NCBI RefSeq assembly: GCF_009696265.1 | Contig: NZ_VUMH01000011.1 | Span: forward strand, 62,001 to 126,000 | Direction of reading: 5' to 3' | Source of the DNA: Desulfovibrio porci | Lineage (GTDB): Bacteria; Desulfobacterota; Desulfovibrionia; Desulfovibrionales; Desulfovibrionaceae | Length of the DNA stretch: 64,000 bases | Part shown: one piece after another, positions 1-64,000 of the stretch | Numbering within the stretch: the first letter of the stretch is position 1 | Layout of the letters: each line of letters begins with the position of its first letter | Translations under genes and position numbers: made by a program | Notes under the pieces: model-generated | The model's database searches: none | What the model was told of the DNA's origin: nothing | What the model saw: the letters and a program-made list of their open reading frames with translations, nothing else

Positions 1-1
1 G

Positions 2-724
2 CTGGCCAGAAAACACGGCTTTCAGGGCGACAAGGATACGCCGCCTTTCCATCTGCGGACGTTTCTGACGGCCTGCGGCAGGTCCGGTTTCGCCTTGGCC
101 ACTCCCGTCATCATTCTGGGCTCCATCTATTCCGGCATGGCCACGCCCGTGGAAGCCTCGGTCATCGCCATCTTCTGGGCGCTGTTCGTGGGCGTATGCA
201 TCAACAAGGCCCTTTCATGGAGGCATATTTACGATTCCCTGCTGGAAGGGGCCATGTTTTGCGGCACCGTCCTGCTGATCGTCGGGGTGTCCACCCTGTT
301 CGGAAAAATCCTGACGTATGAGGAAGCGCCGCAACAACTGGCCCGGCTCGTGCTGCAGATTTCCGACACGCCGGAAACAGTGCTGCTGATGATTATCGCC
401 GTACTGTATTTTCTGGGCATGTTCATGGAAACCCTGTCCACCATCATCATCCTTGTGCCGGTGCTGCTGCCCATGATCAATACGCTCGGCATAGATCTCA
501 TCCATTTCGGAATCATTCTGGTGGTCACCAACAATGTGGCCATGCTGACGCCGCCATTGGGCGTCAACCTGTTCATATCCTCACGCCTGGCGGGAATCAC
601 GGTGGAACAGAACTCTATTGCCGTGCTTCCCTATCTGCTCTGCCTGACCGTGTGCATTCTGATTTTTACCTTTTTCCCCGGCGTATGCACATGGCTGCCC
701 CGCGTCATGGGCTATGGGGGCTAG
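2..724 (+). CDS. TRAP transporter large permease, DctM type (C-terminal part)
   Basis: The reading frame is open from the first full codon, so the gene starts outside the window; about 240 residues of the end are present. The protein is very hydrophobic, with repeated membrane helices. It carries the GMATPVEA stretch typical of DctM, and near the end LTPPLGVN, a family signature. DctM is the large membrane subunit that moves carboxylate solutes into the cytoplasm using an ion gradient, together with DctQ and a periplasmic DctP receptor, which would lie upstream. The gene points towards the redox/dehydratase operon starting at 1070, so its substrate may be the acid processed there; that link is inferred from position only. 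A strong hairpin and a new promoter separate the two. Confidence 0.93.
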   Translation: MARKHGFQGDKDTPPFHLRTFLTACGRSGFALATPVIILGSIYSGMATPVEASVIAIFWALFVGVCINKALSWRHIYDSLLEGAMFCGTVLLIVGVSTLFGKILTYEEAPQQLARLVLQISDTPETVLLMIIAVLYFLGMFMETLSTIIILVPVLLPMINTLGIDLIHFGIILVVTNNVAMLTPPLGVNLFISSRLAGITVEQNSIAVLPYLLCLTVCILIFTFFPGVCTWLPRVMGYGG

Positions 725-791
725 AAAAAGCGCGCGTCTCATCCGGGGCATTGCCGTGAACGCCGCCGGCTTCATGCCCCCCAGCTTCACA

Positions 792-821
792 CGAACCGCC
801 GGGGCATGCCCCGGCGGTTCG
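792..821 (+). terminator. Strong hairpin after the TRAP gene, possible terminator
   Basis: A perfect 14-bp GC-rich inverted repeat (792-805 with 808-821) has only a 2-nt centre, so the real loop is larger. No long T-run follows, only a loose CTCTTTCCC, so intrinsic termination is uncertain. It may instead stabilise the 3' end of the TRAP mRNA. Confidence 0.5.
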
Positions 822-1006
822 CGGTCTTCGCTCTTTCCCTGCCGGTCATTCCACGCGTCCGGCCCTTCCTGCCCTGACGGCCATGCGGGCTTTTTCGCCC
901 GGATGCGGGCAGCAAATCGTCCTTATTTGGGCAGCCGCCTGGGGCAAGGGGGGAGCATCAAAGACAAAACTGCAAAAAATCAATGTGTTACATAAAAAAA
1001 TTAAGC

Positions 1007-1021
1007 TGGCACCATCTTTGC
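1007..1021 (+). promoter_or_regulatory. Sigma-54 (-24/-12) promoter of the redox operon
   Basis: TGGCAC, five bases, then TTGC, followed by T. The essential GG (1008-1009) and GC (1020-1021) are exactly 10 bases apart, and the match to TGGCAC-N5-TTGCA is near perfect. It lies about 50 nt upstream of the flavoprotein start, behind an AT-rich stretch (960-1006). A sigma-54 enhancer-binding protein is encoded facing the end of the same operon (9913-11394), which makes it the likely activator. The rest of the 725-1069 gap shows the hairpin at 792, a weak ATGT-GTT-ACAT dyad (983-993) and no convincing gene. Confidence 0.8.
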
Positions 1022-1069
1022 TGATTCAAGGCAACGCAGCTGCCGCAATGTTTTACAGGGGTAAATCTT

Positions 1070-2797
1070 ATGAATGCGGACTACAAAGTGGATTTGCTGG
1101 TGCTGGGCATGGGCGCGGCGGCGCAACTGGCCGCCATTTACGCTCATGACGCAGACCCGGACCTGAACATCCTCATCGCCACCAAGGCGCTGAAAGGCAA
1201 GGGCGGATGCAGCCGCATGGTTCAGGGCGGCTTCAATGTGGTGCTTGACCCCGGCGATTCCCATGAAAAACACCTCATGGATACGCTCAAGGGCGGCCAG
1301 TACATCAATGATCAGGATCTGGCCCTGGCTCTGGTGGAACAGGCCACGCCCACGGTCAAGGAACTGGAAACCGTCTGCGGCTGCTTTTTCGACCGCCGCC
1401 CGGACGGGCACATCCATCAGAAAGCCTTTGCCGGGCAGTGTTTCGACCGCACGGTGCACAAAGGCGACCTGACGGGCATCGAAATCATCAGCCGCACCAC
1501 GGAACAGATCTTCAAGCGCCGGATTCCGGTGCTGGAAGAAACCCGCGCCGTGGAACTGCTGCTGGACGCCGAGGGAAACACGGTCACCGGCGCGCTGCTC
1601 TACAATATGCGCAGCGGCGCATTCGTCACCGTGGAGGCCGCGGCCACTCTGGTGGCCACGGGCGGCGGCCCCACCCAGTACCGCTTCCACGCCCCCGGCC
1701 CGGAAAAATCCGCGGACGGCATCGCCATGCTGTACCGGGCGGGCGCGCTGATGCGCGACATGGAAATGATCCAGTTCCATCCCACGGGCCTGATCATTCC
1801 CGGCAGCGTGGTGGCCGGGGCTCTGCTGGAAGAAGGCCTGCGCGGCGCGGGAGCCCACCTCTACAACGGCGAGGGCGAGCGCTACATGCTCAAATACGCG
1901 CCGGACGTGGCCGAACGCGCCACGCGCGACGTGGTCAGTCGTTCCGCCTACCTGGAAATGATGGCCGGGCGCGCCTGTCCCGAAGGCGGTGTGCGCATTG
2001 ACGCGGCCCACCTCGGCGCGGACTTCGTGCTCAAAAGCTTCCCCGGCATGGCCGAGCGTTGCGCCCAGTTCAAATATGATCTGGCCCACGGCATGGTGCC
2101 CGTGTCGCCCTCGGCCCACTTCTTCATGGGCGGGGCGGCCATCGGCGTGGACTGCCGGGCCTCTCTGGACAAGCTCTTCGTGGCCGGCGAGGACGCCGGC
2201 GGCGTGCACGGGGCCAACCGCCTGGGCGGCAACGGCATCGGCGAATCCTGCGTCTACGGCCGTCTGGCCGGCAAGTCCATCGCCGCCTATCTCTCCAGGC
2301 CGGAAAACCGCCGCATCAAGGACAGCGCGCCGGGCATGGCCAAGGAAGCCATGGCCCGCATCAGCGAACCGCTCAGCCGCAGGGGCGGCCCCTCGCCCTT
2401 CGACAACCGCCGTGAAATTCAGGAGACCAACTGGGTCAAGGTGGGCGTGGTGCGCAAGGAATCCGCCCTGGAAGAGGCTCTCACCGACTTCGCCGGACTG
2501 CGCCGGGATGTGGAGCGGGCCAGCGTGAGCGGGCGACAGGCCTACAACATGCAGTTCAACACCCATCTGGACACCCTGAACATGATCGACGTTTCCGTCA
2601 TGGCCGCCACTTCCGCGCTGCAGCGCCAGGAAACCAGAGGCGCGCACACCCGCGAGGATTTCCCCGGGCAGCGCGACGACTACGGCCTGTTCAACACCTT
2701 CATGTGGCGCGGCGAGGACGGCCTGCCGGTCTTTGAAAAGCGGGAAGTGGTCTTCAGGCACAAGTCGCTTGAGGCCTGTCAGAAGCACAAAAAATAA
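1070..2797 (+). CDS. frdA: Fumarate reductase/succinate dehydrogenase-type flavoprotein subunit
   Basis: 575 residues, the size of FrdA/SdhA. An N-terminal FAD-binding fold (VLGMGAAA, residues 11-18, with Ala in place of the third Gly) is followed by the catalytic signatures: FHPTG (~235), LLEEGLRG (~253), RDVVSRS (~286, with the proton-shuttle Arg), SAHFFMGG (~349) and HGANRLGGN (~380). The residues that bind and reduce fumarate or oxidise succinate are therefore present. Next to QGG (52-54), where SdhA/FrdA carry the His that binds FAD covalently, this protein has Cys-Ser-Arg, so FAD may be held non-covalently as in L-aspartate oxidase. The neighbouring FeS and haem-b subunits argue for a membrane-bound fumarate reductase/succinate dehydrogenase rather than NadB. 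An AGGGG ribosome site supports the ATG at 1070. The product acts in the cytoplasm, docked to the membrane. Confidence 0.85.
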   Translation: MNADYKVDLLVLGMGAAAQLAAIYAHDADPDLNILIATKALKGKGGCSRMVQGGFNVVLDPGDSHEKHLMDTLKGGQYINDQDLALALVEQATPTVKELETVCGCFFDRRPDGHIHQKAFAGQCFDRTVHKGDLTGIEIISRTTEQIFKRRIPVLEETRAVELLLDAEGNTVTGALLYNMRSGAFVTVEAAATLVATGGGPTQYRFHAPGPEKSADGIAMLYRAGALMRDMEMIQFHPTGLIIPGSVVAGALLEEGLRGAGAHLYNGEGERYMLKYAPDVAERATRDVVSRSAYLEMMAGRACPEGGVRIDAAHLGADFVLKSFPGMAERCAQFKYDLAHGMVPVSPSAHFFMGGAAIGVDCRASLDKLFVAGEDAGGVHGANRLGGNGIGESCVYGRLAGKSIAAYLSRPENRRIKDSAPGMAKEAMARISEPLSRRGGPSPFDNRREIQETNWVKVGVVRKESALEEALTDFAGLRRDVERASVSGRQAYNMQFNTHLDTLNMIDVSVMAATSALQRQETRGAHTREDFPGQRDDYGLFNTFMWRGEDGLPVFEKREVVFRHKSLEACQKHKK

Positions 2798-2826
2798 GGT
2801 TCCACACGCAAACAATGGGGGAAATG

Positions 2827-3165
2827 ATGAATACGCCCGAACTTGACTACAGAAAACCCATGCAATGGGGAGAAATCGATCCGTACCGGCGCGGGCGCGC
2901 GCATGTGGGCATGTGGGCCTGGCTGCTGCAACGCGTCAGCGCCGTCTTTATCGTGCTGCTGCTGATCCTGCACCTCTGCTTCACCTACAAGCCCTATGTC
3001 CAGTTTCTTCTGCTGCTGGCCGTAACCCTGCACGCCTCGCTGGGCATCCGCGTCATCCTGCTGGACTTCAACCTCGCCAAGATATGTTCCGCGCGCCGCC
3101 TGGTGCCCTGGACGCTGGGCCTGGGGCTTACCGCCGCGCTGATCGCATGGTTCGCCATCTATTAA
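2827..3165 (+). CDS. Small haem-b membrane anchor, SdhC/SdhD-like
   Basis: About 112 residues with three hydrophobic helices. The first carries LLQRVSAVF and a following LHLCF; the second carries LHASLGIRV. Both match SdhC/SdhD-type anchors, where such His residues ligate haem b and the Arg/Ser line the quinone site. A single small three-helix anchor would have to form a dimer or pair with the cytochrome b encoded downstream. An ATG at 2815 lies in frame, but a GGGGGA ribosome site (2817-2822) points to 2827 (or 2824). It sits between the flavoprotein and iron-sulfur genes, the usual place for the anchor of a fumarate reductase or succinate dehydrogenase. Confidence 0.75.
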   Translation: MNTPELDYRKPMQWGEIDPYRRGRAHVGMWAWLLQRVSAVFIVLLLILHLCFTYKPYVQFLLLLAVTLHASLGIRVILLDFNLAKICSARRLVPWTLGLGLTAALIAWFAIY

Positions 3166-3177
3166 ACGGAGGACGCC

Positions 3178-4515
3178 ATGCAATCTTCAAGCAATACGCG
3201 CACAGTAAGGATATTCCGCTATGACCCGGAAAAGGGCGGGGAAGGGAGTTTCCTGAGCTACACTCTGGATATACCCGATCCCGACACCACCACCATTCTG
3301 GACGTGCTGCTGCGCATTCAGAAAGAACAGGATCCGAGCATCGCCTTCCGTTTCGCCTGCCGCGTGAACATGTGCGGCTCCTGCGGCATGGTCATCAACG
3401 GGCGCGAGGGCCTGGCCTGCAAAACCAACGTCTGCGACCTGCCCGCCGGGCAGGACATCACCCTGCGGCCCCTGAACCATTTTCCCGTCATCAAGGATCT
3501 GGTGGTGGACATGGGACCGTTTTTCGCCAAGTACGAAGACGCCCTGCCCTTCTTCGAGCCCAGGGAAAAACGCGACGAGCCCTACGTCATCAAGCCGGAC
3601 GACCAGAACCGTGTGGACATCGGCATGGCCACGGACTGCATCGCCTGCGGCTGCTGCGTGTCGAGCTGCACCATGGTGGACAGCCACGAGGGCTATTGCG
3701 GCCCGGCGGCCCTGAACCGCGCCTTCACCCTGCTGGCCGACGAACGCGACGCGCTCTTCGAGGCCCGCCTGACCAAGGCCCTGGACAGCTGCTACAACTG
3801 CCGCACCGAATTCAACTGCACGGAAGTCTGTCCCAAATCCATCAGCGGCACGCGGGCCATCAAGTACATCCAGCGCCTGGCCCTGAAAAACCTCAAGGCC
3901 GTCAAGCCCCTGCCGCCCCATCCCGCCGAGCTGGCCGGGCAAGAAGCGGCGGAAAAAAGCGCTCCGGCCCCGGCGGGCCAGGTGGAAACGGCAGCGGAAG
4001 CGCGGAGCGGCCGTACCGCTGAAAACACACGGCCCTGCGCCTGCTACGCGTCCGACGCCTCCCGCCGTTCCTTCCTCAAGGGCGCCGGCGGCCTGGTGGG
4101 CGCGGGCATCGTGGTTTCTCTGGGCGCGGTGCTGGGCGTCAGCGCCGTGGGCCCCACGCTGGGAAATCAGCCCAGCCAATGGGTGAACGCCGGGCCGGAA
4201 AAGGACTTCCCGGTGGGCGGCATCACCAGCGTGACCCTGCATTACAAACGCAGTCAGGCTTTCCACTCCGAGGAAAAGGAAGTGCCCGTGCTGGTGCGCC
4301 GCGATTCGGAACAGGATTTCATCTGTTTCAGCAGCAGTTGCCCGCATCTGGGCTGCGCCGTGAGCTGGGACGAGCTTTCCCGGCGCTTCAAGTGCGCCTG
4401 CCATGGCGGAGCGTTCGACCGGGACGGCAAGGTCATCGCCGGTCCGCCGCCGTCGCCTCTGCCTCGGCTGCCCTGGAAGCTGGAAAACGGCATTCTTAAG
4501 GTGGAGGTAGTCTAA
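3178..4515 (+). CDS. FrdB/SdhB iron-sulfur subunit fused to a Tat-anchored Rieske protein
   Basis: 445 residues in one open frame. Residues 1-240 form an FrdB/SdhB subunit: [2Fe-2S] ligands Cys61, 66, 69 and 81 (C-x4-C-x2-C-x11-C), then Cys154, 157, 160 and 164 and Cys208, 214 and 218 for the [4Fe-4S] and [3Fe-4S] clusters. A Pro/Ala-rich linker (241-290) leads to a twin-arginine motif SRRSFLK (295-301) and one hydrophobic helix (~302-325). Residues 330-445 are a Rieske domain: Cys388-x-His390-xx-Cys393 and Cys406-x-Cys408-His409. If the Tat motif works internally, the FrdB half stays in the cytoplasm and the Rieske half crosses to the periplasm. GGAGG precedes the ATG. The stop overlaps the next start (TAATG), implying coupled translation with the cytochrome b. 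I know of no standard family with this fusion. Confidence 0.88.
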   Translation: MQSSSNTRTVRIFRYDPEKGGEGSFLSYTLDIPDPDTTTILDVLLRIQKEQDPSIAFRFACRVNMCGSCGMVINGREGLACKTNVCDLPAGQDITLRPLNHFPVIKDLVVDMGPFFAKYEDALPFFEPREKRDEPYVIKPDDQNRVDIGMATDCIACGCCVSSCTMVDSHEGYCGPAALNRAFTLLADERDALFEARLTKALDSCYNCRTEFNCTEVCPKSISGTRAIKYIQRLALKNLKAVKPLPPHPAELAGQEAAEKSAPAPAGQVETAAEARSGRTAENTRPCACYASDASRRSFLKGAGGLVGAGIVVSLGAVLGVSAVGPTLGNQPSQWVNAGPEKDFPVGGITSVTLHYKRSQAFHSEEKEVPVLVRRDSEQDFICFSSSCPHLGCAVSWDELSRRFKCACHGGAFDRDGKVIAGPPPSPLPRLPWKLENGILKVEVV

Positions 4516-5975
4516 TGAGCTTCCGGAACGACATCGGCTGGGACAAGCATCTCAAGCCCTTCCTGTACAAAAGGCTGCCGGACCGCACCGGCTGGAGCGC
4601 CGTGCTGGGCACGCTCTGCGCGCTGACCTTCATTGTCCTGGTGGTGACCGGCATGATTCTGGCCTTCTATTATGTGCCGTCGCCGGACAAGGCCTGGGAT
4701 TCCGTGCAATACATCAGCAATGACGTGCCCCTGGGCAATATCCTGCGCGGGCTGCACCACTGGGGCGCGGGCCTGATGGTCTTTCTGGTCTTCTGTCATC
4801 TGATGGTGACCTATATGCACGGCTCCTACGCCAAGCCGCGCCAGCTTACCTGGCTCACCGGCGTCTGCCTCTTTCTGGTCACCCTGGGCCTGGGCTTCAC
4901 CGGCTATCTGCTGCCCTGGGACATGAAAGCCTACTGGGCCACGGTGGTCGGGGCCAACATTCCCAACCAGTACCCCGGCGTGGGCAATTACATCACCCGC
5001 TTCATTCTGGGCGGCAACGACATCTCTGGCTTCACGCTCTCACGCTTCTATTCCGTGCATACCCTGATTCTGCCCGCCTGTCTGCTGCTGCTCATGGCCG
5101 TGCACATCTATCTGATTCGCATCCACAACATCTCGGACCCGCGCGAGCGCCTGGCAGGCGAGATTCTGCCGCCTTCCGACGGCAAGCCCTACCGCTTCTA
5201 CCCCGAGCATATCAACCGCACCACCCTGGCCTTCGGCCTCGTCTTCGCGGGTCTGCTGCTGCTGGCCCACTACGCGCCGCCGCATATGGAAGCCAGGGCC
5301 GGCACCTTCATTCCCGACTATCTGCCCCGGCCCGAGTGGTACTATATGTGGCTCTTCCAGCTGCTGACCTACTTCACCGGCTCCTGGGAGATGATCGGCA
5401 GCCTCTTTCTTTTCGGCGGCGGCCTCGTCATGCTCTTCGGCGTGCCCTTTTTCAGCGAAAGCAGGCTCAAGGGCGTGGGCAACAGGCCCGTGTCCCTGGC
5501 CGTGGCCGTCACCTTTATGGTCTGCATCGTCTATCTCACGCTCATGGCCTACTCCGAGGCCGCTCCCTACAACAAGTTCCTGACGCTGCCGGACAAGCCC
5601 ATGAGCGAACAGGCCCGGCGCGGCATGTTCCTCTATGCGGAGCGCGAATGCTCCTACTGCCACAACATCATGGGCAAGGGCGGCCACCGCACCGGGCCGG
5701 ACATGAGCAACATGGTCAGAAAAGGCAGAAGCGAACAGTATCTGGCGGACTACATCAAAAATCCGCTCAAGGTCTACTCTTCGTCCACCATGCCGGCCTA
5801 TGACCTGACGCCCGAACAGCTCAAGGACATGGCGGCCTTCCTGCTATCCCTGGATTTCAGGGGCGTGAAGCCCGTGGCGAAGCCGGTCAGCGAAATTCTC
5901 GGGACGAAAAAATCCGGGCAGACCGGGCACGCGCAGCAACCGGACGCCGACGCGGCTGCCGCGTCCGGCTCCTAA
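4515..5975 (+). CDS. Cytochrome b (b6/petD-like) fused to a monohaem cytochrome c
   Basis: 486 residues. The N-terminal part is a cytochrome b: haem ligands His81/His95 in one helix and His182/His197 in another (14 residues between the second pair, as in b6 and epsilon-type cytochromes b), then a subunit-IV part with the PEWY quinol-oxidation motif at 273-276. After about eight helices comes a C-terminal cytochrome c domain with CSYCH (379-383) and a probable Met ligand in STMPAY (Met426). This is the core of a quinol:cytochrome c oxidoreductase without a separate cytochrome c1. Together with the Rieske fusion just upstream it gives a complete bc-type complex whose Rieske subunit is covalently tied to a fumarate reductase/succinate dehydrogenase subunit. 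The start overlaps the previous stop by one base. Confidence 0.9.
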   Translation: MSFRNDIGWDKHLKPFLYKRLPDRTGWSAVLGTLCALTFIVLVVTGMILAFYYVPSPDKAWDSVQYISNDVPLGNILRGLHHWGAGLMVFLVFCHLMVTYMHGSYAKPRQLTWLTGVCLFLVTLGLGFTGYLLPWDMKAYWATVVGANIPNQYPGVGNYITRFILGGNDISGFTLSRFYSVHTLILPACLLLLMAVHIYLIRIHNISDPRERLAGEILPPSDGKPYRFYPEHINRTTLAFGLVFAGLLLLAHYAPPHMEARAGTFIPDYLPRPEWYYMWLFQLLTYFTGSWEMIGSLFLFGGGLVMLFGVPFFSESRLKGVGNRPVSLAVAVTFMVCIVYLTLMAYSEAAPYNKFLTLPDKPMSEQARRGMFLYAERECSYCHNIMGKGGHRTGPDMSNMVRKGRSEQYLADYIKNPLKVYSSSTMPAYDLTPEQLKDMAAFLLSLDFRGVKPVAKPVSEILGTKKSGQTGHAQQPDADAAAASGS

Positions 5976-5988
5976 GGAGGAACTCTGT

Positions 5989-6870
5989 ATGGATACCTTT
6001 GATTACGCCATCGTGGAAGAAGCGGCCAAGCAATGCTACATCAAGGCGCTCTGCGACCTGCCGCCCGACGTGCGCGCGGCCCTGAAAAAGGCCTATGACA
6101 GGGAAACCAAGCCCGCTGCCCGCAGCGTTTTCGAGGCCATGTTCAAGGCCATTGAAATCGCGGACAGCAAGAAGACCCTGCTCTGCCAGGACACGGGCCT
6201 GCCCATCTACAAGGTGCGCATCGGTTCGGCCTACGCCTGGAACGGCGCGAAAATCAAGGCCGCCCTCTATGAAGGGGCCAAGCGCGCCACGCAGGAATTC
6301 CCCTTCCGCAGCAGCTCCACCCACACCATCACCCGGGTCAATCCCCAGACCTCGGTAGGGCCCGGCCTGCCCGTGACCTACTTCGACTTTGACGGGGACA
6401 GCGCGAATCTGGACATTCTGATGGTTCCCAAGGGCTCCGGCTCGGAGAACATGAGCCAGATGAAAATGTTCTACCCGCAGCACGGCATCAAGGCCGTGAA
6501 GAAATTCATTCTGGACGCGGTCATTGAAAGCGGCGCCAATCCCTGCCCTCCGGGCATCATCGGCGTGGGTCTGGGCGGCACCGCCGACCTGGTCATGAAA
6601 CTGGCCAAAGACGCCATCGCCCGGCCCGTGGGCCAGCGCAACCCCGACCCCATGCTGGCCGAAATGGAAGAGGAGCTGGAAGAGGCCATCAACGCCACGG
6701 GGCGCGGCCCCATGGGTCTGGGCGGCGACGTGTCCTGTCTGGCCGTGCACATCGAGAGCGCCTACACCCACATCACCCAGAACCCCGTGGCCGTGAACAC
6801 CCAGTGCTGGCCCGCGCGCCGGGCCCGCGCCGTCATCACGCCCGCCGGCGAAGTGGCCTACGGATATTAA
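5989..6870 (+). CDS. Class I fumarase / L-tartrate dehydratase, alpha subunit
   Basis: 293 residues, the size of the separate alpha subunit of two-subunit class I (4Fe-4S) fumarases and of TtdA. Signatures: LLCQDTGLP (~63-71), GSGSEN (~150), NPCPPGIIGVG (~184), TGRGPMGLGG (~234) and QCWPARRA near the end; the three Cys are the likely cluster ligands. The reaction is reversible (de)hydration of a C4 hydroxy acid: malate/fumarate, or tartrate to oxaloacetate. The sequence alone does not separate the two, but following a fumarate reductase module favours fumarase. A strong AAGGAGGA ribosome site stands before the ATG. It is probably co-transcribed with the redox genes, as the gap to the cytochrome b gene is 13 nt. 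Confidence 0.85.
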   Translation: MDTFDYAIVEEAAKQCYIKALCDLPPDVRAALKKAYDRETKPAARSVFEAMFKAIEIADSKKTLLCQDTGLPIYKVRIGSAYAWNGAKIKAALYEGAKRATQEFPFRSSSTHTITRVNPQTSVGPGLPVTYFDFDGDSANLDILMVPKGSGSENMSQMKMFYPQHGIKAVKKFILDAVIESGANPCPPGIIGVGLGGTADLVMKLAKDAIARPVGQRNPDPMLAEMEEELEEAINATGRGPMGLGGDVSCLAVHIESAYTHITQNPVAVNTQCWPARRARAVITPAGEVAYGY

Positions 6871-6880
6871 GGAGGCAGCC

Positions 6881-7474
6881 ATGAGCAAAATCCACCATCT
6901 CGCGTCGCCTTTTTCCGAAGAGGTCATCCGGAGCCTGCACGCCGGGGACATCGTCTACTTTGACGGTCCGCTGTTCGGCATCCGCGATCTGACCCAGATC
7001 CATATTTTCGACCACAACAATCCCCCGCCGGTGAGCCTGGCGGGCATGCCCTGCATCCACACCGCGCCCAGCCTGCGCAAGAACGGCGACAAGTGGGAGA
7101 AAATCTGCGTGGGCACCACCACCAGCACGCGCATGGAGCGCTTCACGCCCGGACTCATCGGCCGGTACGGGGTGCGGGCCATCATCGGCAAGGGCGGCCT
7201 GTATCAGGACAGCCTGGAGGCCATGAAAAAATACGGCGCCGTGTACCTGGCCATTGTGGGCGGCGCGGCGGCCCTGGAAACCGAACAGATTGAAGAGGTG
7301 GAGCAGGTCTATTTCGAAGAGCTGCATCCCGAAGCCCTTTACCGCTTCCGGGTGAAAAACTTCGGACCACTGACCGTGGCCATGGACAGCCACGGCGTGC
7401 ATCTCTACGAGCGGGTCAATGAAAGCATCAAGGAAAAACTGCCCGGCATATACGCCAAACTCGGCGTGTTGTAG
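6881..7474 (+). CDS. Class I fumarase / L-tartrate dehydratase, beta subunit
   Basis: 197 residues, the size of the beta subunit. Contains GTTTSTRMERFTP (~79-91) and AIIGKGGLY (~105), the substrate-binding and catalytic signatures of the fumarase C-terminal domain, and a late DSHGVHLY in place of the commoner D-xx-G-x-SLY. It follows the alpha subunit by 10 nt with a GGAGG ribosome site, so a two-subunit enzyme is certain in form. Exact substrate (malate/fumarate, tartrate or a related hydroxy acid) is open. Cytoplasmic. Confidence 0.85.
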   Translation: MSKIHHLASPFSEEVIRSLHAGDIVYFDGPLFGIRDLTQIHIFDHNNPPPVSLAGMPCIHTAPSLRKNGDKWEKICVGTTTSTRMERFTPGLIGRYGVRAIIGKGGLYQDSLEAMKKYGAVYLAIVGGAAALETEQIEEVEQVYFEELHPEALYRFRVKNFGPLTVAMDSHGVHLYERVNESIKEKLPGIYAKLGVL

Positions 7475-7565
7475 GCAGAGATCCATGCCCGCCGGCCAGG
7501 GCGGATATCTCCCGAACAGCGGCATGCGTATCGGCCGGAGCATGCGCAACCTTTTTGGAGGACAT

Positions 7566-7850
7566 ATGGGCGTTGATTTTGTTGTTCACGAAAAAGGCGA
7601 CGGCGTGGGCGTTGTGGTCGTGGAAGGCCTGAAAAAGGGGCAGGAATGCACCGGCTGGATCATGCAGGAGGACGAGTTGATCACCTTCAAGATCCTGGAC
7701 GACATCCCCATCGGCCATAAGGTGGCCCTGCACAATTTCGCAGTCAACGACACGGTCATCAAATACGGCACGGACATCGGCAAGGTGGTGCAGCCCATCA
7801 AACAGGGCGAACACCTGCATGTGCACAACGTCAAAACCAAGAGGTGGTAG
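7566..7850 (+). CDS. UxaA-family lyase small subunit (SAF domain), possibly SuyA-like
   Basis: 94 residues, a stand-alone SAF domain. DDIPIGHKVAL and EHLHVHN are the recognisable SAF/UxaA N-terminal motifs. The open frame reaches further upstream, but GGAG at 7557 before the ATG at 7566 sets the start. It forms a split enzyme with the gene starting at 7854. Families with this split organisation include altronate dehydratases and (2R)-sulfolactate sulfo-lyase (SuyAB). The second subunit resembles my recollection of SuyB more than classical UxaA, so a sulfolactate-to-pyruvate-plus-sulfite role is possible but unproven. Confidence 0.75.
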   Translation: MGVDFVVHEKGDGVGVVVVEGLKKGQECTGWIMQEDELITFKILDDIPIGHKVALHNFAVNDTVIKYGTDIGKVVQPIKQGEHLHVHNVKTKRW

Positions 7851-7853
7851 AAC

Positions 7854-9014
7854 ATGAATAGGAAATTCTGGGGTTACAGAAGAGAAAACGGCCGTGTGGG
7901 CATCCGCAACCACGTCATTCTGCTGCCTCTGGACGATCTGTCCAACGCGGCCTGCCAGGCGGTGGCCAACAACATCAAGGGCACTCTGGCCCTGCCGCAC
8001 CATTACGGCCGCCTGCAGTTCGGCGAAGATCTGGACCTGCATTTCAGAACCCTGATCGGCGCGGGCTGCAACCCCAATGTGGCCGCCGTGGTGGTCATCG
8101 GCATCGAGCCGGTCTGGACGCAGCAGATCGTGGACGGCATCGCCAAAACCGGCAAACCCGTGGCCGGATTCTCCATTGAAAAAAACGGCGACCTGAACAC
8201 CATTGCCGCGGCTTCCCGCAAGGCCAAGGAATTCCTCCAGCAGGTCACCGATTACCAGCGCGTGGAATGCGACATCAAGGAACTCTGGGTCTCCACCAAG
8301 TGCGGCGAATCGGACACCACCTCGGGCATCGCCTCCAATCCCACGGTGGGCAACGCCTTTGACAAACTCTGGGAAGCCGGGGCCACCACCCTGTTCGGCG
8401 AAACCACGGAAATCACCGGCGGCGAGCATCTGGTGGCCGCGCGCTGCATCAACGAGGACGTGAAGAAAAAGTTCATGTACTTTTTCGACCGCTACGCCAA
8501 GGTGGTGGACGACCACAAAACCAACGACCTCTGCGACTCCCAGCCCACCAAGGGCAATATCGAGGGCGGGCTGACCACCATTGAGGAAAAGGCCCTGGGC
8601 AACATCCAGAAAATCGGCCGCAAAGCGCCGGTGACGGGCTGCCTGGACAAGGCCGAAAGCCCCACCGGGCCGGGCCTCTGGTTCATGGATTCCTCGTCCG
8701 CCGCGGCGGAAATGGTCACTCTGGCGGCGGCCTCCGGCTTTGTGGTCCACTTCTTCCCCACAGGCCAGGGCAACGTCATCGGCAATCCCATTCTGCCGGT
8801 CATCAAACTGTCGGCCAATCCGCGCACCGTGCGCACCATGAGCGAACACATCGACGTGGACGTGACCGGCCTGCTTCAGCGTGAATATGACCTGAACGCG
8901 GCGGGCGACAAACTGCTGGACATGATGATCCGCACCTGCAACGGCCGCAATACCAGCGCCGAAGCTCTGGGTCATCGCGAATTCGTCATGACGCGCCTGT
9001 ACGAAAGCGCCTGA
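7854..9014 (+). CDS. UxaA-family lyase large subunit, possibly SuyB-like
   Basis: 386 residues, covering the catalytic part of the altronate/galactarate dehydratase family. [10 protein letters not shown] (~10-19) and [17 protein letters not shown] (~237) are family hallmarks. Classical UxaA has NPSPGN and an FTTGRGS stretch; here these read SQPTKGN and FPTGQGN, and MDSSSAAAE replaces MDTPGYD. That pattern fits the sulfolactate sulfo-lyase branch or an uncharacterised relative. The family is iron-dependent. It starts 3 nt after the small subunit, with GAGGTGG inside that gene as ribosome site. It would remove water or sulfite from a 2-hydroxy acid imported by a transporter. Confidence 0.72.
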
Positions 9015-9125
9015 CGCACATTCCAGAAGCCGTCGCGCCGCGCCCTCCCATGTCCCGAGCGCAAACCACGCGCGGCGCGGCGGCCAAGGACATCCCCGCG
9101 CCCTCTTGTCCACGGCGCGGGGATG

Positions 9126-9154
9126 CCCCGGCGGGCATGCCCTGCCCGCCGGGG
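9126..9154 (+). promoter_or_regulatory. Hairpin in the gap before the RraA-family gene
   Basis: A perfect 12-bp inverted repeat (9126-9137 with 9143-9154, loop of 5) lies in the otherwise empty 173-nt gap between the UxaA-family gene and the RraA-family gene, ending about 34 nt before the latter. It shares the core GCATGCCC and GCCGGGG-type arms with the hairpin at 792-821. No T-run follows, so an mRNA-processing or attenuating role is as likely as termination. Confidence 0.45.
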
Positions 9155-9187
9155 ACCCCACACATCGCCATCCGCCGGAGGGCGGCC

Positions 9188-9868
9188 ATGAGCACTATAC
9201 GTTACAGAATCCTGCCGCACAGTGAACGACCGTCCTTTTCCCTGCCGGAACTTTTCGGGGATCTGGCCGTGGCCGACATCTGCGACGCCCTGGGCCGCAA
9301 CGCAGCCCTGCCCTCGGCCATCAAGCCCCTGGGCGCGGCGCGCCTGCTGGGCACGGCCTATACGGTCAATCTGCCCGCCGGTGAAAATCTGCTGCTCTAT
9401 TACGCCGTGGACAACGCCCTCCCCGGCGACGTGCTGGCCGTGGCCTGCGACGCCTACGAGGACCGCGCCGTATGCGGCGAGATCATGGCCGCTCTGGCCC
9501 GCAAGCGGGGTCTGGCCGGTTTTGTGGTGGACGGGGCCGTGCGGGACGCGGACGCCCTGCGGGCCATGGATTTTCCGGTCTACGCCCGCGCCGTTTCTCC
9601 CAACGGTCCCTACAAGGACGGCTGCGGCGAGATCAATGCGCCTATCGCCATGGGCAACGCGGTCATCCGGCCGGGCGATATTCTGGTGGGCGACGGCGAC
9701 GGCCTTGTGGCCATAAGCCGGGACGAGGCCGAAGCCGTGGCGGAGCGGGCCCGCGCCCTCAGGGACGAGGGCCTGCGCAAACTCGCGGCCATCGGAAAAA
9801 CCGGCAAATTGAATTTCAACTGGCTGTATGAAAAGCTGGCGGCCAGCTCCTGCGCCATTCTTGACTGA
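9188..9868 (+). CDS. RraA-family protein (HMG/CHA aldolase or oxaloacetate decarboxylase type)
   Basis: 226 residues. The frame opens 46 codons earlier, but that stretch is Pro/Arg-rich, and a GGAGG (9177) before the ATG at 9188 marks the start. VADICDALG (~29-37), the GFVVDGAVRDAD motif (~115-126) with the substrate-binding Arg and metal-binding Asp, and GDILVGDGDGLV (~161) are RraA-family features. Members are either RNase E regulators or divalent-metal aldolases/oxaloacetate decarboxylases; the metabolic setting favours the enzyme. Acting on oxaloacetate it would yield pyruvate and CO2, closing a route from malate or tartrate-like acids. Last gene of the operon. Confidence 0.78.
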   Translation: MSTIRYRILPHSERPSFSLPELFGDLAVADICDALGRNAALPSAIKPLGAARLLGTAYTVNLPAGENLLLYYAVDNALPGDVLAVACDAYEDRAVCGEIMAALARKRGLAGFVVDGAVRDADALRAMDFPVYARAVSPNGPYKDGCGEINAPIAMGNAVIRPGDILVGDGDGLVAISRDEAEAVAERARALRDEGLRKLAAIGKTGKLNFNWLYEKLAASSCAILD

Positions 9869-9912
9869 CAGACTTCCGGCCCGACAAAGACAAAGGGCGA
9901 ACCGTCGGCCCG

Positions 9913-11394
9913 TCAATCCACAGGAAGGCCGAGGGAACGGTATTCGTTGAGCTTGTTGCGCAGGGTGCGCACGGAAATGCCTAGCAGTTCGGCGGCCTGG
10001 GTGCGGTTGCCGGAAGTGGCTTCCAGGCCCTTGATGATCATGATCCGCTCCATTTCATGCAGCGGAATCACGGGCCCGGCGAACTGCCCCGTAGCCGCCT
10101 CCGGCGTCGCCCCGCCCGCAGGCGGCGCCTGGCCCGAAGCGGCGCTCGTAGCGGCTACGGCAGCATCGCCGGAGTCCTCTCCCCCGGCATCCGGAATGTC
10201 TTCCTCAAACAGAGGCCAGGCTTCGTTTTCCAGCAGAAAATGGCAGGGCTCCACCGGGCGGCCGTTGGCCAAAAGCACGGCGCGCTCCATGAGATTCTGC
10301 AATTCGCGCACATTGCCGGGAAAATCATACTGTTTCAGCCAGGCCACCGCGGCATCGCCGAGGGCCACGGGCGGCAGCTTGTACTCGCGCACATACATGT
10401 CCACGAAAAAACGGGCCAGTTCCAGTACGTCGTCGCCGCGCTCGCGCAGGGAAGGCAGGCGCAGGGGTATGACATTGAGCCGGAAATACAGATCCTGACG
10501 GAATTTGCCCTGTTTGACCCAGTCTTCCAGATCGCGGTTGGTGGTGGCCAGCACGCGCACGTCCACCCGCACGGTTTCCGCGCCGCCCACCCGGTCAATC
10601 TCGCCTTCCTGAAGCACGCGCAGCAATTTGGCCTGCAGGGCCATGTCCATTTCTGAAATTTCGTCCAGCAGCAGGGTGCCGCCCGTAGCCAGTTCAAATT
10701 TGCCCAGCTTGCGGGCGATGGCCCCGGTGAAAGCCCCCTTTTCATGGCCGAACAATTCGCTTTCCAGCAGATGTTCGGGCAGGGCCGCGCAGTTCACGGC
10801 CACAAAAGGCCCGCGCGCCCGTTTGCTCATGGCGTGCAGGTAGCGGGCGAACATTTCCTTGCCCGTGCCCGATTCGCCGGTAATCAGTACCGTGGCTTTG
10901 GAGGCCGCCACCTGCCGGGCCAGCTGCAGCACTCTGGCGATGGCCGGATGCCGCCCCACGATGCGCGGGCCGCCCTGGCCCTCGGCATACTGCGGCCTGT
11001 GCCCGCCCAACGTGCTGGAAGGCGGCACGGGCGCTGCCTTGCGCGGTTCGCGGGCCACGGCCATGATCCGCTCCACATCCAGGGGCTCCAGCCAGTAGTC
11101 GCGCGCGCCCAGGCCGAGCAGGCGTTCCGCTTCTTCCGGGCTGCCTTTGTCAGTGGTGACGATGACCGGCGGAAAATTGGGATCCTCCGCGCTCACGGCC
11201 AGGAGATCCTCCACCCGGAAACCGGGTAGGGCGGGCCGCGCGAAAATCACGCCGGGACCGGACTTGCGGATGAATACCGAGGCCCCTTTGAGGTTTTCGG
11301 CAATGCCCAGTTCATAACCGGCATCCCGCAAGGACGGGAAAATAGCGGTAATGGCCTGGGCCGGAGCAAGAAAGAGGAGGCGGCGGGTCGACAT
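9913..11394 (-). CDS. Sigma-54-dependent transcriptional activator with a degenerate receiver
   Basis: 493 residues from ATG 11394; another ATG at 11436 adds 14 residues with no family support, and neither start has a clear ribosome site. Residues ~1-115 look like a receiver, but the phospho-acceptor position in VIFARPALPG is not Asp and the usual KP is EP, so phosphorylation is unlikely. The central AAA+ domain has GESGTGKE (Walker A), GAFTGA (sigma-54 contact) and a GNVREL stretch; a Fis-type helix-turn-helix (AAELLGISVRTLRNKL) ends the protein after a low-complexity linker. It is convergent with the redox operon, which has a sigma-54 promoter at 1007, and is the natural candidate activator. 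How it senses its signal is unknown. Confidence 0.88.
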   Translation of the reverse strand: MSTRRLLFLAPAQAITAIFPSLRDAGYELGIAENLKGASVFIRKSGPGVIFARPALPGFRVEDLLAVSAEDPNFPPVIVTTDKGSPEEAERLLGLGARDYWLEPLDVERIMAVAREPRKAAPVPPSSTLGGHRPQYAEGQGGPRIVGRHPAIARVLQLARQVAASKATVLITGESGTGKEMFARYLHAMSKRARGPFVAVNCAALPEHLLESELFGHEKGAFTGAIARKLGKFELATGGTLLLDEISEMDMALQAKLLRVLQEGEIDRVGGAETVRVDVRVLATTNRDLEDWVKQGKFRQDLYFRLNVIPLRLPSLRERGDDVLELARFFVDMYVREYKLPPVALGDAAVAWLKQYDFPGNVRELQNLMERAVLLANGRPVEPCHFLLENEAWPLFEEDIPDAGGEDSGDAAVAATSAASGQAPPAGGATPEAATGQFAGPVIPLHEMERIMIIKGLEATSGNRTQAAELLGISVRTLRNKLNEYRSLGLPVD

Positions 11395-11503
11395 GGACTT
11401 TTTTGTATCGTGTCGCGTTCCACAATGCAACAGCATGGCCTGAAAACGGCCTGATTACTGGAAAAAAGCTGACAATGGACATGGCCTGGCGTATACATGC
11501 GCC

Positions 11504-12322
11504 ATGCAAAAAAGCGTCATTCGAGATATTCTGGCCCAGGTGGCCGCGGGCGGTCTTGATCCTGACAAGGCCTTGAATCAATTGAGTTTCTCAACCGCCA
11601 GAGATACCCTGCACGGCCTGAACCTGGACCCGCAGCGTGAACTGCGCGCCGGTCTGGGAGAAGTGGTTTTCGCTCAGGGCAAGAGCGAGGCGGTTCTGCT
11701 GGCCGCCGTGGAAGGCCTTTCCCGGCACGGGCCGGTGCTGGTCAGCCGCGTCGCGCCGGAACAGGCCGGACTTTTGAGCGGACGTTTCCCGACGGGCCTG
11801 CACTGGCCCGAAGCCCGCCTGTTTTCTCTGGGCGGTCCGGAAAATCTGCAACAGCGAATGACCCCGCCCTGGCCCGCAAAGGGCGACGCTCTGGTGGTTT
11901 CCGCCGGCGCGGCGGACATGGCCGTGGCTCTGGAGGCCTTCGGCACGCTGTCATTCTGGGGCTGCGACTGCGGCTGCGTCACGGATGTGGGCGTAGCCGG
12001 ACTGCACCGCCTGAGCCCGCATCTGGAGGCTCTGCACAGCGCCAGGGTAATTATTGCCGTGGCCGGCATGGAAGGGGCCCTGCCCGGCGTTCTGGCGGGC
12101 CTCACACCCGCACCGGTGCTGGCCGTGCCCACCTCCGTGGGCTACGGCGTGGGCACGCACGGCTTCGCGGCCCTTTCCACCATGCTCTGCACCTGCGTGC
12201 CCGGCGTGGCTGTGCTCAATATCGACAACGGATTCGGCGCGGCGGCCTTCGCGGCCAAGCTGCTGGAAAAAAGTAAAAAACGGTACCAGCCGCAACAAAA
12301 CGATTCAAACTGCCCGTGCTGA
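11504..12322 (+). CDS. larB: LarB, nickel-pincer cofactor biosynthesis carboxylase
   Basis: 272 residues. The C-terminal half carries the PurE-like LarB signatures TDVGVAGLHRL (~160), AVAGMEGALPGVLAGL (~182), PTSVGYGVGTHG (~209) and NIDNGFGAAAFAAKL (~241). LarB carboxylates and hydrolyses nicotinic acid adenine dinucleotide, the first step towards the nickel-pincer nucleotide used by LarA-type 2-hydroxy-acid racemases. larC, larE and larA are not in the window. It is divergent from the sigma-54 activator gene (109 nt between starts) and points away from the hydroxy-acid operon; a LarA-family racemase could feed that pathway, but this is conjecture. No clear ribosome site precedes the ATG. Confidence 0.9.
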   Translation: MQKSVIRDILAQVAAGGLDPDKALNQLSFSTARDTLHGLNLDPQRELRAGLGEVVFAQGKSEAVLLAAVEGLSRHGPVLVSRVAPEQAGLLSGRFPTGLHWPEARLFSLGGPENLQQRMTPPWPAKGDALVVSAGAADMAVALEAFGTLSFWGCDCGCVTDVGVAGLHRLSPHLEALHSARVIIAVAGMEGALPGVLAGLTPAPVLAVPTSVGYGVGTHGFAALSTMLCTCVPGVAVLNIDNGFGAAAFAAKLLEKSKKRYQPQQNDSNCPC

Positions 12323-12347
12323 TACGCAGCCTGAAGCACAAATGGTT

Positions 12348-13892
12348 TTAACTAATTGTTGTGGAACCGAAAAACTCTTGTAATGGAGCAGCGTCGTGAG
12401 CCTGTTGCGGGACATCCAACATCACGGCCCTGTTTTTCCCGCCTTTTTTAGCCTCATATAAAGCCTTATCGGCAATCTGAATACATTCAGTGAGGGAAAC
12501 GTCAACCGTACTTGGCATATGACACATGCCGACGCTGACTGTCACCACACCGCCGTCAGCGTTCGGCAATGCTTCATTCTCCACCATGCGGCAAATCTTA
12601 TCGCCCAATTCCAAAGTAAGCTTGCGTTCAACCAAAAAGACGACAGCAATAAATTCTTCGCCGCCATAGCGTATGACATAGCTGTTATAGCCATCAAAAG
12701 CTTTTTTAAGCGTAGCGGCTATCTGGCGCAGGCAGTCATCACCTTTCAGATGTCCATAAAAGTCATTATATTTTTTGAAGTTATCAATATCGAGCATGAA
12801 AAGCGCCGCCTGCCCGGAGGCTCTGACAGGGTACTTCCAGACTTCGGCCAGACCGGTTTCAATGAAACGGCGGTTCAGCAAACCGGTGAGAGCGTCATGA
12901 TTGGCGATGATTTCCAGTTTTTTATTGATTTCAGCGCTTTTTTTCATACTGGAAATAATCCAGTAGATAATCAATACCGTGAGCAGAAGCACCACGGCAA
13001 GGCAAATTTTTAACGTGGGCCCCCCGGAGATGGACGTAAAAAAAACGGATTGCGTCATGGCGGCAAGTTCTTCTTCCCGTAAACCGCCGAACAACACCCA
13101 TCCTACGGATGGAATCGGTTCATAGATCACATAGACCAAGCCGTTTTTCCAAAAATACGTTCCAATTCCCTTTTCGCCGTCAAGGCCTTTTTGCTCCAGT
13201 TCCAGAATGGAACGCGTTACCGCATCCTCTTGCCCGCTGAGTATTTTTTTTGCATTATATTGTGAAGTGACCCATTCCATATGTCGCGGGTCACTGACCG
13301 CTATATCCGTACCCTCCGCATTGATAATATAGGATTCTCCCGTATTGATGAAGCGGATACTTTCAATCAGCCTGCAGAACGTATAACCGTTTTTTTCTAT
13401 ACTCAGCGCGCCCCTGATTTTTCCATTGCGTATCACCGGCGCGGAATAGCAGATCACAAATTCATGGCGCTCATTGAAATACGGCCCATAAACGGCGATT
13501 TTTCCGCCAAAGGCGGCACGGATATCCGGGCGGTCGTTTATAACTTGCTTTCGGCCATCAGAAGCGATGGTTTGCGTTTGCGTAACGTACACCATGCGCA
13601 CTGTATCCGGTCCGGGGAAAAATGGAATCGGGGTCCCGGCCGTATCAAAAAAAGCGGCGGACATTGCTGCTTCCTTGCGTCCTATTGCCAATTCGGACTC
13701 AACCCTGTCCACACCTTGCGCCACCATCGCCTGCACAAGTTTAATTGTATAATTAGCCAGAAGGGTCTGAAAATTTTGAGATAAGGTATAATATGCCGCA
13801 AAAATAATAATAATTACTGTAATCAGAAAAATAAACCCAACGCGTATTCCCAGGAATACAGCCTGATTTTTATCTCTGAATTTCATATCCAT
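12348..13892 (-). CDS. Membrane diguanylate cyclase with periplasmic Cache sensor
   Basis: 514 residues. A helix at ~11-30, a periplasmic region (~35-295) of Cache type, and a second helix (~300-318) lead to a GGDEF domain: DALTGLLNRRF (~338) and the active-site RYGGEEF (~418). It should make cyclic di-GMP in response to a periplasmic ligand. The residues in front of RYGGEEF lack the RxxD product-inhibition site. Base composition is clearly AT-richer than the flanking genes, with AAA/TTT-rich codons, which suggests later acquisition. ATGs at 13892 and 13886 are both possible; no strong ribosome site. It is convergent with larB. Confidence 0.9.
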   Translation of the reverse strand: MDMKFRDKNQAVFLGIRVGFIFLITVIIIIFAAYYTLSQNFQTLLANYTIKLVQAMVAQGVDRVESELAIGRKEAAMSAAFFDTAGTPIPFFPGPDTVRMVYVTQTQTIASDGRKQVINDRPDIRAAFGGKIAVYGPYFNERHEFVICYSAPVIRNGKIRGALSIEKNGYTFCRLIESIRFINTGESYIINAEGTDIAVSDPRHMEWVTSQYNAKKILSGQEDAVTRSILELEQKGLDGEKGIGTYFWKNGLVYVIYEPIPSVGWVLFGGLREEELAAMTQSVFFTSISGGPTLKICLAVVLLLTVLIIYWIISSMKKSAEINKKLEIIANHDALTGLLNRRFIETGLAEVWKYPVRASGQAALFMLDIDNFKKYNDFYGHLKGDDCLRQIAATLKKAFDGYNSYVIRYGGEEFIAVVFLVERKLTLELGDKICRMVENEALPNADGGVVTVSVGMCHMPSTVDVSLTECIQIADKALYEAKKGGKNRAVMLDVPQQAHDAAPLQEFFGSTTIS

Positions 13893-13990
13893 AGTATTTT
13901 TGAACGGTCAAAAGATTTTTAAAATTGCAAATCCACTTATTGACGCTATTTGATAAAAAATACTCTTTATGTTTTCTCCCGTCAAAAATA

Positions 13991-14016
13991 AAAAATGCCT
14001 CCGGAGAGACATTTTT
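13991..14016 (-). terminator. Rho-independent terminator after the 74-residue gene
   Basis: On the minus strand AAAAATG pairs with CATTTTT, extended by an inner CTC-TCCG-GAG stem-loop, and a run of T (TTTTTTATTTTT) follows. It is the right orientation to end the small gene at 14106-14330. The remaining gap upstream of the diguanylate cyclase (13893-13990) is AT-rich and probably holds its promoter. Confidence 0.65.
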
Positions 14017-14074
14017 GTGCAGAGCGGCGCGCAGCTTCATTCAATATACGCCTGACTCTAAGCCGTTACAGAGG

Positions 14075-14105
14075 AGCGGTTGACGCATTTTATGCGTGAA
14101 CCGCT
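14075..14105. repeat. Dispersed inverted repeat, copy 1
   Basis: Two 14-nt arms (14075-14088, 14092-14105) with one mismatch and a 3-nt centre; read on the minus strand it begins AGCGGTTCACGCAT. A second copy starts with the same 14 bases at 21521. Both are followed by CTCTGTAA-like sequence. It abuts the stop codon of the small gene at 14106. Confidence 0.75.
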
Positions 14106-14330
14106 CTAACCATACGCGCTGACCACATTGCCCATATCCCGCATATTTTCCGCCACGGCCCGCCACTGATTCTGCATGAAGGAAACGGCGCTGGCCGCGT
14201 CGGTCAGTTGCGCCACAGCGGCCGTGCCGTCGATGAATTCGGACGGCATGTAGGAAATTACCAGGGCGTCGCCCGGCGGCGTGTCCTGCACCACGGGCGC
14301 AATCCCGGTGATGGGATCAAAAAAAATCAT
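14106..14330 (-). CDS. Small protein of unknown function
   Basis: 74 residues starting MIFFDPITG; soluble and acidic, with no membrane segment or known motif. The open frame extends 14 codons further, but GGAGGAGGG spaced 6 nt before the ATG at 14330 decides the start and is the main evidence that the gene is real. A terminator lies downstream on the same strand at 13991-14016. The 177 nt between this gene and the M23 peptidase gene (14331-14507) show nothing I recognise. Confidence 0.6.
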   Translation of the reverse strand: MIFFDPITGIAPVVQDTPPGDALVISYMPSEFIDGTAAVAQLTDAASAVSFMQNQWRAVAENMRDMGNVVSAYG

Positions 14331-14507
14331 CCGGCCCTCCTCCGTTTCTTCCCTGAAACGGTCCGGCCACACGGACAGGTCTTGGAGCAGATTACTTTCA
14401 GCAGGTTATATTCTTAAACGTTAAAGACGCCCACTTCAGCGCTCAACAGCGCAAATAACTTATTCTCAGGCCTTCGTGGCTGGCGACCGCTCTCTCATTG
14501 AAATTGT

Positions 14508-16124
14508 CTAACCCCGCCGTTTTTTGCGGGCGGGCTTTTTTTCCTGCTCCGTATCCGGCGTATTGTCCGTGAGCACGGGATGCTCCGGCACCACGCTGTC
14601 CACCGTGTATCCGGCCAGAGGACGCCGCCCTTGCAGATAGGCCAGTTCCTCGGCCACGGTTTTTTCAAACGCGGCCCGACGTTTGGCGGAAACCGGCGCG
14701 CCGCGCGGGTTGATGGCCTTGGTGGGATTGATGAAATTGCCGTTCTGGCGCAGGCGGAAATCCAGATGCGGCCCGGTGGCCAGACCCGTGCTGCCCACGA
14801 AACCGATGACCTGGCCCTGACGCACGCGCTGACCCTGACGCAGCCCCCGGGCATAGCCGGAAAGGTGGGAATACATGGATTCCAGCCCGGCCACATGCTT
14901 GACGATAATCTGGTTGCCGTAGCCGCCGGCCCAGCCGCGTTTGGTAACAGTGCCCTCACCCACGGCCTTGACCGGCGTGCCGGTGGGCGCGCCGTAGTCC
15001 ACGCCCATATGCGGGCGGCTGTAGCCCAGAATGGGGTGCTTGCGGCTCGACGTGAAGCGGGAGGTCACGCGGGTGAAGGCCAAGGGAGCCTGCAAAAGGG
15101 TTTTACGCAGATTTTCGCCCTTGCGGTTGTAATACTGCGCCCTCTCCGAGCCATCGCGGAAAAGATAGGCCTCGAAGGTCTTGCCCTTATTGGTGAAATG
15201 CGCGGCAAGAATACGGCCGTAGCCCTTGTATTCCCCTTCGCGGTAGCGTTTTTCCACCAGCACGGAAAAGCTGTCGCCTTCCTGCAGATCGCGGATAAAG
15301 TTGATTTCCGCCCCGAAAAGTTCGGCCAGTTGCAGGGCCATCTGCGGGCTTTCGCCCACATCGGCCACCGCCTGGAAGAGATTGTCGCTGATGGTGGCTT
15401 CCACCGTGCCGAGCAGGGTGACGTACTCAATGGCCTCCACCCTGGCCACCGGTTCCTCGACGCCTTCCACCACCAGGCGGCGGCGGTTGTCGATTTCATA
15501 CTCAAAGCGCTTGACCCGGCCCGAAGCCGTATCCGTGACGATGGCGTAAGGCTGGCCCTCACGGAAGGAGCGCATGGAAAAAACCTGCCGGGCCGCGCTG
15601 ATGTACTGATAGATGCCTTCGCTACCCGTCCCTTCCAGGATTTTGCTGATGGTGTCGCCTTTTTCCACAGTACCTTTGACCACTTCCTCGCCGGAAGCCG
15701 TCCCGTCGGCCTGTTCCTCTGTGCTTGCGGTCGTGGCGGGTTGGTCCGGAGAGGGAAAAACCAAAGGCGTGTCCGGCGTCAGAGCAGGCTGAGGCGCACT
15801 GTTGCCGGAAACCGTGCCGGACGCGTCAGTGGAGGAACCTGGCACAGGCTGCGGAAGGCGAACCCCGGCGTAATCTTCGACGGCTACGGCCTCCGGCGCG
15901 CGCCCGGCTTCAGCGGAAGCGGAGGCTTGAGGCAACGCCGGCGGAACATCCGGAAGTGCAGAAAGCGAGGAGTCCGGCGGTCCTGACGCTTCAGGCTCCG
16001 CCGCGGCATTTTGCTGCTGTTCCGGCTTTTCAGCGGGCGTAAAACCGGTTCTGCCGGCATGCTGCACCAGCACGCCCATTACCAGCAAAATCAGAAAAAT
16101 TCCCACCAGCCAGAGTCGTTTCAT
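14508..16124 (-). CDS. M23-family peptidase-like envelope protein with altered zinc motif
   Basis: 538 residues from ATG 16124, which puts one N-terminal membrane anchor (residues ~3-20) first; an upstream in-frame ATG would add 21 charged residues. A Pro/Ala-rich spacer (~25-165) follows, then an OapA/LysM-like region with KGDTISKIL (~180), then a peptidase M23 (lysostaphin-like) domain with HMGVDYGAPTGTPV (~392) and TGPHLDFRL (~465). M23 enzymes cut peptidoglycan peptide cross-links in the periplasm. The usual second zinc motif is H-x-H; here it reads H-L-D, so either Asp ligates the metal or the domain is a non-catalytic activator. It is divergent from dnaA across the putative origin. Confidence 0.85.
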   Translation of the reverse strand: MKRLWLVGIFLILLVMGVLVQHAGRTGFTPAEKPEQQQNAAAEPEASGPPDSSLSALPDVPPALPQASASAEAGRAPEAVAVEDYAGVRLPQPVPGSSTDASGTVSGNSAPQPALTPDTPLVFPSPDQPATTASTEEQADGTASGEEVVKGTVEKGDTISKILEGTGSEGIYQYISAARQVFSMRSFREGQPYAIVTDTASGRVKRFEYEIDNRRRLVVEGVEEPVARVEAIEYVTLLGTVEATISDNLFQAVADVGESPQMALQLAELFGAEINFIRDLQEGDSFSVLVEKRYREGEYKGYGRILAAHFTNKGKTFEAYLFRDGSERAQYYNRKGENLRKTLLQAPLAFTRVTSRFTSSRKHPILGYSRPHMGVDYGAPTGTPVKAVGEGTVTKRGWAGGYGNQIIVKHVAGLESMYSHLSGYARGLRQGQRVRQGQVIGFVGSTGLATGPHLDFRLRQNGNFINPTKAINPRGAPVSAKRRAAFEKTVAEELAYLQGRRPLAGYTVDSVVPEHPVLTDNTPDTEQEKKPARKKRRG

Positions 16125-16200
16125 CGGCAACCCCATTGAATTACTATATCCGGCCCTCAGGCCCTTGTCCAGTTTGGCGGACGGCACGGTAACCGCCCTT

Positions 16201-16397
16201 CGGCGCGTTGTCCACAGATATCCACAGGCCGCGCCCGTCTCGCGGACAAGACTTGTTTCAGCAAAGTTTTTATGCTACATATCCACCTTGTTTCCATTGA
16301 GGCGGAGAAGTACGGGGAACTTTATCCGCGCCCTGCGGCGCACGGTCCGGTAGCTTATCCACAGGACGGCGCGTCAGCGCCCGCGACATGGGACTCC
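16201..16397. other. oriC: Putative replication origin (oriC) with DnaA boxes
   Basis: Between the divergent M23 gene and dnaA lie three DnaA-box-like 9-mers in the same direction: TTGTCCACA (16208-16216), ATATCCACA (16218-16226) and a perfect TTATCCACA (16355-16363); TTATCCGCG (16322) is a weaker match. An AT-richer stretch around 16250-16300 could be the unwinding element. The dnaA-dnaN-gyrB-gyrA neighbourhood supports an origin here. The dnaA-dnaN gap (17727-17872) has an AT-rich half but no boxes. Confidence 0.6.
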
Positions 16398-17726
16398 ATG
16401 CTGAAAAATGAACTGCGGCACATACTGAGTCAGGAAGGCGGACAGGAAACGGAAACCTGGTTCGAGGGCCTGACCCTGCATCAGGAAGACGATACGTTGC
16501 GGGTTGTTTTTCCCCATACGTATTTCGCCGCCTGGTTTTCACGCCATAAACGCCGCGCTTTTGAAGCCGCGCTCCACCGCCATTTCACGGACAAAGTCCC
16601 GCCACGCGTGGTTTATGAACAAGGCGGCGCGACAGCGCGCCCCGCCGCGCCGGAAGCCCTCCGTGACAGCGCGGGCGCAAAAAGCGGAACAGTTCATGAA
16701 ACGGGCGTCCGTAACGCGGAAGACAGTTTCGCCGCGTTTATCAGCAACGCCAAAAACGCTTTTCCGCTGGCCGCCGCCAGAGAAATAGCCGCCAGCGCCA
16801 TCGGCGAGGCCTACAATCCTTTTCTGCTCTGCGGGCGTAGCGGCACGGGCAAAACGCATCTGCTGCGGGCTCTGGCCGCGACGTTCACACGCCGCAACGC
16901 GCGCGTCATCTGCCAGAACGCCGCGCGCTTCTGCGCGGAGAACACTTCCTGGACGCGCCGCCCGGAACTTTTCTGGGAACAGTGCGACGCGCTCGTGCTG
17001 GACGACATGCAGGATCTGGCCGACCAGAGCGCCTGGCAGCAAAAACTGATCGTCTGCATGGACGCCTGTCCCCGTGACGGCAGGTCTTTCACGGCCTCCC
17101 CGGATCACGGCGGACCGCGCCAGATGATTTTCGCCCACGCCGGACCGGCCCAGGCTCTTAAAGACCTGGATGAGCGCCTGCGCTCCCGCCTGGAAAGCGG
17201 CCTGGTGGTGGAACTGCTGGAACCGGACCTGGACGTGCGCCTGCGTTATCTGCAGACGCTCAGCAAGGAACGGCGACTGAACCTGGGGCGCGAACAGCTT
17301 TTGTACCTGGCCCAGCGTTGCGCCCAGTTCCGCCTGCTTCAGGGTCTGTTGCTGAAAGTGGAGGCCTTTGCCGCTGTTCACGGCAGAAGCCTGACCCCGG
17401 CGGATCTGGAAAACATCGTGCGCACCGGCGGGGCGGAAAGACCGCCGGGCTGCCGCGAAATACTGAATGAAGTGGCCCGCGGGCTCAATCTGCGGCCCGA
17501 GGACATTCTGGGCGCCAGACGCCGTCCGGATCTGGTCCTGGCCCGGCAGGTCGCCATGTACCTCTGCCGCCAGAAACTGGGGCTGTCCTACCCGGAACTG
17601 GGCCGGGCCTTTGGCGGAAGAGACCATAGCACGGTCATTCATGCTATTAAAAAGATTAAGAAATTGCTGATTAGTAACAAAGATGTGCAACGCCTGGTGA
17701 CGCAATTGGAAACAACGGCCCTCTGA
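16398..17726 (+). CDS. dnaA: Chromosomal replication initiator DnaA
   Basis: 442 residues from the ATG at 16398, which begins MLKNELRHILSQ like domain I of DnaA; the frame is open 42 codons earlier but that part overlaps the DnaA boxes. Domain II linker ~75-105; AAA+ domain with CGRSGTGKTHLL (~145) and LVLDDMQDL (~198); C-terminal DNA-binding domain with FGGRDHSTVIHA (~412), the box-recognition signature. It opens the origin and recruits the replication machinery. It probably binds the boxes just upstream and so controls its own transcription. GGGA shortly upstream of the start is a modest ribosome site. Confidence 0.95.
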   Translation: MLKNELRHILSQEGGQETETWFEGLTLHQEDDTLRVVFPHTYFAAWFSRHKRRAFEAALHRHFTDKVPPRVVYEQGGATARPAAPEALRDSAGAKSGTVHETGVRNAEDSFAAFISNAKNAFPLAAAREIAASAIGEAYNPFLLCGRSGTGKTHLLRALAATFTRRNARVICQNAARFCAENTSWTRRPELFWEQCDALVLDDMQDLADQSAWQQKLIVCMDACPRDGRSFTASPDHGGPRQMIFAHAGPAQALKDLDERLRSRLESGLVVELLEPDLDVRLRYLQTLSKERRLNLGREQLLYLAQRCAQFRLLQGLLLKVEAFAAVHGRSLTPADLENIVRTGGAERPPGCREILNEVARGLNLRPEDILGARRRPDLVLARQVAMYLCRQKLGLSYPELGRAFGGRDHSTVIHAIKKIKKLLISNKDVQRLVTQLETTAL

Positions 17727-17872
17727 GCACGGCCCATGGCCCCCAAAAAAGCCGTCGTGTGCGCGCCGTTCCCCGCATCTTCCTAACATTGGCCATAAAA
17801 AAATAAAATATTCCAGCATGTTTTGAGAGTTAGGCACAAAGAAACAGACATTAATAATATCAAGGAAAAAAT

Positions 17873-19027
17873 ATGAAACTTACTGTAAACAAAGAGCAGA
17901 TCATTGAAGGCCTGCAGAAAGCCGCGGCCATCATCCCGGCCAAGGCCGGCGCTGCCTATCTGCGTTCCATCTGGCTCAAGGCCGACGAGGGCAGTCTCGC
18001 GGTCATGTCCACGGACGCCAACATTGAATTTACGGGCCGCTATCCTGCGGAGACCAGCCAGCCGGGCCTCATCGGCGTGCAGGGCCGGGCCTTTGTGGAT
18101 CTGGTGCGCCAGTTGCCCACGGGCGTGCTCAACCTCACGCTGGACGAAGCTTCCGGCAATCTGCTGCTGGAGCAGGGACGCCGCGTTTACAAACTGCCGG
18201 TGAGCGGTTCCGAATGGTTCCAGAATTTTTCGGAATTTCCGGCCGAGAACGCGGTGACCTGGTCCGGCGACTTTTTGCAGGACGTGCTGGACAAGGTAGG
18301 CTTCTGCATCAGCGACGACGACGCCATGGACGCCATCGCCTGCCTGTGCATGAAGCCCGGCGAAAACGGCCATATCGACGTCTGCGGCCTCAATGGCCAT
18401 CAATTCGCCCTGGTTTCCTTCACCCATGACGAACTGGCCGCGCGTCTGCCCGCCGAAGGCATGCTGATCCAGAAAAAATATCTTCAGGACATCAAAAAAT
18501 GGCTGGGCGTGGACGAAATCGAACTTAATATTACGGACAAGCGTCTTTACCTGCGCAGTCTGGACGGAGCCGAAACCCTCAGTCTGCCCCGCGCGGCCTA
18601 CGAATATCCGGATTACAACATTTTCATGTCCAAACTCGCGGACGAAGGCGTCAGCGCCATGACCCTGGACCGCAAGGAAGGCATGGACGCCTTGGGCCGC
18701 ATTCTGATTTTCAATACCGAGAGCGACCGCTGCACCTATATGGATCTTTCCGAAAACGAGGCCCGGCTGTCCGCCCAGGGCCAGGACGTGGGCTCGGCTT
18801 CGGAAAGCCTGGAGGTGACCTATAGGGGCGACATTTCGCGCATCGCCTTCCCCACCCGCAATCTGCTGGACGTGCTCGGGCATTTTGTTTCCGGCAAGAT
18901 CGACATGCTGCTCACAGGCACGGAAGGGCCGTGCGGCATCCGGGGCGCGGAAGATCCGGACTACACGGTGATCATCATGCCCATGAAGGTTTCCGAAACC
19001 ACCTATTACAGCGAAGAGGACGTGTAA
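17873..19027 (+). CDS. dnaN: DNA polymerase III sliding clamp (beta subunit)
   Basis: 384 residues, the usual size. Starts MKLTVNKEQIIEGLQKA and has the three-fold repeated clamp fold and the C-terminal DYTVIIMPMK typical of beta clamps. It forms a ring dimer that tethers polymerase III and other repair factors to DNA. AAGGA lies just upstream of the start. It follows dnaA by 146 nt in the conserved dnaA-dnaN order. Confidence 0.97.
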   Translation: MKLTVNKEQIIEGLQKAAAIIPAKAGAAYLRSIWLKADEGSLAVMSTDANIEFTGRYPAETSQPGLIGVQGRAFVDLVRQLPTGVLNLTLDEASGNLLLEQGRRVYKLPVSGSEWFQNFSEFPAENAVTWSGDFLQDVLDKVGFCISDDDAMDAIACLCMKPGENGHIDVCGLNGHQFALVSFTHDELAARLPAEGMLIQKKYLQDIKKWLGVDEIELNITDKRLYLRSLDGAETLSLPRAAYEYPDYNIFMSKLADEGVSAMTLDRKEGMDALGRILIFNTESDRCTYMDLSENEARLSAQGQDVGSASESLEVTYRGDISRIAFPTRNLLDVLGHFVSGKIDMLLTGTEGPCGIRGAEDPDYTVIIMPMKVSETTYYSEEDV

Positions 19028-21520
<2,493 letters not shown>

Positions 21521-21551
21521 AGCGGTTCACGCATGAAATGCGCCAACCGCT
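21521..21551. repeat. Dispersed inverted repeat, copy 2
   Basis: Begins AGCGGTTCACGCAT immediately after the gyrB stop and folds on itself (21521-21534 with 21538-21551) with two mismatches and a 3-nt centre, followed by CTGTAAGG. The same 14-mer and flank occur on the minus strand at 14105-14075. A second small dyad, GAGCAT and ATGCTC, lies at about 21619-21642. It may serve as a terminator or mRNA-end structure for gyrB. Confidence 0.7.
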
Positions 21552-21664
21552 CTGTAAGGATTTGTGTGCAACTTCTTGCCACGAAATGCGAGTAGGCGGG
21601 CTTTGCACGTCGTAAGCGAGCATTTCAAGTGTTACATGCTCTAGACAGCGCCGGGCGAACAGGC

Positions 21665-21979
21665 ATGAAAATGAAAACCGAAGAAAAATCCTCCGGAGGC
21701 TGGCTGTCCTGGCTGACGGCCGTGGGCGGCTGGCTGCTCTGCGCGGCCATGTGCCTTGTGCTGACCATCCGGCTGGAAGTCTGGCCCAGGGCGTATGATT
21801 TTGTTTTTCCGGCGGTGGTGGCCGTCCTGTTCAGCAATATTCTGGTGTTTATGTTCATGGCGTCACGCTACGGGGCGCATGCCGGAAAGCTGTTCCGGGC
21901 CGTGTGCCGCGTATGTCTGAGCGAAGGCGCCCTGCTTTTGCTTCTTTATGGATGGGGCAGGTTTTTTATAGGAGCCTGA
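21665..21979 (+). CDS. Small inner-membrane protein between gyrB and gyrA
   Basis: 104 residues from the ATG at 21665; a longer frame opens at 21629. Three hydrophobic helices: ~12-37 (WLSWLTAVGG to VLTIRL), ~45-65 (YDFVFPAVVAVLF on) and ~82-102. No recognisable domain. Upstream sequence has no strong ribosome site. Its position between the two gyrase genes on the same strand makes co-transcription likely, but no link to gyrase follows from the sequence. Function unknown. Confidence 0.6.
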   Translation: MKMKTEEKSSGGWLSWLTAVGGWLLCAAMCLVLTIRLEVWPRAYDFVFPAVVAVLFSNILVFMFMASRYGAHAGKLFRAVCRVCLSEGALLLLLYGWGRFFIGA

Positions 21980-22038
21980 GTTATTTTGCCGGTCGCGCGC
22001 TGCGCGGCCACGGTTGATATTCTACCCGCGAGGCCAAC

Positions 22039-24598
<2,560 letters not shown>

Positions 24599-24606
<8 letters not shown>

Positions 24607-25408
24607 GGTTCCGTTCGTCCTTCTGCCGACGGCACTGGTCCTCTGGGCCTGTCTGGCCGTCGGCTGCGAACAGAACGCGCTACTGGCGGACGACCTCAGC
24701 GCGGCGCGTACGGCGGTGGCCGAACGCAACTGGCCCTTGGCCGAGCGCCTGCTGGAACGCTGTCTGCGTGAAGAGCAGAGCCCGGACAAGCGCTGGGAGG
24801 CCTGGCAGCAATTGCTGACCGTGGTCAATTCCGCCAATCCGGAAGCCCGCGCCACCCTGGATTACCTGGAAGCCATGCTGGCGGAATACGCGGACGACGA
24901 CGCCCGCGTCAAACTGGTTCTGGAGCGCATGGGCCGCCTCAACGAAAGCCTGCGGCGCTATGAGCGGGCGGCGGACGCCTGGAGCGCCTATATCGGCCTG
25001 GCGGGCCTGACGCCGCGGGAAACCGTGGAAGGCTACCGCCATTTGGCCTCCGTGCAGTTCAGCCAGCGGCGTTTTGAGGCGGGCGAGGAAACCCTTCAGC
25101 AATGTCTGGCGCTGCCTCTGCGGGACCATGACAAGATGATGTGCATGTATGATCTGGCGGATCAGAATATGGCCCGCGAACGCTGGCAGGAAGTGGCGGA
25201 CCTCTGCCAGCAGATTCTGGACAGCGGGCCGGACAAGGAGCTGCGGGGTCTGAGCGGCTATCTGCTGGGCGACGCCCTGGAACAACTGGGCAAGGGCGCG
25301 GAAGCCCTCAAACAATTTGAACTGGCGCGCGACGAATATCCCAATCCGTCGGTCATGGACAATCGCATTGCGCATTTGCGCAATAAACTGAAGAAGCAGG
25401 CGAAATAA
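24599..25408 (+). CDS. TPR-containing lipoprotein
   Basis: 269 residues from the ATG at 24599, which overlaps the end of gyrA by 8 nt. The N-terminus is a signal peptide with a lipobox-like LAVGC (~19-23), so the protein is probably a lipoprotein. The rest is alpha-helical with tetratricopeptide-like repeats (for example [20 protein letters not shown] at ~36 and [20 protein letters not shown] at ~203). Such proteins usually scaffold envelope complexes. Translational coupling to gyrA is likely but probably reflects compaction, not function. Confidence 0.75.
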
Positions 25409-25412
25409 GAAT

Positions 25413-26813
<1,401 letters not shown>

Positions 26814-26821
26814 GGCCTTTT

Positions 26822-26839
26822 ACACTTTTTCAAAAGTGT
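26822..26839 (+). terminator. Small hairpin after purF
   Basis: ACACTTTT and AAAAGTGT form an 8-bp stem with a 2-nt centre 8 nt after the purF stop; only a short CCCTTTCCCCC follows. A weak or partial terminator at best. Confidence 0.3.
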
Positions 26840-26954
26840 CCCTTTCCCCCACATGGCTCTTCCGGCAGTACGCCATCCGGCTTGACGCCGCCGCGCCGAC
26901 AAGATAGAGGGCCGCTACGGCTTCAAGGGTCGATAGAGATCAGCAGAGGACAGT

Positions 26955-28211
26955 ATGAGCATTGCACGCATCAAGGGTTTTGCGGACATGTTTCCGCCCC
27001 AGAGCGACAATTTCACCCGTATGGAAAACTGCGCGCGGGATATTTTCGGCCGCTACGGTTTTGTGGAATTGCGTACGCCGCTCCTGGAATTTACCGAACT
27101 CTTCCAGCGCTCCATCGGTGAAGAAACCGACGTTGTGCAGAAAGAGATGTACACATTTCCGGACCGCAAGGGGCGTTCCCTGACCTTGCGCCCCGAAGCC
27201 ACGGCCGGGGTCATGCGCGCCTATATCGAAGCGGGCCTGGCCAACCGCGAGTCGGTCAGCCGTCTTTTCACCACCGGCCCCATGTTCCGTTACGAGCGAC
27301 CCCAGAAGGGCCGCATGCGCCAGTTCCATCAGATCAACTGTGAATGCCTGGGGTCGCAAAGCCCTCTGGCCGATGCGGAACTGATCATCATGCTGATGCG
27401 TTTTCTGCGCGCCCTGGGCCTTGGGGAACTGACCCTCAAGCTCAACTCCCTGGGCTGCGCGGAATGCCGTCCGCGCTTCAAGGAAGCCTTGCTGGAGTAT
27501 CTGCAAGGGGTGGACCGCAATGCGCTTTGCCCGGACTGCGCCCGCCGCGTGGAGAGCAATCCGTTGCGCGTGCTGGACTGCAAGCAGCCCGGCTGTCGCG
27601 CCCTGACCGACAATGCGCCCAAACTGCTGGACTATAATTGCCCTGAGTGCAAGGCCCATTTTGAAACCGTGCTGGCCATGCTGCGCGCTGAAGATCTGCC
27701 GCTGGAGCTGGATCACCGCCTGGTGCGCGGGCTGGACTACTATTGCCGGACCACCTTTGAGGTGGTAAGCGGGAGCATCGGCGCGCAATCTGCGGTGGCC
27801 GGCGGCGGCCGCTATGACGGTCTGATCAAGAGCCTTGGCGGACCGGATGTGCCCGGCGTGGGCTTTGCCTGCGGCATGGAGCGCCTGGCCTTGCTTCTGG
27901 GCGACGGCGCGGAACAGCGGCCCGATTTTTATCTGCTGGGCATGGAAGAGGCCGGTCGCGCGCAGGCCTTTGCCCTGGCCCAGAAACTGCGCGCCGCCGG
28001 ATTGCGCGGAGAAATGAATTTCAGCGCGGGCGGCTTCAAAAGCCTGATGCGCCAGGCGGGCAAATCCGGCGCGCGCTACTGCCTGATTATCGGACCGGAC
28101 GAAGCGGCCAAGGACGACGTGAGCATCAAACATCTGGACAGCGGCGAGCAGCGCAGCCTGCCGCAGGCCGACGCAATCCTTTATCTGCAAACGGGAACAG
28201 CCAATGACTGA
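26955..28211 (+). CDS. hisS: Histidine-tRNA ligase
   Basis: 418 residues, class II aminoacyl-tRNA synthetase. Motif 1 region at ~12-60, motif 2 [16 protein letters not shown] (~112), the HisA-type [15 protein letters not shown] (~257) and a motif 3-like [15 protein letters not shown] (~300), then the anticodon-binding domain. The insert between contains eight Cys in CxxC pairs (CAECR, CPDC, CPEC around 160-235), a zinc-ribbon-like element. AGAGGA precedes the ATG. The end overlaps aspS by 8 nt. Confidence 0.96.
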
Positions 28212-30063
28212 GCAAACGCAGGACATACAGCAGGAACATCAGAAATTTATTGAAGACTTGGGCGACTGGCAGCGCAGTCACACCTGCGGTCAGCTGACCC
28301 TGGCCGACGACACGGCCGAGGTCTGCCTGATGGGCTGGGTGCAGTACCGGCGCGACCACGGCGGCCTGATTTTTGTGGACCTGCGCGACCGCGACGGTTT
28401 GACCCAGGTGGTTTTCAGTCCTGATATCGCCCCGGCGGCCCATGAAAACGCGCATATCCTGCGTTCCGAATACGTGCTGGCCGTCAAGGGCAAGGTGCGT
28501 CCCCGGCCCGAGGGTATGGTCAACAGCACAATGGTCACCGGTGAAATCGAAGTGGTGGCCTATGAGTGGAAGCTGCTGAACACCTCCAAGACGCCGCCTT
28601 TTCCCATTGAGGATCGTTGCGATGCGGGCGAGAACCTGCGCCTGGCCTGGCGCTATCTGGATCTGCGCCGTCCGCGCATGCAGGAAAATCTGCGCCTGCG
28701 GCACAAGGTGGCCCAGACCATCCGTCGCTATCTGGACGAGGGCGGCTTTGTGGAAGTGGAAACTCCGGTGCTGACCAAGTCCACGCCCGAAGGGGCGCGC
28801 GATTTTCTGGTGCCCAGCCGTTTGAACCCCGGCGAATTTTACGCCCTGCCGCAGTCTCCGCAGCTTTTCAAGCAGATGCTGATGGTTTCCGGTCTGGACC
28901 GGTATTTCCAGATCGTGCGCTGTTTCCGCGACGAGGATTTGCGCGCTGACCGCCAGCCCGAGTTCACCCAGGTGGATATTGAAATGAGCTTTGTGGACGA
29001 GGAAAAGGTCATGTCCATGGCCGAAGGCCTCATGGCCCGCGTCTTCAAGGAAGTCATGGGCAGGGAGCTCAGCCTTCCGTTCCCGCGCATGCGCTGGGAT
29101 GAAGCCATGGAGCGTTACGGCGTGGACAAGCCGGATACGCGTTTCGGCCTGGAACTCAAGGATATCACCGAGATTGTGCGCGGTTCGGGCTTCAAGCTCT
29201 TCGCTCAGGCCAGACTGGTCAAGGGCATGAAGGTGCCGGGCGGCGAATCCTTGACCCGCAAGGAAATTGACGCCTTCACCGAATTTGTGAAGATTTACGG
29301 CGCGCAGGGCCTGGCCTGGATCAAGATCAAGGCCGACGAATGGCAGTCACCCATCGCCAAGTTTTTGTCCGATGAGGAACGCAAGGGCATTGCGGAAGCC
29401 CTTGATCTTCAGGTGGGCGACATCGTCTTTTTCCAGGCCGGCGAACCGGATATGGTCAACGCGGCTCTGGGCAATTTGCGCGTGCATCTGGCCGGGCAGC
29501 TCAAACTTATTCCGGAAAACAGCTTTAACTTTCTCTGGGTCACGGATTTTCCCCTCTATGAGTACGACCAGGAGGAAAAGCGCTTTGTGGCCTGCCACCA
29601 TCCCTTCACCTCGCCCGCGTCCGGCCATCTGGAACTGATGAGCAGCGATCCGGCCAAGGCCCGTGCCCGCGCCTACGATATGGTGCTCAACGGCAATGAA
29701 GTGGGCGGCGGTTCCATCCGCATCCATTCCGGCGACGTGCAGCGGCGGATGTTTGAAGCGCTTGGCTTTACGCCGGAGCAGGCAGAGGCGCAGTTCGGCT
29801 TCCTGATCCAGGCGCTGGAGCAGGGCGCGCCGCCGCACGGCGGGCTGGCTTTCGGCCTGGACCGTCTGGTCATGCTGCTGGCCGGGGCGTCCAGCATCCG
29901 CGACGTTATCGCCTTCCCCAAAACCCAGAAGGCCACCTGCCTGCTGACCGAGGCTCCGGCCCCGGTGGCGGCCAAGCAGCTGCGTGAACTGGGCCTGCGC
30001 CTGCGTGAGCAGCCCGCCAAGGAAGGCGAGGCCAAACAGGGCGGCGGCGTGGCTCAGGCCTAA
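28204..30063 (+). CDS. aspS: Aspartate-tRNA ligase
   Basis: 619 residues, the long bacterial type. N-terminal OB-fold anticodon domain with [20 protein letters not shown] (~47), class II motif 2 with [16 protein letters not shown] (~241), a bacterial GAD insertion (~310-420) and motif 3 [15 protein letters not shown] (~548). It charges tRNA-Asp; whether it also charges tRNA-Asn cannot be decided by eye. The ATG overlaps the end of hisS, giving the common hisS-aspS pair. About 19 extra residues precede the usual N-terminus. Confidence 0.96.
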
Positions 30064-30077
30064 GGAGAGCCTCAAGC

Positions 30078-30596
30078 ATGATTCTTGATATTGTGACCTA
30101 TCCCGACCCGCGCCTGAAGCAGCCGTGCGAGCCTGTGGCGGAAGTGACGGACGAGATCCGCCGTCTGGCCGCCGACATGCTGGAAACCATGTACGCCGCG
30201 CCCGGCGTGGGTCTGGCCGCGCCGCAGGTGGGCCGCAATATACGCATGCTGGTCATGGACCCGGCGGGCAAGGATGAGGAAAAGCAGCCCCGCGTGCTGA
30301 TCAATCCCGTGCTGGAGCTTTCCGGCGAGGATGTGGTCAGCGAGTTGGAGGGCTGCCTGTCCGTGCCCCTGAATTACCGTGCGGACGTGATCCGCAAGAG
30401 CCGCGTTCTGCTCAAGGCCATGGACCTCGACGGGAACAGCATTGCGGAAGAACTGGAGGGTTTTCCGGCCATTGTTGTCCAGCACGAAGCCGACCATCTG
30501 GACGGCGTGCTGTTCATTGACAGGATCAGCCGTCTGCGGCGCACGCTGTATGACAGCAAGGTAAAAAAATGGCTCAAGCGCAAAAATGCCGCCTAG
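30078..30596 (+). CDS. def: Peptide deformylase
   Basis: 172 residues. All three family motifs are present: GVGLAAPQVG (~43), EGCLSVP (~92) with the metal-binding Cys, and QHEADHLDG (~135) with the two metal-binding His. It removes the formyl group from new proteins. GGAG lies before the ATG. It overlaps fmt by 28 nt, linking formylation and deformylation as in many bacteria. Confidence 0.97.
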   Translation: MILDIVTYPDPRLKQPCEPVAEVTDEIRRLAADMLETMYAAPGVGLAAPQVGRNIRMLVMDPAGKDEEKQPRVLINPVLELSGEDVVSELEGCLSVPLNYRADVIRKSRVLLKAMDLDGNSIAEELEGFPAIVVQHEADHLDGVLFIDRISRLRRTLYDSKVKKWLKRKNAA

Positions 30597-31561
30597 TCTT
30601 CATGGGCACGCCGGATTTCGCGGCGGTGATCCTCAAGGCGCTTGCGCAATGGCCGCGCGGCGAGATTGTTGCGGTCTATACCCAGCCGGACCGTCCCGCC
30701 GGGCGCGGCCATAAGCTGACGCCCTCTCCGGTCAAGCGGCTGGCGCAGGAACTGGACCTGCCGGTGCTGCAGCCGCAGAGCCTGAAAAACGCCGAGGCTC
30801 AGGCGGAACTGTCCGCTCTGCAGGCGGACGTGCTGGTCGTGGCCGCGTATGGTCTGATTTTGCCGGACGCCGTGCTGGCTGCGCCGCGTCTGGCCCCGAT
30901 CAACGTGCATGCCTCGCTTTTGCCGCGTTATCGCGGCGCCGCGCCCATTCAGCGCGCGATCATGGAAAATTGGGGACCTGCCGCGCAAAGCGGGGTCGCC
31001 ATCATGCGGGTGGCCAGCCGTCTGGACGCCGGACCGGTCTATGCCGACGCTGCCCTGCCCATTGGCGAGCACACGGCGGGCAGCCTGCATGACGCCCTGG
31101 CTCATCTGGGCGCTGATCTGCTGGTCCGCGTGTTGAATGATCTGCTGGACGGTCGGGCCGTGGCGCGTGAGCAGGACGAAAGCCGTGCCGATTATGCGGC
31201 CAAGATCAGCAAGGAAGACGGCTACATAGACTGGGAGCGCCCGGCGGCGGAAGTGCATGCCCGCATCCGTGGCGTGACGCCCTGGCCCGGCGCGCACGCC
31301 GCCTTTGCCCTGACGGGCGAGGCGGAAGCGCTGCACCTTCTGCTTGCGCCCGGCGAAGTGGGGGAAAGCGCAGAAGACGCGAACCCCGGCGACGTGCGGC
31401 ACGATGCCCGCGGATTGAGCGTGGCCTGCGGCGATTGCTGGTACCGGCTTTCCCTTGTGCGTCCGCAAGGCCGCAAGGATATGCCGGTGCGCGATTTCAT
31501 CAACGGACGTTTGCGCGGCCTGCCCGAGGGCATCTGCGGGCGCGCCCTGCGTCTTGGCTGA
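30569..31561 (+). CDS. fmt: Methionyl-tRNA formyltransferase
   Basis: 330 residues. VFMGTPDFAA (~10), INVHASLLPRYRGAAPIQRAI (~111) with the catalytic Asn/His, and the RLDAGPVY stretch (~150) are family signatures; the C-terminal OB-fold domain follows. It formylates Met-tRNA for initiation with 10-formyl-tetrahydrofolate. Its start lies within def, so the two are translated together. Confidence 0.96.
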   Translation: MAQAQKCRLVFMGTPDFAAVILKALAQWPRGEIVAVYTQPDRPAGRGHKLTPSPVKRLAQELDLPVLQPQSLKNAEAQAELSALQADVLVVAAYGLILPDAVLAAPRLAPINVHASLLPRYRGAAPIQRAIMENWGPAAQSGVAIMRVASRLDAGPVYADAALPIGEHTAGSLHDALAHLGADLLVRVLNDLLDGRAVAREQDESRADYAAKISKEDGYIDWERPAAEVHARIRGVTPWPGAHAAFALTGEAEALHLLLAPGEVGESAEDANPGDVRHDARGLSVACGDCWYRLSLVRPQGRKDMPVRDFINGRLRGLPEGICGRALRLG

Positions 31562-31681
31562 AAGAGCGCTGTCTTGGAGCTGTGACAGCGGGCAATTTAA
31601 GGCTGTTTTTTTCATTTTCCGGGTCAGACTTCGGCCTGTGTGCTTGAAACCGTCAGAAGCCCTTTTTTGTGCTGTTTCTGA

Positions 31682-31707
31682 CCTGAAAAAGTTCAGGCGT
31701 CTTTTTT
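31682..31707 (+). terminator. Probable terminator after fmt
   Basis: CCTGAA-AAAG-TTCAGG is followed by CGTC and six T. Another stem (31567-31573 with 31584-31590) with a distant T-run lies closer to fmt. The DUF116 gene starts 14 nt further on, so it must have, or borrow, its own promoter or arise by read-through. Confidence 0.5.
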
Positions 31708-31721
31708 ATTGAGGCGGCGGC

Positions 31722-32555
31722 ATGTTCTTGCGCAAATCCCCCTATTCCCTGCCTCCCGAACAATACGGCGGCGGCCGCAAACGAATTTTTATCGGCCTGA
31801 TGCTGGCCTCCTGCATCTTGCTGTGTCTGGCGCTCTGTTTTTTTCTGATCCTGCCCTGGTCCGATCTGGGCGCTGGCCTGCGCTGGCTGCCGCTGCTCAG
31901 CATGGCGGTGGGGGGATTGGGCATTGCGGTTCTGGCCTGGCTCTGCCTGACCCTGGTTTTTCATATTTACACCGGCTTGCCTTTACCCGGCATGCACGGC
32001 GTGCGGCATGTGATCATCCGCCTGTTTTTTCCGCTGATGGAATTGCTGGCCAAAGCTGTGGGCATTGACCGCAACAAGGTGCGGCGTTCTTTTGTCAAGG
32101 TGAACAATGAGCTGGTGCTGGCGGTGCGCCGTCCTGTGGTCCCGAGCGAACTGCTGCTTCTGCTGCCGCATTGCGTGCAGAACAGCGTTTGCCCGCGCCG
32201 CTTGACGCATAAGGTGGACCTTTGCGCGCGTTGCGGACAATGCCAAGTGGGCAGCCTTCTGGACCTGCGCGACCGTTACGGCATTCAGTTCGCCATTGCC
32301 ACGGGCGGCACCATTGCCCGCCGCATTGTGGTCCAGACCAGGCCGCGCTGCATTGTGGCAGTCGCCTGTGAGCGCGACCTGACCTCCGGCATTCAGGACA
32401 GCTATCCCTTGCCGGTTTTTGGCGTGCTCAATCAGCGGCCTTGCGGTCCCTGTCTGGATACCTTGGCGCCGCTGACGGCTCTGGAAGAGGTCATCCGTCT
32501 TTTTCTCGGCCTTTCAGAAACGGCTGCGGGCGCATGCCAGAGGGGACGGGCGTGA
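31722..32555 (+). CDS. DUF116 membrane protein
   Basis: 277 residues. Two N-terminal helices (~22-45 and ~54-80) anchor a cytoplasmic domain with a conserved Cys pattern: LPHCVQNSVCP (~145), DLCARCGQCQ (~162), VAVACERDL (~207) and RPCGPCLDT (~235). This fits the DUF116 family, whose Cys suggest a metal or iron-sulfur site; no biochemical role is established to my knowledge. The stop overlaps the rsmB start (GTGA). Confidence 0.8.
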   Translation: MFLRKSPYSLPPEQYGGGRKRIFIGLMLASCILLCLALCFFLILPWSDLGAGLRWLPLLSMAVGGLGIAVLAWLCLTLVFHIYTGLPLPGMHGVRHVIIRLFFPLMELLAKAVGIDRNKVRRSFVKVNNELVLAVRRPVVPSELLLLLPHCVQNSVCPRRLTHKVDLCARCGQCQVGSLLDLRDRYGIQFAIATGGTIARRIVVQTRPRCIVAVACERDLTSGIQDSYPLPVFGVLNQRPCGPCLDTLAPLTALEEVIRLFLGLSETAAGACQRGRA

Positions 32556-33973
32556 ACAACGGCAAGCGCGCTTTGTCGGGCCGGAACACTGCCCCCTCGT
32601 TGCGGTTCTTGAAAAAATTGCCGCGCGACGGGCGCACAGCCGCCCTGCACGCGCTGTTGCTGACTGGCGCGGGTCTGAGCGCGCAGGAGGCCCTGGCCGC
32701 CGCCCTGGCCGACACGCAATCCGGCCTGCCGGGGCGGAATGACGCGTTGTCGTCGCAGGAACGTCATCTTTGTGCCGAACTGGTTTACGGCTGCCTGCGT
32801 TCTGAAATCCGCATTGCGTATCTTTTGGGACGGGTCCTGCCCCGGCCCGAACGACTGCCGCTTCCTCTGTCGCATATTCTCGTACTTGCGGTGTATGCCC
32901 TGCTGTTTCAGGAGCGTGTGCCTGACCATGCGGCCGTGCATGGCGCGGTGGAGCAGGCGGAACGCCTTTTCGGCCGCTCTCTGGCGCGAGTGGCCAACGG
33001 CGCATTGCGTTCCATCCAGCGTTTCGGCGCGGCTGTGAATACGCCCGAATTTTATACCGAAGATACTGGTCGGGGGACTTTTGGCGCATGGGACGGCCTT
33101 TGCCGCTATTACAGTTTGCCGCGTTGGTTTGCGGATCTCTGGCTTGCGGCTTACGGCGAGGAGAGCGCGCTGTCCCTGATGCGGCGTTCTTTCGCCCGTC
33201 CCTGGACCGGCTTGCGGATCAATGCCCGCCATGCGCTTGCGCCGGACTTGCGCGCGGCCTTGCTTGCCCTTGCTGAAAATGGCCGTGGGCAGGCTGTGGG
33301 GCTCTGGGGCATGGCTTTTGCGCCGGGCGCACTGCCCACGGAAGTGCTGGGCAACAGTCTGGAGCATTGGCGACGCGGCGGAGCGCTTTCCTTTCAGTCT
33401 GCGGGTTCACAACTGGTTTTGGAAGAGCTGGGCCTTACCTGTTGGCAGGGTAAGGTCTGGGACGCCTGCGCGGGTTTCGGCGGTAAAAGCGCGGCTCTTT
33501 TGGAACGCGGCGTGGATGTGGCCCTGAGTACGGACCGCGCCTGGTCGCGGTTGCGCCATCTTCCGGGTCTGTGCCGGGATTTGCGCCTGCCGGCTCCGGC
33601 TGTCTGTCTGGCGGATGCGACAGCGCCGCCGCTGTCCCGCTGGGACGGCCATATTCTTCTGGACGCGCCTTGCAGCGGGTTGGGCGTGCTGGCGCGGCGG
33701 CCTGACATCCGCAAGGCTTCCCGCCGCTCTCCGGCGGATCTGGAGCAGCTTGCGGATTTGCAGAGCCGCCTGCTGGACAGGCTCGGCGGCCTGCTGCAGC
33801 CGGGCAGGGAACTGGCTTACATTACCTGCACCCTGAACCCTGCGGAAAATGAGCAGGCCGTGGCCCGCTTGTTGCGGGCACGGCCTGAGCTTGCGTTGCT
33901 GCGCCAGTGGCAGACCCCCCATGCGCACCCCTGGCTGGAGGGCATGTACGGCGCTGTGTTGCGCCGGGCCTGA
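32552..33973 (+). CDS. rsmB: 16S rRNA m5C967 methyltransferase RsmB-like
   Basis: 473 residues from GTG 32552, which overlaps the DUF116 stop by 4 nt and has GGGGA upstream; the frame extends earlier but inside DUF116. A NusB-like N-terminal RNA-binding part (~20-150) precedes a Rossmann methyltransferase: SAM site WDACAGFGGKSAALLE (~305), DAPCSGLGVLARRPDI (motif IV Cys, ~370) and YITCTLNPAENE (catalytic Cys, ~427). It methylates a cytosine in 16S rRNA; the exact position is by homology. It converges on parB with a 12-nt gap. Confidence 0.88.
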   Translation: MNNGKRALSGRNTAPSLRFLKKLPRDGRTAALHALLLTGAGLSAQEALAAALADTQSGLPGRNDALSSQERHLCAELVYGCLRSEIRIAYLLGRVLPRPERLPLPLSHILVLAVYALLFQERVPDHAAVHGAVEQAERLFGRSLARVANGALRSIQRFGAAVNTPEFYTEDTGRGTFGAWDGLCRYYSLPRWFADLWLAAYGEESALSLMRRSFARPWTGLRINARHALAPDLRAALLALAENGRGQAVGLWGMAFAPGALPTEVLGNSLEHWRRGGALSFQSAGSQLVLEELGLTCWQGKVWDACAGFGGKSAALLERGVDVALSTDRAWSRLRHLPGLCRDLRLPAPAVCLADATAPPLSRWDGHILLDAPCSGLGVLARRPDIRKASRRSPADLEQLADLQSRLLDRLGGLLQPGRELAYITCTLNPAENEQAVARLLRARPELALLRQWQTPHAHPWLEGMYGAVLRRA

Positions 33974-33985
33974 GTCGCGGCCTGT

Positions 33986-34915
33986 TCATGCGTTCGGCAG
34001 GTCCACGCCCAGACGCGCCAGCAGGTTTTGCAATTCCCCGGCGCTGGCGTAGGACAGGGTGATTTTTCCATTCTGCTCATTGCCGCTGACCAGCGCCTTG
34101 CAGGCTAAGGTTTGGCTGAGATTTTCCTGCAAGCTGCGGATTTGCGCACTTTTTTTGCGCCCCGTGCGGGCGCGCGGTTCTTTTTCGGTACGGGCTTCGC
34201 CCGGTGAGGCGTTTTCCGCCTGCCAGGGCAGGAGATGGTTTTCCCGCCAGAAGCTTGCGGCTTCCTCGGCATCACGCACGGTCAGCGCGTGGCTGATGAT
34301 ACGCCGGCGCAGCGCTTCGGCGGCTTCCGCATCCGTCACGCCCAGCAGGCAGCGGGCGTGCCCGGCGCTGATGTTTCCACCGCGCAGATCATCACGTGCG
34401 GCTTGGCTCAACTGCAGCAGACGCAGGGCATTGGCAATGGCCGGACGGCTTTTGCCGAGGCGCGCGGCCAGCTCCTCCTGGGTCAGCTCCAGCGCGTCGC
34501 GCAGGCCTTGCAGGGCCTGCGCCTCTTCAATGGGGTTGAGGTCTTCGCGTTGCAGGTTTTCGATCAGGGCGGCAGCCATAACCTCCTTGTCGCTCAACTC
34601 GCGCACGAAGACCGGCACCTGGGCCAGCCCGGCCAGGCGCGCGGCGCGCCAGCGGCGTTCACCGGCCACAATCTGGTAGGTTGTCCCGTCGCTCTGCGGG
34701 CGCACCAGCAGCGGTTGAATGATGCCCTGAGCTTTGATGGAGTCGGCCAGTTCCCGCAGACTTTCAGGGTCAAAATGCCGGCGCGGCTGGTCCGGATTGG
34801 GCCGCAATACCGTAAGCGGGAGCAGGCTGATGTCGCCCTTGGTTTCGCGTTGCGGTTCGGACCCGCCGAAAAGCGCGTCCAGGCCCCGCCCCAGACCCTT
34901 GTTTGCGTTGCTCAT
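33986..34915 (-). CDS. parB: Chromosome partitioning protein ParB
   Basis: 309 residues. Begins MSNANKGLGRGLDALFGG, the usual ParB N-terminus that contacts ParA; ENLQREDLNPIEEA and AGERRWRAARLAGL (~86, box II, CTP/arginine patch) and a central helix-turn-helix follow; residues ~225-255 form a variable linker and the end a dimerisation domain. It binds parS and spreads as a CTP-dependent clamp. GGAG precedes the ATG. Unusually, parA is not adjacent: an opposite-strand gene lies between. Confidence 0.95.
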   Translation of the reverse strand: MSNANKGLGRGLDALFGGSEPQRETKGDISLLPLTVLRPNPDQPRRHFDPESLRELADSIKAQGIIQPLLVRPQSDGTTYQIVAGERRWRAARLAGLAQVPVFVRELSDKEVMAAALIENLQREDLNPIEEAQALQGLRDALELTQEELAARLGKSRPAIANALRLLQLSQAARDDLRGGNISAGHARCLLGVTDAEAAEALRRRIISHALTVRDAEEAASFWRENHLLPWQAENASPGEARTEKEPRARTGRKKSAQIRSLQENLSQTLACKALVSGNEQNGKITLSYASAGELQNLLARLGVDLPNA

Positions 34916-35303
34916 GTCTTCTCCTTGTCGTGTTGCCCGCGCCTTGACAAGTGACCCCGTCGCGCGGCACGCTGCTCCAACCTGATTATTTTTGAAGGGC
35001 TGTGCGTTTCGAAAATTTGCTCAGCTGCAAGACGCGTCGGCGTTGTTGCCGATCACCATCAGCGGCACGCGTTTGGCTCTTTTGTCGTTAACGGCGCCTG
35101 TTCTTTGGGCTGTCTTAGGCCCTCAGGCTGAATCATTAACGCGCGGGGCATCTTCTGGCGGATAAGTGCACGCGTTTGGCGACAACAGAGTGCTTGCGCG
35201 TTTTGTTTCATTGTGTTTGCTACTGAAGTTCTCAACTCTAACCTGTTCCGGCGAGAGCGACTTTTAACTGTTCGCGACATTTTCTCAGCTGAAGGAATTT
35301 CTT
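34916..35303. other. Intergenic region between divergent parB and zinc-ribbon gene
   Basis: About 390 nt that should contain the promoters of parB (minus) and of the gene at 35304 (plus). A 73-codon minus-strand frame (35059-35280) has no ribosome site or family likeness and is not annotated. No parS, tRNA or strong terminator was found. Confidence 0.4.
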
Positions 35304-35705
35304 ATGTCAGATTCGTTGCAACTGCTTTATCTCACTGATGCCGACAAGCATGTCCAGGCTGTGCAGATTCCCTGGGAACTCTGGCGGAAAATCGAACCCC
35401 TGGCCCGGCCGGTGCTGGATTCTCTCATGAAACCGTCTTCTGAAGAGCCTGTTGAACCTCTTCCGGCTTTTGAGGAATTTTTGCACTACTGGGATTTCCG
35501 CTACCCCTACAGTCCGGCTGTGAACTGTCCGCATTGCGGCGCGGCCACGCAGAACTGGCGTGACGACCCGGCGCATCCTTTCCGCTTGACCAACGCCAAC
35601 CTGGGCGGCCTGCTGGTCTTTCATTGCCGGGCCTGTGGCGCGACAATCCGGCAGAAACATTTTCGTGACCATATGGCTGTGGAGCATACTGCACCCAAGG
35701 CCTGA
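35304..35705 (+). CDS. Zinc-ribbon protein of unknown function
   Basis: 133 residues, soluble. Residues ~73-125 contain CPHCG and CRACG pairs followed by a His-rich HFRDHMAVEH, a likely zinc-binding fold; the first 60 residues are acidic. AAGGA stands before the ATG. It lies between parA and parB on the opposite strand and converges on parA (12 nt apart). The function is unknown; a nucleic-acid or protein contact is suggested only by the zinc ribbon. Confidence 0.75.
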   Translation: MSDSLQLLYLTDADKHVQAVQIPWELWRKIEPLARPVLDSLMKPSSEEPVEPLPAFEEFLHYWDFRYPYSPAVNCPHCGAATQNWRDDPAHPFRLTNANLGGLLVFHCRACGATIRQKHFRDHMAVEHTAPKA

Positions 35706-35717
35706 CAGGTTAGCGCG

Positions 35718-36506
35718 TTATTGCAGCACGGTGCTCTTTTTGGAAGGCCGCCGCAGCACCACTTCCTTGGCGAGGCCCAGGTAAGCTTCCGCACCCTTGG
35801 ATTTGATGTCGTAATGGATAATGGATTTGCCGTGGCTGGGAGCTTCCGAAAGGCGCACATTGCGGGGGATGACCGTTTCAAACAAATGATCAGGGAAGCA
35901 ACGGCGCACTTCATTCTTTACTTCACGGGTGAGCCGGTTGCGGATGTCATACATGGTCAGCACCACACCGAGCAGCGCCAGATTGGGGTTGAGCCGTTTT
36001 TTAACCTGCTCGTAGGTCTGGAGCAATTTGACGATGCCTTCCAGGGCAAAAAATTCGCATTGCAGGGGAATCAGCAGTTCCGTGGCCGCGCAAAGGGCGT
36101 TGAGCGTCAGCAGGCCCAGTGAAGGCGGACAGTCCAGGATAATGTACTCGTAGTCGTCGTTGACCCGCTTGAGGCATTCGTCCAGGTAAAACTCGCGAGC
36201 CATTTTATCCACCAGTTCCAGTTCAACGGCGACAAGATTGGTGCTGGCCGGCAGGATATCCAGAAAGGGAGTACGGCTTTTGGCAATGCTCTGGCGTATA
36301 TTGTCCGGCGAGTAAAACGTGCTGTACAAGTCGCCGCTCAACTCTTCCTGGTTCAGGCCGAGGCCGCTGGTGCTGTTGGCCTGTGGATCGCAATCCACCA
36401 GTAGCACTTTTTTTTCCATAACGGCCAGGGCCGCGGAAAGATTGATGGCAGTCGTGGTTTTGCCCACCCCGCCTTTTTGATTGGCAATGGAAATGATGCG
36501 CGCCAT
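35718..36506 (-). CDS. parA: Chromosome partitioning ATPase ParA
   Basis: 262 residues. Deviant Walker A KGGVGKTTTAINL (~11), VDCDPQANSTSGLG (~40) and YIILDCPPSLG (~120) mark a ParA/Soj ATPase without an N-terminal DNA-binding domain. It moves ParB-parS complexes apart after replication. GGAGG precedes the ATG, and a parS-like site lies 87 nt upstream. Confidence 0.95.
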   Translation of the reverse strand: MARIISIANQKGGVGKTTTAINLSAALAVMEKKVLLVDCDPQANSTSGLGLNQEELSGDLYSTFYSPDNIRQSIAKSRTPFLDILPASTNLVAVELELVDKMAREFYLDECLKRVNDDYEYIILDCPPSLGLLTLNALCAATELLIPLQCEFFALEGIVKLLQTYEQVKKRLNPNLALLGVVLTMYDIRNRLTREVKNEVRRCFPDHLFETVIPRNVRLSEAPSHGKSIIHYDIKSKGAEAYLGLAKEVVLRRPSKKSTVLQ

Positions 36507-36592
36507 ACAGTGACCTCCGCTTCCTCTGCGTATCTGACCGGCTGATTAATACTGCGGGATTGAATCCGGCGGCTGGGTCCTTGTTTTTTGAG

Positions 36593-36608
36593 TGTTTCAC
36601 ATGAAACA
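36593..36608. promoter_or_regulatory. parS: parS-like ParB-binding site
   Basis: TGTTTCACATGAAACA differs from the consensus TGTTNCACGTGAAACA at one central base. It lies just upstream of parA, a usual place. The remaining 36507-36832 gap probably holds the promoters of parA and of the divergent response regulator; I see nothing else there. Confidence 0.8.
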
Positions 36609-36832
36609 ATTTTCAAGGCACCGCGCCGCCATACAATGTTGTTTGTAAAAGAGGCGGGCAAACGCGTCAAGGCGTATGTTTTATTTGCGGGCTCAAGCGA
36701 GTCGTCAGTGTGTGGATAGATTAAAAGTATTTTGTCGCCGCCGGAACCTCTTGGATCTCTTGCCGGATGGCCGAAATCTGGATAAAAATGCAAGAACGTC
36801 GTAAGCGGCGCGACACTTGATCGGGAGAGCTT

Positions 36833-37234
36833 ATGTGTGGGACGCGCATCCTGCTTGTGGATGATGAGGAAGATGTCACCCGAATACTGGCAAAACGCCT
36901 GGAACGGCGCGGGTATTCCTGCGGCCGGGCCGCCAACGGCCAGGAAGCCGTGGAGGCCATGGAAGGGGAATGTTTTCCCATTGTGGTGATGGATGTAAAA
37001 ATGCCGGTGCTGGACGGCATGGGCGCTTTACAGCGGATTGCCGAACGTTGGCCAAAGACGCAGATTATACTGCTTTCGGGACATGCCGATATGCAATTGG
37101 CGGTTCAGGCCATGACGCAAGGTGCGTTCGGTTATTTAATGAAGCCCGTGGACTTTGATGATCTGCTCTTTAAAATTGAAGATGCCGCCATGCAAAGCCG
37201 GTTGGAATACGGCAATGAAGCGACGGGGCGCTGA
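36833..37234 (+). CDS. Single-domain response regulator
   Basis: 133 residues, a receiver domain only: acidic pair in VDDEED (~9-14), phospho-acceptor Asp in VVMDVKMP (~54), LLSGHAD (~83) and YLMKPVD with the conserved Lys (~104). There is no output domain. GGGAG precedes the ATG. No kinase adjoins it. It is co-directional with the DsbA-like gene 14 nt or more downstream. Confidence 0.9.
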   Translation: MCGTRILLVDDEEDVTRILAKRLERRGYSCGRAANGQEAVEAMEGECFPIVVMDVKMPVLDGMGALQRIAERWPKTQIILLSGHADMQLAVQAMTQGAFGYLMKPVDFDDLLFKIEDAAMQSRLEYGNEATGR

Positions 37235-37278
37235 AGAACGTTACTTCGGTGAAGCTTACAACCTATTATGAGGGACAT

Positions 37279-38088
37279 ATGAGTATTTTCGCTAAAAGGT
37301 TTTTTGCTTTGAGTTTGCTGTTGGCCTTGAGTGGGCTTTGTCTGCCGGGCGGCGCGCCCCGCGCGGCAGGTCAGGTCACGGAAGATAACCTGCCGCAGCT
37401 GCTGGAAAAGGCCTTGCGCGAGCACCCGGATATTGTGCTGGACGTGTTGCGCCGCAATAGCGAGGCTGTGCTGGATATCGCCCAGCAGGGTTCCAATATG
37501 CGCCGCAAGCGCAATTTGGAAACTCAGTGGCGTGAAGATATGAAAACGCCCAAAAGCGTGCGCCTGGAAGGCCGTCCGGTGCTGGGATCGCCCAAGGCCA
37601 AGGTGCGCATTGTGGCTTTTTCCGATTTTACCTGTCACTTCTGCCAGCAGGCTTCCAAAACCGTGGATGCTCTCTTGCAGGAATATGGCAAGGACATCAG
37701 CCTGGTCTTCAAAAATCTGCCTTTGGATGAAAAAGGGCCGGGTGGGCAGGCGGCGGCCTATTTTGTGGCTATCTCGCAGCAGAGCGAGGAAAAGGCCTGG
37801 AAGTTCTACAAAGCCCTGTTCGCCGACCGGGACCGGCTGGTGACCGAGGGTGAGGATTTTCTGAAAAAGACCGCGCAGGATCTGGATGTGGATATGAAGC
37901 GCCTGGCACGGGACGTGCGCGGCAAGAAGGTCAGCGACATTCTTGCGGAGGATCAGCAGGATGCGCAAAAGCTCGGCGTGGAGGGCACGCCATATTTTCT
38001 GGTCAACAATCTGGTGGTCCGCGGCGCGCTGCCCCTGGATCTGTTCAAAGGCGCGGTGGACATGTCCCTCAAGCAAAGCGGCAAGTAA
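37279..38088 (+). CDS. Periplasmic DsbA-family thiol oxidoreductase
   Basis: 269 residues from ATG 37279, chosen because it begins a signal peptide (FAKRFFALSLLLALSG) and has AGGGA just upstream. An N-terminal helical region (~40-85, as in ScsC/Com1 oligomerisation segments) leads to a DsbA-like thioredoxin fold with the CHFC active site (~118) and the cis-Pro loop GVEGTPYF (~238). It should form or shuffle disulfides in periplasmic proteins. The partner DsbB or DsbD is not in the window. Confidence 0.85.
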   Translation: MSIFAKRFFALSLLLALSGLCLPGGAPRAAGQVTEDNLPQLLEKALREHPDIVLDVLRRNSEAVLDIAQQGSNMRRKRNLETQWREDMKTPKSVRLEGRPVLGSPKAKVRIVAFSDFTCHFCQQASKTVDALLQEYGKDISLVFKNLPLDEKGPGGQAAAYFVAISQQSEEKAWKFYKALFADRDRLVTEGEDFLKKTAQDLDVDMKRLARDVRGKKVSDILAEDQQDAQKLGVEGTPYFLVNNLVVRGALPLDLFKGAVDMSLKQSGK

Positions 38089-38092
38089 GGTG

Positions 38093-38551
38093 ATGATCAC
38101 CATGGCGGAAAGGGCGGATCTGGAGCGGATTCTTGCCCTGCAATACCTGGCGTACCAGAGCGAAGCCCGCCTGCTGAACAATTTCGCCATTCCGCCGTTA
38201 CGGGAAAACGTGGAGGATTTGTTGCGTCAGTTTGAGGGGGGCGTGGTTTTTCTCAAGGCCGCGGACGAAGACGCGACGCTTGTGGGGTCCGTCCGCGCCC
38301 GGCTGGATCAAAATACGGTGCATATCGGAAAGCTGATGGTGCATCCGGATCGGCAGGGCAGGGGAGTGGGAACGCAGTTACTGGCGGCCGTTGAATCCGT
38401 CATGGCTAAAACCTGTCCGCAAGCGCGGTACGAGCTTTTTACCAGCAGCCAAAGTCTGCGCAACGTGCGGCTTTACGTGCGCGCGGGTTACCGTCCGGTT
38501 CGCGAAGAGGAAGCGGCGCCCGGTCTGCGTCTGATTTTTCTGGAAAAATAA
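38093..38551 (+). CDS. GNAT-family N-acetyltransferase
   Basis: 152 residues. The acetyl-CoA-binding motif A is KLMVHPDRQGRGVGTQLL (~83-100), and a C-terminal RLYVRAGYRPV-type strand follows. Substrate unknown. ATGs at 38093 and 38102 are both usable, with AAGG upstream. It starts 4 nt after the DsbA-like gene and so is probably co-transcribed. Confidence 0.85.
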   Translation: MITMAERADLERILALQYLAYQSEARLLNNFAIPPLRENVEDLLRQFEGGVVFLKAADEDATLVGSVRARLDQNTVHIGKLMVHPDRQGRGVGTQLLAAVESVMAKTCPQARYELFTSSQSLRNVRLYVRAGYRPVREEEAAPGLRLIFLEK

Positions 38552-38582
38552 GAGCACTACGCACGACCGGTGCGCGTATGCT

Positions 38583-38612
38583 ACAGGGCGCATCCGTACG
38601 GATGCGCCCTGT
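38583..38612 (+). terminator. Perfect palindrome after the GNAT gene, probable terminator
   Basis: Thirty bases form a perfect inverted repeat (15 + 15) 31 nt after the stop, followed by GTTGTTAT. It would end the response regulator/DsbA/GNAT unit and work in either direction. Confidence 0.55.
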
Positions 38613-38663
38613 GTTGTTATAGGCTTTAGCCAGTTGAGCGCACGTAGTGCGCAAAACAAGCAA

Positions 38664-39331
38664 CCACCCGCTACGCGGGTGGCGATAATGTGTTACACAA
38701 AAAAACACCTTTCCCATACGATAGAGTTGTTCAGGCCCATCGTAACTTTTAAGGGAAAGGTGTTTTTATATGGGAACTCGAGTCCAAAGTTTAGCGCACA
38801 CAAAATGGCTATGCAAGTATCATATCGTATTCACACCAACGTACAGAAGAAAAATAATATTTTCCCAATTACGTGACAGCATAAAAGAAATTCTTCGAGA
38901 CCTTTGTAGATACAAAGGTGTTGAAATTTTGGAAGGCCATCTCATGCCGGATCATGTGCATCTGCTGGTTATTCCACCAAAAATGAGTGTATCGAATTTT
39001 ATGGGGTATCTGAAAGGAAAAAGTTCGTTGATGATTTTTGATAAGCACGCAAATCTTAAGTACAAGTTTGGCAACAGAAAATTCTGGGCCGAAGGGTATT
39101 ATGTGAGCACAGTCGGACTCAATGAGACAACGATTAAAAAATATATTTAGCAGCAAGAGAAGCATGACATTATGCAAGACAGGTTGAGTCCACGAGAATA
39201 CCAAGACCCCTTCAAGGGGTAGGCCAAGGCGGCAAGGGCTCTGGGCTTGAACAAAGTGAAAGCCGGCGCCTTTAGACGCTGGCCGGTAACAAGCCCTTAT
39301 AGGGCTGGAGCAAACTACCCGCTATGCGGGT
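38664..39331 (+). mobile_element. IS200-type insertion sequence (IS200/IS605 family)
   Basis: The boundaries given are the terminal hairpins: left CCACCCGC-TAC-GCGGGTGG (38664-38682) and right ACCCGC-TAT-GCGGGT (39317-39331). Such sub-terminal hairpins, in place of inverted repeats, are how Y1 transposases recognise the ends; the true cleavage points are a few bases outside and not determinable here. A 15-bp inverted repeat (38701-38715 with 38753-38767) overlaps the transposase ribosome site, the IS200 feature that limits its expression. Between the transposase and the right end there are about 95 nt without a gene. Confidence 0.8.
38770..39222 (+). pseudogene. tnpA: IS200-type transposase TnpA with an in-frame amber codon
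   Basis: The frame from ATG 38770 runs 126 codons to TAG at 39148-39150; the same frame then continues for another 23 codons (QQEKHDIMQDRLSPREYQDPFKG) to a second TAG at 39220-39222. That tail matches the conserved C-terminus of IS200 TnpA, so a sense codon has become a stop. The HUH motif is intact in MPDHVHLLV (~59-67), and the catalytic Tyr is probably in GYYVSTVG (~112). Loss of 23 residues removes part of the last helix, so the protein may be inactive. AT-richer codon use than the neighbours fits a mobile gene. TAG read-through remains an alternative. Confidence 0.8.
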
Positions 39332-39424
39332 GGTTTTGATGGAGCCCCTTCAAAAGGCGGTGCTGATTCCGCCACAATGGAAATATCCGTTCAGCAATGC
39401 CGCAAAAAGAGAATGCTGTTGCTG

Positions 39425-40018
39425 TCAGTCCGCCGGAGCGGTTTTGTCCCGTCGCTGAATTACCCTGGTCATCCAGGCCCGCAGCTGATCCAGATCCGCT
39501 TGTTGGGTTTTTTCCGAGGCATGCAGCAGAACGCGCAGATTTTCCACATCACTACGCAATTGCTGATTCTCGCGTGCTGTTTCAGACGCCGCCGCTCCGG
39601 TTTGCGGCAGGCGTTCAATCACCGCATGCATGAGCTGCGCAATGCTCTCCAGGGCCTGGGTCTGACGCTCCAGAAGCTGCAGGGCCGCTGTAGGCAGCAA
39701 CTCCGCAACCAAATTCTCCACCTGCCGGACCGGGCAGGGCTCAGGCTCGGGAACAGCAAGAGCGTTACGGGGAAAGCGGGCCAGCAGCGTATTTTCCACA
39801 GCGGCCGCCGTGCGGGAAGTCTGCATCTGCTCCAGTATGGCGGCAATAACTTCCAGGGTTTCCGGTCGGTAGCGCCGTCGGCGGCCTTCGCCCACACTGG
39901 GGATAAAGGCCGCGAAGCGTTTACAGTAATAGCGGGTTGTGGATTCCGGCAGGGAAAAATGGCGGGAAATATCCGCAATGCTCAGAAGGCCTTCGGTCCG
40001 TGATGCCGTGCGCGCCAT
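39425..40018 (-). CDS. MerR-like helix-turn-helix regulator
   Basis: 197 residues from ATG 40018, which has GGAGGCG upstream; the longer frame (to 40186) lacks support. Residues ~12-65 form a MerR-type winged helix-turn-helix (LSIADISRHFSLPESTTRYYCKRF), followed by RRRRYRP. The rest is helical with coiled-coil-like heptads (~115-190) and no effector motif. It is probably a dimeric DNA-binding protein. Target genes are not evident. A plus-strand frame over the same bases is a shadow. Confidence 0.75.
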   Translation of the reverse strand: MARTASRTEGLLSIADISRHFSLPESTTRYYCKRFAAFIPSVGEGRRRRYRPETLEVIAAILEQMQTSRTAAAVENTLLARFPRNALAVPEPEPCPVRQVENLVAELLPTAALQLLERQTQALESIAQLMHAVIERLPQTGAAASETARENQQLRSDVENLRVLLHASEKTQQADLDQLRAWMTRVIQRRDKTAPAD

Positions 40019-40275
40019 GACGCCTCCTGCAAGCGTATCGCAGCATTGCTGTGGTGGAATATCCAGAGCGATTTGCCGTTGAAGATATTTTATTTTCAAT
40101 AATTGCGCTGCCCGCGTGCTGAAAAAACGCGGATTACCTTGCTGTTGAGCCCGGACGGCTGGAAAAACAGACGTCATGCGCAACAAAACGCAATAGCGGC
40201 AGGCGCAAATCCCCTAATCTATTTTCCAGACATACTTCAAACAATCTATGATAGCAAGCTGCGTACTTGCGAAAA

Positions 40276-40303
40276 AAGCCCCGCGCCAAAGGGTGCGGGG
40301 CTT
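40276..40303 (-). terminator. Rho-independent terminator of the NlpC/P60 gene
   Basis: On the minus strand AAGCCCCGC pairs with GCGGGGCTT (9 bp, 10-nt loop) and the stem runs into TTTTTT. It is 24 nt beyond the stop of the gene at 40327. Confidence 0.85.
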
Positions 40304-40326
40304 AACATCAATAAACGCAATGTGGT

Positions 40327-40824
40327 TCAGCGCACGACTCGGCGCACGGAAATCAGTTTGCTGCGCCAGTAGGGAATGTTCATGCTTTCCATGCGCACGC
40401 GCTCGCCCCGGCGCGGACTGTGGATAAAAGAGTCGCCGCCGGCGTAAATGCCGGTATGCAGACCGCGCGGGCTTTGCCCGGTGCGGAAAACCACAATGTC
40501 GCCGGGACGGGCCAGATTTTTCGGCACGGACTGCCCGGCCCGGGCCTGATCCACCGTGATTCTGGGCACATTCAGACCGTTCTGACGGTAGGCCCACCAG
40601 ATCAGACCCGAGCAGTCAAAGCCTTTTTGAGGTGAGGCGCCGCCCAGTCGATATTTTTTGCCCATCTGGCTGTAGGCGGTATGTACCACTTTTTGCGCTT
40701 TAACGGGCGTCGGACCATTATCCGCCGGTCGGAACAAACCACAGCCCGTCAACAGCGCCGCCAACAGCGGCCCGAGAACGCAAACGCGCCAGAAGTGCGT
40801 GGATGTGTGGTGTTCTCTCTCCAT
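40327..40824 (-). CDS. NlpC/P60-family lipoprotein
   Basis: 165 residues from ATG 40824. The signal sequence ends in a lipobox LLTGC. The NlpC/P60 fold has FDCSGLIWW (catalytic Cys), GLHTGIYAGGDSF (catalytic His) and IHSPRRGERV. Members hydrolyse gamma-D-Glu-diaminopimelate or related bonds in peptidoglycan. The lipid anchor places it in the envelope. An upstream in-frame ATG adds 19 residues that would spoil the signal peptide, so the internal start is preferred. Confidence 0.88.
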   Translation of the reverse strand: MEREHHTSTHFWRVCVLGPLLAALLTGCGLFRPADNGPTPVKAQKVVHTAYSQMGKKYRLGGASPQKGFDCSGLIWWAYRQNGLNVPRITVDQARAGQSVPKNLARPGDIVVFRTGQSPRGLHTGIYAGGDSFIHSPRRGERVRMESMNIPYWRSKLISVRRVVR

Positions 40825-41002
40825 AAACTGTCTCAATAATGTATAGAAAATTTTTAAAACTGTATTAAAGCCATCTCTCAAAATATCACTATTGATCCTT
40901 TCGGCATATCACAGAAAAACTTAAGTGAAAAAAGCAATACAAACAGCTAATGGAAAAGCCAAAATCAGAAAAAACTTGTGAAAACGCTGTCCGGGACATA
41001 AA

Positions 41003-41029
41003 AGAGGCCCCCGCAGTGCGGGGGCCTCT
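41003..41029 (-). terminator. Rho-independent terminator of nrfHA
   Basis: A 12-bp perfect stem with a 3-nt loop; on the minus strand the stem ends in TCTTTT. It is 32 nt past the nrfA stop. The preceding 40825-41002 stretch is AT-rich and likely holds the promoter of the NlpC/P60 gene. Confidence 0.85.
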
Positions 41030-41060
41030 CATCTCATGCGCGTTTTCAGCGTCCGAAGAA

Positions 41061-42632
41061 TTACTTGGTGGAGGTCAGGCGCTCCTGCCCGTCCCAGACC
41101 TGATCAGCCTTGGGCAGCACGGGAAGCAGCTTTGTCCAGGGATTCTTCTGCAGGAATTCGGGGTCCTGCTGCAGCTTGCGGCTCATTTCAAGAATAGGCG
41201 GCACGATCTTTTCGATATCCCCGGCCAGCGCCGGGGCAATGCCGTAATGAGTGGCCTGACCGGCAAGGTCCACGGCCTTTTGGCTGCATTCCATGGAGGT
41301 CATCAGCGTGTCCAGAGCCTTGGCCGGATTATGGAAGCCCACGCTGTTCTCAGCGGAGACGTAATCCCAGAAAAGCTGGCCCTTACGAACCATTTCACGG
41401 GCCTCGGTCATCAGGGCGTCGTAATCGGCCGCACGTTCGCCGTCATAGCTGTTGGCCAGGCGCACGGCCTCATGGGCCTTGACCGAAAGCGCTTCGGCCT
41501 TCAGCAGCTGGTCAAACGTCTTCTGCTGGGTGTAGATCACCCGCTGGCGCAAGTATTCCGGCGTCTTGTCGGCATGGCACTGACGGCAGGCGCGCATTTC
41601 CTTGTCCTTCATGGGCGAAGTCATCCAGTGGCTGGACATCTTCTTCCCGTCCACACGCTGGTAGGGCATGTGGCAGTCCGCGCAGGAAACGCCGGCCGCG
41701 CCGTGCGGGCCGTCCTGGAAGGTTTCAAAGTCGGGATGCTGCATCTTGATCACCGGCACCTTGGAGGCGGCATGCACAAAGTCCGCGAAAGGACCGGGCT
41801 TGCCGTTGGCGTCCTTTTTGCCGTGGCCCTTGTAGTACTGGTACATGTCTTCGGGGTTGAAGCCGTTGTCCCACGGGAAGACCGGACGCAGCTTGGGGCC
41901 GTTGTCGGGATGGGTGAAGTAGTATTCCACGTGACACTGGGCGCAGACCAGGGTGCGCTTTTCGTTGCGGGAAAGCTTGTTCCAGTCCTGGTTGGTGCGC
42001 TTCAGCCAATCCTGCAGCGGTTCGGAATAAAGCCGCAGTTCCATGGTCTGGGGATCATGACAGGTGGAGCAGGAAATGCTCTCTTCCTTGGCGTCGATCT
42101 TGTCCTTGCCCCGGAATTCGTTGACGTCCTTGGACCAGAAGTCGTTGCCGTACTGTTTGATCCAGGTCATCATCTTGGGCGTTTTGCAGTTCCAGCAGGT
42201 AGCGGGCATCAAGCCCTTGCCGTCGGCGCCGTAACGGTTCAGCCGGTCAATGTTGACAAAATCCTCCACCGCATGAGTGTGGCCGCGGGTTTCATTGTAT
42301 TCGTACATGAAGGGGTAGCCCAGCCAGAGATTTTTCAGATAGGGCTGGGCGTGCTTGAAGCCCTTGGGCAGGGGATTGACGTTGTCGTTCTTGTGATAGG
42401 CAATGGAGCCCTTGTAGTCGGTCATCACCTCGGATTCGTTGTTTTTCTGGTACGAGGCGTACTGATCGGGAAATTCGGCTTTGAACGCCGACATGCGGGT
42501 TTCATCCGCTTTGATGTTGGTCTTGTAGGTGGGCGCCTTCAGTTCCGTCGAAACATCATTGCAGCCGCTGAGCAGCGCCGCTCCCAGCAGCGCCGATACG
42601 GCCAGAGCCATACTGCAAATATGCTTATTCAT
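41061..42632 (-). CDS. nrfA: Cytochrome c nitrite reductase, catalytic subunit NrfA
   Basis: 523 residues. The catalytic haem motif is CWNCK, in which Lys replaces His as axial ligand, and four CxxCH motifs (CSTCH, CAQCH, CADCH, CRQCH) give the pentahaem set. It reduces nitrite to ammonia with six electrons in the periplasm, and can also reduce sulfite slowly. The N-terminal signal ends LLSGC, a lipobox, so it is probably a lipoprotein, as in Desulfovibrio NrfA. The start overlaps the end of nrfH by 8 nt; it is made after NrfH from one transcript. Confidence 0.96.
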   Translation of the reverse strand: MNKHICSMALAVSALLGAALLSGCNDVSTELKAPTYKTNIKADETRMSAFKAEFPDQYASYQKNNESEVMTDYKGSIAYHKNDNVNPLPKGFKHAQPYLKNLWLGYPFMYEYNETRGHTHAVEDFVNIDRLNRYGADGKGLMPATCWNCKTPKMMTWIKQYGNDFWSKDVNEFRGKDKIDAKEESISCSTCHDPQTMELRLYSEPLQDWLKRTNQDWNKLSRNEKRTLVCAQCHVEYYFTHPDNGPKLRPVFPWDNGFNPEDMYQYYKGHGKKDANGKPGPFADFVHAASKVPVIKMQHPDFETFQDGPHGAAGVSCADCHMPYQRVDGKKMSSHWMTSPMKDKEMRACRQCHADKTPEYLRQRVIYTQQKTFDQLLKAEALSVKAHEAVRLANSYDGERAADYDALMTEAREMVRKGQLFWDYVSAENSVGFHNPAKALDTLMTSMECSQKAVDLAGQATHYGIAPALAGDIEKIVPPILEMSRKLQQDPEFLQKNPWTKLLPVLPKADQVWDGQERLTSTK

Positions 42633-43092
42633 ACGCTACCGTCCTTGTGCTGATGGGCTTGTGGCGCATATGGGCCACATTGCGGTGGCAGTCAACGCAA
42701 TAAGGTTTTGCGTTCATGCTGGCCACGTTGACGTTGGTCTGGGCGTGACAGGCCTTACAGTTTTCATTGACCACGTCGCGCGTAGTCACACTGGCCGGAT
42801 ACGGCACGTCCTTGCCCGACAGATTGCCCATGAAGTCACTCAGGCCCGCTTGCGCCTTGAACGGCAGCTTGGCCAGCAGGTTGTGCGGGGCGTGGCATTC
42901 ATTACAGGAACGATCGGCGTGCGTGCCCAGCTTGTGGGTCACGGCCGCCTCCTGCATGATGTGACAACTGGCGCAGAACGGGCGCTGATCCGTTGCCGTC
43001 ATGGCATAGGCCAACACGCCGAAAAGCACCACGCCCACCGCAACGCCGCCCAACAGCCATTTAAGCCAGGGTCCATTGCGGGGTGTTCCCAT
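42625..43092 (-). CDS. nrfH: Cytochrome c nitrite reductase, membrane quinol-oxidising subunit NrfH
   Basis: 155 residues from ATG 43092, set by GGAGG 6 nt upstream; the GTG further up encodes that ribosome site and is not used. One N-terminal helix (LKWLLGGVAVGVVLFG) anchors a NapC/NirT-type domain with four CxxCH motifs (CASCH, CNECH, CKACH, CVDCH). It takes electrons from menaquinol and passes them to NrfA. It is divergent from the haem-sensor kinase gene. Confidence 0.95.
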   Translation of the reverse strand: MGTPRNGPWLKWLLGGVAVGVVLFGVLAYAMTATDQRPFCASCHIMQEAAVTHKLGTHADRSCNECHAPHNLLAKLPFKAQAGLSDFMGNLSGKDVPYPASVTTRDVVNENCKACHAQTNVNVASMNAKPYCVDCHRNVAHMRHKPISTRTVAYE

Positions 43093-43153
43093 AGAAGCCT
43101 CCTTCACTCACTCCGTCATTGCCGTCCCTATGACGGCGTTATCCTTTTTGTGA

Positions 43154-43169
43154 ATCAAGAAACATGCCA
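43154..43169 (-). promoter_or_regulatory. Possible sigma-54 promoter of nrfHA
   Basis: The minus strand reads TGGCATGTTTCTTGAT: TGGCA at -24 fits, TTG at -12 fits, and GG to the -12 dinucleotide has the correct 10-base spacing, but the -12 GC is GA. It lies 62 nt before the nrfH start. A sigma-54 response regulator is encoded in the divergent operon, which strengthens the case. The rest of the 43093-43328 gap is AT-rich with no gene. Confidence 0.5.
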
Positions 43170-43328
43170 GGACAAGATAAAAAGTACGAAAAAATAAATC
43201 ATGTAAAGACAGGTAGTTTTGGACAAATATATAATGCCTACCAATAGCATACTTGTGTTGTTCAGAAAAAAAAGACAAAAAATCAGAAAAAGCTGACAAT
43301 CCCGCCCACATTCCGCATCGGAGGAAAC

Positions 43329-45710
43329 ATGGCGCATCCCTCAGCCGGGAGACTTCTCCGCGTGTTCTGGCTGCCCGTATTGGCCAGCCTGTTCTGGCTG
43401 CCCGTATTGGCCAGCCTGTTCTGGCTGGGCCTGACTCTGGGCCTCTACCGGCACGCCGCGCATGTGGATGAAAGCCACCGCCTGGAACTGGAGCGTACCC
43501 GTCTTTCCACCGTGGCCCAACAACTGCTGGACGCGCGCAACTGGAACGCGGCGCACGGCGGGGTCTATGTGCCGGAAAGCGAGTACGGCAGGCCCAATCC
43601 CTGGCTGCCGCCCCACGAACGCACGCTGAAAACCGCCGACGGCCGCACCCTGGTGCTGATGAATCCCGCCTATATGAGCCGCCAGCTTGCCGAACGCAGC
43701 ACTTGGCCGGGCATCAGCATCGCCATTATCGGACGCAAGCCCCTGCGGCCGGAAAATCAGTCCGACGCCTGGGAGGGTGAGGCTCTCATCGAATGCACCG
43801 AGGGGCGCCAGGAAATTTTCAGTCCGCCGGATGAGAACGGGCAGGGCCGCCTGCGCCTGCTCACCGTGCTGGTGGCGCAGCAAAGCTGTCTGCGCTGCCA
43901 TGTGGACAGCCGCGTGGGCGAGGTGCTCGGCGGCATCAGCGTCAGTCAGGACGCCGCACCGTATCTGCGCAACGCGGCCAGGCAGGAGGCCAATATGCGC
44001 CTTCTCTATGCGCTGCTGGGCCTCACAGGCGTGCTGGCCATCGGCGGGCTGACCCTCAATCTGGCCCGGCGTCGCTGGCAGGCCGAGGAAACCAGTCGCA
44101 TGAAAAGCGCTTTCATGGCCCGGCTGAGTCATGACATGCACACGCCGCTCACCGCTATTCTGGGCATGAGCGAACTGTTGCAGCGCAGCGACGCCGCCGC
44201 GCCGGAAAAAAAGCGCGCTCTGCGCTATCTGATCCGGGCCGGTGGGGCTTTGCTGGAAATGGTCAGCGACATCACGGACTATGCAGCTCTGGAGCAGGGC
44301 TCTCTGACGCTGCATAAAAGCTCTTTCAGCCTGCGGGCCGCACTTTCTCAATGCCTTGAACTCTACCGTCCCGCCGCCGAAGCCAAGGGCCTGCGGCTGG
44401 AGCTGGACCTGCCGGCGGCAACGCCGGACAACCTCTATGGCGACGCCTTCCGCTTACGCCAGGCTTTGGGCAACCTTATCAGCAATGCGGTCAAGTTTAC
44501 TGAAAAAGGCTTTGTGCGGCTGGAAGTGGAAGCGGAAAACACGCGCTCGGACCGCCTTGCTCTGCGGCTGCATGTACGGGACAGCGGGCCGGGCCTTCAG
44601 GCGGACGAACTGGAGCGGATTTTCGAGAGCTTTCAGCGAGGTTCGCACGCGGGCGACAAGCCGGGTACGGGCCTGGGCCTGAACATCGCCCGGACTATCG
44701 CCAGGCGTATGAACGGCGACGTGCGGGTCGCTTCCAGCGCGGGCCGGGGTTCATGCTTCACGCTGGAAGTGGTGATGCGCGAAGACCGGCAAAGCGCGGA
44801 CGCAACCAATGGATCGGAAGAATGCGGCTGTCCGCCGCCGGACGACAGAAGCATTGCGCCAGCCGCCGGTCCGCTGGCGGGCCGCCGCATCCTGGCCGCC
44901 GAGGACAATCCGGCCGCCCGCTATTTTCTGGAGCAGGCCCTGCGCCGGGAGGGCGCGCTGGTGCGGATGACGGCCGACGGCCAGGCGACCCTGGCCGCTC
45001 TGAATGACGCCGCTGCAAGGCCGGACGGCCAGACTTGGGATGTGGTGCTGCTGGACGCGCGCATGCCCGCGCCGGACGGCCTGGAGGTGTTGCGACGCAT
45101 CCGCCAAGGACAAACCGGCGCTACTCCGGATCAGCGCGTAATTCTGTACACGGCCGCCCTGGATAATGAGGCCGAAGAGCGCTGCCGCGACCTGCGGCCC
45201 GACGTCATTCTGCTGAAGCCGGCATCCTTCGCCTTGCTGCGCCAACGTCTCGCAGCCTTGCTCCAAGCGCAGTGCGGCAGAGAAGAGGATGAAAAGGAGC
45301 GCGCGCCCATGCTGGAAAAAAACCATACCCCAGATGAAGTTCCGCTCTGGGAGCGTGAGGCCGCTCTGGCCGCCATGGACGGGGATACGGAGATTTTCGC
45401 TCGTTTGCTTGCGGTGCTGCGTGAGGATTTGCGGAAGATGCTGACGCAGCTGGAGGGAGCCGCATCAGTCAAAGATGCGCAATGCGTCCGCCGACTGGTC
45501 CACGCCTGCAAGAATTCGGCGGGCACCATGCGGCTGATGCGCTTGCACGCCACGGCCTCTCAGACGGAAAAAGCGGAAGATGCGCATCTGGCCGCGGCTG
45601 CGGCCGAACTGGTCCATGCCATGCGGGAGGCCCTGGCGCTGCTGGACGCCGCCGACGCGGACGAAAACGGGTCGGCCGCTTCGGCCGCCGATCAGCGGGG
45701 GAGAGCATAA
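43329..45710 (+). CDS. Hybrid histidine kinase with a c-type haem sensor domain (DUF3365)
   Basis: 793 residues. A first membrane segment (~10-38) contains a 9-residue tandem duplication. A periplasmic DUF3365/Tll0287-like sensor follows, with one CLRCH haem-attachment motif (Cys187). After a second helix (~225-245) come HisKA with SHDMHTPL (His ~268), HATPase with NAVKF and GTGLGLNIA, a receiver with VVLLDARMP (Asp ~575) and ILLKPAS, and an HPt domain with VHACKNSAG (His ~723). Haem could sense redox, NO or nitrite. GGAGG precedes the ATG. It is divergent from nrfHA and translationally coupled (TAATG) to a sigma-54 regulator, so it probably controls nitrite respiration. Confidence 0.9.
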   Translation: MAHPSAGRLLRVFWLPVLASLFWLPVLASLFWLGLTLGLYRHAAHVDESHRLELERTRLSTVAQQLLDARNWNAAHGGVYVPESEYGRPNPWLPPHERTLKTADGRTLVLMNPAYMSRQLAERSTWPGISIAIIGRKPLRPENQSDAWEGEALIECTEGRQEIFSPPDENGQGRLRLLTVLVAQQSCLRCHVDSRVGEVLGGISVSQDAAPYLRNAARQEANMRLLYALLGLTGVLAIGGLTLNLARRRWQAEETSRMKSAFMARLSHDMHTPLTAILGMSELLQRSDAAAPEKKRALRYLIRAGGALLEMVSDITDYAALEQGSLTLHKSSFSLRAALSQCLELYRPAAEAKGLRLELDLPAATPDNLYGDAFRLRQALGNLISNAVKFTEKGFVRLEVEAENTRSDRLALRLHVRDSGPGLQADELERIFESFQRGSHAGDKPGTGLGLNIARTIARRMNGDVRVASSAGRGSCFTLEVVMREDRQSADATNGSEECGCPPPDDRSIAPAAGPLAGRRILAAEDNPAARYFLEQALRREGALVRMTADGQATLAALNDAAARPDGQTWDVVLLDARMPAPDGLEVLRRIRQGQTGATPDQRVILYTAALDNEAEERCRDLRPDVILLKPASFALLRQRLAALLQAQCGREEDEKERAPMLEKNHTPDEVPLWEREAALAAMDGDTEIFARLLAVLREDLRKMLTQLEGAASVKDAQCVRRLVHACKNSAGTMRLMRLHATASQTEKAEDAHLAAAAAELVHAMREALALLDAADADENGSAASAADQRGRA
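43363..43427 (+). repeat. 27-bp tandem repeat inside the kinase transmembrane segment
   Basis: Two identical 27-base units (43363-43389, 43390-43416) plus 11 bases of a third encode FWLPVLASL twice and then FWLG, extending the first helix. The unit is a multiple of three, so gain or loss keeps the frame. Confidence 0.9.
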
Positions 45711-47146
45711 TGGCGCGTATACTGGTGGTGGACGATGAGGCCCTGATGCGCACCATGGTGGAAGTGGTCTGCGCGCGCATGGGTCATGAAGCCGTCTGCG
45801 CCTCCACGCTCAAGGACGGGCTCAGCCTGGGCCGTCAGGGCGTGGACGTGGTGCTGCTGGACGCCTGGCTGCCGGACGGCAACGGCCTTGAATTTCAGAG
45901 CGAATTCGCCCATCTCCCCGATGAGCCGGATATCGTCATCATCACCGGACACGGCGACGGCGACGCGGCGGAAGCCGCCCTGCGTTCCGGGGCCTGGGAA
46001 TTTCTGACCAAGCCCCTGCAAATCCGCGACATTGAACAATGCCTGCGCCACATTCTGGCCTTCCGTCAGGGCCGCAAGCCCGGTCCGGCGGCGCTCAAGG
46101 TGGACAGCGGGCATATTCTGGGCTCCGGGCCGGGCATGACGCAGGCCCTCAAACTGCTGGCCCAGGCCGCCCAGAGCGAGGTCAATGTTCTGATTCTGGG
46201 CGAAACCGGGGTAGGCAAGGAGTTGTTCGCCAAGGCCCTGTTCCGCAACAGCAACCGCGCGGCCCAGCCCTTTGTGACCGTGGACTGCGCCTCCTTGCCG
46301 GAAACCCTGGTCGAGAGCCATCTCTTCGGCCACAGCCGCGGGGCTTTCACCGGAGCGGAGCGCGCCCGTGAGGGGCTTTTGCTGGCCGCGCACAAGGGCA
46401 CGCTTTTTCTGGATGAAGTGGGCGATCTGCCCCTGGTCATGCAGGGTGCGTTTCTGCGCGCTCTGGAGTTGCGCCGTTTCCGCCCGGTGGGCGAGGTGCA
46501 GGAGGTGGACAGCGACTTCCGGCTGGTGGCCGCCACCAACCGCGATCTGGAGGGTATGGCGCGCAGCGGGCAGTTTCGCGGCGATCTGCTCTACCGGCTT
46601 CAGGGCATTACCATTGTGATTCCGCCCCTGCGCGAACGCCGCGACGAAATTCCCTCTTTGGCCCGTCAGGCCGTCACCGCCTTCTGCCTGCGCAACGATC
46701 TGCCGGAAAAGGTCCTGGCCGAACCCGTGCTGGACATGCTGATGGAATATCCCTGGCCCGGCAATGTGCGCGAATTGATCCACGCACTGGAACGGGCCTG
46801 TCTGGCCGCCGGACAGGGCGATCTGATTCTGCCCGGACACCTGCCCACCCAGATGCGGGTGGCCGTGGCCCGGCACCGGGTGAGCCGGGGGCGGGAGCAG
46901 AGTCCGGAACCTGTGCCGCCCCCGGCCCGGGACGCGGCCACGGCGGACCTGAGAGGCGACGGCCCGGGCCTCGCGGGAAGCGCCGCCGGGGAACTGCCCA
47001 GCCTGCGCGACTGGAAAGCCCGCGCCGAAGAGGAATATGTGCGCCGGGTCATGGCCGTGAGTGCGGGCGACGTCCGCCGGGCCGCCGGTCTGGCGGGCAT
47101 TTCACGCGGACACTGGTATGAGCTGATCAAGAAATATCATGTCTGA
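45710..47146 (+). CDS. Sigma-54-dependent response regulator, NtrC family
   Basis: 478 residues from ATG 45710, which overlaps the kinase stop (TAATG); the frame opens earlier inside the kinase. The receiver is complete (VVDDEA, Asp in VVLLDAWLP, Lys in FLTKPL). The AAA+ domain has GETGVGKE, GAFTGA and NPRD-like TNRDLEG; the end has a Fis-like helix-turn-helix (RRAAGLAGISRGHWYELIKK) after a Pro/Ala linker. It is the cognate partner of the haem-sensor kinase and a likely activator of nrfHA. Confidence 0.92.
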   Translation: MARILVVDDEALMRTMVEVVCARMGHEAVCASTLKDGLSLGRQGVDVVLLDAWLPDGNGLEFQSEFAHLPDEPDIVIITGHGDGDAAEAALRSGAWEFLTKPLQIRDIEQCLRHILAFRQGRKPGPAALKVDSGHILGSGPGMTQALKLLAQAAQSEVNVLILGETGVGKELFAKALFRNSNRAAQPFVTVDCASLPETLVESHLFGHSRGAFTGAERAREGLLLAAHKGTLFLDEVGDLPLVMQGAFLRALELRRFRPVGEVQEVDSDFRLVAATNRDLEGMARSGQFRGDLLYRLQGITIVIPPLRERRDEIPSLARQAVTAFCLRNDLPEKVLAEPVLDMLMEYPWPGNVRELIHALERACLAAGQGDLILPGHLPTQMRVAVARHRVSRGREQSPEPVPPPARDAATADLRGDGPGLAGSAAGELPSLRDWKARAEEEYVRRVMAVSAGDVRRAAGLAGISRGHWYELIKKYHV

Positions 47147-47286
47147 ACCGGAAGGACAGTCGCGGGCCCATGGAAAAAATGGCCGCAGGCCGCGCCATAA
47201 GCCGATTTGTATCCCCGCTTCTCTTGCCTCATGCCATAAAAGGCGCTATAGCCCAAAAAAAAGGCTTGCAGAGGCTATGTCAGCGC

Positions 47287-47538
47287 ATGAACAAGAGTCC
47301 CGTTACTGTTAAAGGCTATGTCGCGGCTGTGCCGCAGGATGAGCGCCAGGCCAAAGTGGCCGTGGTGCAGGACGATATGGAATACCGCGTGATGCCGCGC
47401 GGAGCCGGAGTGGATCTGGCCGGCGAGGTCAGCGTGCCTGTGGAGGTCACCGGTCTGGTGGAAGAGGCGGACGGCGTCTTCTACCTTACGGTGCGCGGCT
47501 ACAAGGTTCTGGAAGACGATTCCTGGCTTGAGGAATAA
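47287..47538 (+). CDS. Small soluble protein of unknown function
   Basis: 83 residues from ATG 47287 (MNKSPVTVKGYV). The frame reaches back to 47170, but the earlier part is Arg/Lys-rich and unlike a protein N-terminus. The product is acidic and predicted mostly beta-strand, with an alternating Val pattern that could be a small barrel. No ribosome site is convincing. It follows the response regulator on the same strand. The 47539-47729 stretch before the next gene shows nothing else. Confidence 0.6.
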   Translation: MNKSPVTVKGYVAAVPQDERQAKVAVVQDDMEYRVMPRGAGVDLAGEVSVPVEVTGLVEEADGVFYLTVRGYKVLEDDSWLEE

Positions 47539-47729
47539 CAGACAGGAATCCTGAAGAAAATCAGGGAGTCCGTGTTTCCCTTTGTTCCCGCCGTGCTCTG
47601 CCTCCGGCAGTGCAGGCGGGTTGTCTTTGTGTCTGCTTGCGGAACAGCGACGGATGTCATCGTCTGCGCTTTCTTCGCTGGACGCCGCCGCGGTGATCCG
47701 GAGTGTTTCATCTGGAGGGAAATGCCGCC

Positions 47730-48857
47730 ATGGCACAGGCACGGACCGGGACCAGCGCCCACATTGCCTATATTGACGGATTGAAGGGCCTGTGCGGCAT
47801 CTGGATCTGTCTATTCCATTATCTGCTGGCTTTTGCGGCTTTCGGCTATATCGGCTGGGAGTCGGGCATTCCGCAGGCCGAGCGGGCGGGCTACTATTTC
47901 CGCTATTTTCCCTACTCCATTCTCAGCAACGGTTCTTTCCCGCTCTATGTCTTTTTTGCCGTCATCGCTTTTCTTCCCGCATTGCGTTTTTTTCAGAACG
48001 GCAAGGCCGAGAGCGTCAAACGGCAGGCTGTCGTCCGCTATTTCCGCCTGATGCCGCCGGTGCTGGTCTGTGCGCTTTGCGCCTATGCGGTCTTTGCCTG
48101 CGGCGGCTTTTTCAATCAGGATCTTGCCGCGCATCTTGATAACAATTGGGACAGGGCTTTTTATACGGCCCCGCTGTCCTGGACGGGCGCGCTGGCCAAC
48201 GGGCTTTTTGATGCGCTGTGGAACGGCAATTCCGATTATTGCAGCGTGCTCTGGTGCATGAATGTGATCCTTTTCGGCTCCTATTTTTCGTACGGCGCGC
48301 TGCTCTTTTTCGGTTCGTTGCGACGGCGTTTTTGGGTCTACGCGGCCTTTTTCCTGCTGAGCTTCACCGCGCCCGTATATACCGCCTTTCTCGGGGGTCT
48401 GGCCGCCGCCGATGTGCTGGCGGCCCGCGGCGGCGCTGCGCAAAGCGGACGTTGGGGCGGCCTGCTGGCGCTGGCCGGTCTGGTTGCGGGCATTTTTCCG
48501 GAAGTTCTGTTGCCGTCCGGTCTGACGGAGCAGACCCTGTTTGGCATAGGGGCATTTCTGTTGCTTCTGGGCTGCGCCCGCTCGGCGGCGCTGCAAAAGC
48601 TGCTCTCGCGTTCCTGGCTCGTCCGCGCCGGAGAGCTTTCCTTTGCTCTGGTGCTGACGCACTTTACCGTGTTGATGTCTTTCTCGGCCTGGTTTTTTCT
48701 CGCCGTGCAGGGACAGGGGCTATCCTACGTCCCGGCGCTGACCCTGACGCTGGCGACGGCCGTTCCGGTCAATTATGCCTTCACGCTCCTGTTCAAGCTC
48801 TTTGCGGAAGGCCCGGCGGAGCGCTTCGCGCACTGGATATATCGCTGTGTCGCCTGA
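47730..48857 (+). CDS. Membrane acyltransferase, family 3 (OafA/YrhL type)
   Basis: 375 residues from ATG 47730, with GGAGGGA upstream. About ten hydrophobic helices; near the N-terminus IDGLKGLCGIWICLFHY resembles the DGLRGxAxxxVxxxH signature with the catalytic His. Such proteins acylate cell-surface sugars such as O-antigen or exopolysaccharide. Substrate unknown. No sugar-synthesis gene adjoins it. Confidence 0.82.
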   Translation: MAQARTGTSAHIAYIDGLKGLCGIWICLFHYLLAFAAFGYIGWESGIPQAERAGYYFRYFPYSILSNGSFPLYVFFAVIAFLPALRFFQNGKAESVKRQAVVRYFRLMPPVLVCALCAYAVFACGGFFNQDLAAHLDNNWDRAFYTAPLSWTGALANGLFDALWNGNSDYCSVLWCMNVILFGSYFSYGALLFFGSLRRRFWVYAAFFLLSFTAPVYTAFLGGLAAADVLAARGGAAQSGRWGGLLALAGLVAGIFPEVLLPSGLTEQTLFGIGAFLLLLGCARSAALQKLLSRSWLVRAGELSFALVLTHFTVLMSFSAWFFLAVQGQGLSYVPALTLTLATAVPVNYAFTLLFKLFAEGPAERFAHWIYRCVA

Positions 48858-49011
48858 GGCGCGCAGGCGGCGCAACAGCTCCTCTGGCGATTGCGCCGCG
48901 TTACGCCAGTGAAGGACAGGCGATCTTGATTGCGGCGGCTCCGCGCGGAAAGTCTTCGCCGGACGTCGCCGAAGAGTTTATACAACAAACACGATCCGGC
49001 TGGCGGTGGGC

Positions 49012-50592
49012 TTATTTTTTCCCTGAAATCCATACGCGAAGATCATTGCTCAACGCTTTCAGCGCCTCGGGGTTCGTGTACATCATGTGCCCGCCCTCAT
49101 AGTACCGGCTCGTCAGATTCCGCTCCAGAAGGCCTTCCGGGACGTCCATGCGCGACAGGCTGCTGAGGGCGCTTTCCGGCGGCGTGACCAGATCAAATCG
49201 GCCCATGGCCAGATATACCCGCATAAACGGCAGCCGTCGCATCGCCTTCGCCAAAAAAACGTTCGTCGAGACGAAGCCCTCGCGTCCTTTGTTCCCCAAG
49301 GTGAAATCCCACGTCTGGATTATCTCGAAGGAGGTGAACAGATACGGGCGCTTCGGCCTGATGCCCACCGTTTCCGTCAAAAAGCGCATGAAGGCTGTCC
49401 TGCACGGTTCGCCGACGATGTTTGACATCGGGTCTTCGTCCATGCTCCATGCGCTCCCCGGCGCCGTGACACGTGCGTCGTATATGCTGACGAATTTTTT
49501 TTCGTCACGGAGAAGCTGGGCGGAAAATTCAGACGCTTCCATGCGCATGTCCTGCGCGTCAAGCTCCCGCACCGGAATGCCGGTGAATTCCGAAAGCTCG
49601 CGGAGCAGCGTTTCGCGTTCCCCGCGTTCCAGCCTGTTGCCTTTTCGCAGGGCGGGTTCAAAGCGTTCCGCGGCCCAGCGGACGGCTCGCTCCACAACTT
49701 CGTCGCGGGACAGATTTTTGAGCGCGCCGCCGAGGCGCTTGTGATACTGCGCCGCCGCCGCCATCGACGGAATCCTGTTCACAAAGGGCGTGACGTTGTT
49801 GTCCAGGCCGGACGTGGTGTCCTGATAGGAGAGGGCCGGGGATATCAGCACGATTCCCGAGGGCGCGACACCGATTTGCTGCCCCATTATCCCGGCCATT
49901 CCGGCCGCGCGCAGCCCTCCGTAACTTTCGCCGGCCAAGTAGATTTCCGCTCCCCAGCGATCGTTTTCGGTAAGCCACATGCGGACGAATTCCACCATTG
50001 ATTCGAGATCGCCTTGCACTCCCAGATAGGCGTCCATCTTCACCGGTTCTTTTTTTTCTCCTTCCTTGCCCTCCTTGTCCGGTTTCGCCATGCGGCTGTA
50101 ACCGGTGCCCACCGGGTCGATAAAGACCATGTCGGCCACGTCCAGCAGGCTATGGGGATTCGCTTGCAATTTATACGGCGGCGCGGCCATTTCCAGGCCG
50201 TGGTTTATTCCCGGAACGGTCATGGGCGCGAAGGCGCAGACTTGCAGAAAGGCCGATGACGAGCCGGGACCGCCGTTGAAGAGGAACATCACCGGGCGTT
50301 CGCGAGGGCCGCCGTCCAGGATGTATGAGGCGGAAAAGATGTATGCCGTTTCCCCGGCGTCTTTGTCGAGGATAGGGGTAAGGCCGGTCTTGACCGTGTA
50401 CGCCATGTTTTTGCCGTCAATGGCGGCGGTCAGCTTCTTCTCGCCCTTTTCCGGACAGTCTTCCTTGGCCGTAGCCTTCACAGCCGCCGTGCCGGAGGGC
50501 TTTATTCCTTCGCCGGACGCGAGTGACGGCGCGACGACGGCGCACAACAGCAGCACGAGAAGCGCAAGGAACGGTTTTGATTCCGAATGCAT
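49012..50592 (-). CDS. Family S10 serine carboxypeptidase-like secreted protein
   Basis: 526 residues from ATG 50592, placed by GGAGG; a signal peptide (KPFLALLVLLLCAVVAPSLA) follows. An alpha/beta-hydrolase with the S10 features: FNGGPGSSS (oxyanion hole, ~97), GESYGG (nucleophile Ser, ~220), GRFDLVTPP (Asp, ~453) and EGGHMMY (His, ~507). S10 enzymes trim C-terminal residues from peptides, commonly at acid pH, and are mostly eukaryotic; bacterial members are scattered. It probably acts in the periplasm or outside. It is convergent with the acyltransferase gene. Confidence 0.88.
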   Translation of the reverse strand: MHSESKPFLALLVLLLCAVVAPSLASGEGIKPSGTAAVKATAKEDCPEKGEKKLTAAIDGKNMAYTVKTGLTPILDKDAGETAYIFSASYILDGGPRERPVMFLFNGGPGSSSAFLQVCAFAPMTVPGINHGLEMAAPPYKLQANPHSLLDVADMVFIDPVGTGYSRMAKPDKEGKEGEKKEPVKMDAYLGVQGDLESMVEFVRMWLTENDRWGAEIYLAGESYGGLRAAGMAGIMGQQIGVAPSGIVLISPALSYQDTTSGLDNNVTPFVNRIPSMAAAAQYHKRLGGALKNLSRDEVVERAVRWAAERFEPALRKGNRLERGERETLLRELSEFTGIPVRELDAQDMRMEASEFSAQLLRDEKKFVSIYDARVTAPGSAWSMDEDPMSNIVGEPCRTAFMRFLTETVGIRPKRPYLFTSFEIIQTWDFTLGNKGREGFVSTNVFLAKAMRRLPFMRVYLAMGRFDLVTPPESALSSLSRMDVPEGLLERNLTSRYYEGGHMMYTNPEALKALSNDLRVWISGKK

Positions 50593-50854
50593 TGGAACAC
50601 CTCCTTTCAGGCGCGGGGAAAGACCAGTTATATATGAAGGCGTAACCATAATGTCTTTACACTGTTAAGCATCGAAGCGGACGTTTTCGAATGCCCGAAA
50701 TATAGCTTTCTAACGTTAATGCGCACCAGTTGCCGTTGTCAGTGTTCTTTCCCATAGTCTACCGTTATTTCAACGGCGCATCAATCAAAAGCGCGCAGAG
50801 GGGGGACAGACGCGTCTTTTTTTTCTGATTTAACGGAAGTATTGCTCATAGATA

Positions 50855-50890
50855 GCAAGCCCCGCTCCTTCAGGTGAAAGCGGGGCTTGC
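50855..50890 (-). terminator. Terminator-like hairpin after the EndoQ-UvrD gene
   Basis: A 12-bp perfect stem (50855-50866 with 50879-50890) and 12-nt loop lie 33 nt beyond the helicase stop. No T-run follows on the minus strand. The 50593-50854 gap, probably the promoter region of the S10 gene, has an eight-T run near 50817-50824 and no gene I can support. Confidence 0.5.
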
Positions 50891-50923
50891 CGGAATCCGT
50901 GCCGTTTCAAAGAGCGGTAATCG

Positions 50924-53900
50924 TCATTCATCCAGCCCGGACAGGAGCGAAAGATGCTCTTCTGATTTGCGCGTGTGCGGCGTCAGCGTGCTCTGGCGGC
51001 AGAAGTCGCGGATCTGGGCCAAAAAGGGCGAAGGCGCGAGGCGCAGTTTTTTGCCGTACAGCGTGCGCCGGGCGCAATAGCTCACAAACAATGCCCGCGC
51101 GGCGCGGGTCAGCCCCACATAGAGCAGACGCCGCTCCTCCGCCAGTTCCTCCACAAGTCGGGCGTCACGGGCCGCCTGATTGCTTGGGCCCTCTGCTTCC
51201 GCAGCCTCTTTTTCAAACAGCAGTTCCCGCCGTAGCGGCAGCAGGCCGCTTTCCAGGCCGGGCAGAAAGACCGCCTGAAATTCCAGTCCCTTGGAGGCGT
51301 GCAGGGTAAGAATCTGGACCTGCTCGGCTTTGGCGCGCACCAACTCCGCCTCGTGCAGCCAGGCCAGCCGCTGGAACAGGGCCTGCCAGCCGCCGCATTC
51401 CTGCCAGAGACGGCAGAGCGAGCGCCACTGGCGGCTCCGGCAAAAAAGTTCGCCGGTCCAGGCCTGCGCGTCCAGCCAGGCGGCCATGTCCTGCGGTTTG
51501 GGCAGGTTCCCGGCGGGCCAGGGCAGGGCCGTGTCCCGCTCCGCCGCGTCCGCCTGCTCCGGCGGGGCCGGCAAAATGTCCGCAAAACCGCAATGTCCGG
51601 CGGCCAGAGCCAGAAAGCGGGCGCAGACCGGTTCCTGCCAGAACTCTTCCTGCGCCGGGGCCGCGCACGGCACGCCCGCCTGTTCCAGAGCCGCGCGCAG
51701 GGGCGGAATCTGGGCTTTGAGCCGCACCAGCACAGCCACGTCCCCCGGCGACAGGCTGTTGTCCAGCTCAGTGGCGTCGGCGCGCTTTTGGGCCTGATCC
51801 AGCAAGGTGTGGGCCGTGGCCCCGATAAGCCGCTGCACGCGTCCGGCCAGCCAGCGGGCTTCGGCCCGCTCGTCCGGCGCGGCGAAGAGCTGCAACTGGG
51901 CCCGCAGAGGCCGGGCCGCGCGCAACAGGCCGCACTGCCCCCGGCCCTGCAAAAGGTTCTGGGCCATGTCCAGCACGTCCTGGCTGGCGCGGTAGCTCCG
52001 GCCCAGCCTGTGCACCGCAAGCTCCGGCCAGCAGGCCCGCAAAGAAGCCTCGCTCTGGCCCGTGGCCCCGCGAAAGCCGTAGATGGCCTGATCCGGGTCG
52101 CCGATGCCGAAAAAGCCCTGGCCGCCGGACGGCAGCAGGGCGCGGATCACGGCCAGCTGCACGGGTGAAAGGTCCTGCACCTCGTCCACCAGCACATGCC
52201 GCCAGCGCCCGTTCAGTTCGGGAGCGTGCGCCAGCAGCCAGTCCAGCAGGTCGGCGTAGTCCACATAGCGCATATGGCTCCGGGCGTTTTTACGCCGGCG
52301 GTAGCGGTCGGCGGCTTCCGCCAGTTCGCTGCCCGGAGTCGGCTCATTCAGGCTTTCGCGGGCCAGGCTCAGGGTATCCCAGAGCGTGCGCAGCCGCCGC
52401 GCGGGTACATCCGCATTGGCCGCGCCGAACAGGCGGAAGGCCGCGTCCTCGGCCAGGAGCAGGCTTTGCGGTTCGGCCGCGCGCAGTTCGCCCCAGGCCA
52501 GGCCGTGGAGGGTGTCGCATTGCGGCAGGGCGGCGAGCTGAGGCAGGGCCGCGTTCAGACGTTCCCGCAGTTCCCCGGCGGCGCGGCGGGTAAAGGTGAC
52601 GGCCAGGAGTTCCTGGGGCCGCGCGCCTTCTTCCAGCAGCCGTTGCAGACGGCCGATGAGCACGCGGGTTTTGCCCGCGCCGGGACCGGCCAGAATCAGA
52701 ACCGGAGCGGGACCGGCACGCAGAGCCGCGTCTTGTTCGTCGGAAAAAGCCGCCGCAACGGGCGCGGGAACCACGTCGCTTTTCTGTTCCGGCGCGGCTT
52801 TTGTCAGGCTCAGAAGCGAGAGGGAGTTGTCGGCGGCGCCGCCTTGCGCTGGGGCCGTTGCCGTTGCGTTTTTGCGCGGGCGTCCGGGCCGGGCCAATCC
52901 CGGCAGGCGTTGGCCGCCGCCGCGCACGTCGCGCAATTCTTCGGGTTCAAACACGCGCACCACGCCGTATTGACCGTCAAAGCCGCCCTGGCGGATCACC
53001 TGACCGCGCCGCATGCGGGCCACGGCTTCGCCCAGAGGCTCCCAGTGGGCGCGGAGGTCCGCTTCCGGCAAATGGCAGAGGATGTCCAGTTCCGGCCCCA
53101 GCTCGCGCAGCAGGCGGCTGTAGCGTTCCTGCACCTTGCGTGAGCCGGAGCCCGCGCCCAGAATTTCGCCGACCACTTCCGGCAGGGGGATCAAAGGCCG
53201 GGCTTCAGGCTCCAGCGGCAATTGAGCCGGAGCCTCGCGGTCGGCCAGTTCCAACACGCGATGCAGCACGCCCACGGTCAAAGGCTTGCCGCAGACCGGG
53301 CAGATATTGTTCAGGGCCAGGGCTTCGCGCGGTTCCAGCACCACATTGCAGGCCCGGTGGCCGTCCAGATGGTATTTGCCTTCCTCGGGGTAGAATTCCA
53401 TGGTGCCTAGAAAGCGGCAGTCCAGGCTGTCCTGCGGCTCGCGCCGGGCTGCCGCGCGCAGGGCCGTGAACATGCCCGCGTAGGAGGGCGGTCCGGCGAA
53501 AAGATTGGCTTCGCGGCCCAGGTTGGCCCCGGAATGGGCGTCGGAATTGGAGATCAGGACATAGCCGTCCAGGCGGCTGATGAGGCGGTTCATGGCCGGG
53601 TCCGAGGAGAGGCCGGTCTCCAGGGCGAAAATATGTTCCGAGAGGTCGGCGAAGCAGTCCTCCAGCCGGTCGAAGCCGGACTTGGAGCCGAACAGGGCGA
53701 ACCAGGGCGTCCAGACATGGGCGGGCACCAGCACGGCCTGGGGCACGGTTTCCAGCATAATTTCCAGCAGGTCGCGCGAGTCCAGGCCCAGAATGGGCCG
53801 CCCGTCGGAATTGAGATTGCCGATCTGGGCCAGACGTTCGGAAAGGCGGTCAGCGGCGTCCAGATCGGGCACAAAGACCAGATTGTGCACCTTGCGCACC

Positions 53901-54223
53901 TTGCCGTGGCGCTTGTAAATGGAGCTGATTTCCGCCTGAAGGCAGAACAGCGGCCCCTGCCTGCCCGCATGGGGACGGGGCTGCGCGTCGGCCAGAATTG
54001 CCAGCTGTTCCGGCTCCCCTTTCAGACGATAGAGGCCGCTGACTTCATCGAAGGCCAACTGCTCACGCAGCTCGGCCCGCCATTGCGGATGAGTGAAGTC
54101 GCCGGTGCCCAGCACGTCGATGCCCTTGCAGCGCGCCCAGGCCGCCAGATGCCGGGGATTGAGCGCTTTGCTGGTGGCCCGGGAGAAACGCGAATGGATG
54201 TGCAGATCCGCAATAAAATTCAT
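50924..54223 (-). CDS. Endonuclease Q-like PHP domain fused to a UvrD/Rep helicase
   Basis: 1099 residues from ATG 54223, preferred over 54235 for its GAGG site and because MNFIADLHIHS is the usual EndoQ start. Residues ~1-400 match the PHP-domain EndoQ/TIGR00375 family: DLHIHSRFS (~6), GTGDFTHP (~38), ISNSDAHSG (~224) and a CPVCGK zinc element (~306). Residues ~490-1099 form a superfamily 1A helicase: GPGAGKTR (Walker A, ~512), VDEVQDLS (~683), GDPDQAIYGFRGA (~715), LHASKGLEF (~975) and VGLTRAAR (~1037). EndoQ nicks DNA 5' to deaminated bases such as uracil and hypoxanthine. The fusion suggests nick-and-unwind repair. It overlaps the TrmN6-like gene by a few bases at an upstream ATG. Confidence 0.88.
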   Translation of the reverse strand: MNFIADLHIHSRFSRATSKALNPRHLAAWARCKGIDVLGTGDFTHPQWRAELREQLAFDEVSGLYRLKGEPEQLAILADAQPRPHAGRQGPLFCLQAEISSIYKRHGKVRKVHNLVFVPDLDAADRLSERLAQIGNLNSDGRPILGLDSRDLLEIMLETVPQAVLVPAHVWTPWFALFGSKSGFDRLEDCFADLSEHIFALETGLSSDPAMNRLISRLDGYVLISNSDAHSGANLGREANLFAGPPSYAGMFTALRAAARREPQDSLDCRFLGTMEFYPEEGKYHLDGHRACNVVLEPREALALNNICPVCGKPLTVGVLHRVLELADREAPAQLPLEPEARPLIPLPEVVGEILGAGSGSRKVQERYSRLLRELGPELDILCHLPEADLRAHWEPLGEAVARMRRGQVIRQGGFDGQYGVVRVFEPEELRDVRGGGQRLPGLARPGRPRKNATATAPAQGGAADNSLSLLSLTKAAPEQKSDVVPAPVAAAFSDEQDAALRAGPAPVLILAGPGAGKTRVLIGRLQRLLEEGARPQELLAVTFTRRAAGELRERLNAALPQLAALPQCDTLHGLAWGELRAAEPQSLLLAEDAAFRLFGAANADVPARRLRTLWDTLSLARESLNEPTPGSELAEAADRYRRRKNARSHMRYVDYADLLDWLLAHAPELNGRWRHVLVDEVQDLSPVQLAVIRALLPSGGQGFFGIGDPDQAIYGFRGATGQSEASLRACWPELAVHRLGRSYRASQDVLDMAQNLLQGRGQCGLLRAARPLRAQLQLFAAPDERAEARWLAGRVQRLIGATAHTLLDQAQKRADATELDNSLSPGDVAVLVRLKAQIPPLRAALEQAGVPCAAPAQEEFWQEPVCARFLALAAGHCGFADILPAPPEQADAAERDTALPWPAGNLPKPQDMAAWLDAQAWTGELFCRSRQWRSLCRLWQECGGWQALFQRLAWLHEAELVRAKAEQVQILTLHASKGLEFQAVFLPGLESGLLPLRRELLFEKEAAEAEGPSNQAARDARLVEELAEERRLLYVGLTRAARALFVSYCARRTLYGKKLRLAPSPFLAQIRDFCRQSTLTPHTRKSEEHLSLLSGLDE

Positions 54224-54231
54224 GTCTAACC

Positions 54232-55056
54232 TCATGTTGTGGCCGCAGCCAGCCAGGGACAGAACGCCAGCGCCCGCGCCGTCCAGAGAGGGGTTGTTCG
54301 CGCCGCCCGGCCCGGCTGTTGTCGGTGCAGGGTCAGCGGGGCCTCCAGGCGCGGTTCCGGGGCCGCGCCCTTGCGGGTTTGCGCCAACAGGCGTGTGGCC
54401 GGGCTGTGGCTGTGGGGACGCACGGGAATGATCCGGCGCAGGCCCAGACGCGCTTCCTCAAAGGCCGCGCAAAGCCGGGGCAGGGAGCGCGCCTCGAAAA
54501 TGCAGAAAAAATGTCCGTGGTGGCGCAAGAGCCTGGCGGCGGCGCGGCAGAAAACGCCCAGAGCGTCGGCGTCGCGCAGGGCGCGTTCCCGCAGGAGTGA
54601 GGGCGACGCCCGGCCTTGGCCCGGCAGGCCGTAGGGCGGGTTGGCCAGCACCATGTCGCGCGTTCCGTCCAGTTCCGGCAGCGGAACCGCAAGGTCCGCC
54701 GCCCGGAAGAGCAGACTTTGCTCCAGGCCCAGCTCGCGGGCATTGCGCCGGGCCGCCTCCAGCAAATTTTCCTCCCTCTCCAGGCCCAGCCCGCGCGCCT
54801 CGGGGCAGCGCAGGGCCAGTCCCAGCAGGGCCGCTCCGCAACCGCAACCTAGTTCCGCAACGGACAGGCTCAAGGCCTGGGGCGTCGCTCTGGAGAGACG
54901 CGCGCGGCGTTCTTCGCAATGCCGGGCCGCGAAGGCCGCCAGCAACAACGCGTCCAGACCGAAGCGCAAGCTCCCGCCGGGCTGCTCCAGACCGCGCGGG
55001 AAAGCGGCGCGGGCGTCGCGGATGCTTTCTTGCGTATATATTCCCCGTACTACCAA
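54232..55056 (-). CDS. TrmN6-like N6-adenine methyltransferase
   Basis: 274 residues starting at a TTG (55056); no other start fits and no clear ribosome site is seen. SAM-binding AELGCGCGAALLGLAL (~67) and the amino-methyltransferase motif NPPYG (~138) in a Rossmann fold match tRNA(1)(Val) A37-N6 methyltransferase (YfiC/TrmN6). The C-terminal ~40 residues are Arg/Ala-rich and extra. A related 23S rRNA or protein methyltransferase is possible. Just upstream of the EndoQ-UvrD gene and probably co-transcribed. The 110 nt upstream show nothing recognisable. Confidence 0.78.
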   Translation of the reverse strand: MVVRGIYTQESIRDARAAFPRGLEQPGGSLRFGLDALLLAAFAARHCEERRARLSRATPQALSLSVAELGCGCGAALLGLALRCPEARGLGLEREENLLEAARRNARELGLEQSLLFRAADLAVPLPELDGTRDMVLANPPYGLPGQGRASPSLLRERALRDADALGVFCRAAARLLRHHGHFFCIFEARSLPRLCAAFEEARLGLRRIIPVRPHSHSPATRLLAQTRKGAAPEPRLEAPLTLHRQQPGRAARTTPLWTARALAFCPWLAAATT

Positions 55057-55166
55057 GGTCTGACTTTTACGACGTGATGTATAACGTCATTGTTCCGCAT
55101 CCGGGATCGTTGCCGCCGGCAAGGAAAGTGAAGACTGGAGCAGCCGGGCAAAAAATCTCGAATGCG

Positions 55167-57383
55167 TTACAGCAGTGCGCCGTCCCAATTAAACAAGCCC
55201 TGCCGCCGCGCTTCCGGCAATCCGGCGGGCGGGTTTTCCTGAATATGGACGAAAAAGCCGTAGCCCGCGGCCGTCAGTTCCTGGCGTTTGGCCGTGAGAT
55301 CCAGGGGCCAGCCGGGATAGAGCCAGATGTTGCCGCCGTATTGCCGCGCCCAGAAAACCTCGCCCTTGGGGCTCATAAAAGGTTCGTTGGCCTTGACGCC
55401 CAGCAGACCGAAGCGGCTGAGGCCCACGGGCCAGAAGCCGCTGAGCACCATGCCCAGCGGCAGGGGGCTCTGTCCGGGCAGGGCCAGTAGGTCCTCGCGG
55501 GCCAGTTCCGGGCTGACGAAGGCCCCGGCAAAGCCCATACCCGCCAGCACGCCCAGCGCCGGAGCGTTGGCCGCGTTGCAGAAAGGCCCGGCCAAAAGGT
55601 CCGCGTCCTCGGGCAGTTCCGCCGGGAAAAAGCCGCGCTGCCAGGGCGCGTTGCAGACGAAATGGCGCGCGCCGTCACGCCAGAGCCGGGCGATCATCCG
55701 GCGCAGGCTGTCCTCCTCTTCGGGCCAGACCACGGGCGGCAGCCACCAGGCCACGCGCGGGGCCACCGTGCGCGAAATCTCCGCGCTGCGCGGCGAGAGC
55801 CAGAGCGCCAGCAACTGATTACGGCTGCCCCGCGTTTCCCGGCCTTGCGGCAGGGTGGCGCGCAGCAGCATGTCCGCCCTAGGGCGGGATTTCACAGCGC
55901 TGGGCAGGCGGGGGGCGCTGTCCACGGCTGTGCTGGGACGGCCCGGCAGGACCTCCAGGCGAGCCTGCCAGGCTTTGAGCAACTGCATCAGCTCGGGTTC
56001 GCGCCGGTCAATGAGAAAGACCGGCGTGCCCGCCTTGGGCGTCTTGTGCTTGGGCAGGCGCAGGATCAGGCTCCCGGCCTTGGGGATGCGCCGGGTCACC
56101 GGCAGGGTGGCGTGCCAGCGTTCGTCCTCCACGCCCACGCGCAGATAGTCCTGCGGCAGCAGCTCGAAATGCGGCTTGAGCACCAGGCGGCCGTCGGGTT
56201 CCACGCGGATTTTGCCCGCCAGCAGGCCGGAACTGGTCTGGCCGTCGGGTGTGGTGGGCACGTTGTTTTTCTGCGGCAGAAAGCGCGCCCGGCTGCCGGG
56301 GCGGCCCAATGCCATTTCCAGAATTTCCTCGGCGGTCTTGCGGGCCTTGGGGTCGCCCACGTTGTCGCGCAGCATGCGGTAGGCCGTAACCACATGGTAG
56401 ACGTAATGCGGGCCTTTTTTGCGGCCTTCGATTTTCCAGGACACCAGATGGGGAATATCCAGGAGGGTCTTGGCCAGCACGTCCAGGGAAAGATCCAGAC
56501 AGGAGAAAAAGCGGCCGCTGTGTTCCTTGCCGCGCGGCGGCCGTGGGGCGCGGCGCGCGGTCTTCCCTTCAAGCTCAAAGGGGCGGGCCTCGCGGACGGA
56601 CCGGCCGTCACGGCTCGTGCGCGCGTTTTTTCCGTCGCGTCGGACGGCTTCCTGCTCTTCGTTTTCCGCATTGCGGAAAAGCGCCTGGGCCGCCGCGCCG
56701 CCCTGGCGGTAGATCCGGCGGCAGGGTTGCACGCAACGGCCGCGCAGGCCGCTTTTGCCGCCCATATAGCTGGACCAGTAACAGCGCCCGGACACGCAAT
56801 AGCACAGCGCCCCGTGGATGAAACATTCCAGATCAAGGCCGTCCGGGCAGGCTTCGCCCATGCGCCGGATCTCGTCGATGGACAGTTCGCGCGGCAGAAT
56901 CACCCGGTCGGCGCCCAGCCCCCTGGCCTGAAGCAGGGCTTCGGGGTGGGTCAGGTTGGCCAGGGTGGACAGGAACAGCCCGCCCTCGAAACCGGCCTGC
57001 CGGGCCAGATCCAGCATGGCCAGATCCTGGATGATCAGCCCGTCCGGGCGCACCTGGCGGGCCAGACGCGCGGCCAGCCGGTAGGCGGCGGCGCTTTCGC
57101 CGGGTTTGACCAGGGTGTTCATGGCCACGTAGACGCGCGCGTTTTCGGCGTGGGCCAGATCCGTGAGCCGGGACAGCTCGGTGAGGCCGAAGTTTTCCGC
57201 CTGCATGCGGGCCGAAAAGTGCTTCAGGCCCAGATAAATGGCGTCGGCCCCGGCGGCCAGGGCCGCCAGAAAAGAGGAGGCGTCCCCGGCCGGAGCGAGA
57301 ATTTCGGGTTTGCGCGGCGAGGCGGAGGGATTTTCCGTCTGGCTCATGTGGTCCGCGGCGGGAGAGATGTCCTGTGTGCTCAT
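55167..57383 (-). CDS. U32-family peptidase-like protein (RlhA/TrhP relative)
   Basis: 738 residues. An N-terminal TIM-barrel (EILAPAGDASSFLAALAAGADAIYLGL, ~28) and the Cys-rich ECFIHGALCYCVSGRC ... GRCVQPCRR (~178-215) are U32 signatures; characterised members modify tRNA or 23S rRNA rather than cut peptides. Between the Cys region and SWKIEGRKK (~305) lies a charged insert of about 65 residues (~225-285), longer than usual. The C-terminal ~300 residues resemble the DUF3656/long-U32 tail. The ATG overlaps the epimerase stop (ATGA). Confidence 0.85.
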   Translation of the reverse strand: MSTQDISPAADHMSQTENPSASPRKPEILAPAGDASSFLAALAAGADAIYLGLKHFSARMQAENFGLTELSRLTDLAHAENARVYVAMNTLVKPGESAAAYRLAARLARQVRPDGLIIQDLAMLDLARQAGFEGGLFLSTLANLTHPEALLQARGLGADRVILPRELSIDEIRRMGEACPDGLDLECFIHGALCYCVSGRCYWSSYMGGKSGLRGRCVQPCRRIYRQGGAAAQALFRNAENEEQEAVRRDGKNARTSRDGRSVREARPFELEGKTARRAPRPPRGKEHSGRFFSCLDLSLDVLAKTLLDIPHLVSWKIEGRKKGPHYVYHVVTAYRMLRDNVGDPKARKTAEEILEMALGRPGSRARFLPQKNNVPTTPDGQTSSGLLAGKIRVEPDGRLVLKPHFELLPQDYLRVGVEDERWHATLPVTRRIPKAGSLILRLPKHKTPKAGTPVFLIDRREPELMQLLKAWQARLEVLPGRPSTAVDSAPRLPSAVKSRPRADMLLRATLPQGRETRGSRNQLLALWLSPRSAEISRTVAPRVAWWLPPVVWPEEEDSLRRMIARLWRDGARHFVCNAPWQRGFFPAELPEDADLLAGPFCNAANAPALGVLAGMGFAGAFVSPELAREDLLALPGQSPLPLGMVLSGFWPVGLSRFGLLGVKANEPFMSPKGEVFWARQYGGNIWLYPGWPLDLTAKRQELTAAGYGFFVHIQENPPAGLPEARRQGLFNWDGALL

Positions 57384-58399
57384 ATTTTGTAATACTCTTT
57401 GTACCAGTCCACAAAGCGGGCTATGCCCTCGCGCAGGGGCGTCACCGGGGCGAAGCCGGTGGCGGCGGTCAGGGCGTCGATGTCGGCCCAGGTGGCTTCC
57501 ACGTCGCCGGGCTGCATGGGCAGCAGTTCCTTGACGGCGGTTCTGCCCAGGGCTTCTTCCAGCACGGCGATGAATTCGTTGAGCTCCACGGTCTGGTTGT
57601 TGCCGATATTATAGATGCGCCAGGGCGCGGAGCTGGAGGCCGGATCGGGCGCGGCGGCGTCAAAGGCCGGGTCGGGCGCGGCGGCCAGGGGCAGCAGGCG
57701 GACCACGCCTTCCACGATATCGTCGATATAGGTGAAGTCGCGGCGCATGCGGCCTTCATTGAAAACCTTGATGGGTTCGCCGCGCACAATGGCGCTGGTG
57801 AAAAGGTGCAGGGCCATGTCCGGGCGGCCCCAGGGGCCGTAAACCGTGAAGAAGCGCAGGCCCGTGCAGGGCAGGCGGTAGAGATGGCTGTAAGCATGGG
57901 CCATGAGCTCGTTGCTCTTCTTGGTGGCCGCGTAGAGGCTCACCGGATGGTCCACGTTGTGGTGCACGGAGTAGGGCCGGGCGGCGTTGAGGCCGTAGAC
58001 CGAGGAGGAGGAGGCGAAGAGCAGGTGCTCCACGCCGCCGTGGCGGCAGCCTTCCAGCAGGTTGCCGAAACCGACCAGATTGGAATTGACGTAGGAGGCG
58101 GGATTCAGCAGGCTGTAGCGCACCCCGGCCTGGGCCGCCAGGTTGACCACATGGCTGAAGCGCTCACGCCGGAACAGCCCGGCCATGCCGTCCGCGTCGG
58201 CCAGATCCAGAAGCTCGAAGCGAAAACGCCCGCGCGCTTCCGGCATGGCGCCCAGATCGGCCAGACGGTCCTTTTTCAATTGCACGTCATAATAGTCGTT
58301 GCAATTATCGATGCCCACCACCGTGTGCCCGTCGGCCAGCAGCCGCCGGGCCAGATGATAGCCGATGAAGCCCGCCGCGCCGGTTACCAGAACATGCAT
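57380..58399 (-). CDS. UDP-glucuronate 4-epimerase-like NAD-dependent sugar epimerase
   Basis: 339 residues from ATG 58399, with GGGGGC before it; the frame extends far upstream but only this start fits the family. NAD site VTGAAGFIGYHLARRLL (~5), the DYYD stretch and LKK at ~35-43 as in UDP-glucuronate 4-epimerases (CapI/LpsL), the catalytic SSSVYG and Y-x3-K in YAATKKSN (~150), and RFFTVYGPWGRPDMA (~180). An Ala/Pro-rich repeat (AAPDPAFD, AAPDPASS, ~245-260) is an unusual insert. It would supply UDP-galacturonate for surface polysaccharide. Overlaps the U32 gene by 4 nt. Confidence 0.86.
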   Translation of the reverse strand: MHVLVTGAAGFIGYHLARRLLADGHTVVGIDNCNDYYDVQLKKDRLADLGAMPEARGRFRFELLDLADADGMAGLFRRERFSHVVNLAAQAGVRYSLLNPASYVNSNLVGFGNLLEGCRHGGVEHLLFASSSSVYGLNAARPYSVHHNVDHPVSLYAATKKSNELMAHAYSHLYRLPCTGLRFFTVYGPWGRPDMALHLFTSAIVRGEPIKVFNEGRMRRDFTYIDDIVEGVVRLLPLAAAPDPAFDAAAPDPASSSAPWRIYNIGNNQTVELNEFIAVLEEALGRTAVKELLPMQPGDVEATWADIDALTAATGFAPVTPLREGIARFVDWYKEYYKI

Positions 58400-58537
58400 G
58401 TCGCCCCCTTTGCGTGTACGCCACAAAGTAAGCCAGATGGCCGCCGGGGGCAAGGGCGGGCCGGGGCGCGAGGTCTCACGGGGCTTGCCGGATGGGAGGC
58501 GGCCACGTATGCTGCGCCATATTGCATTGAGGTAGGT

Positions 58538-59431
58538 ATGAAAGTTTCTCCTGAGCATTCGCCTCAAGATTCCTCCGGCCAGGCCCGGCCGGATGCCCGC
58601 GCGATGGCGTCCTCGCCGAGCGGGCGCGGCCGCGTCCAGCCCTGGTACGCCGGGGAGCACAAGGACATGCTGTTTTATCTGCTGATCGCCGTGCTTTTTG
58701 TGGAAATGATCGTGGGCGGCGTGTCCTTTTTCTACGGCCTGATGCACGCCGCGCCGGAGACGCCCGGCGGGCCGCCCGTGGCGCGTTTTCCCTGGCTGGT
58801 CTGGGCGCTCGCCTCGGTGCTTGCGCCCGTGGCCCTGCTGCTGGTGGTGCACCTTACGGGCCGCTGGCTTTCCCATACGCTGGACGAGGAGCGGGACGGG
58901 GAGCCGGGCGGCGCGGACAATGCCGCTGTGCCCGAGCGTTTGCGGCATTTTTACGCCATGGTGCGTAACGCGCCTACCGTGGTTCTGCTGCTGGGCATTC
59001 TGCTGCTGGGCGCGGGGCTTTTTTTCGTGGACGGGGCTTTTTCCGCCCTGGTCAGTCTGGGGGGCGCGCTGACGCCGTATATCCCCTGGATCGCGGGCAG
59101 CGCGGCGGGCCTGCTGGCCGTCTGTTTTCTGGTCCAGCGCTGGTTCGCCTATCGCCAGCGCCGCATGGAGCAGGAATACGCCTTTCGCCGGGAAGTGCTG
59201 GAGCGCACCGGTATCGTGCTGGTGGACAGGGGCTGCGTGCCCTTGCCGCAGAATGATCAGCAGCGCGCCATGCTGGTGTCGGCGGAAAGCGCCAAGGCGC
59301 TGCCGCCGGTGCTGGATGTGGACGGCGCCGCGCCGGACGCGGAAGATCCCCGTCCGCTTCCGGAAGGAGAAAGCGCGGACAAAGGGGAGATTACTCCCGC
59401 CGGGCCAGGGCCAGTTCCGCCAGAGCGTTGA
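58538..59431 (+). CDS. Four-helix membrane protein of unknown function
   Basis: 297 residues from ATG 58538, with GAGG 5 nt upstream. Helices at about 46-70, 88-112, 148-170 and 176-200; between the second and third is a short acidic loop, and a soluble tail with a Gln/Arg-rich segment (RQRRMEQEYAFRREVLE) follows. No known domain. It is the only plus-strand gene in this minus-strand block; it lies divergent from the epimerase gene and overlaps the end of cbiC (59391-59431) tail to tail. Confidence 0.72.
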   Translation: MKVSPEHSPQDSSGQARPDARAMASSPSGRGRVQPWYAGEHKDMLFYLLIAVLFVEMIVGGVSFFYGLMHAAPETPGGPPVARFPWLVWALASVLAPVALLLVVHLTGRWLSHTLDEERDGEPGGADNAAVPERLRHFYAMVRNAPTVVLLLGILLLGAGLFFVDGAFSALVSLGGALTPYIPWIAGSAAGLLAVCFLVQRWFAYRQRRMEQEYAFRREVLERTGIVLVDRGCVPLPQNDQQRAMLVSAESAKALPPVLDVDGAAPDAEDPRPLPEGESADKGEITPAGPGPVPPER

Positions 59432-60044
59432 CGCAGGCGGCGGCCACGGCTGAACCGCCCTTGCGGCCCAGCAGGGTAAAGTGCGGCCAGGGACTCTGGT
59501 GGAGCAGCTCCTTGGACTGGGCCGCGTTCACAAATCCCACGGGCATGCCCACAATCAGGGCGGGCGCGGGCGCGCCGCGCTCCAGCGCCTCCAGCAGGGC
59601 CAGCAGGGCCGTGGGCGCATTGCCGATGACCATGATCTGTCCCGCCAGCCTGTCCGCCACAGCCGCGACGCCCGCGCGGGAACGGGTGACGCCCAGCTTT
59701 CGGGCCGTGTCTTCCAGGCCCGGCAAGGCCATGAGCGGCGTCACCGTGACGCCCAGGGGGGTCATGCGGCGCAGGGGCAGACCGGCGGCGGCCATGCGCG
59801 TGTCCGTAAAGACCGTGCAGCCGTGGCGCAGGGCCTCCACGCCCGCCGCGAGGCCCTTCCCGCTTAAACGCAAATCCGCAAGAATCTCCGTATCGCCCAG
59901 GGTGTGCACGCAACGCCGGGCCACCTGCCAGAGCCCGTCCTGGAAGGGGCGCGGTTCGGGAATCTCCGCGTCAATGATCGCAAAGGAACGGTTTTCGATG
60001 TCCTGCGGCGTGGCGGCCGGATCCAGTTCAATGGTCTGAGGCAT
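59391..60044 (-). CDS. cbiC: Cobalt-precorrin-8 methylmutase CbiC
   Basis: 217 residues. IENRSFAIID (~16), VFTDTRMAAAG (~79) and VIGNAPTALLAL (~140) with a catalytic-site His region nearby are CbiC/CobH features. It moves a methyl group from C-11 to C-12 to form cobyrinate. GAGGA precedes the ATG. cbiA starts just upstream (12 nt), so the two form a transcript. The remaining cobalamin genes are not in the window, and no cobalamin riboswitch is visible upstream. Confidence 0.92.
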   Translation of the reverse strand: MPQTIELDPAATPQDIENRSFAIIDAEIPEPRPFQDGLWQVARRCVHTLGDTEILADLRLSGKGLAAGVEALRHGCTVFTDTRMAAAGLPLRRMTPLGVTVTPLMALPGLEDTARKLGVTRSRAGVAAVADRLAGQIMVIGNAPTALLALLEALERGAPAPALIVGMPVGFVNAAQSKELLHQSPWPHFTLLGRKGGSAVAAACVNALAELALARRE

Positions 60045-60056
60045 GGTTTCCTCTTA

Positions 60057-61598
60057 TTACGCTTGGGCGGACAGTCCCGCCAGCCAGGCCCGCCAGAAGC
60101 GGCGCGCGCCTTCCGGGTAGAGATGCAGCCAGGAACCGGCCACGGAGCCCAGACGGCAGCCTTCCGGCCCCAGAACCGCGCCCTTGCTGTCGCTCAGTTG
60201 CCAGAGCGGCGCGCAGCCGGCGGGCAGTTCCCTCCCCTCCAGACGGCCGTAGTGAAACTCATGGCCGCGCGCCCGCAAGGTCGTTGCCGTGCCGGACTGT
60301 CCGGGCGCGCAAGCGGCGGGCCAGCCGGGCAGGGCGCGGGCCGCGCGGTAGCCCAGGGCCGCCCGTTGCCCGCCCAGCAGGCAGGTCAGGGGCAGCAGAC
60401 CGCTCATGGGATAGTCCCGCCCGTCCTGGCGCAGCGCGCGCATCAGATAGATGTATCCTCCGCACTCGCCGTAGATGGGCAGGCCCCGTTCCGCCAGGGT
60501 GCGCAGGGCCGCGCGCATGCTCGTATTGGCGGCCAGGGCTGAGGCGTGCAGTTCCGGATAGCCGCCGGGAAAATACAGGCCGTCGCATGCGGACGGCGGG
60601 GCGGCGTCCCTGAGCGGCGAAAAAAAACATAATTCCGCGCCCAGTTCCCGCAACAGAGCGGGCAGATCCGCATAGCAGAAGCTGAAGGCAACGTCCCAGG
60701 CCACGCCCAGCCTTGGCCGCCGTGCCGCCTTTCCGCTGCGGACGCGGGGCGCGAAAAAACGGACCGGCGGCGCGTCCGCGCGCGGGGGGCTGGCCGGAAG
60801 GCCGCTCTGGGGCGCGCCCAACGCCTGCAGCAGCGCCCGCACATCGCAGTGGGTCTCCAGCCAGGCGGCCAAGCTCTCATGATCCAGGCCGGGGAGACTT
60901 TCGCGCGCCTCTACAAGGCCCAGATGGCGGGATTTCAGTTGCGGCGCGCCGTCGCGCGGCAAAAGGCCCAGCAGGGGCACGCCCGTTTGCGCCGTCAGCG
61001 GTGCCAGGGCTTGGCGCAGAATTTCCTTGTGCTTTTCGCCGCCCACATGGGTACAGATCATGCCGACAAAGGCCGGGTGGCCCGCGTCGGCGGTCCAGGC
61101 CGGACGATGCCGCAGAAAGCCTTCGGCCAGGGCCGCCACGGACTGGCCCAGACCGTGGACGTTGAGCGCCAGCAGCACGGGCAGACCCAGCAGGACGGCC
61201 AGTTGGGCCGTGCTGCCCGCGCCCCCGGTCCCGCCGTCATAGAGGCCCATGGCCCCTTCCACCAGCAGCAGGTCCGCGTTGCGTCCGTCCGCGCCCGGCC
61301 CGTGCATGCGGGCAAAGACCCGCGCCAGACCTTGGGGGATGCGGCGTAACGGCCTTTTCCCACTGTCCGGCCGCGCCTCGCGGCACATCCAGACGTCCAG
61401 ATTGGCGGCGGGCGCGCCTGTCAGCGCGGCGTGAAAGGCGGCGTCAATGAAATCCGGCCCGCTTTTGGCGGCCTGGACCCGCAGGCCTCTGGCCCGCAGG
61501 GCGCAGAGCAGGGCCAGGGTGGTGACGGTTTTTCCGGCGTTGCTGCCGGTGCCGCCCACAATAAGGCCGGGAATGCGGCTCGGCGTTGTCTGTGCCAT
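60057..61598 (-). CDS. cbiA: Cobyrinate a,c-diamide synthase CbiA
   Basis: 513 residues. N-terminal P-loop VGGTGSNAGKTVTTLALL (~15), a dethiobiotin-synthetase-like ATP-binding fold with VEGAMGLYDG (~112), then a glutamine-amidotransferase domain with PIYGECGGYIYLM (catalytic Cys, ~375) and a His near the end (SWLHLYPE). It amidates the a and c side chains of cobyrinate using glutamine and ATP, the step after CbiC in the anaerobic route. Ribosome site is weak. Confidence 0.94.
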   Translation of the reverse strand: MAQTTPSRIPGLIVGGTGSNAGKTVTTLALLCALRARGLRVQAAKSGPDFIDAAFHAALTGAPAANLDVWMCREARPDSGKRPLRRIPQGLARVFARMHGPGADGRNADLLLVEGAMGLYDGGTGGAGSTAQLAVLLGLPVLLALNVHGLGQSVAALAEGFLRHRPAWTADAGHPAFVGMICTHVGGEKHKEILRQALAPLTAQTGVPLLGLLPRDGAPQLKSRHLGLVEARESLPGLDHESLAAWLETHCDVRALLQALGAPQSGLPASPPRADAPPVRFFAPRVRSGKAARRPRLGVAWDVAFSFCYADLPALLRELGAELCFFSPLRDAAPPSACDGLYFPGGYPELHASALAANTSMRAALRTLAERGLPIYGECGGYIYLMRALRQDGRDYPMSGLLPLTCLLGGQRAALGYRAARALPGWPAACAPGQSGTATTLRARGHEFHYGRLEGRELPAGCAPLWQLSDSKGAVLGPEGCRLGSVAGSWLHLYPEGARRFWRAWLAGLSAQA

Positions 61599-61643
61599 GC
61601 GAAGATCCGGATGCCTGGGAAACCGGCGGCATTCAAGCCGTAG

Positions 61644-61880
61644 CTAACGGTGGCGGAGAGCCTCGGCAATAATAGCCGCATCCTCTTCCGGCCGGGCCTT
61701 GATGCCCAGCTCACTGTTGCCGCCGGAGCAGAGAAAGCCCTCCGGCCCCAGTTCCAGCACGCCGCCGGAGAGAATCTGGCCGTAGGGCAATTGCTCGCGC
61801 ATGTCGCCGTGGTCCACCCGGCGCGGGAAAATGAAGGGCACCGCCTGACCGGAAAAGTCTTCCACAATCAGATATTTCAT
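61644..61880 (-). CDS. Small soluble protein of unknown function
   Basis: 78 residues, starting MKYLIVEDFSGQ; GGAGG precedes the ATG and supports expression. Contains FPRRVDHGDM and LGPEGFLCSGG; no known motif. It lies between mltG and cbiA on the same strand, 54 nt and 45 nt from them. The function cannot be stated. Confidence 0.65.
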   Translation of the reverse strand: MKYLIVEDFSGQAVPFIFPRRVDHGDMREQLPYGQILSGGVLELGPEGFLCSGGNSELGIKARPEEDAAIIAEALRHR

Positions 61881-61934
61881 ACGGCCTCCTGGCGTTGCTT
61901 GCGGGCGCGGGCCAAGACGGCCCGTTGCGGTATC

Positions 61935-62987
61935 TTAACGCCCGCCGCGCCGGTTCTGCAAATACTGGCGCACGGCGCGGTTGTGTTCCGTAAGCGTGGT
62001 GGAAAAAACGTGTTCGCCGCCGTCGGTTTTGGCTACGAAGTAGAGAAACTCATGGTTTTCCGGGTTGACGGCGGCGGCCAGAGCCGCTGTGCCGAAGGAG
62101 CAGATGGGCCCCGGCGGCAGGCCGGGCCGCTGATAGGTATTATAGAGATTGGCCGGATCGTCCAGATGCTTGCGGCGCAGATTGCCGTCAAAGGCCGGAC
62201 CCAGGCCGTAAATCACCGTGGGGTCGGCCTGAAGCAGCATCTGCCGGGCCAGGCGGTTCCGATATACTCCGGCCACGCGGGGCCGTTCCGCGTCAATGGC
62301 GGTTTCTTTTTCCACCACCGAGGCCAGGATCACCCATTTTTTGAGGTCGTCGGTCTTGGGTTTGACCTTGCCGGGCCAGACGGCGGCGGTCCTGCGCCAG
62401 AAATTGTCCACCATGCGTCCCGCCACGGCGCGGGTCTGGGCTTTGAGTTGGGCGTCGTCCGGCGCGTCTGCCTTTTTGAGCAGATAGGTGTCCGGCATCA
62501 GAAAGCCTTCGGCCGTGGCAAAGGGGATGCCGTAATGGCGCAGGAAGTCCGGATCGGCAATCACGTCCCGGAAATCCGCGAAGCGGACCAGTCCGGCCTC
62601 TTCCAGCAGACGGCCGGTCTGCCACCAGGTCAGCCCTTCGGGCACGGTGATCCGGAAGAGCACGGGTTTGCCGTTGACCAGGGCGTCCAGCACCTGTTCG
62701 GGCGTCCAGCCGGTGTTCAGGGCGAAGCGCCCGGCCTGGAGGCGGTTTTCCCACTGCTTGTAGCGGGCCAGCAGACTGAACTTGCGGGCGTCGGTGATCA
62801 GGCCCTTTTCGGCCAGGGCGGCGGAAACCTGTCCCAGACGCGCGCCGGGCGTCACGTCAAAATAGATTTCGCGGCCCGGACTTTCGGGCGCGCTGTCCAG
62901 AAAGATCCGGGCTTCGTGCCACAGCCAGCCGCAGACCGCCAGAGCCAGCACAATCAGCAGGCCCACAATGCGCAGCAGGGTTTTCAT
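61935..62987 (-). CDS. mltG: Endolytic murein transglycosylase MltG
   Basis: 350 residues. One N-terminal helix (LLRIVGLLIVLALAVCGWLW) anchors a periplasmic LysM-like part and the YceG fold with ILASVVEKET (catalytic Glu, ~225) and LLQADPTVIYGLG (~253), then LPPGPICSFG (~300). It cuts nascent glycan strands to set their length. The start overlaps the ruvX stop (ATGA). Confidence 0.94.
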   Translation of the reverse strand: MKTLLRIVGLLIVLALAVCGWLWHEARIFLDSAPESPGREIYFDVTPGARLGQVSAALAEKGLITDARKFSLLARYKQWENRLQAGRFALNTGWTPEQVLDALVNGKPVLFRITVPEGLTWWQTGRLLEEAGLVRFADFRDVIADPDFLRHYGIPFATAEGFLMPDTYLLKKADAPDDAQLKAQTRAVAGRMVDNFWRRTAAVWPGKVKPKTDDLKKWVILASVVEKETAIDAERPRVAGVYRNRLARQMLLQADPTVIYGLGPAFDGNLRRKHLDDPANLYNTYQRPGLPPGPICSFGTAALAAAVNPENHEFLYFVAKTDGGEHVFSTTLTEHNRAVRQYLQNRRGGR

Positions 62988-63421
62988 GCCGGTCTCCGTT
63001 GCCCGGGCGGCAGGGCCAGAAAGGAAGCAAGGATACGCACCGCCGCCTGCTGGTCCAGGACGGCCTTGCGTTTGCGGGCCTTGAGACCGGCCTCGCGCAG
63101 ATCGCTCCAGGCTTCTTCGGAACTCAGCAACTCGGGCATGTAAAAGACGGGCAGATCCAGCCGCCGTTTGAGCCGCCCAGTGATGTTGCGCACCTGCCGG
63201 GTGGTCAGGCTGTCCGTGCCGTCGTCCAGCAAGGGCAGGCCCATGACCACGGCCCCGGCGCCCTCCGCGGTGATTCCGGCAACCAGGGCCGCCAGAAACT
63301 CCTTGCGGTCCGCATAGTCCTCAAGACGCAGGGTTGTCAGGGGAAAGGCCAGCCGCCCTTCCGGGTCGGACACGGACAGGCCCGTGCGGGCCAGACCGTA
63401 ATCGACGCCCACGTACTTCAA
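62984..63421 (-). CDS. ruvX: Putative Holliday junction resolvase / pre-16S rRNA nuclease RuvX (YqgF)
   Basis: 145 residues, the family's usual length. VGVDYGLARTGLSVSDP (~4, first catalytic Asp), VVMGLPLLDDG (~58) and the closing acidic region match YqgF. Starts at a TTG right after trpS, with no ribosome site beyond GGGGCTG, so its translation may depend on trpS. In E. coli the family processes pre-16S rRNA. Confidence 0.9.
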   Translation of the reverse strand: MKYVGVDYGLARTGLSVSDPEGRLAFPLTTLRLEDYADRKEFLAALVAGITAEGAGAVVMGLPLLDDGTDSLTTRQVRNITGRLKRRLDLPVFYMPELLSSEEAWSDLREAGLKARKRKAVLDQQAAVRILASFLALPPGQRRPA

Positions 63422-63425
63422 GCGT

Positions 63426-64000
63426 TTACAGCCCCATTTTTTCCCGGGCCAGCGCCATGGTGCTCATGGCAAAGGCGCGCGCCTTCTCGTTGCCCGCCGC
63501 GAGGATTTCCTCCACCGCGCCCGGACGGGCGTCCAGAGCGGCGCGCCGTTCGTGCAGGGGAGTCAGGAAGGCTTCAAGATTTTTGAGGAAAATCTTCTTG
63601 CAGTCCACACAGCCCAGTTGAGCCGAGGTACAGCCCCGGCGGATTTCGGCCTGTTCCTCCGGGCTGCTCAGCAGCACGTGATAGGGAAAGAGATTGCAGA
63701 CGTCGGGATTGCCGGGATCGGATTTGCGCAGGCGGGCCTTGTCCGTGAACATGCCGCGCACCTTTTCTTGAATGCCCGCGAAGTCATCGGAGAGGAAGAT
63801 GCCGTTGTTGTAGCTTTTGGACATCTTGCGTCCGTCCAGGCCCGGGCACTTGGCCGCCGGGGTGAGCATGGCCTGCGGTTCGGGGAAGAGGTCGCCGTAA
63901 AAATAGTTGAAGCGCCGCGCGATTTCACGGGTCAGCTCCATGTGCGGCAACTGGTCCTCGCCCACGGGCACGCCGTGTGGCCGGTACATGAGAATGTCGG
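63426..64000 (-). CDS. trpS: Tryptophan-tRNA ligase (C-terminal part)
   Basis: About 191 residues; the gene continues beyond the right edge. GVPVGEDQLPHMELTREIA and the KMSKS signature (GRKMSKSYNN, ATP site) identify a class I TrpRS. Cys in GCTSAQLGCVDCK suggests the Cys-bearing type. It charges tRNA-Trp. Confidence 0.93.
   Translation of the reverse strand, partial: DILMYRPHGVPVGEDQLPHMELTREIARRFNYFYGDLFPEPQAMLTPAAKCPGLDGRKMSKSYNNGIFLSDDFAGIQEKVRGMFTDKARLRKSDPGNPDVCNLFPYHVLLSSPEEQAEIRRGCTSAQLGCVDCKKIFLKNLEAFLTPLHERRAALDARPGAVEEILAAGNEKARAFAMSTMALAREKMGL

Follow-up and report, generated by a model that had tools for sequence, protein, structure and literature searches.

Four consecutive genes of Desulfovibrio porci probably encode one menaquinone-linked hybrid of respiratory complexes II and III, a succinate/fumarate:cytochrome c oxidoreductase, so that complexes II and III, as a rule distinct assemblies, appear here to form a single unit. 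The genes lie at the start of the window (the whole 64,000-nucleotide stretch that was analysed, C11:62001-126000 of a 3.31-Mb draft genome) and encode, in order, an FrdA-type flavoprotein, a membrane anchor, an FrdB subunit fused to a Rieske domain, and a cytochrome b fused to a cytochrome c; a class-I fumarase follows (Table 1). Spacers down the operon are 17, 12, -1 and 13 bp, the last of these separating the cytochrome b-c gene from the fumarase. Open reading frames and Pfam matches bear out the first-pass annotation, which had reported all four genes and had placed FrdB and Rieske in one frame; indeed, the fused chain has no internal stop. The two fumarase subunits match NCBIfam models PRK06246 and TIGR00723 above cut-off, and the fumarase belongs to the same operon in most relatives (16 of the 22 loci described below).

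Table 1. Features of the operon, in positions of the window.
Feature	Position	Strand	Evidence
FrdA-type flavoprotein, 575 aa	1070..2797	+	Pfam/NCBIfam, alignment
Three-helix membrane anchor (Sdh_cyt), 116 aa	2815..3165	+	Pfam, alignment, helix prediction, structure match
FrdB-Rieske fusion, whole chain, 445 aa, ~48 kDa	3178..4515	+	ORF, Pfam, alignment
FrdB part, residues 1-238	3178..3891	+	Invariant Cys columns; ligands assigned through SdhB homology
Internal twin-arginine motif SRRSFLK and single TM helix, residues 293-329, between domains	4054..4164	+	Pfam TAT_signal, invariant RR, hydropathy
Rieske [2Fe-2S] domain, residues 333-445, predicted periplasmic	4174..4512	+	Pfam, alignment, AF2
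Cytochrome b-c, whole chain, 486 aa	4515..5975	+	ORF, Pfam
Cytochrome b part, b6 and subunit-IV-like, PEWY, two bis-His haems, ~7 TM helices	4515..5579	+	Pfam, alignment, hydropathy
Mono-haem cytochrome c domain at the C-terminus; CSYCH 5649-5663, axial Met426	5607..5852	+	Pfam, alignment
Class-I fumarase alpha	5989-6870	+	NCBIfam over cut-off, synteny
Class-I fumarase beta	6881-7474	+	NCBIfam over cut-off, synteny

Cofactor sites of the four proteins

The fusion chain matches both Fer2_3 (1.5e-31, residues 9-116) and Rieske (3e-13, residues 358-431). Its FrdB part has the ligands for all three clusters of the complex II superfamily: [2Fe-2S] (C61/66/69/81), [4Fe-4S] (C154/157/160/218) and [3Fe-4S] (C164/208/214). 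The CxHxGC and CxCH ligands of Rieske proteins are likewise present, as C388, H390, C406 and H409, with C393 and C408, in the motif CPHLGC...CACHGGAF. Across 18 aligned family members, no variation is seen in the FrdB cluster Cys, the twin Arg (296-297) or the Rieske ligands. A single TM helix is predicted at residues 300-329, after SRRSFLK, and the Pfam TAT_signal match in the chain falls below its cut-off. With one hydrophobic helix after the twin-arginine motif, FrdB should remain cytoplasmic and the Rieske domain should be exported, much as ordinary Tat-dependent Rieske proteins are. AF2 modelled the fusion poorly (pLDDT 62), with a well-ordered Rieske domain, and we relied on the model for the Rieske fold alone. 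In the sequence CACHGG-x-F, Gly and Phe occupy the positions of Ser and Tyr in high-potential Rieske proteins; mutant work on Rieske proteins predicts a lower potential for this substitution, which fits menaquinol.

The cytochrome b-c chain matches Cytochrome_B (1e-45), Cytochrom_B_C (2e-6) and Cytochrom_C (6e-8), and the first half of its cytochrome b matches b6. The four haem-b His (H82/H95/H182/H197), PEWY, CxYCH and Met426 are conserved in aligned relatives, with PEWY reading PDWY in one sequence (L020). Cluster ligands, both haem-b His pairs, PEWY and CSYCH had all been claimed from the single sequence, and the alignments confirm that they are present.

FrdA matches FAD_binding_2 (2e-64) and Succ_DH_flav_C (4e-23), has the dicarboxylate-site His/Arg residues of the complex II superfamily, and contains the catalytic motifs QFHPTG, EEGLRG, ERATRD, AHFFMGG and GANRLGGNG. 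A His that binds FAD covalently is typical of this superfamily, though not universal. In operons of the kind found in the window (type 1), this 8-alpha-N-histidyl FAD site (His in SHTxxAQGG) is missing from every one of the 21 FrdA sequences that extend over it, among them that of the window, and each has Cys instead (Cys47 in the window, codon 1208-1210). The type-1 motif GGCSRMVQGG is in phase with SHSGEAQGG of a second subtype when counted back from QGG. The invariant Cys could itself hold FAD, via an 8-alpha-S-cysteinyl bond, so that the FAD of type-1 FrdA may be either non-covalent or cysteinyl. This Cys had been overlooked in the first-pass annotation.

The anchor has three predicted helices, a Pfam match to Sdh_cyt (9e-10), and SdhC and SdhD chains as its best structural matches, with weak scores. 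Two of its His are invariant, His53 (codon 2971-2973) and His73 (codon 3031-3033). In a profile alignment with SdhC of M. smegmatis Sdh2 they fall on H47 (haem bD) and H87 (haem bP), respectively; the ligands in that enzyme are C47/D65 for haem bD and C87/D107 for haem bP (PMC7447783). A three-helix anchor would thus supply each of the two haems with only one of its ligands and require a partner subunit for the other. Since every type-1 operon has a single three-helix anchor gene, the simplest prediction is a homodimer with a proximal and a distal haem b. Pairings with the products of canonical frdC genes elsewhere in the genome are formally possible. We found neither the two-subunit nor the single five- or six-helix anchor of the complex II superfamily in these operons, and no Rieske-type cluster in a six-helix anchor, as in type F: the one anchor gene per operon encodes three helices and, in the alignment, no invariant Cys. 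That a single three-helix protein has His ligands for two haems is a further point missed at first reading.

Distribution of the fusion and related operons

A search of one genome per species for FrdB-Rieske fusions, combined with a map of their neighbourhoods, which had been suggested together with the original claim, yielded 22 loci with conserved gene order. All 22 encode the fusion in one frame with conserved metal ligands; we encountered no frameshift between the two parts, and the chains are not separate in all relatives. FrdA, anchor, FrdB-Rieske and cytochrome b-c are consecutive wherever the contig is long enough; one locus (L019) is cut by a contig end and another (L015) degenerates near its end. 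Carriers, with bins named as by their depositors, include Desulfovibrio, Solidesulfovibrio, Desulfotignum, Desulfocapsaceae, Desulfarculaceae, two Nitrospirota, one Acidobacteriota, one 'Sumerlaeota' MAG and others, and a cultured isolate, Desulfovibrio cuneatus DSM 11391 (L003). The fusion is rare. We found it in 6 of 99 Desulfovibrionaceae genomes, one of them split over contigs, and, with both halves checked, in 7 of the 395 genomes sampled from the phylum (~2% of sampled species). Two other phyla gave 1/246 and 1/199, each being the genome from which the search had started. Some Desulfovibrio species lack the fusion, making its distribution patchy.

A second, divergent subtype occurs in three genomes (G346, G475 and G938), in the order FrdA, FrdB-Rieske, cytochrome b-c, anchor where the contig shows it. 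A first impression that this subtype has no anchor was ruled out, since the anchor sits after cytochrome b-c. Its FrdA retains the covalent-FAD His, as seen in G475, where sucCD and 2-oxoacid oxidoreductase genes lie next to the operon; on these grounds subtype 2 leans towards succinate oxidation, which we consider its more likely activity. Two further genomes (G799 and G159) have anchor, SdhA, SdhB, Rieske and cytochrome b as separate consecutive genes, with the covalent-FAD His and without cytochrome c; their anchor has the second His and lacks the first. A linkage of complexes II and III therefore occurs both with and without fusion. In trees, type 1 forms one side of a branch with support of 99/98 for cytochrome b and 94/86 for Rieske; the FrdB tree does not resolve it (34/50), with two changes in the thinned tree. 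The trees do not show that the two fusion types arose separately: the AU test rejects neither a single clade nor, with it, one common fusion event (FrdB p 0.57; cytochrome b p 0.46).

The window's genome probably has a canonical Frd as well. The broken starts of contigs C11 and C21 hold two canonical 5-TM frdC genes, each adjoining a fumarase-like pair, and the position of these genes suggests that canonical FrdAB falls in an assembly gap. A reading of the hybrid as the only Frd/Sdh of this genome was withdrawn in light of these two genes.

Proposed electron path and its direction

We infer the following arrangement. FrdA and the FrdB part would sit on the cytoplasmic face, and the B chain would cross the membrane once, placing Rieske in the periplasm beside cytochrome b; the cytochrome c domain at the C-terminus of cytochrome b would also be periplasmic, and the anchor homodimer would hold the proximal and distal haem b. 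Electrons would pass between succinate/fumarate, FAD, the three FeS clusters, the anchor haems and menaquinone, and then between menaquinone, the Qo site (Rieske and haem bL), the cytochrome c domain and a periplasmic cytochrome, with the second Qo electron passing through bH to Qi. The net reaction would be succinate + 2 cyt c(ox) = fumarate + 2 cyt c(red), with a Q-cycle coupling it to the membrane potential. Assembly of the four products into one complex is well supported, if indirectly, by the fusion and gene order across phyla, the invariant ligands of both halves, the coherent predicted topology, the recurrence of all four parts in a different order in subtype 2, and the unfused SdhA-SdhB-Rieske-cytochrome b operon. 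The first-pass annotation had proposed one complex joining a cytoplasmic succinate/fumarate site to periplasmic cytochrome c, working in either direction, by reverse electron flow to oxidise succinate or by passing electrons of periplasmic cytochromes on to fumarate; the assembly it envisaged stands on these grounds, and the two directions are inseparable by sequence.

Covalent attachment lifts the potential of FAD by ~100 mV and is needed for succinate oxidation (review, PMC10238741), such that Cys in place of the FAD-His leans towards fumarate reduction in type 1. Pointing the same way are the fumarase in the operon, the finding of dsrA in 15 of the 17 type-1 carriers tested (14 above the family cut-off, and G328, where it is in two pieces), and, in the window's genome, dsrA and tetrahaem c3-type cytochromes, with no haem-copper oxidase found. 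For type 1 we consider it slightly the more likely that, on balance, fumarate receives electrons from the menaquinol pool and from periplasmic cytochromes. Rieske/cytochrome b machinery normally oxidises quinol and is ill-suited to a pure fumarate reductase. Two type-2 carriers were tested for dsrA, and it was found in neither.

It is possible, if rather doubtful, that the same hybrid instead runs forward in type 1, as a succinate dehydrogenase whose uphill reduction of menaquinone is pulled by Rieske/cytochrome b delivery to periplasmic cytochrome c. The Gln that precedes GG in FrdA is succinate dehydrogenase-like (cf. Gln-A48; PMC7447783), and the covalent-FAD His of subtype 2 and of the unfused operons, along with the sucCD and 2-oxoacid oxidoreductase neighbours of the G475 copy, would fit such an activity. 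Haem-copper oxidase genes are present in 11 of 19 carriers, several type-1 ones among them, in which electrons could run forward to oxygen. However, the FAD-His is lost in every type-1 sequence covering the site, and the window's dsr+ genome is among those in which no haem-copper oxidase was found.

More specifically, the hybrid may be an obligate and hitherto undescribed class of respiratory enzyme in several phyla, in which menaquinone passes inside one assembly between the succinate/fumarate and Rieske/cytochrome b sites, the chemistry is directly succinate/fumarate:cytochrome c, the diheme anchor is homodimeric and type 1 has its flavin-site Cys; we put this tentatively, at a little below an even chance. 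Covalent fusion alone does not prove direct quinone handover. Indeed, each half of the hybrid retains a full ligand set and quinone-site motifs, and the linker from FrdB to the Tat motif is of variable length, at roughly 20-70 residues, as might be expected if two independent complexes, a quinol:fumarate and a quinol:cytochrome c reductase, shared a chain for co-assembly or stoichiometry, each using the free menaquinone pool. We regard this as unlikely, because the fusion and the four-gene linkage are kept across phyla, though the modules occur apart in the same families, and because unfused versions still keep the operon. Lastly, that the fused frame is an artefact of assembly or annotation, or that FrdB is cleaved from Rieske after synthesis, is very improbable: 22 of 22 loci from independent assemblies, that of the isolate D. 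cuneatus included, are in one frame, which rules out frameshift, assembly error or chance.

Significance and comparison with known systems

Complex II is missing from all but one reported respirasome structure (PMC10238741). A natural covalent complex II-III would allow the handling of the succinate/fumarate couple by low-potential menaquinone to be tested, and could reveal whether quinone is channelled between complexes. It also bears on the connection that sulfate reducers make between C4-acid chemistry in the cytoplasm and cytochromes in the periplasm, and with Cys in place of His at its flavin site it offers a natural experiment on what covalent flavin does. We found no description of an FrdB-Rieske fusion or of such a hybrid in the open-access literature, which is what the search covered, and one may already exist in subscription journals.

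The hybrid resembles diheme complex II (M. smegmatis Sdh2, 6LUM; D. gigas QFR, 5XMJ) in its FrdA motifs, three FrdB clusters and SdhC-like anchor with both haem-ligand positions. Unlike these enzymes, its B subunit runs on into a TM helix and Rieske domain, it has Cys for the FAD-His, it has one three-helix anchor gene rather than SdhC and SdhD or a 5-TM FrdC, and its operon carries cytochrome b-c. With bc1, b6f and the separate Rieske-cytochrome b pairs of Desulfobacterota it shares Rieske ligands, two bis-His haems b, the PEWY Qo motif and a b6-like N-terminal half. By contrast with all of these, its Rieske is the C-terminal domain of FrdB (at all 22 loci) rather than a separate subunit, and, unlike in bc1 and b6f, its cytochrome c is joined to the C-terminus of cytochrome b and is not cyt c1 or f. 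Another complex II with a Rieske-type cluster is the type F Sdh1 of M. smegmatis (7D6V), in which the cluster lies in a six-helix membrane subunit (PMC10238741); in the hybrid, Rieske is part of the B subunit, on the periplasmic side, and cytochrome b is a further protein. A likeness to the methanogen thiol:fumarate reductase TfrAB is seen in FrdA, whose best NCBIfam model is TfrA, yet under cut-off (477 vs 718 bits). TfrB has an HdrB-like C-terminal part, and TfrAB is without membrane subunits; the hybrid has a Rieske domain and a cytochrome b, the C-terminal part of its B chain being Rieske rather than HdrB-like and the TfrB model covering residues 9-240 only. Set against the summaries in PMC10238741 and PMC7447783, the hybrid fits none of the complex II types A-F. 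The parts are known; within the open-access literature, it is their combination that appears new.

The extra cysteine and the adjoining gene pair

FrdB contains an extra cysteine, Cys205 (SCYxCR), three residues before one of the [3Fe-4S] ligands. In our alignment this residue is invariant in the 18 type-1 members, and the divergent subtype 2 lacks a Cys at the site. Gene neighbourhoods show a GD_AH/SAF gene pair beside the operon in the window, and at least 10 relatives from different phyla share this arrangement; in some cases the pair is placed between the cytochrome b-c and fumarase genes. The protein sizes would fit either sulfolactate sulfo-lyase SuyAB or an altronate-type dehydratase in split form, and knowing the substrate of this enzyme might shed light on the physiology.

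Features in the window and at contig starts
Feature	Position	Remarks
Cys205 codon	window 3790-3792
GD_AH/SAF pair	window 7554-9014	98 + 386 aa
514-aa ORF	window 12348-13892	third-position GC 0.50
dnaN-, gyrB-, gyrA-like ORFs	window 17873, 19112, 22039	by eye
ParB/ParA-like ORFs	window 33986-36506
Canonical 5-TM frdC, two similar copies	C11:1-700, C21:1-700 (same genome)	broken contig starts

Contig starts and genomic setting

Each frdC copy adjoins a fumarase-like pair. We attribute the contig breaks to a repeat-induced assembly gap, which probably hides canonical frdAB. Separately, the 514-aa ORF, with an N-terminal hydrophobic helix, lies in a low-GC dip (48% versus about 62%) and was possibly acquired. 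Given the replication- and partition-like ORFs within 16272-36506, the window may be near the replication origin.

Unfused operons

Two unfused operons (L102 in G799 and L103 in G159), ordered anchor-SdhA-SdhB-Rieske-cytochrome b, have the covalent-FAD His; the fused complex may have descended from such an arrangement.
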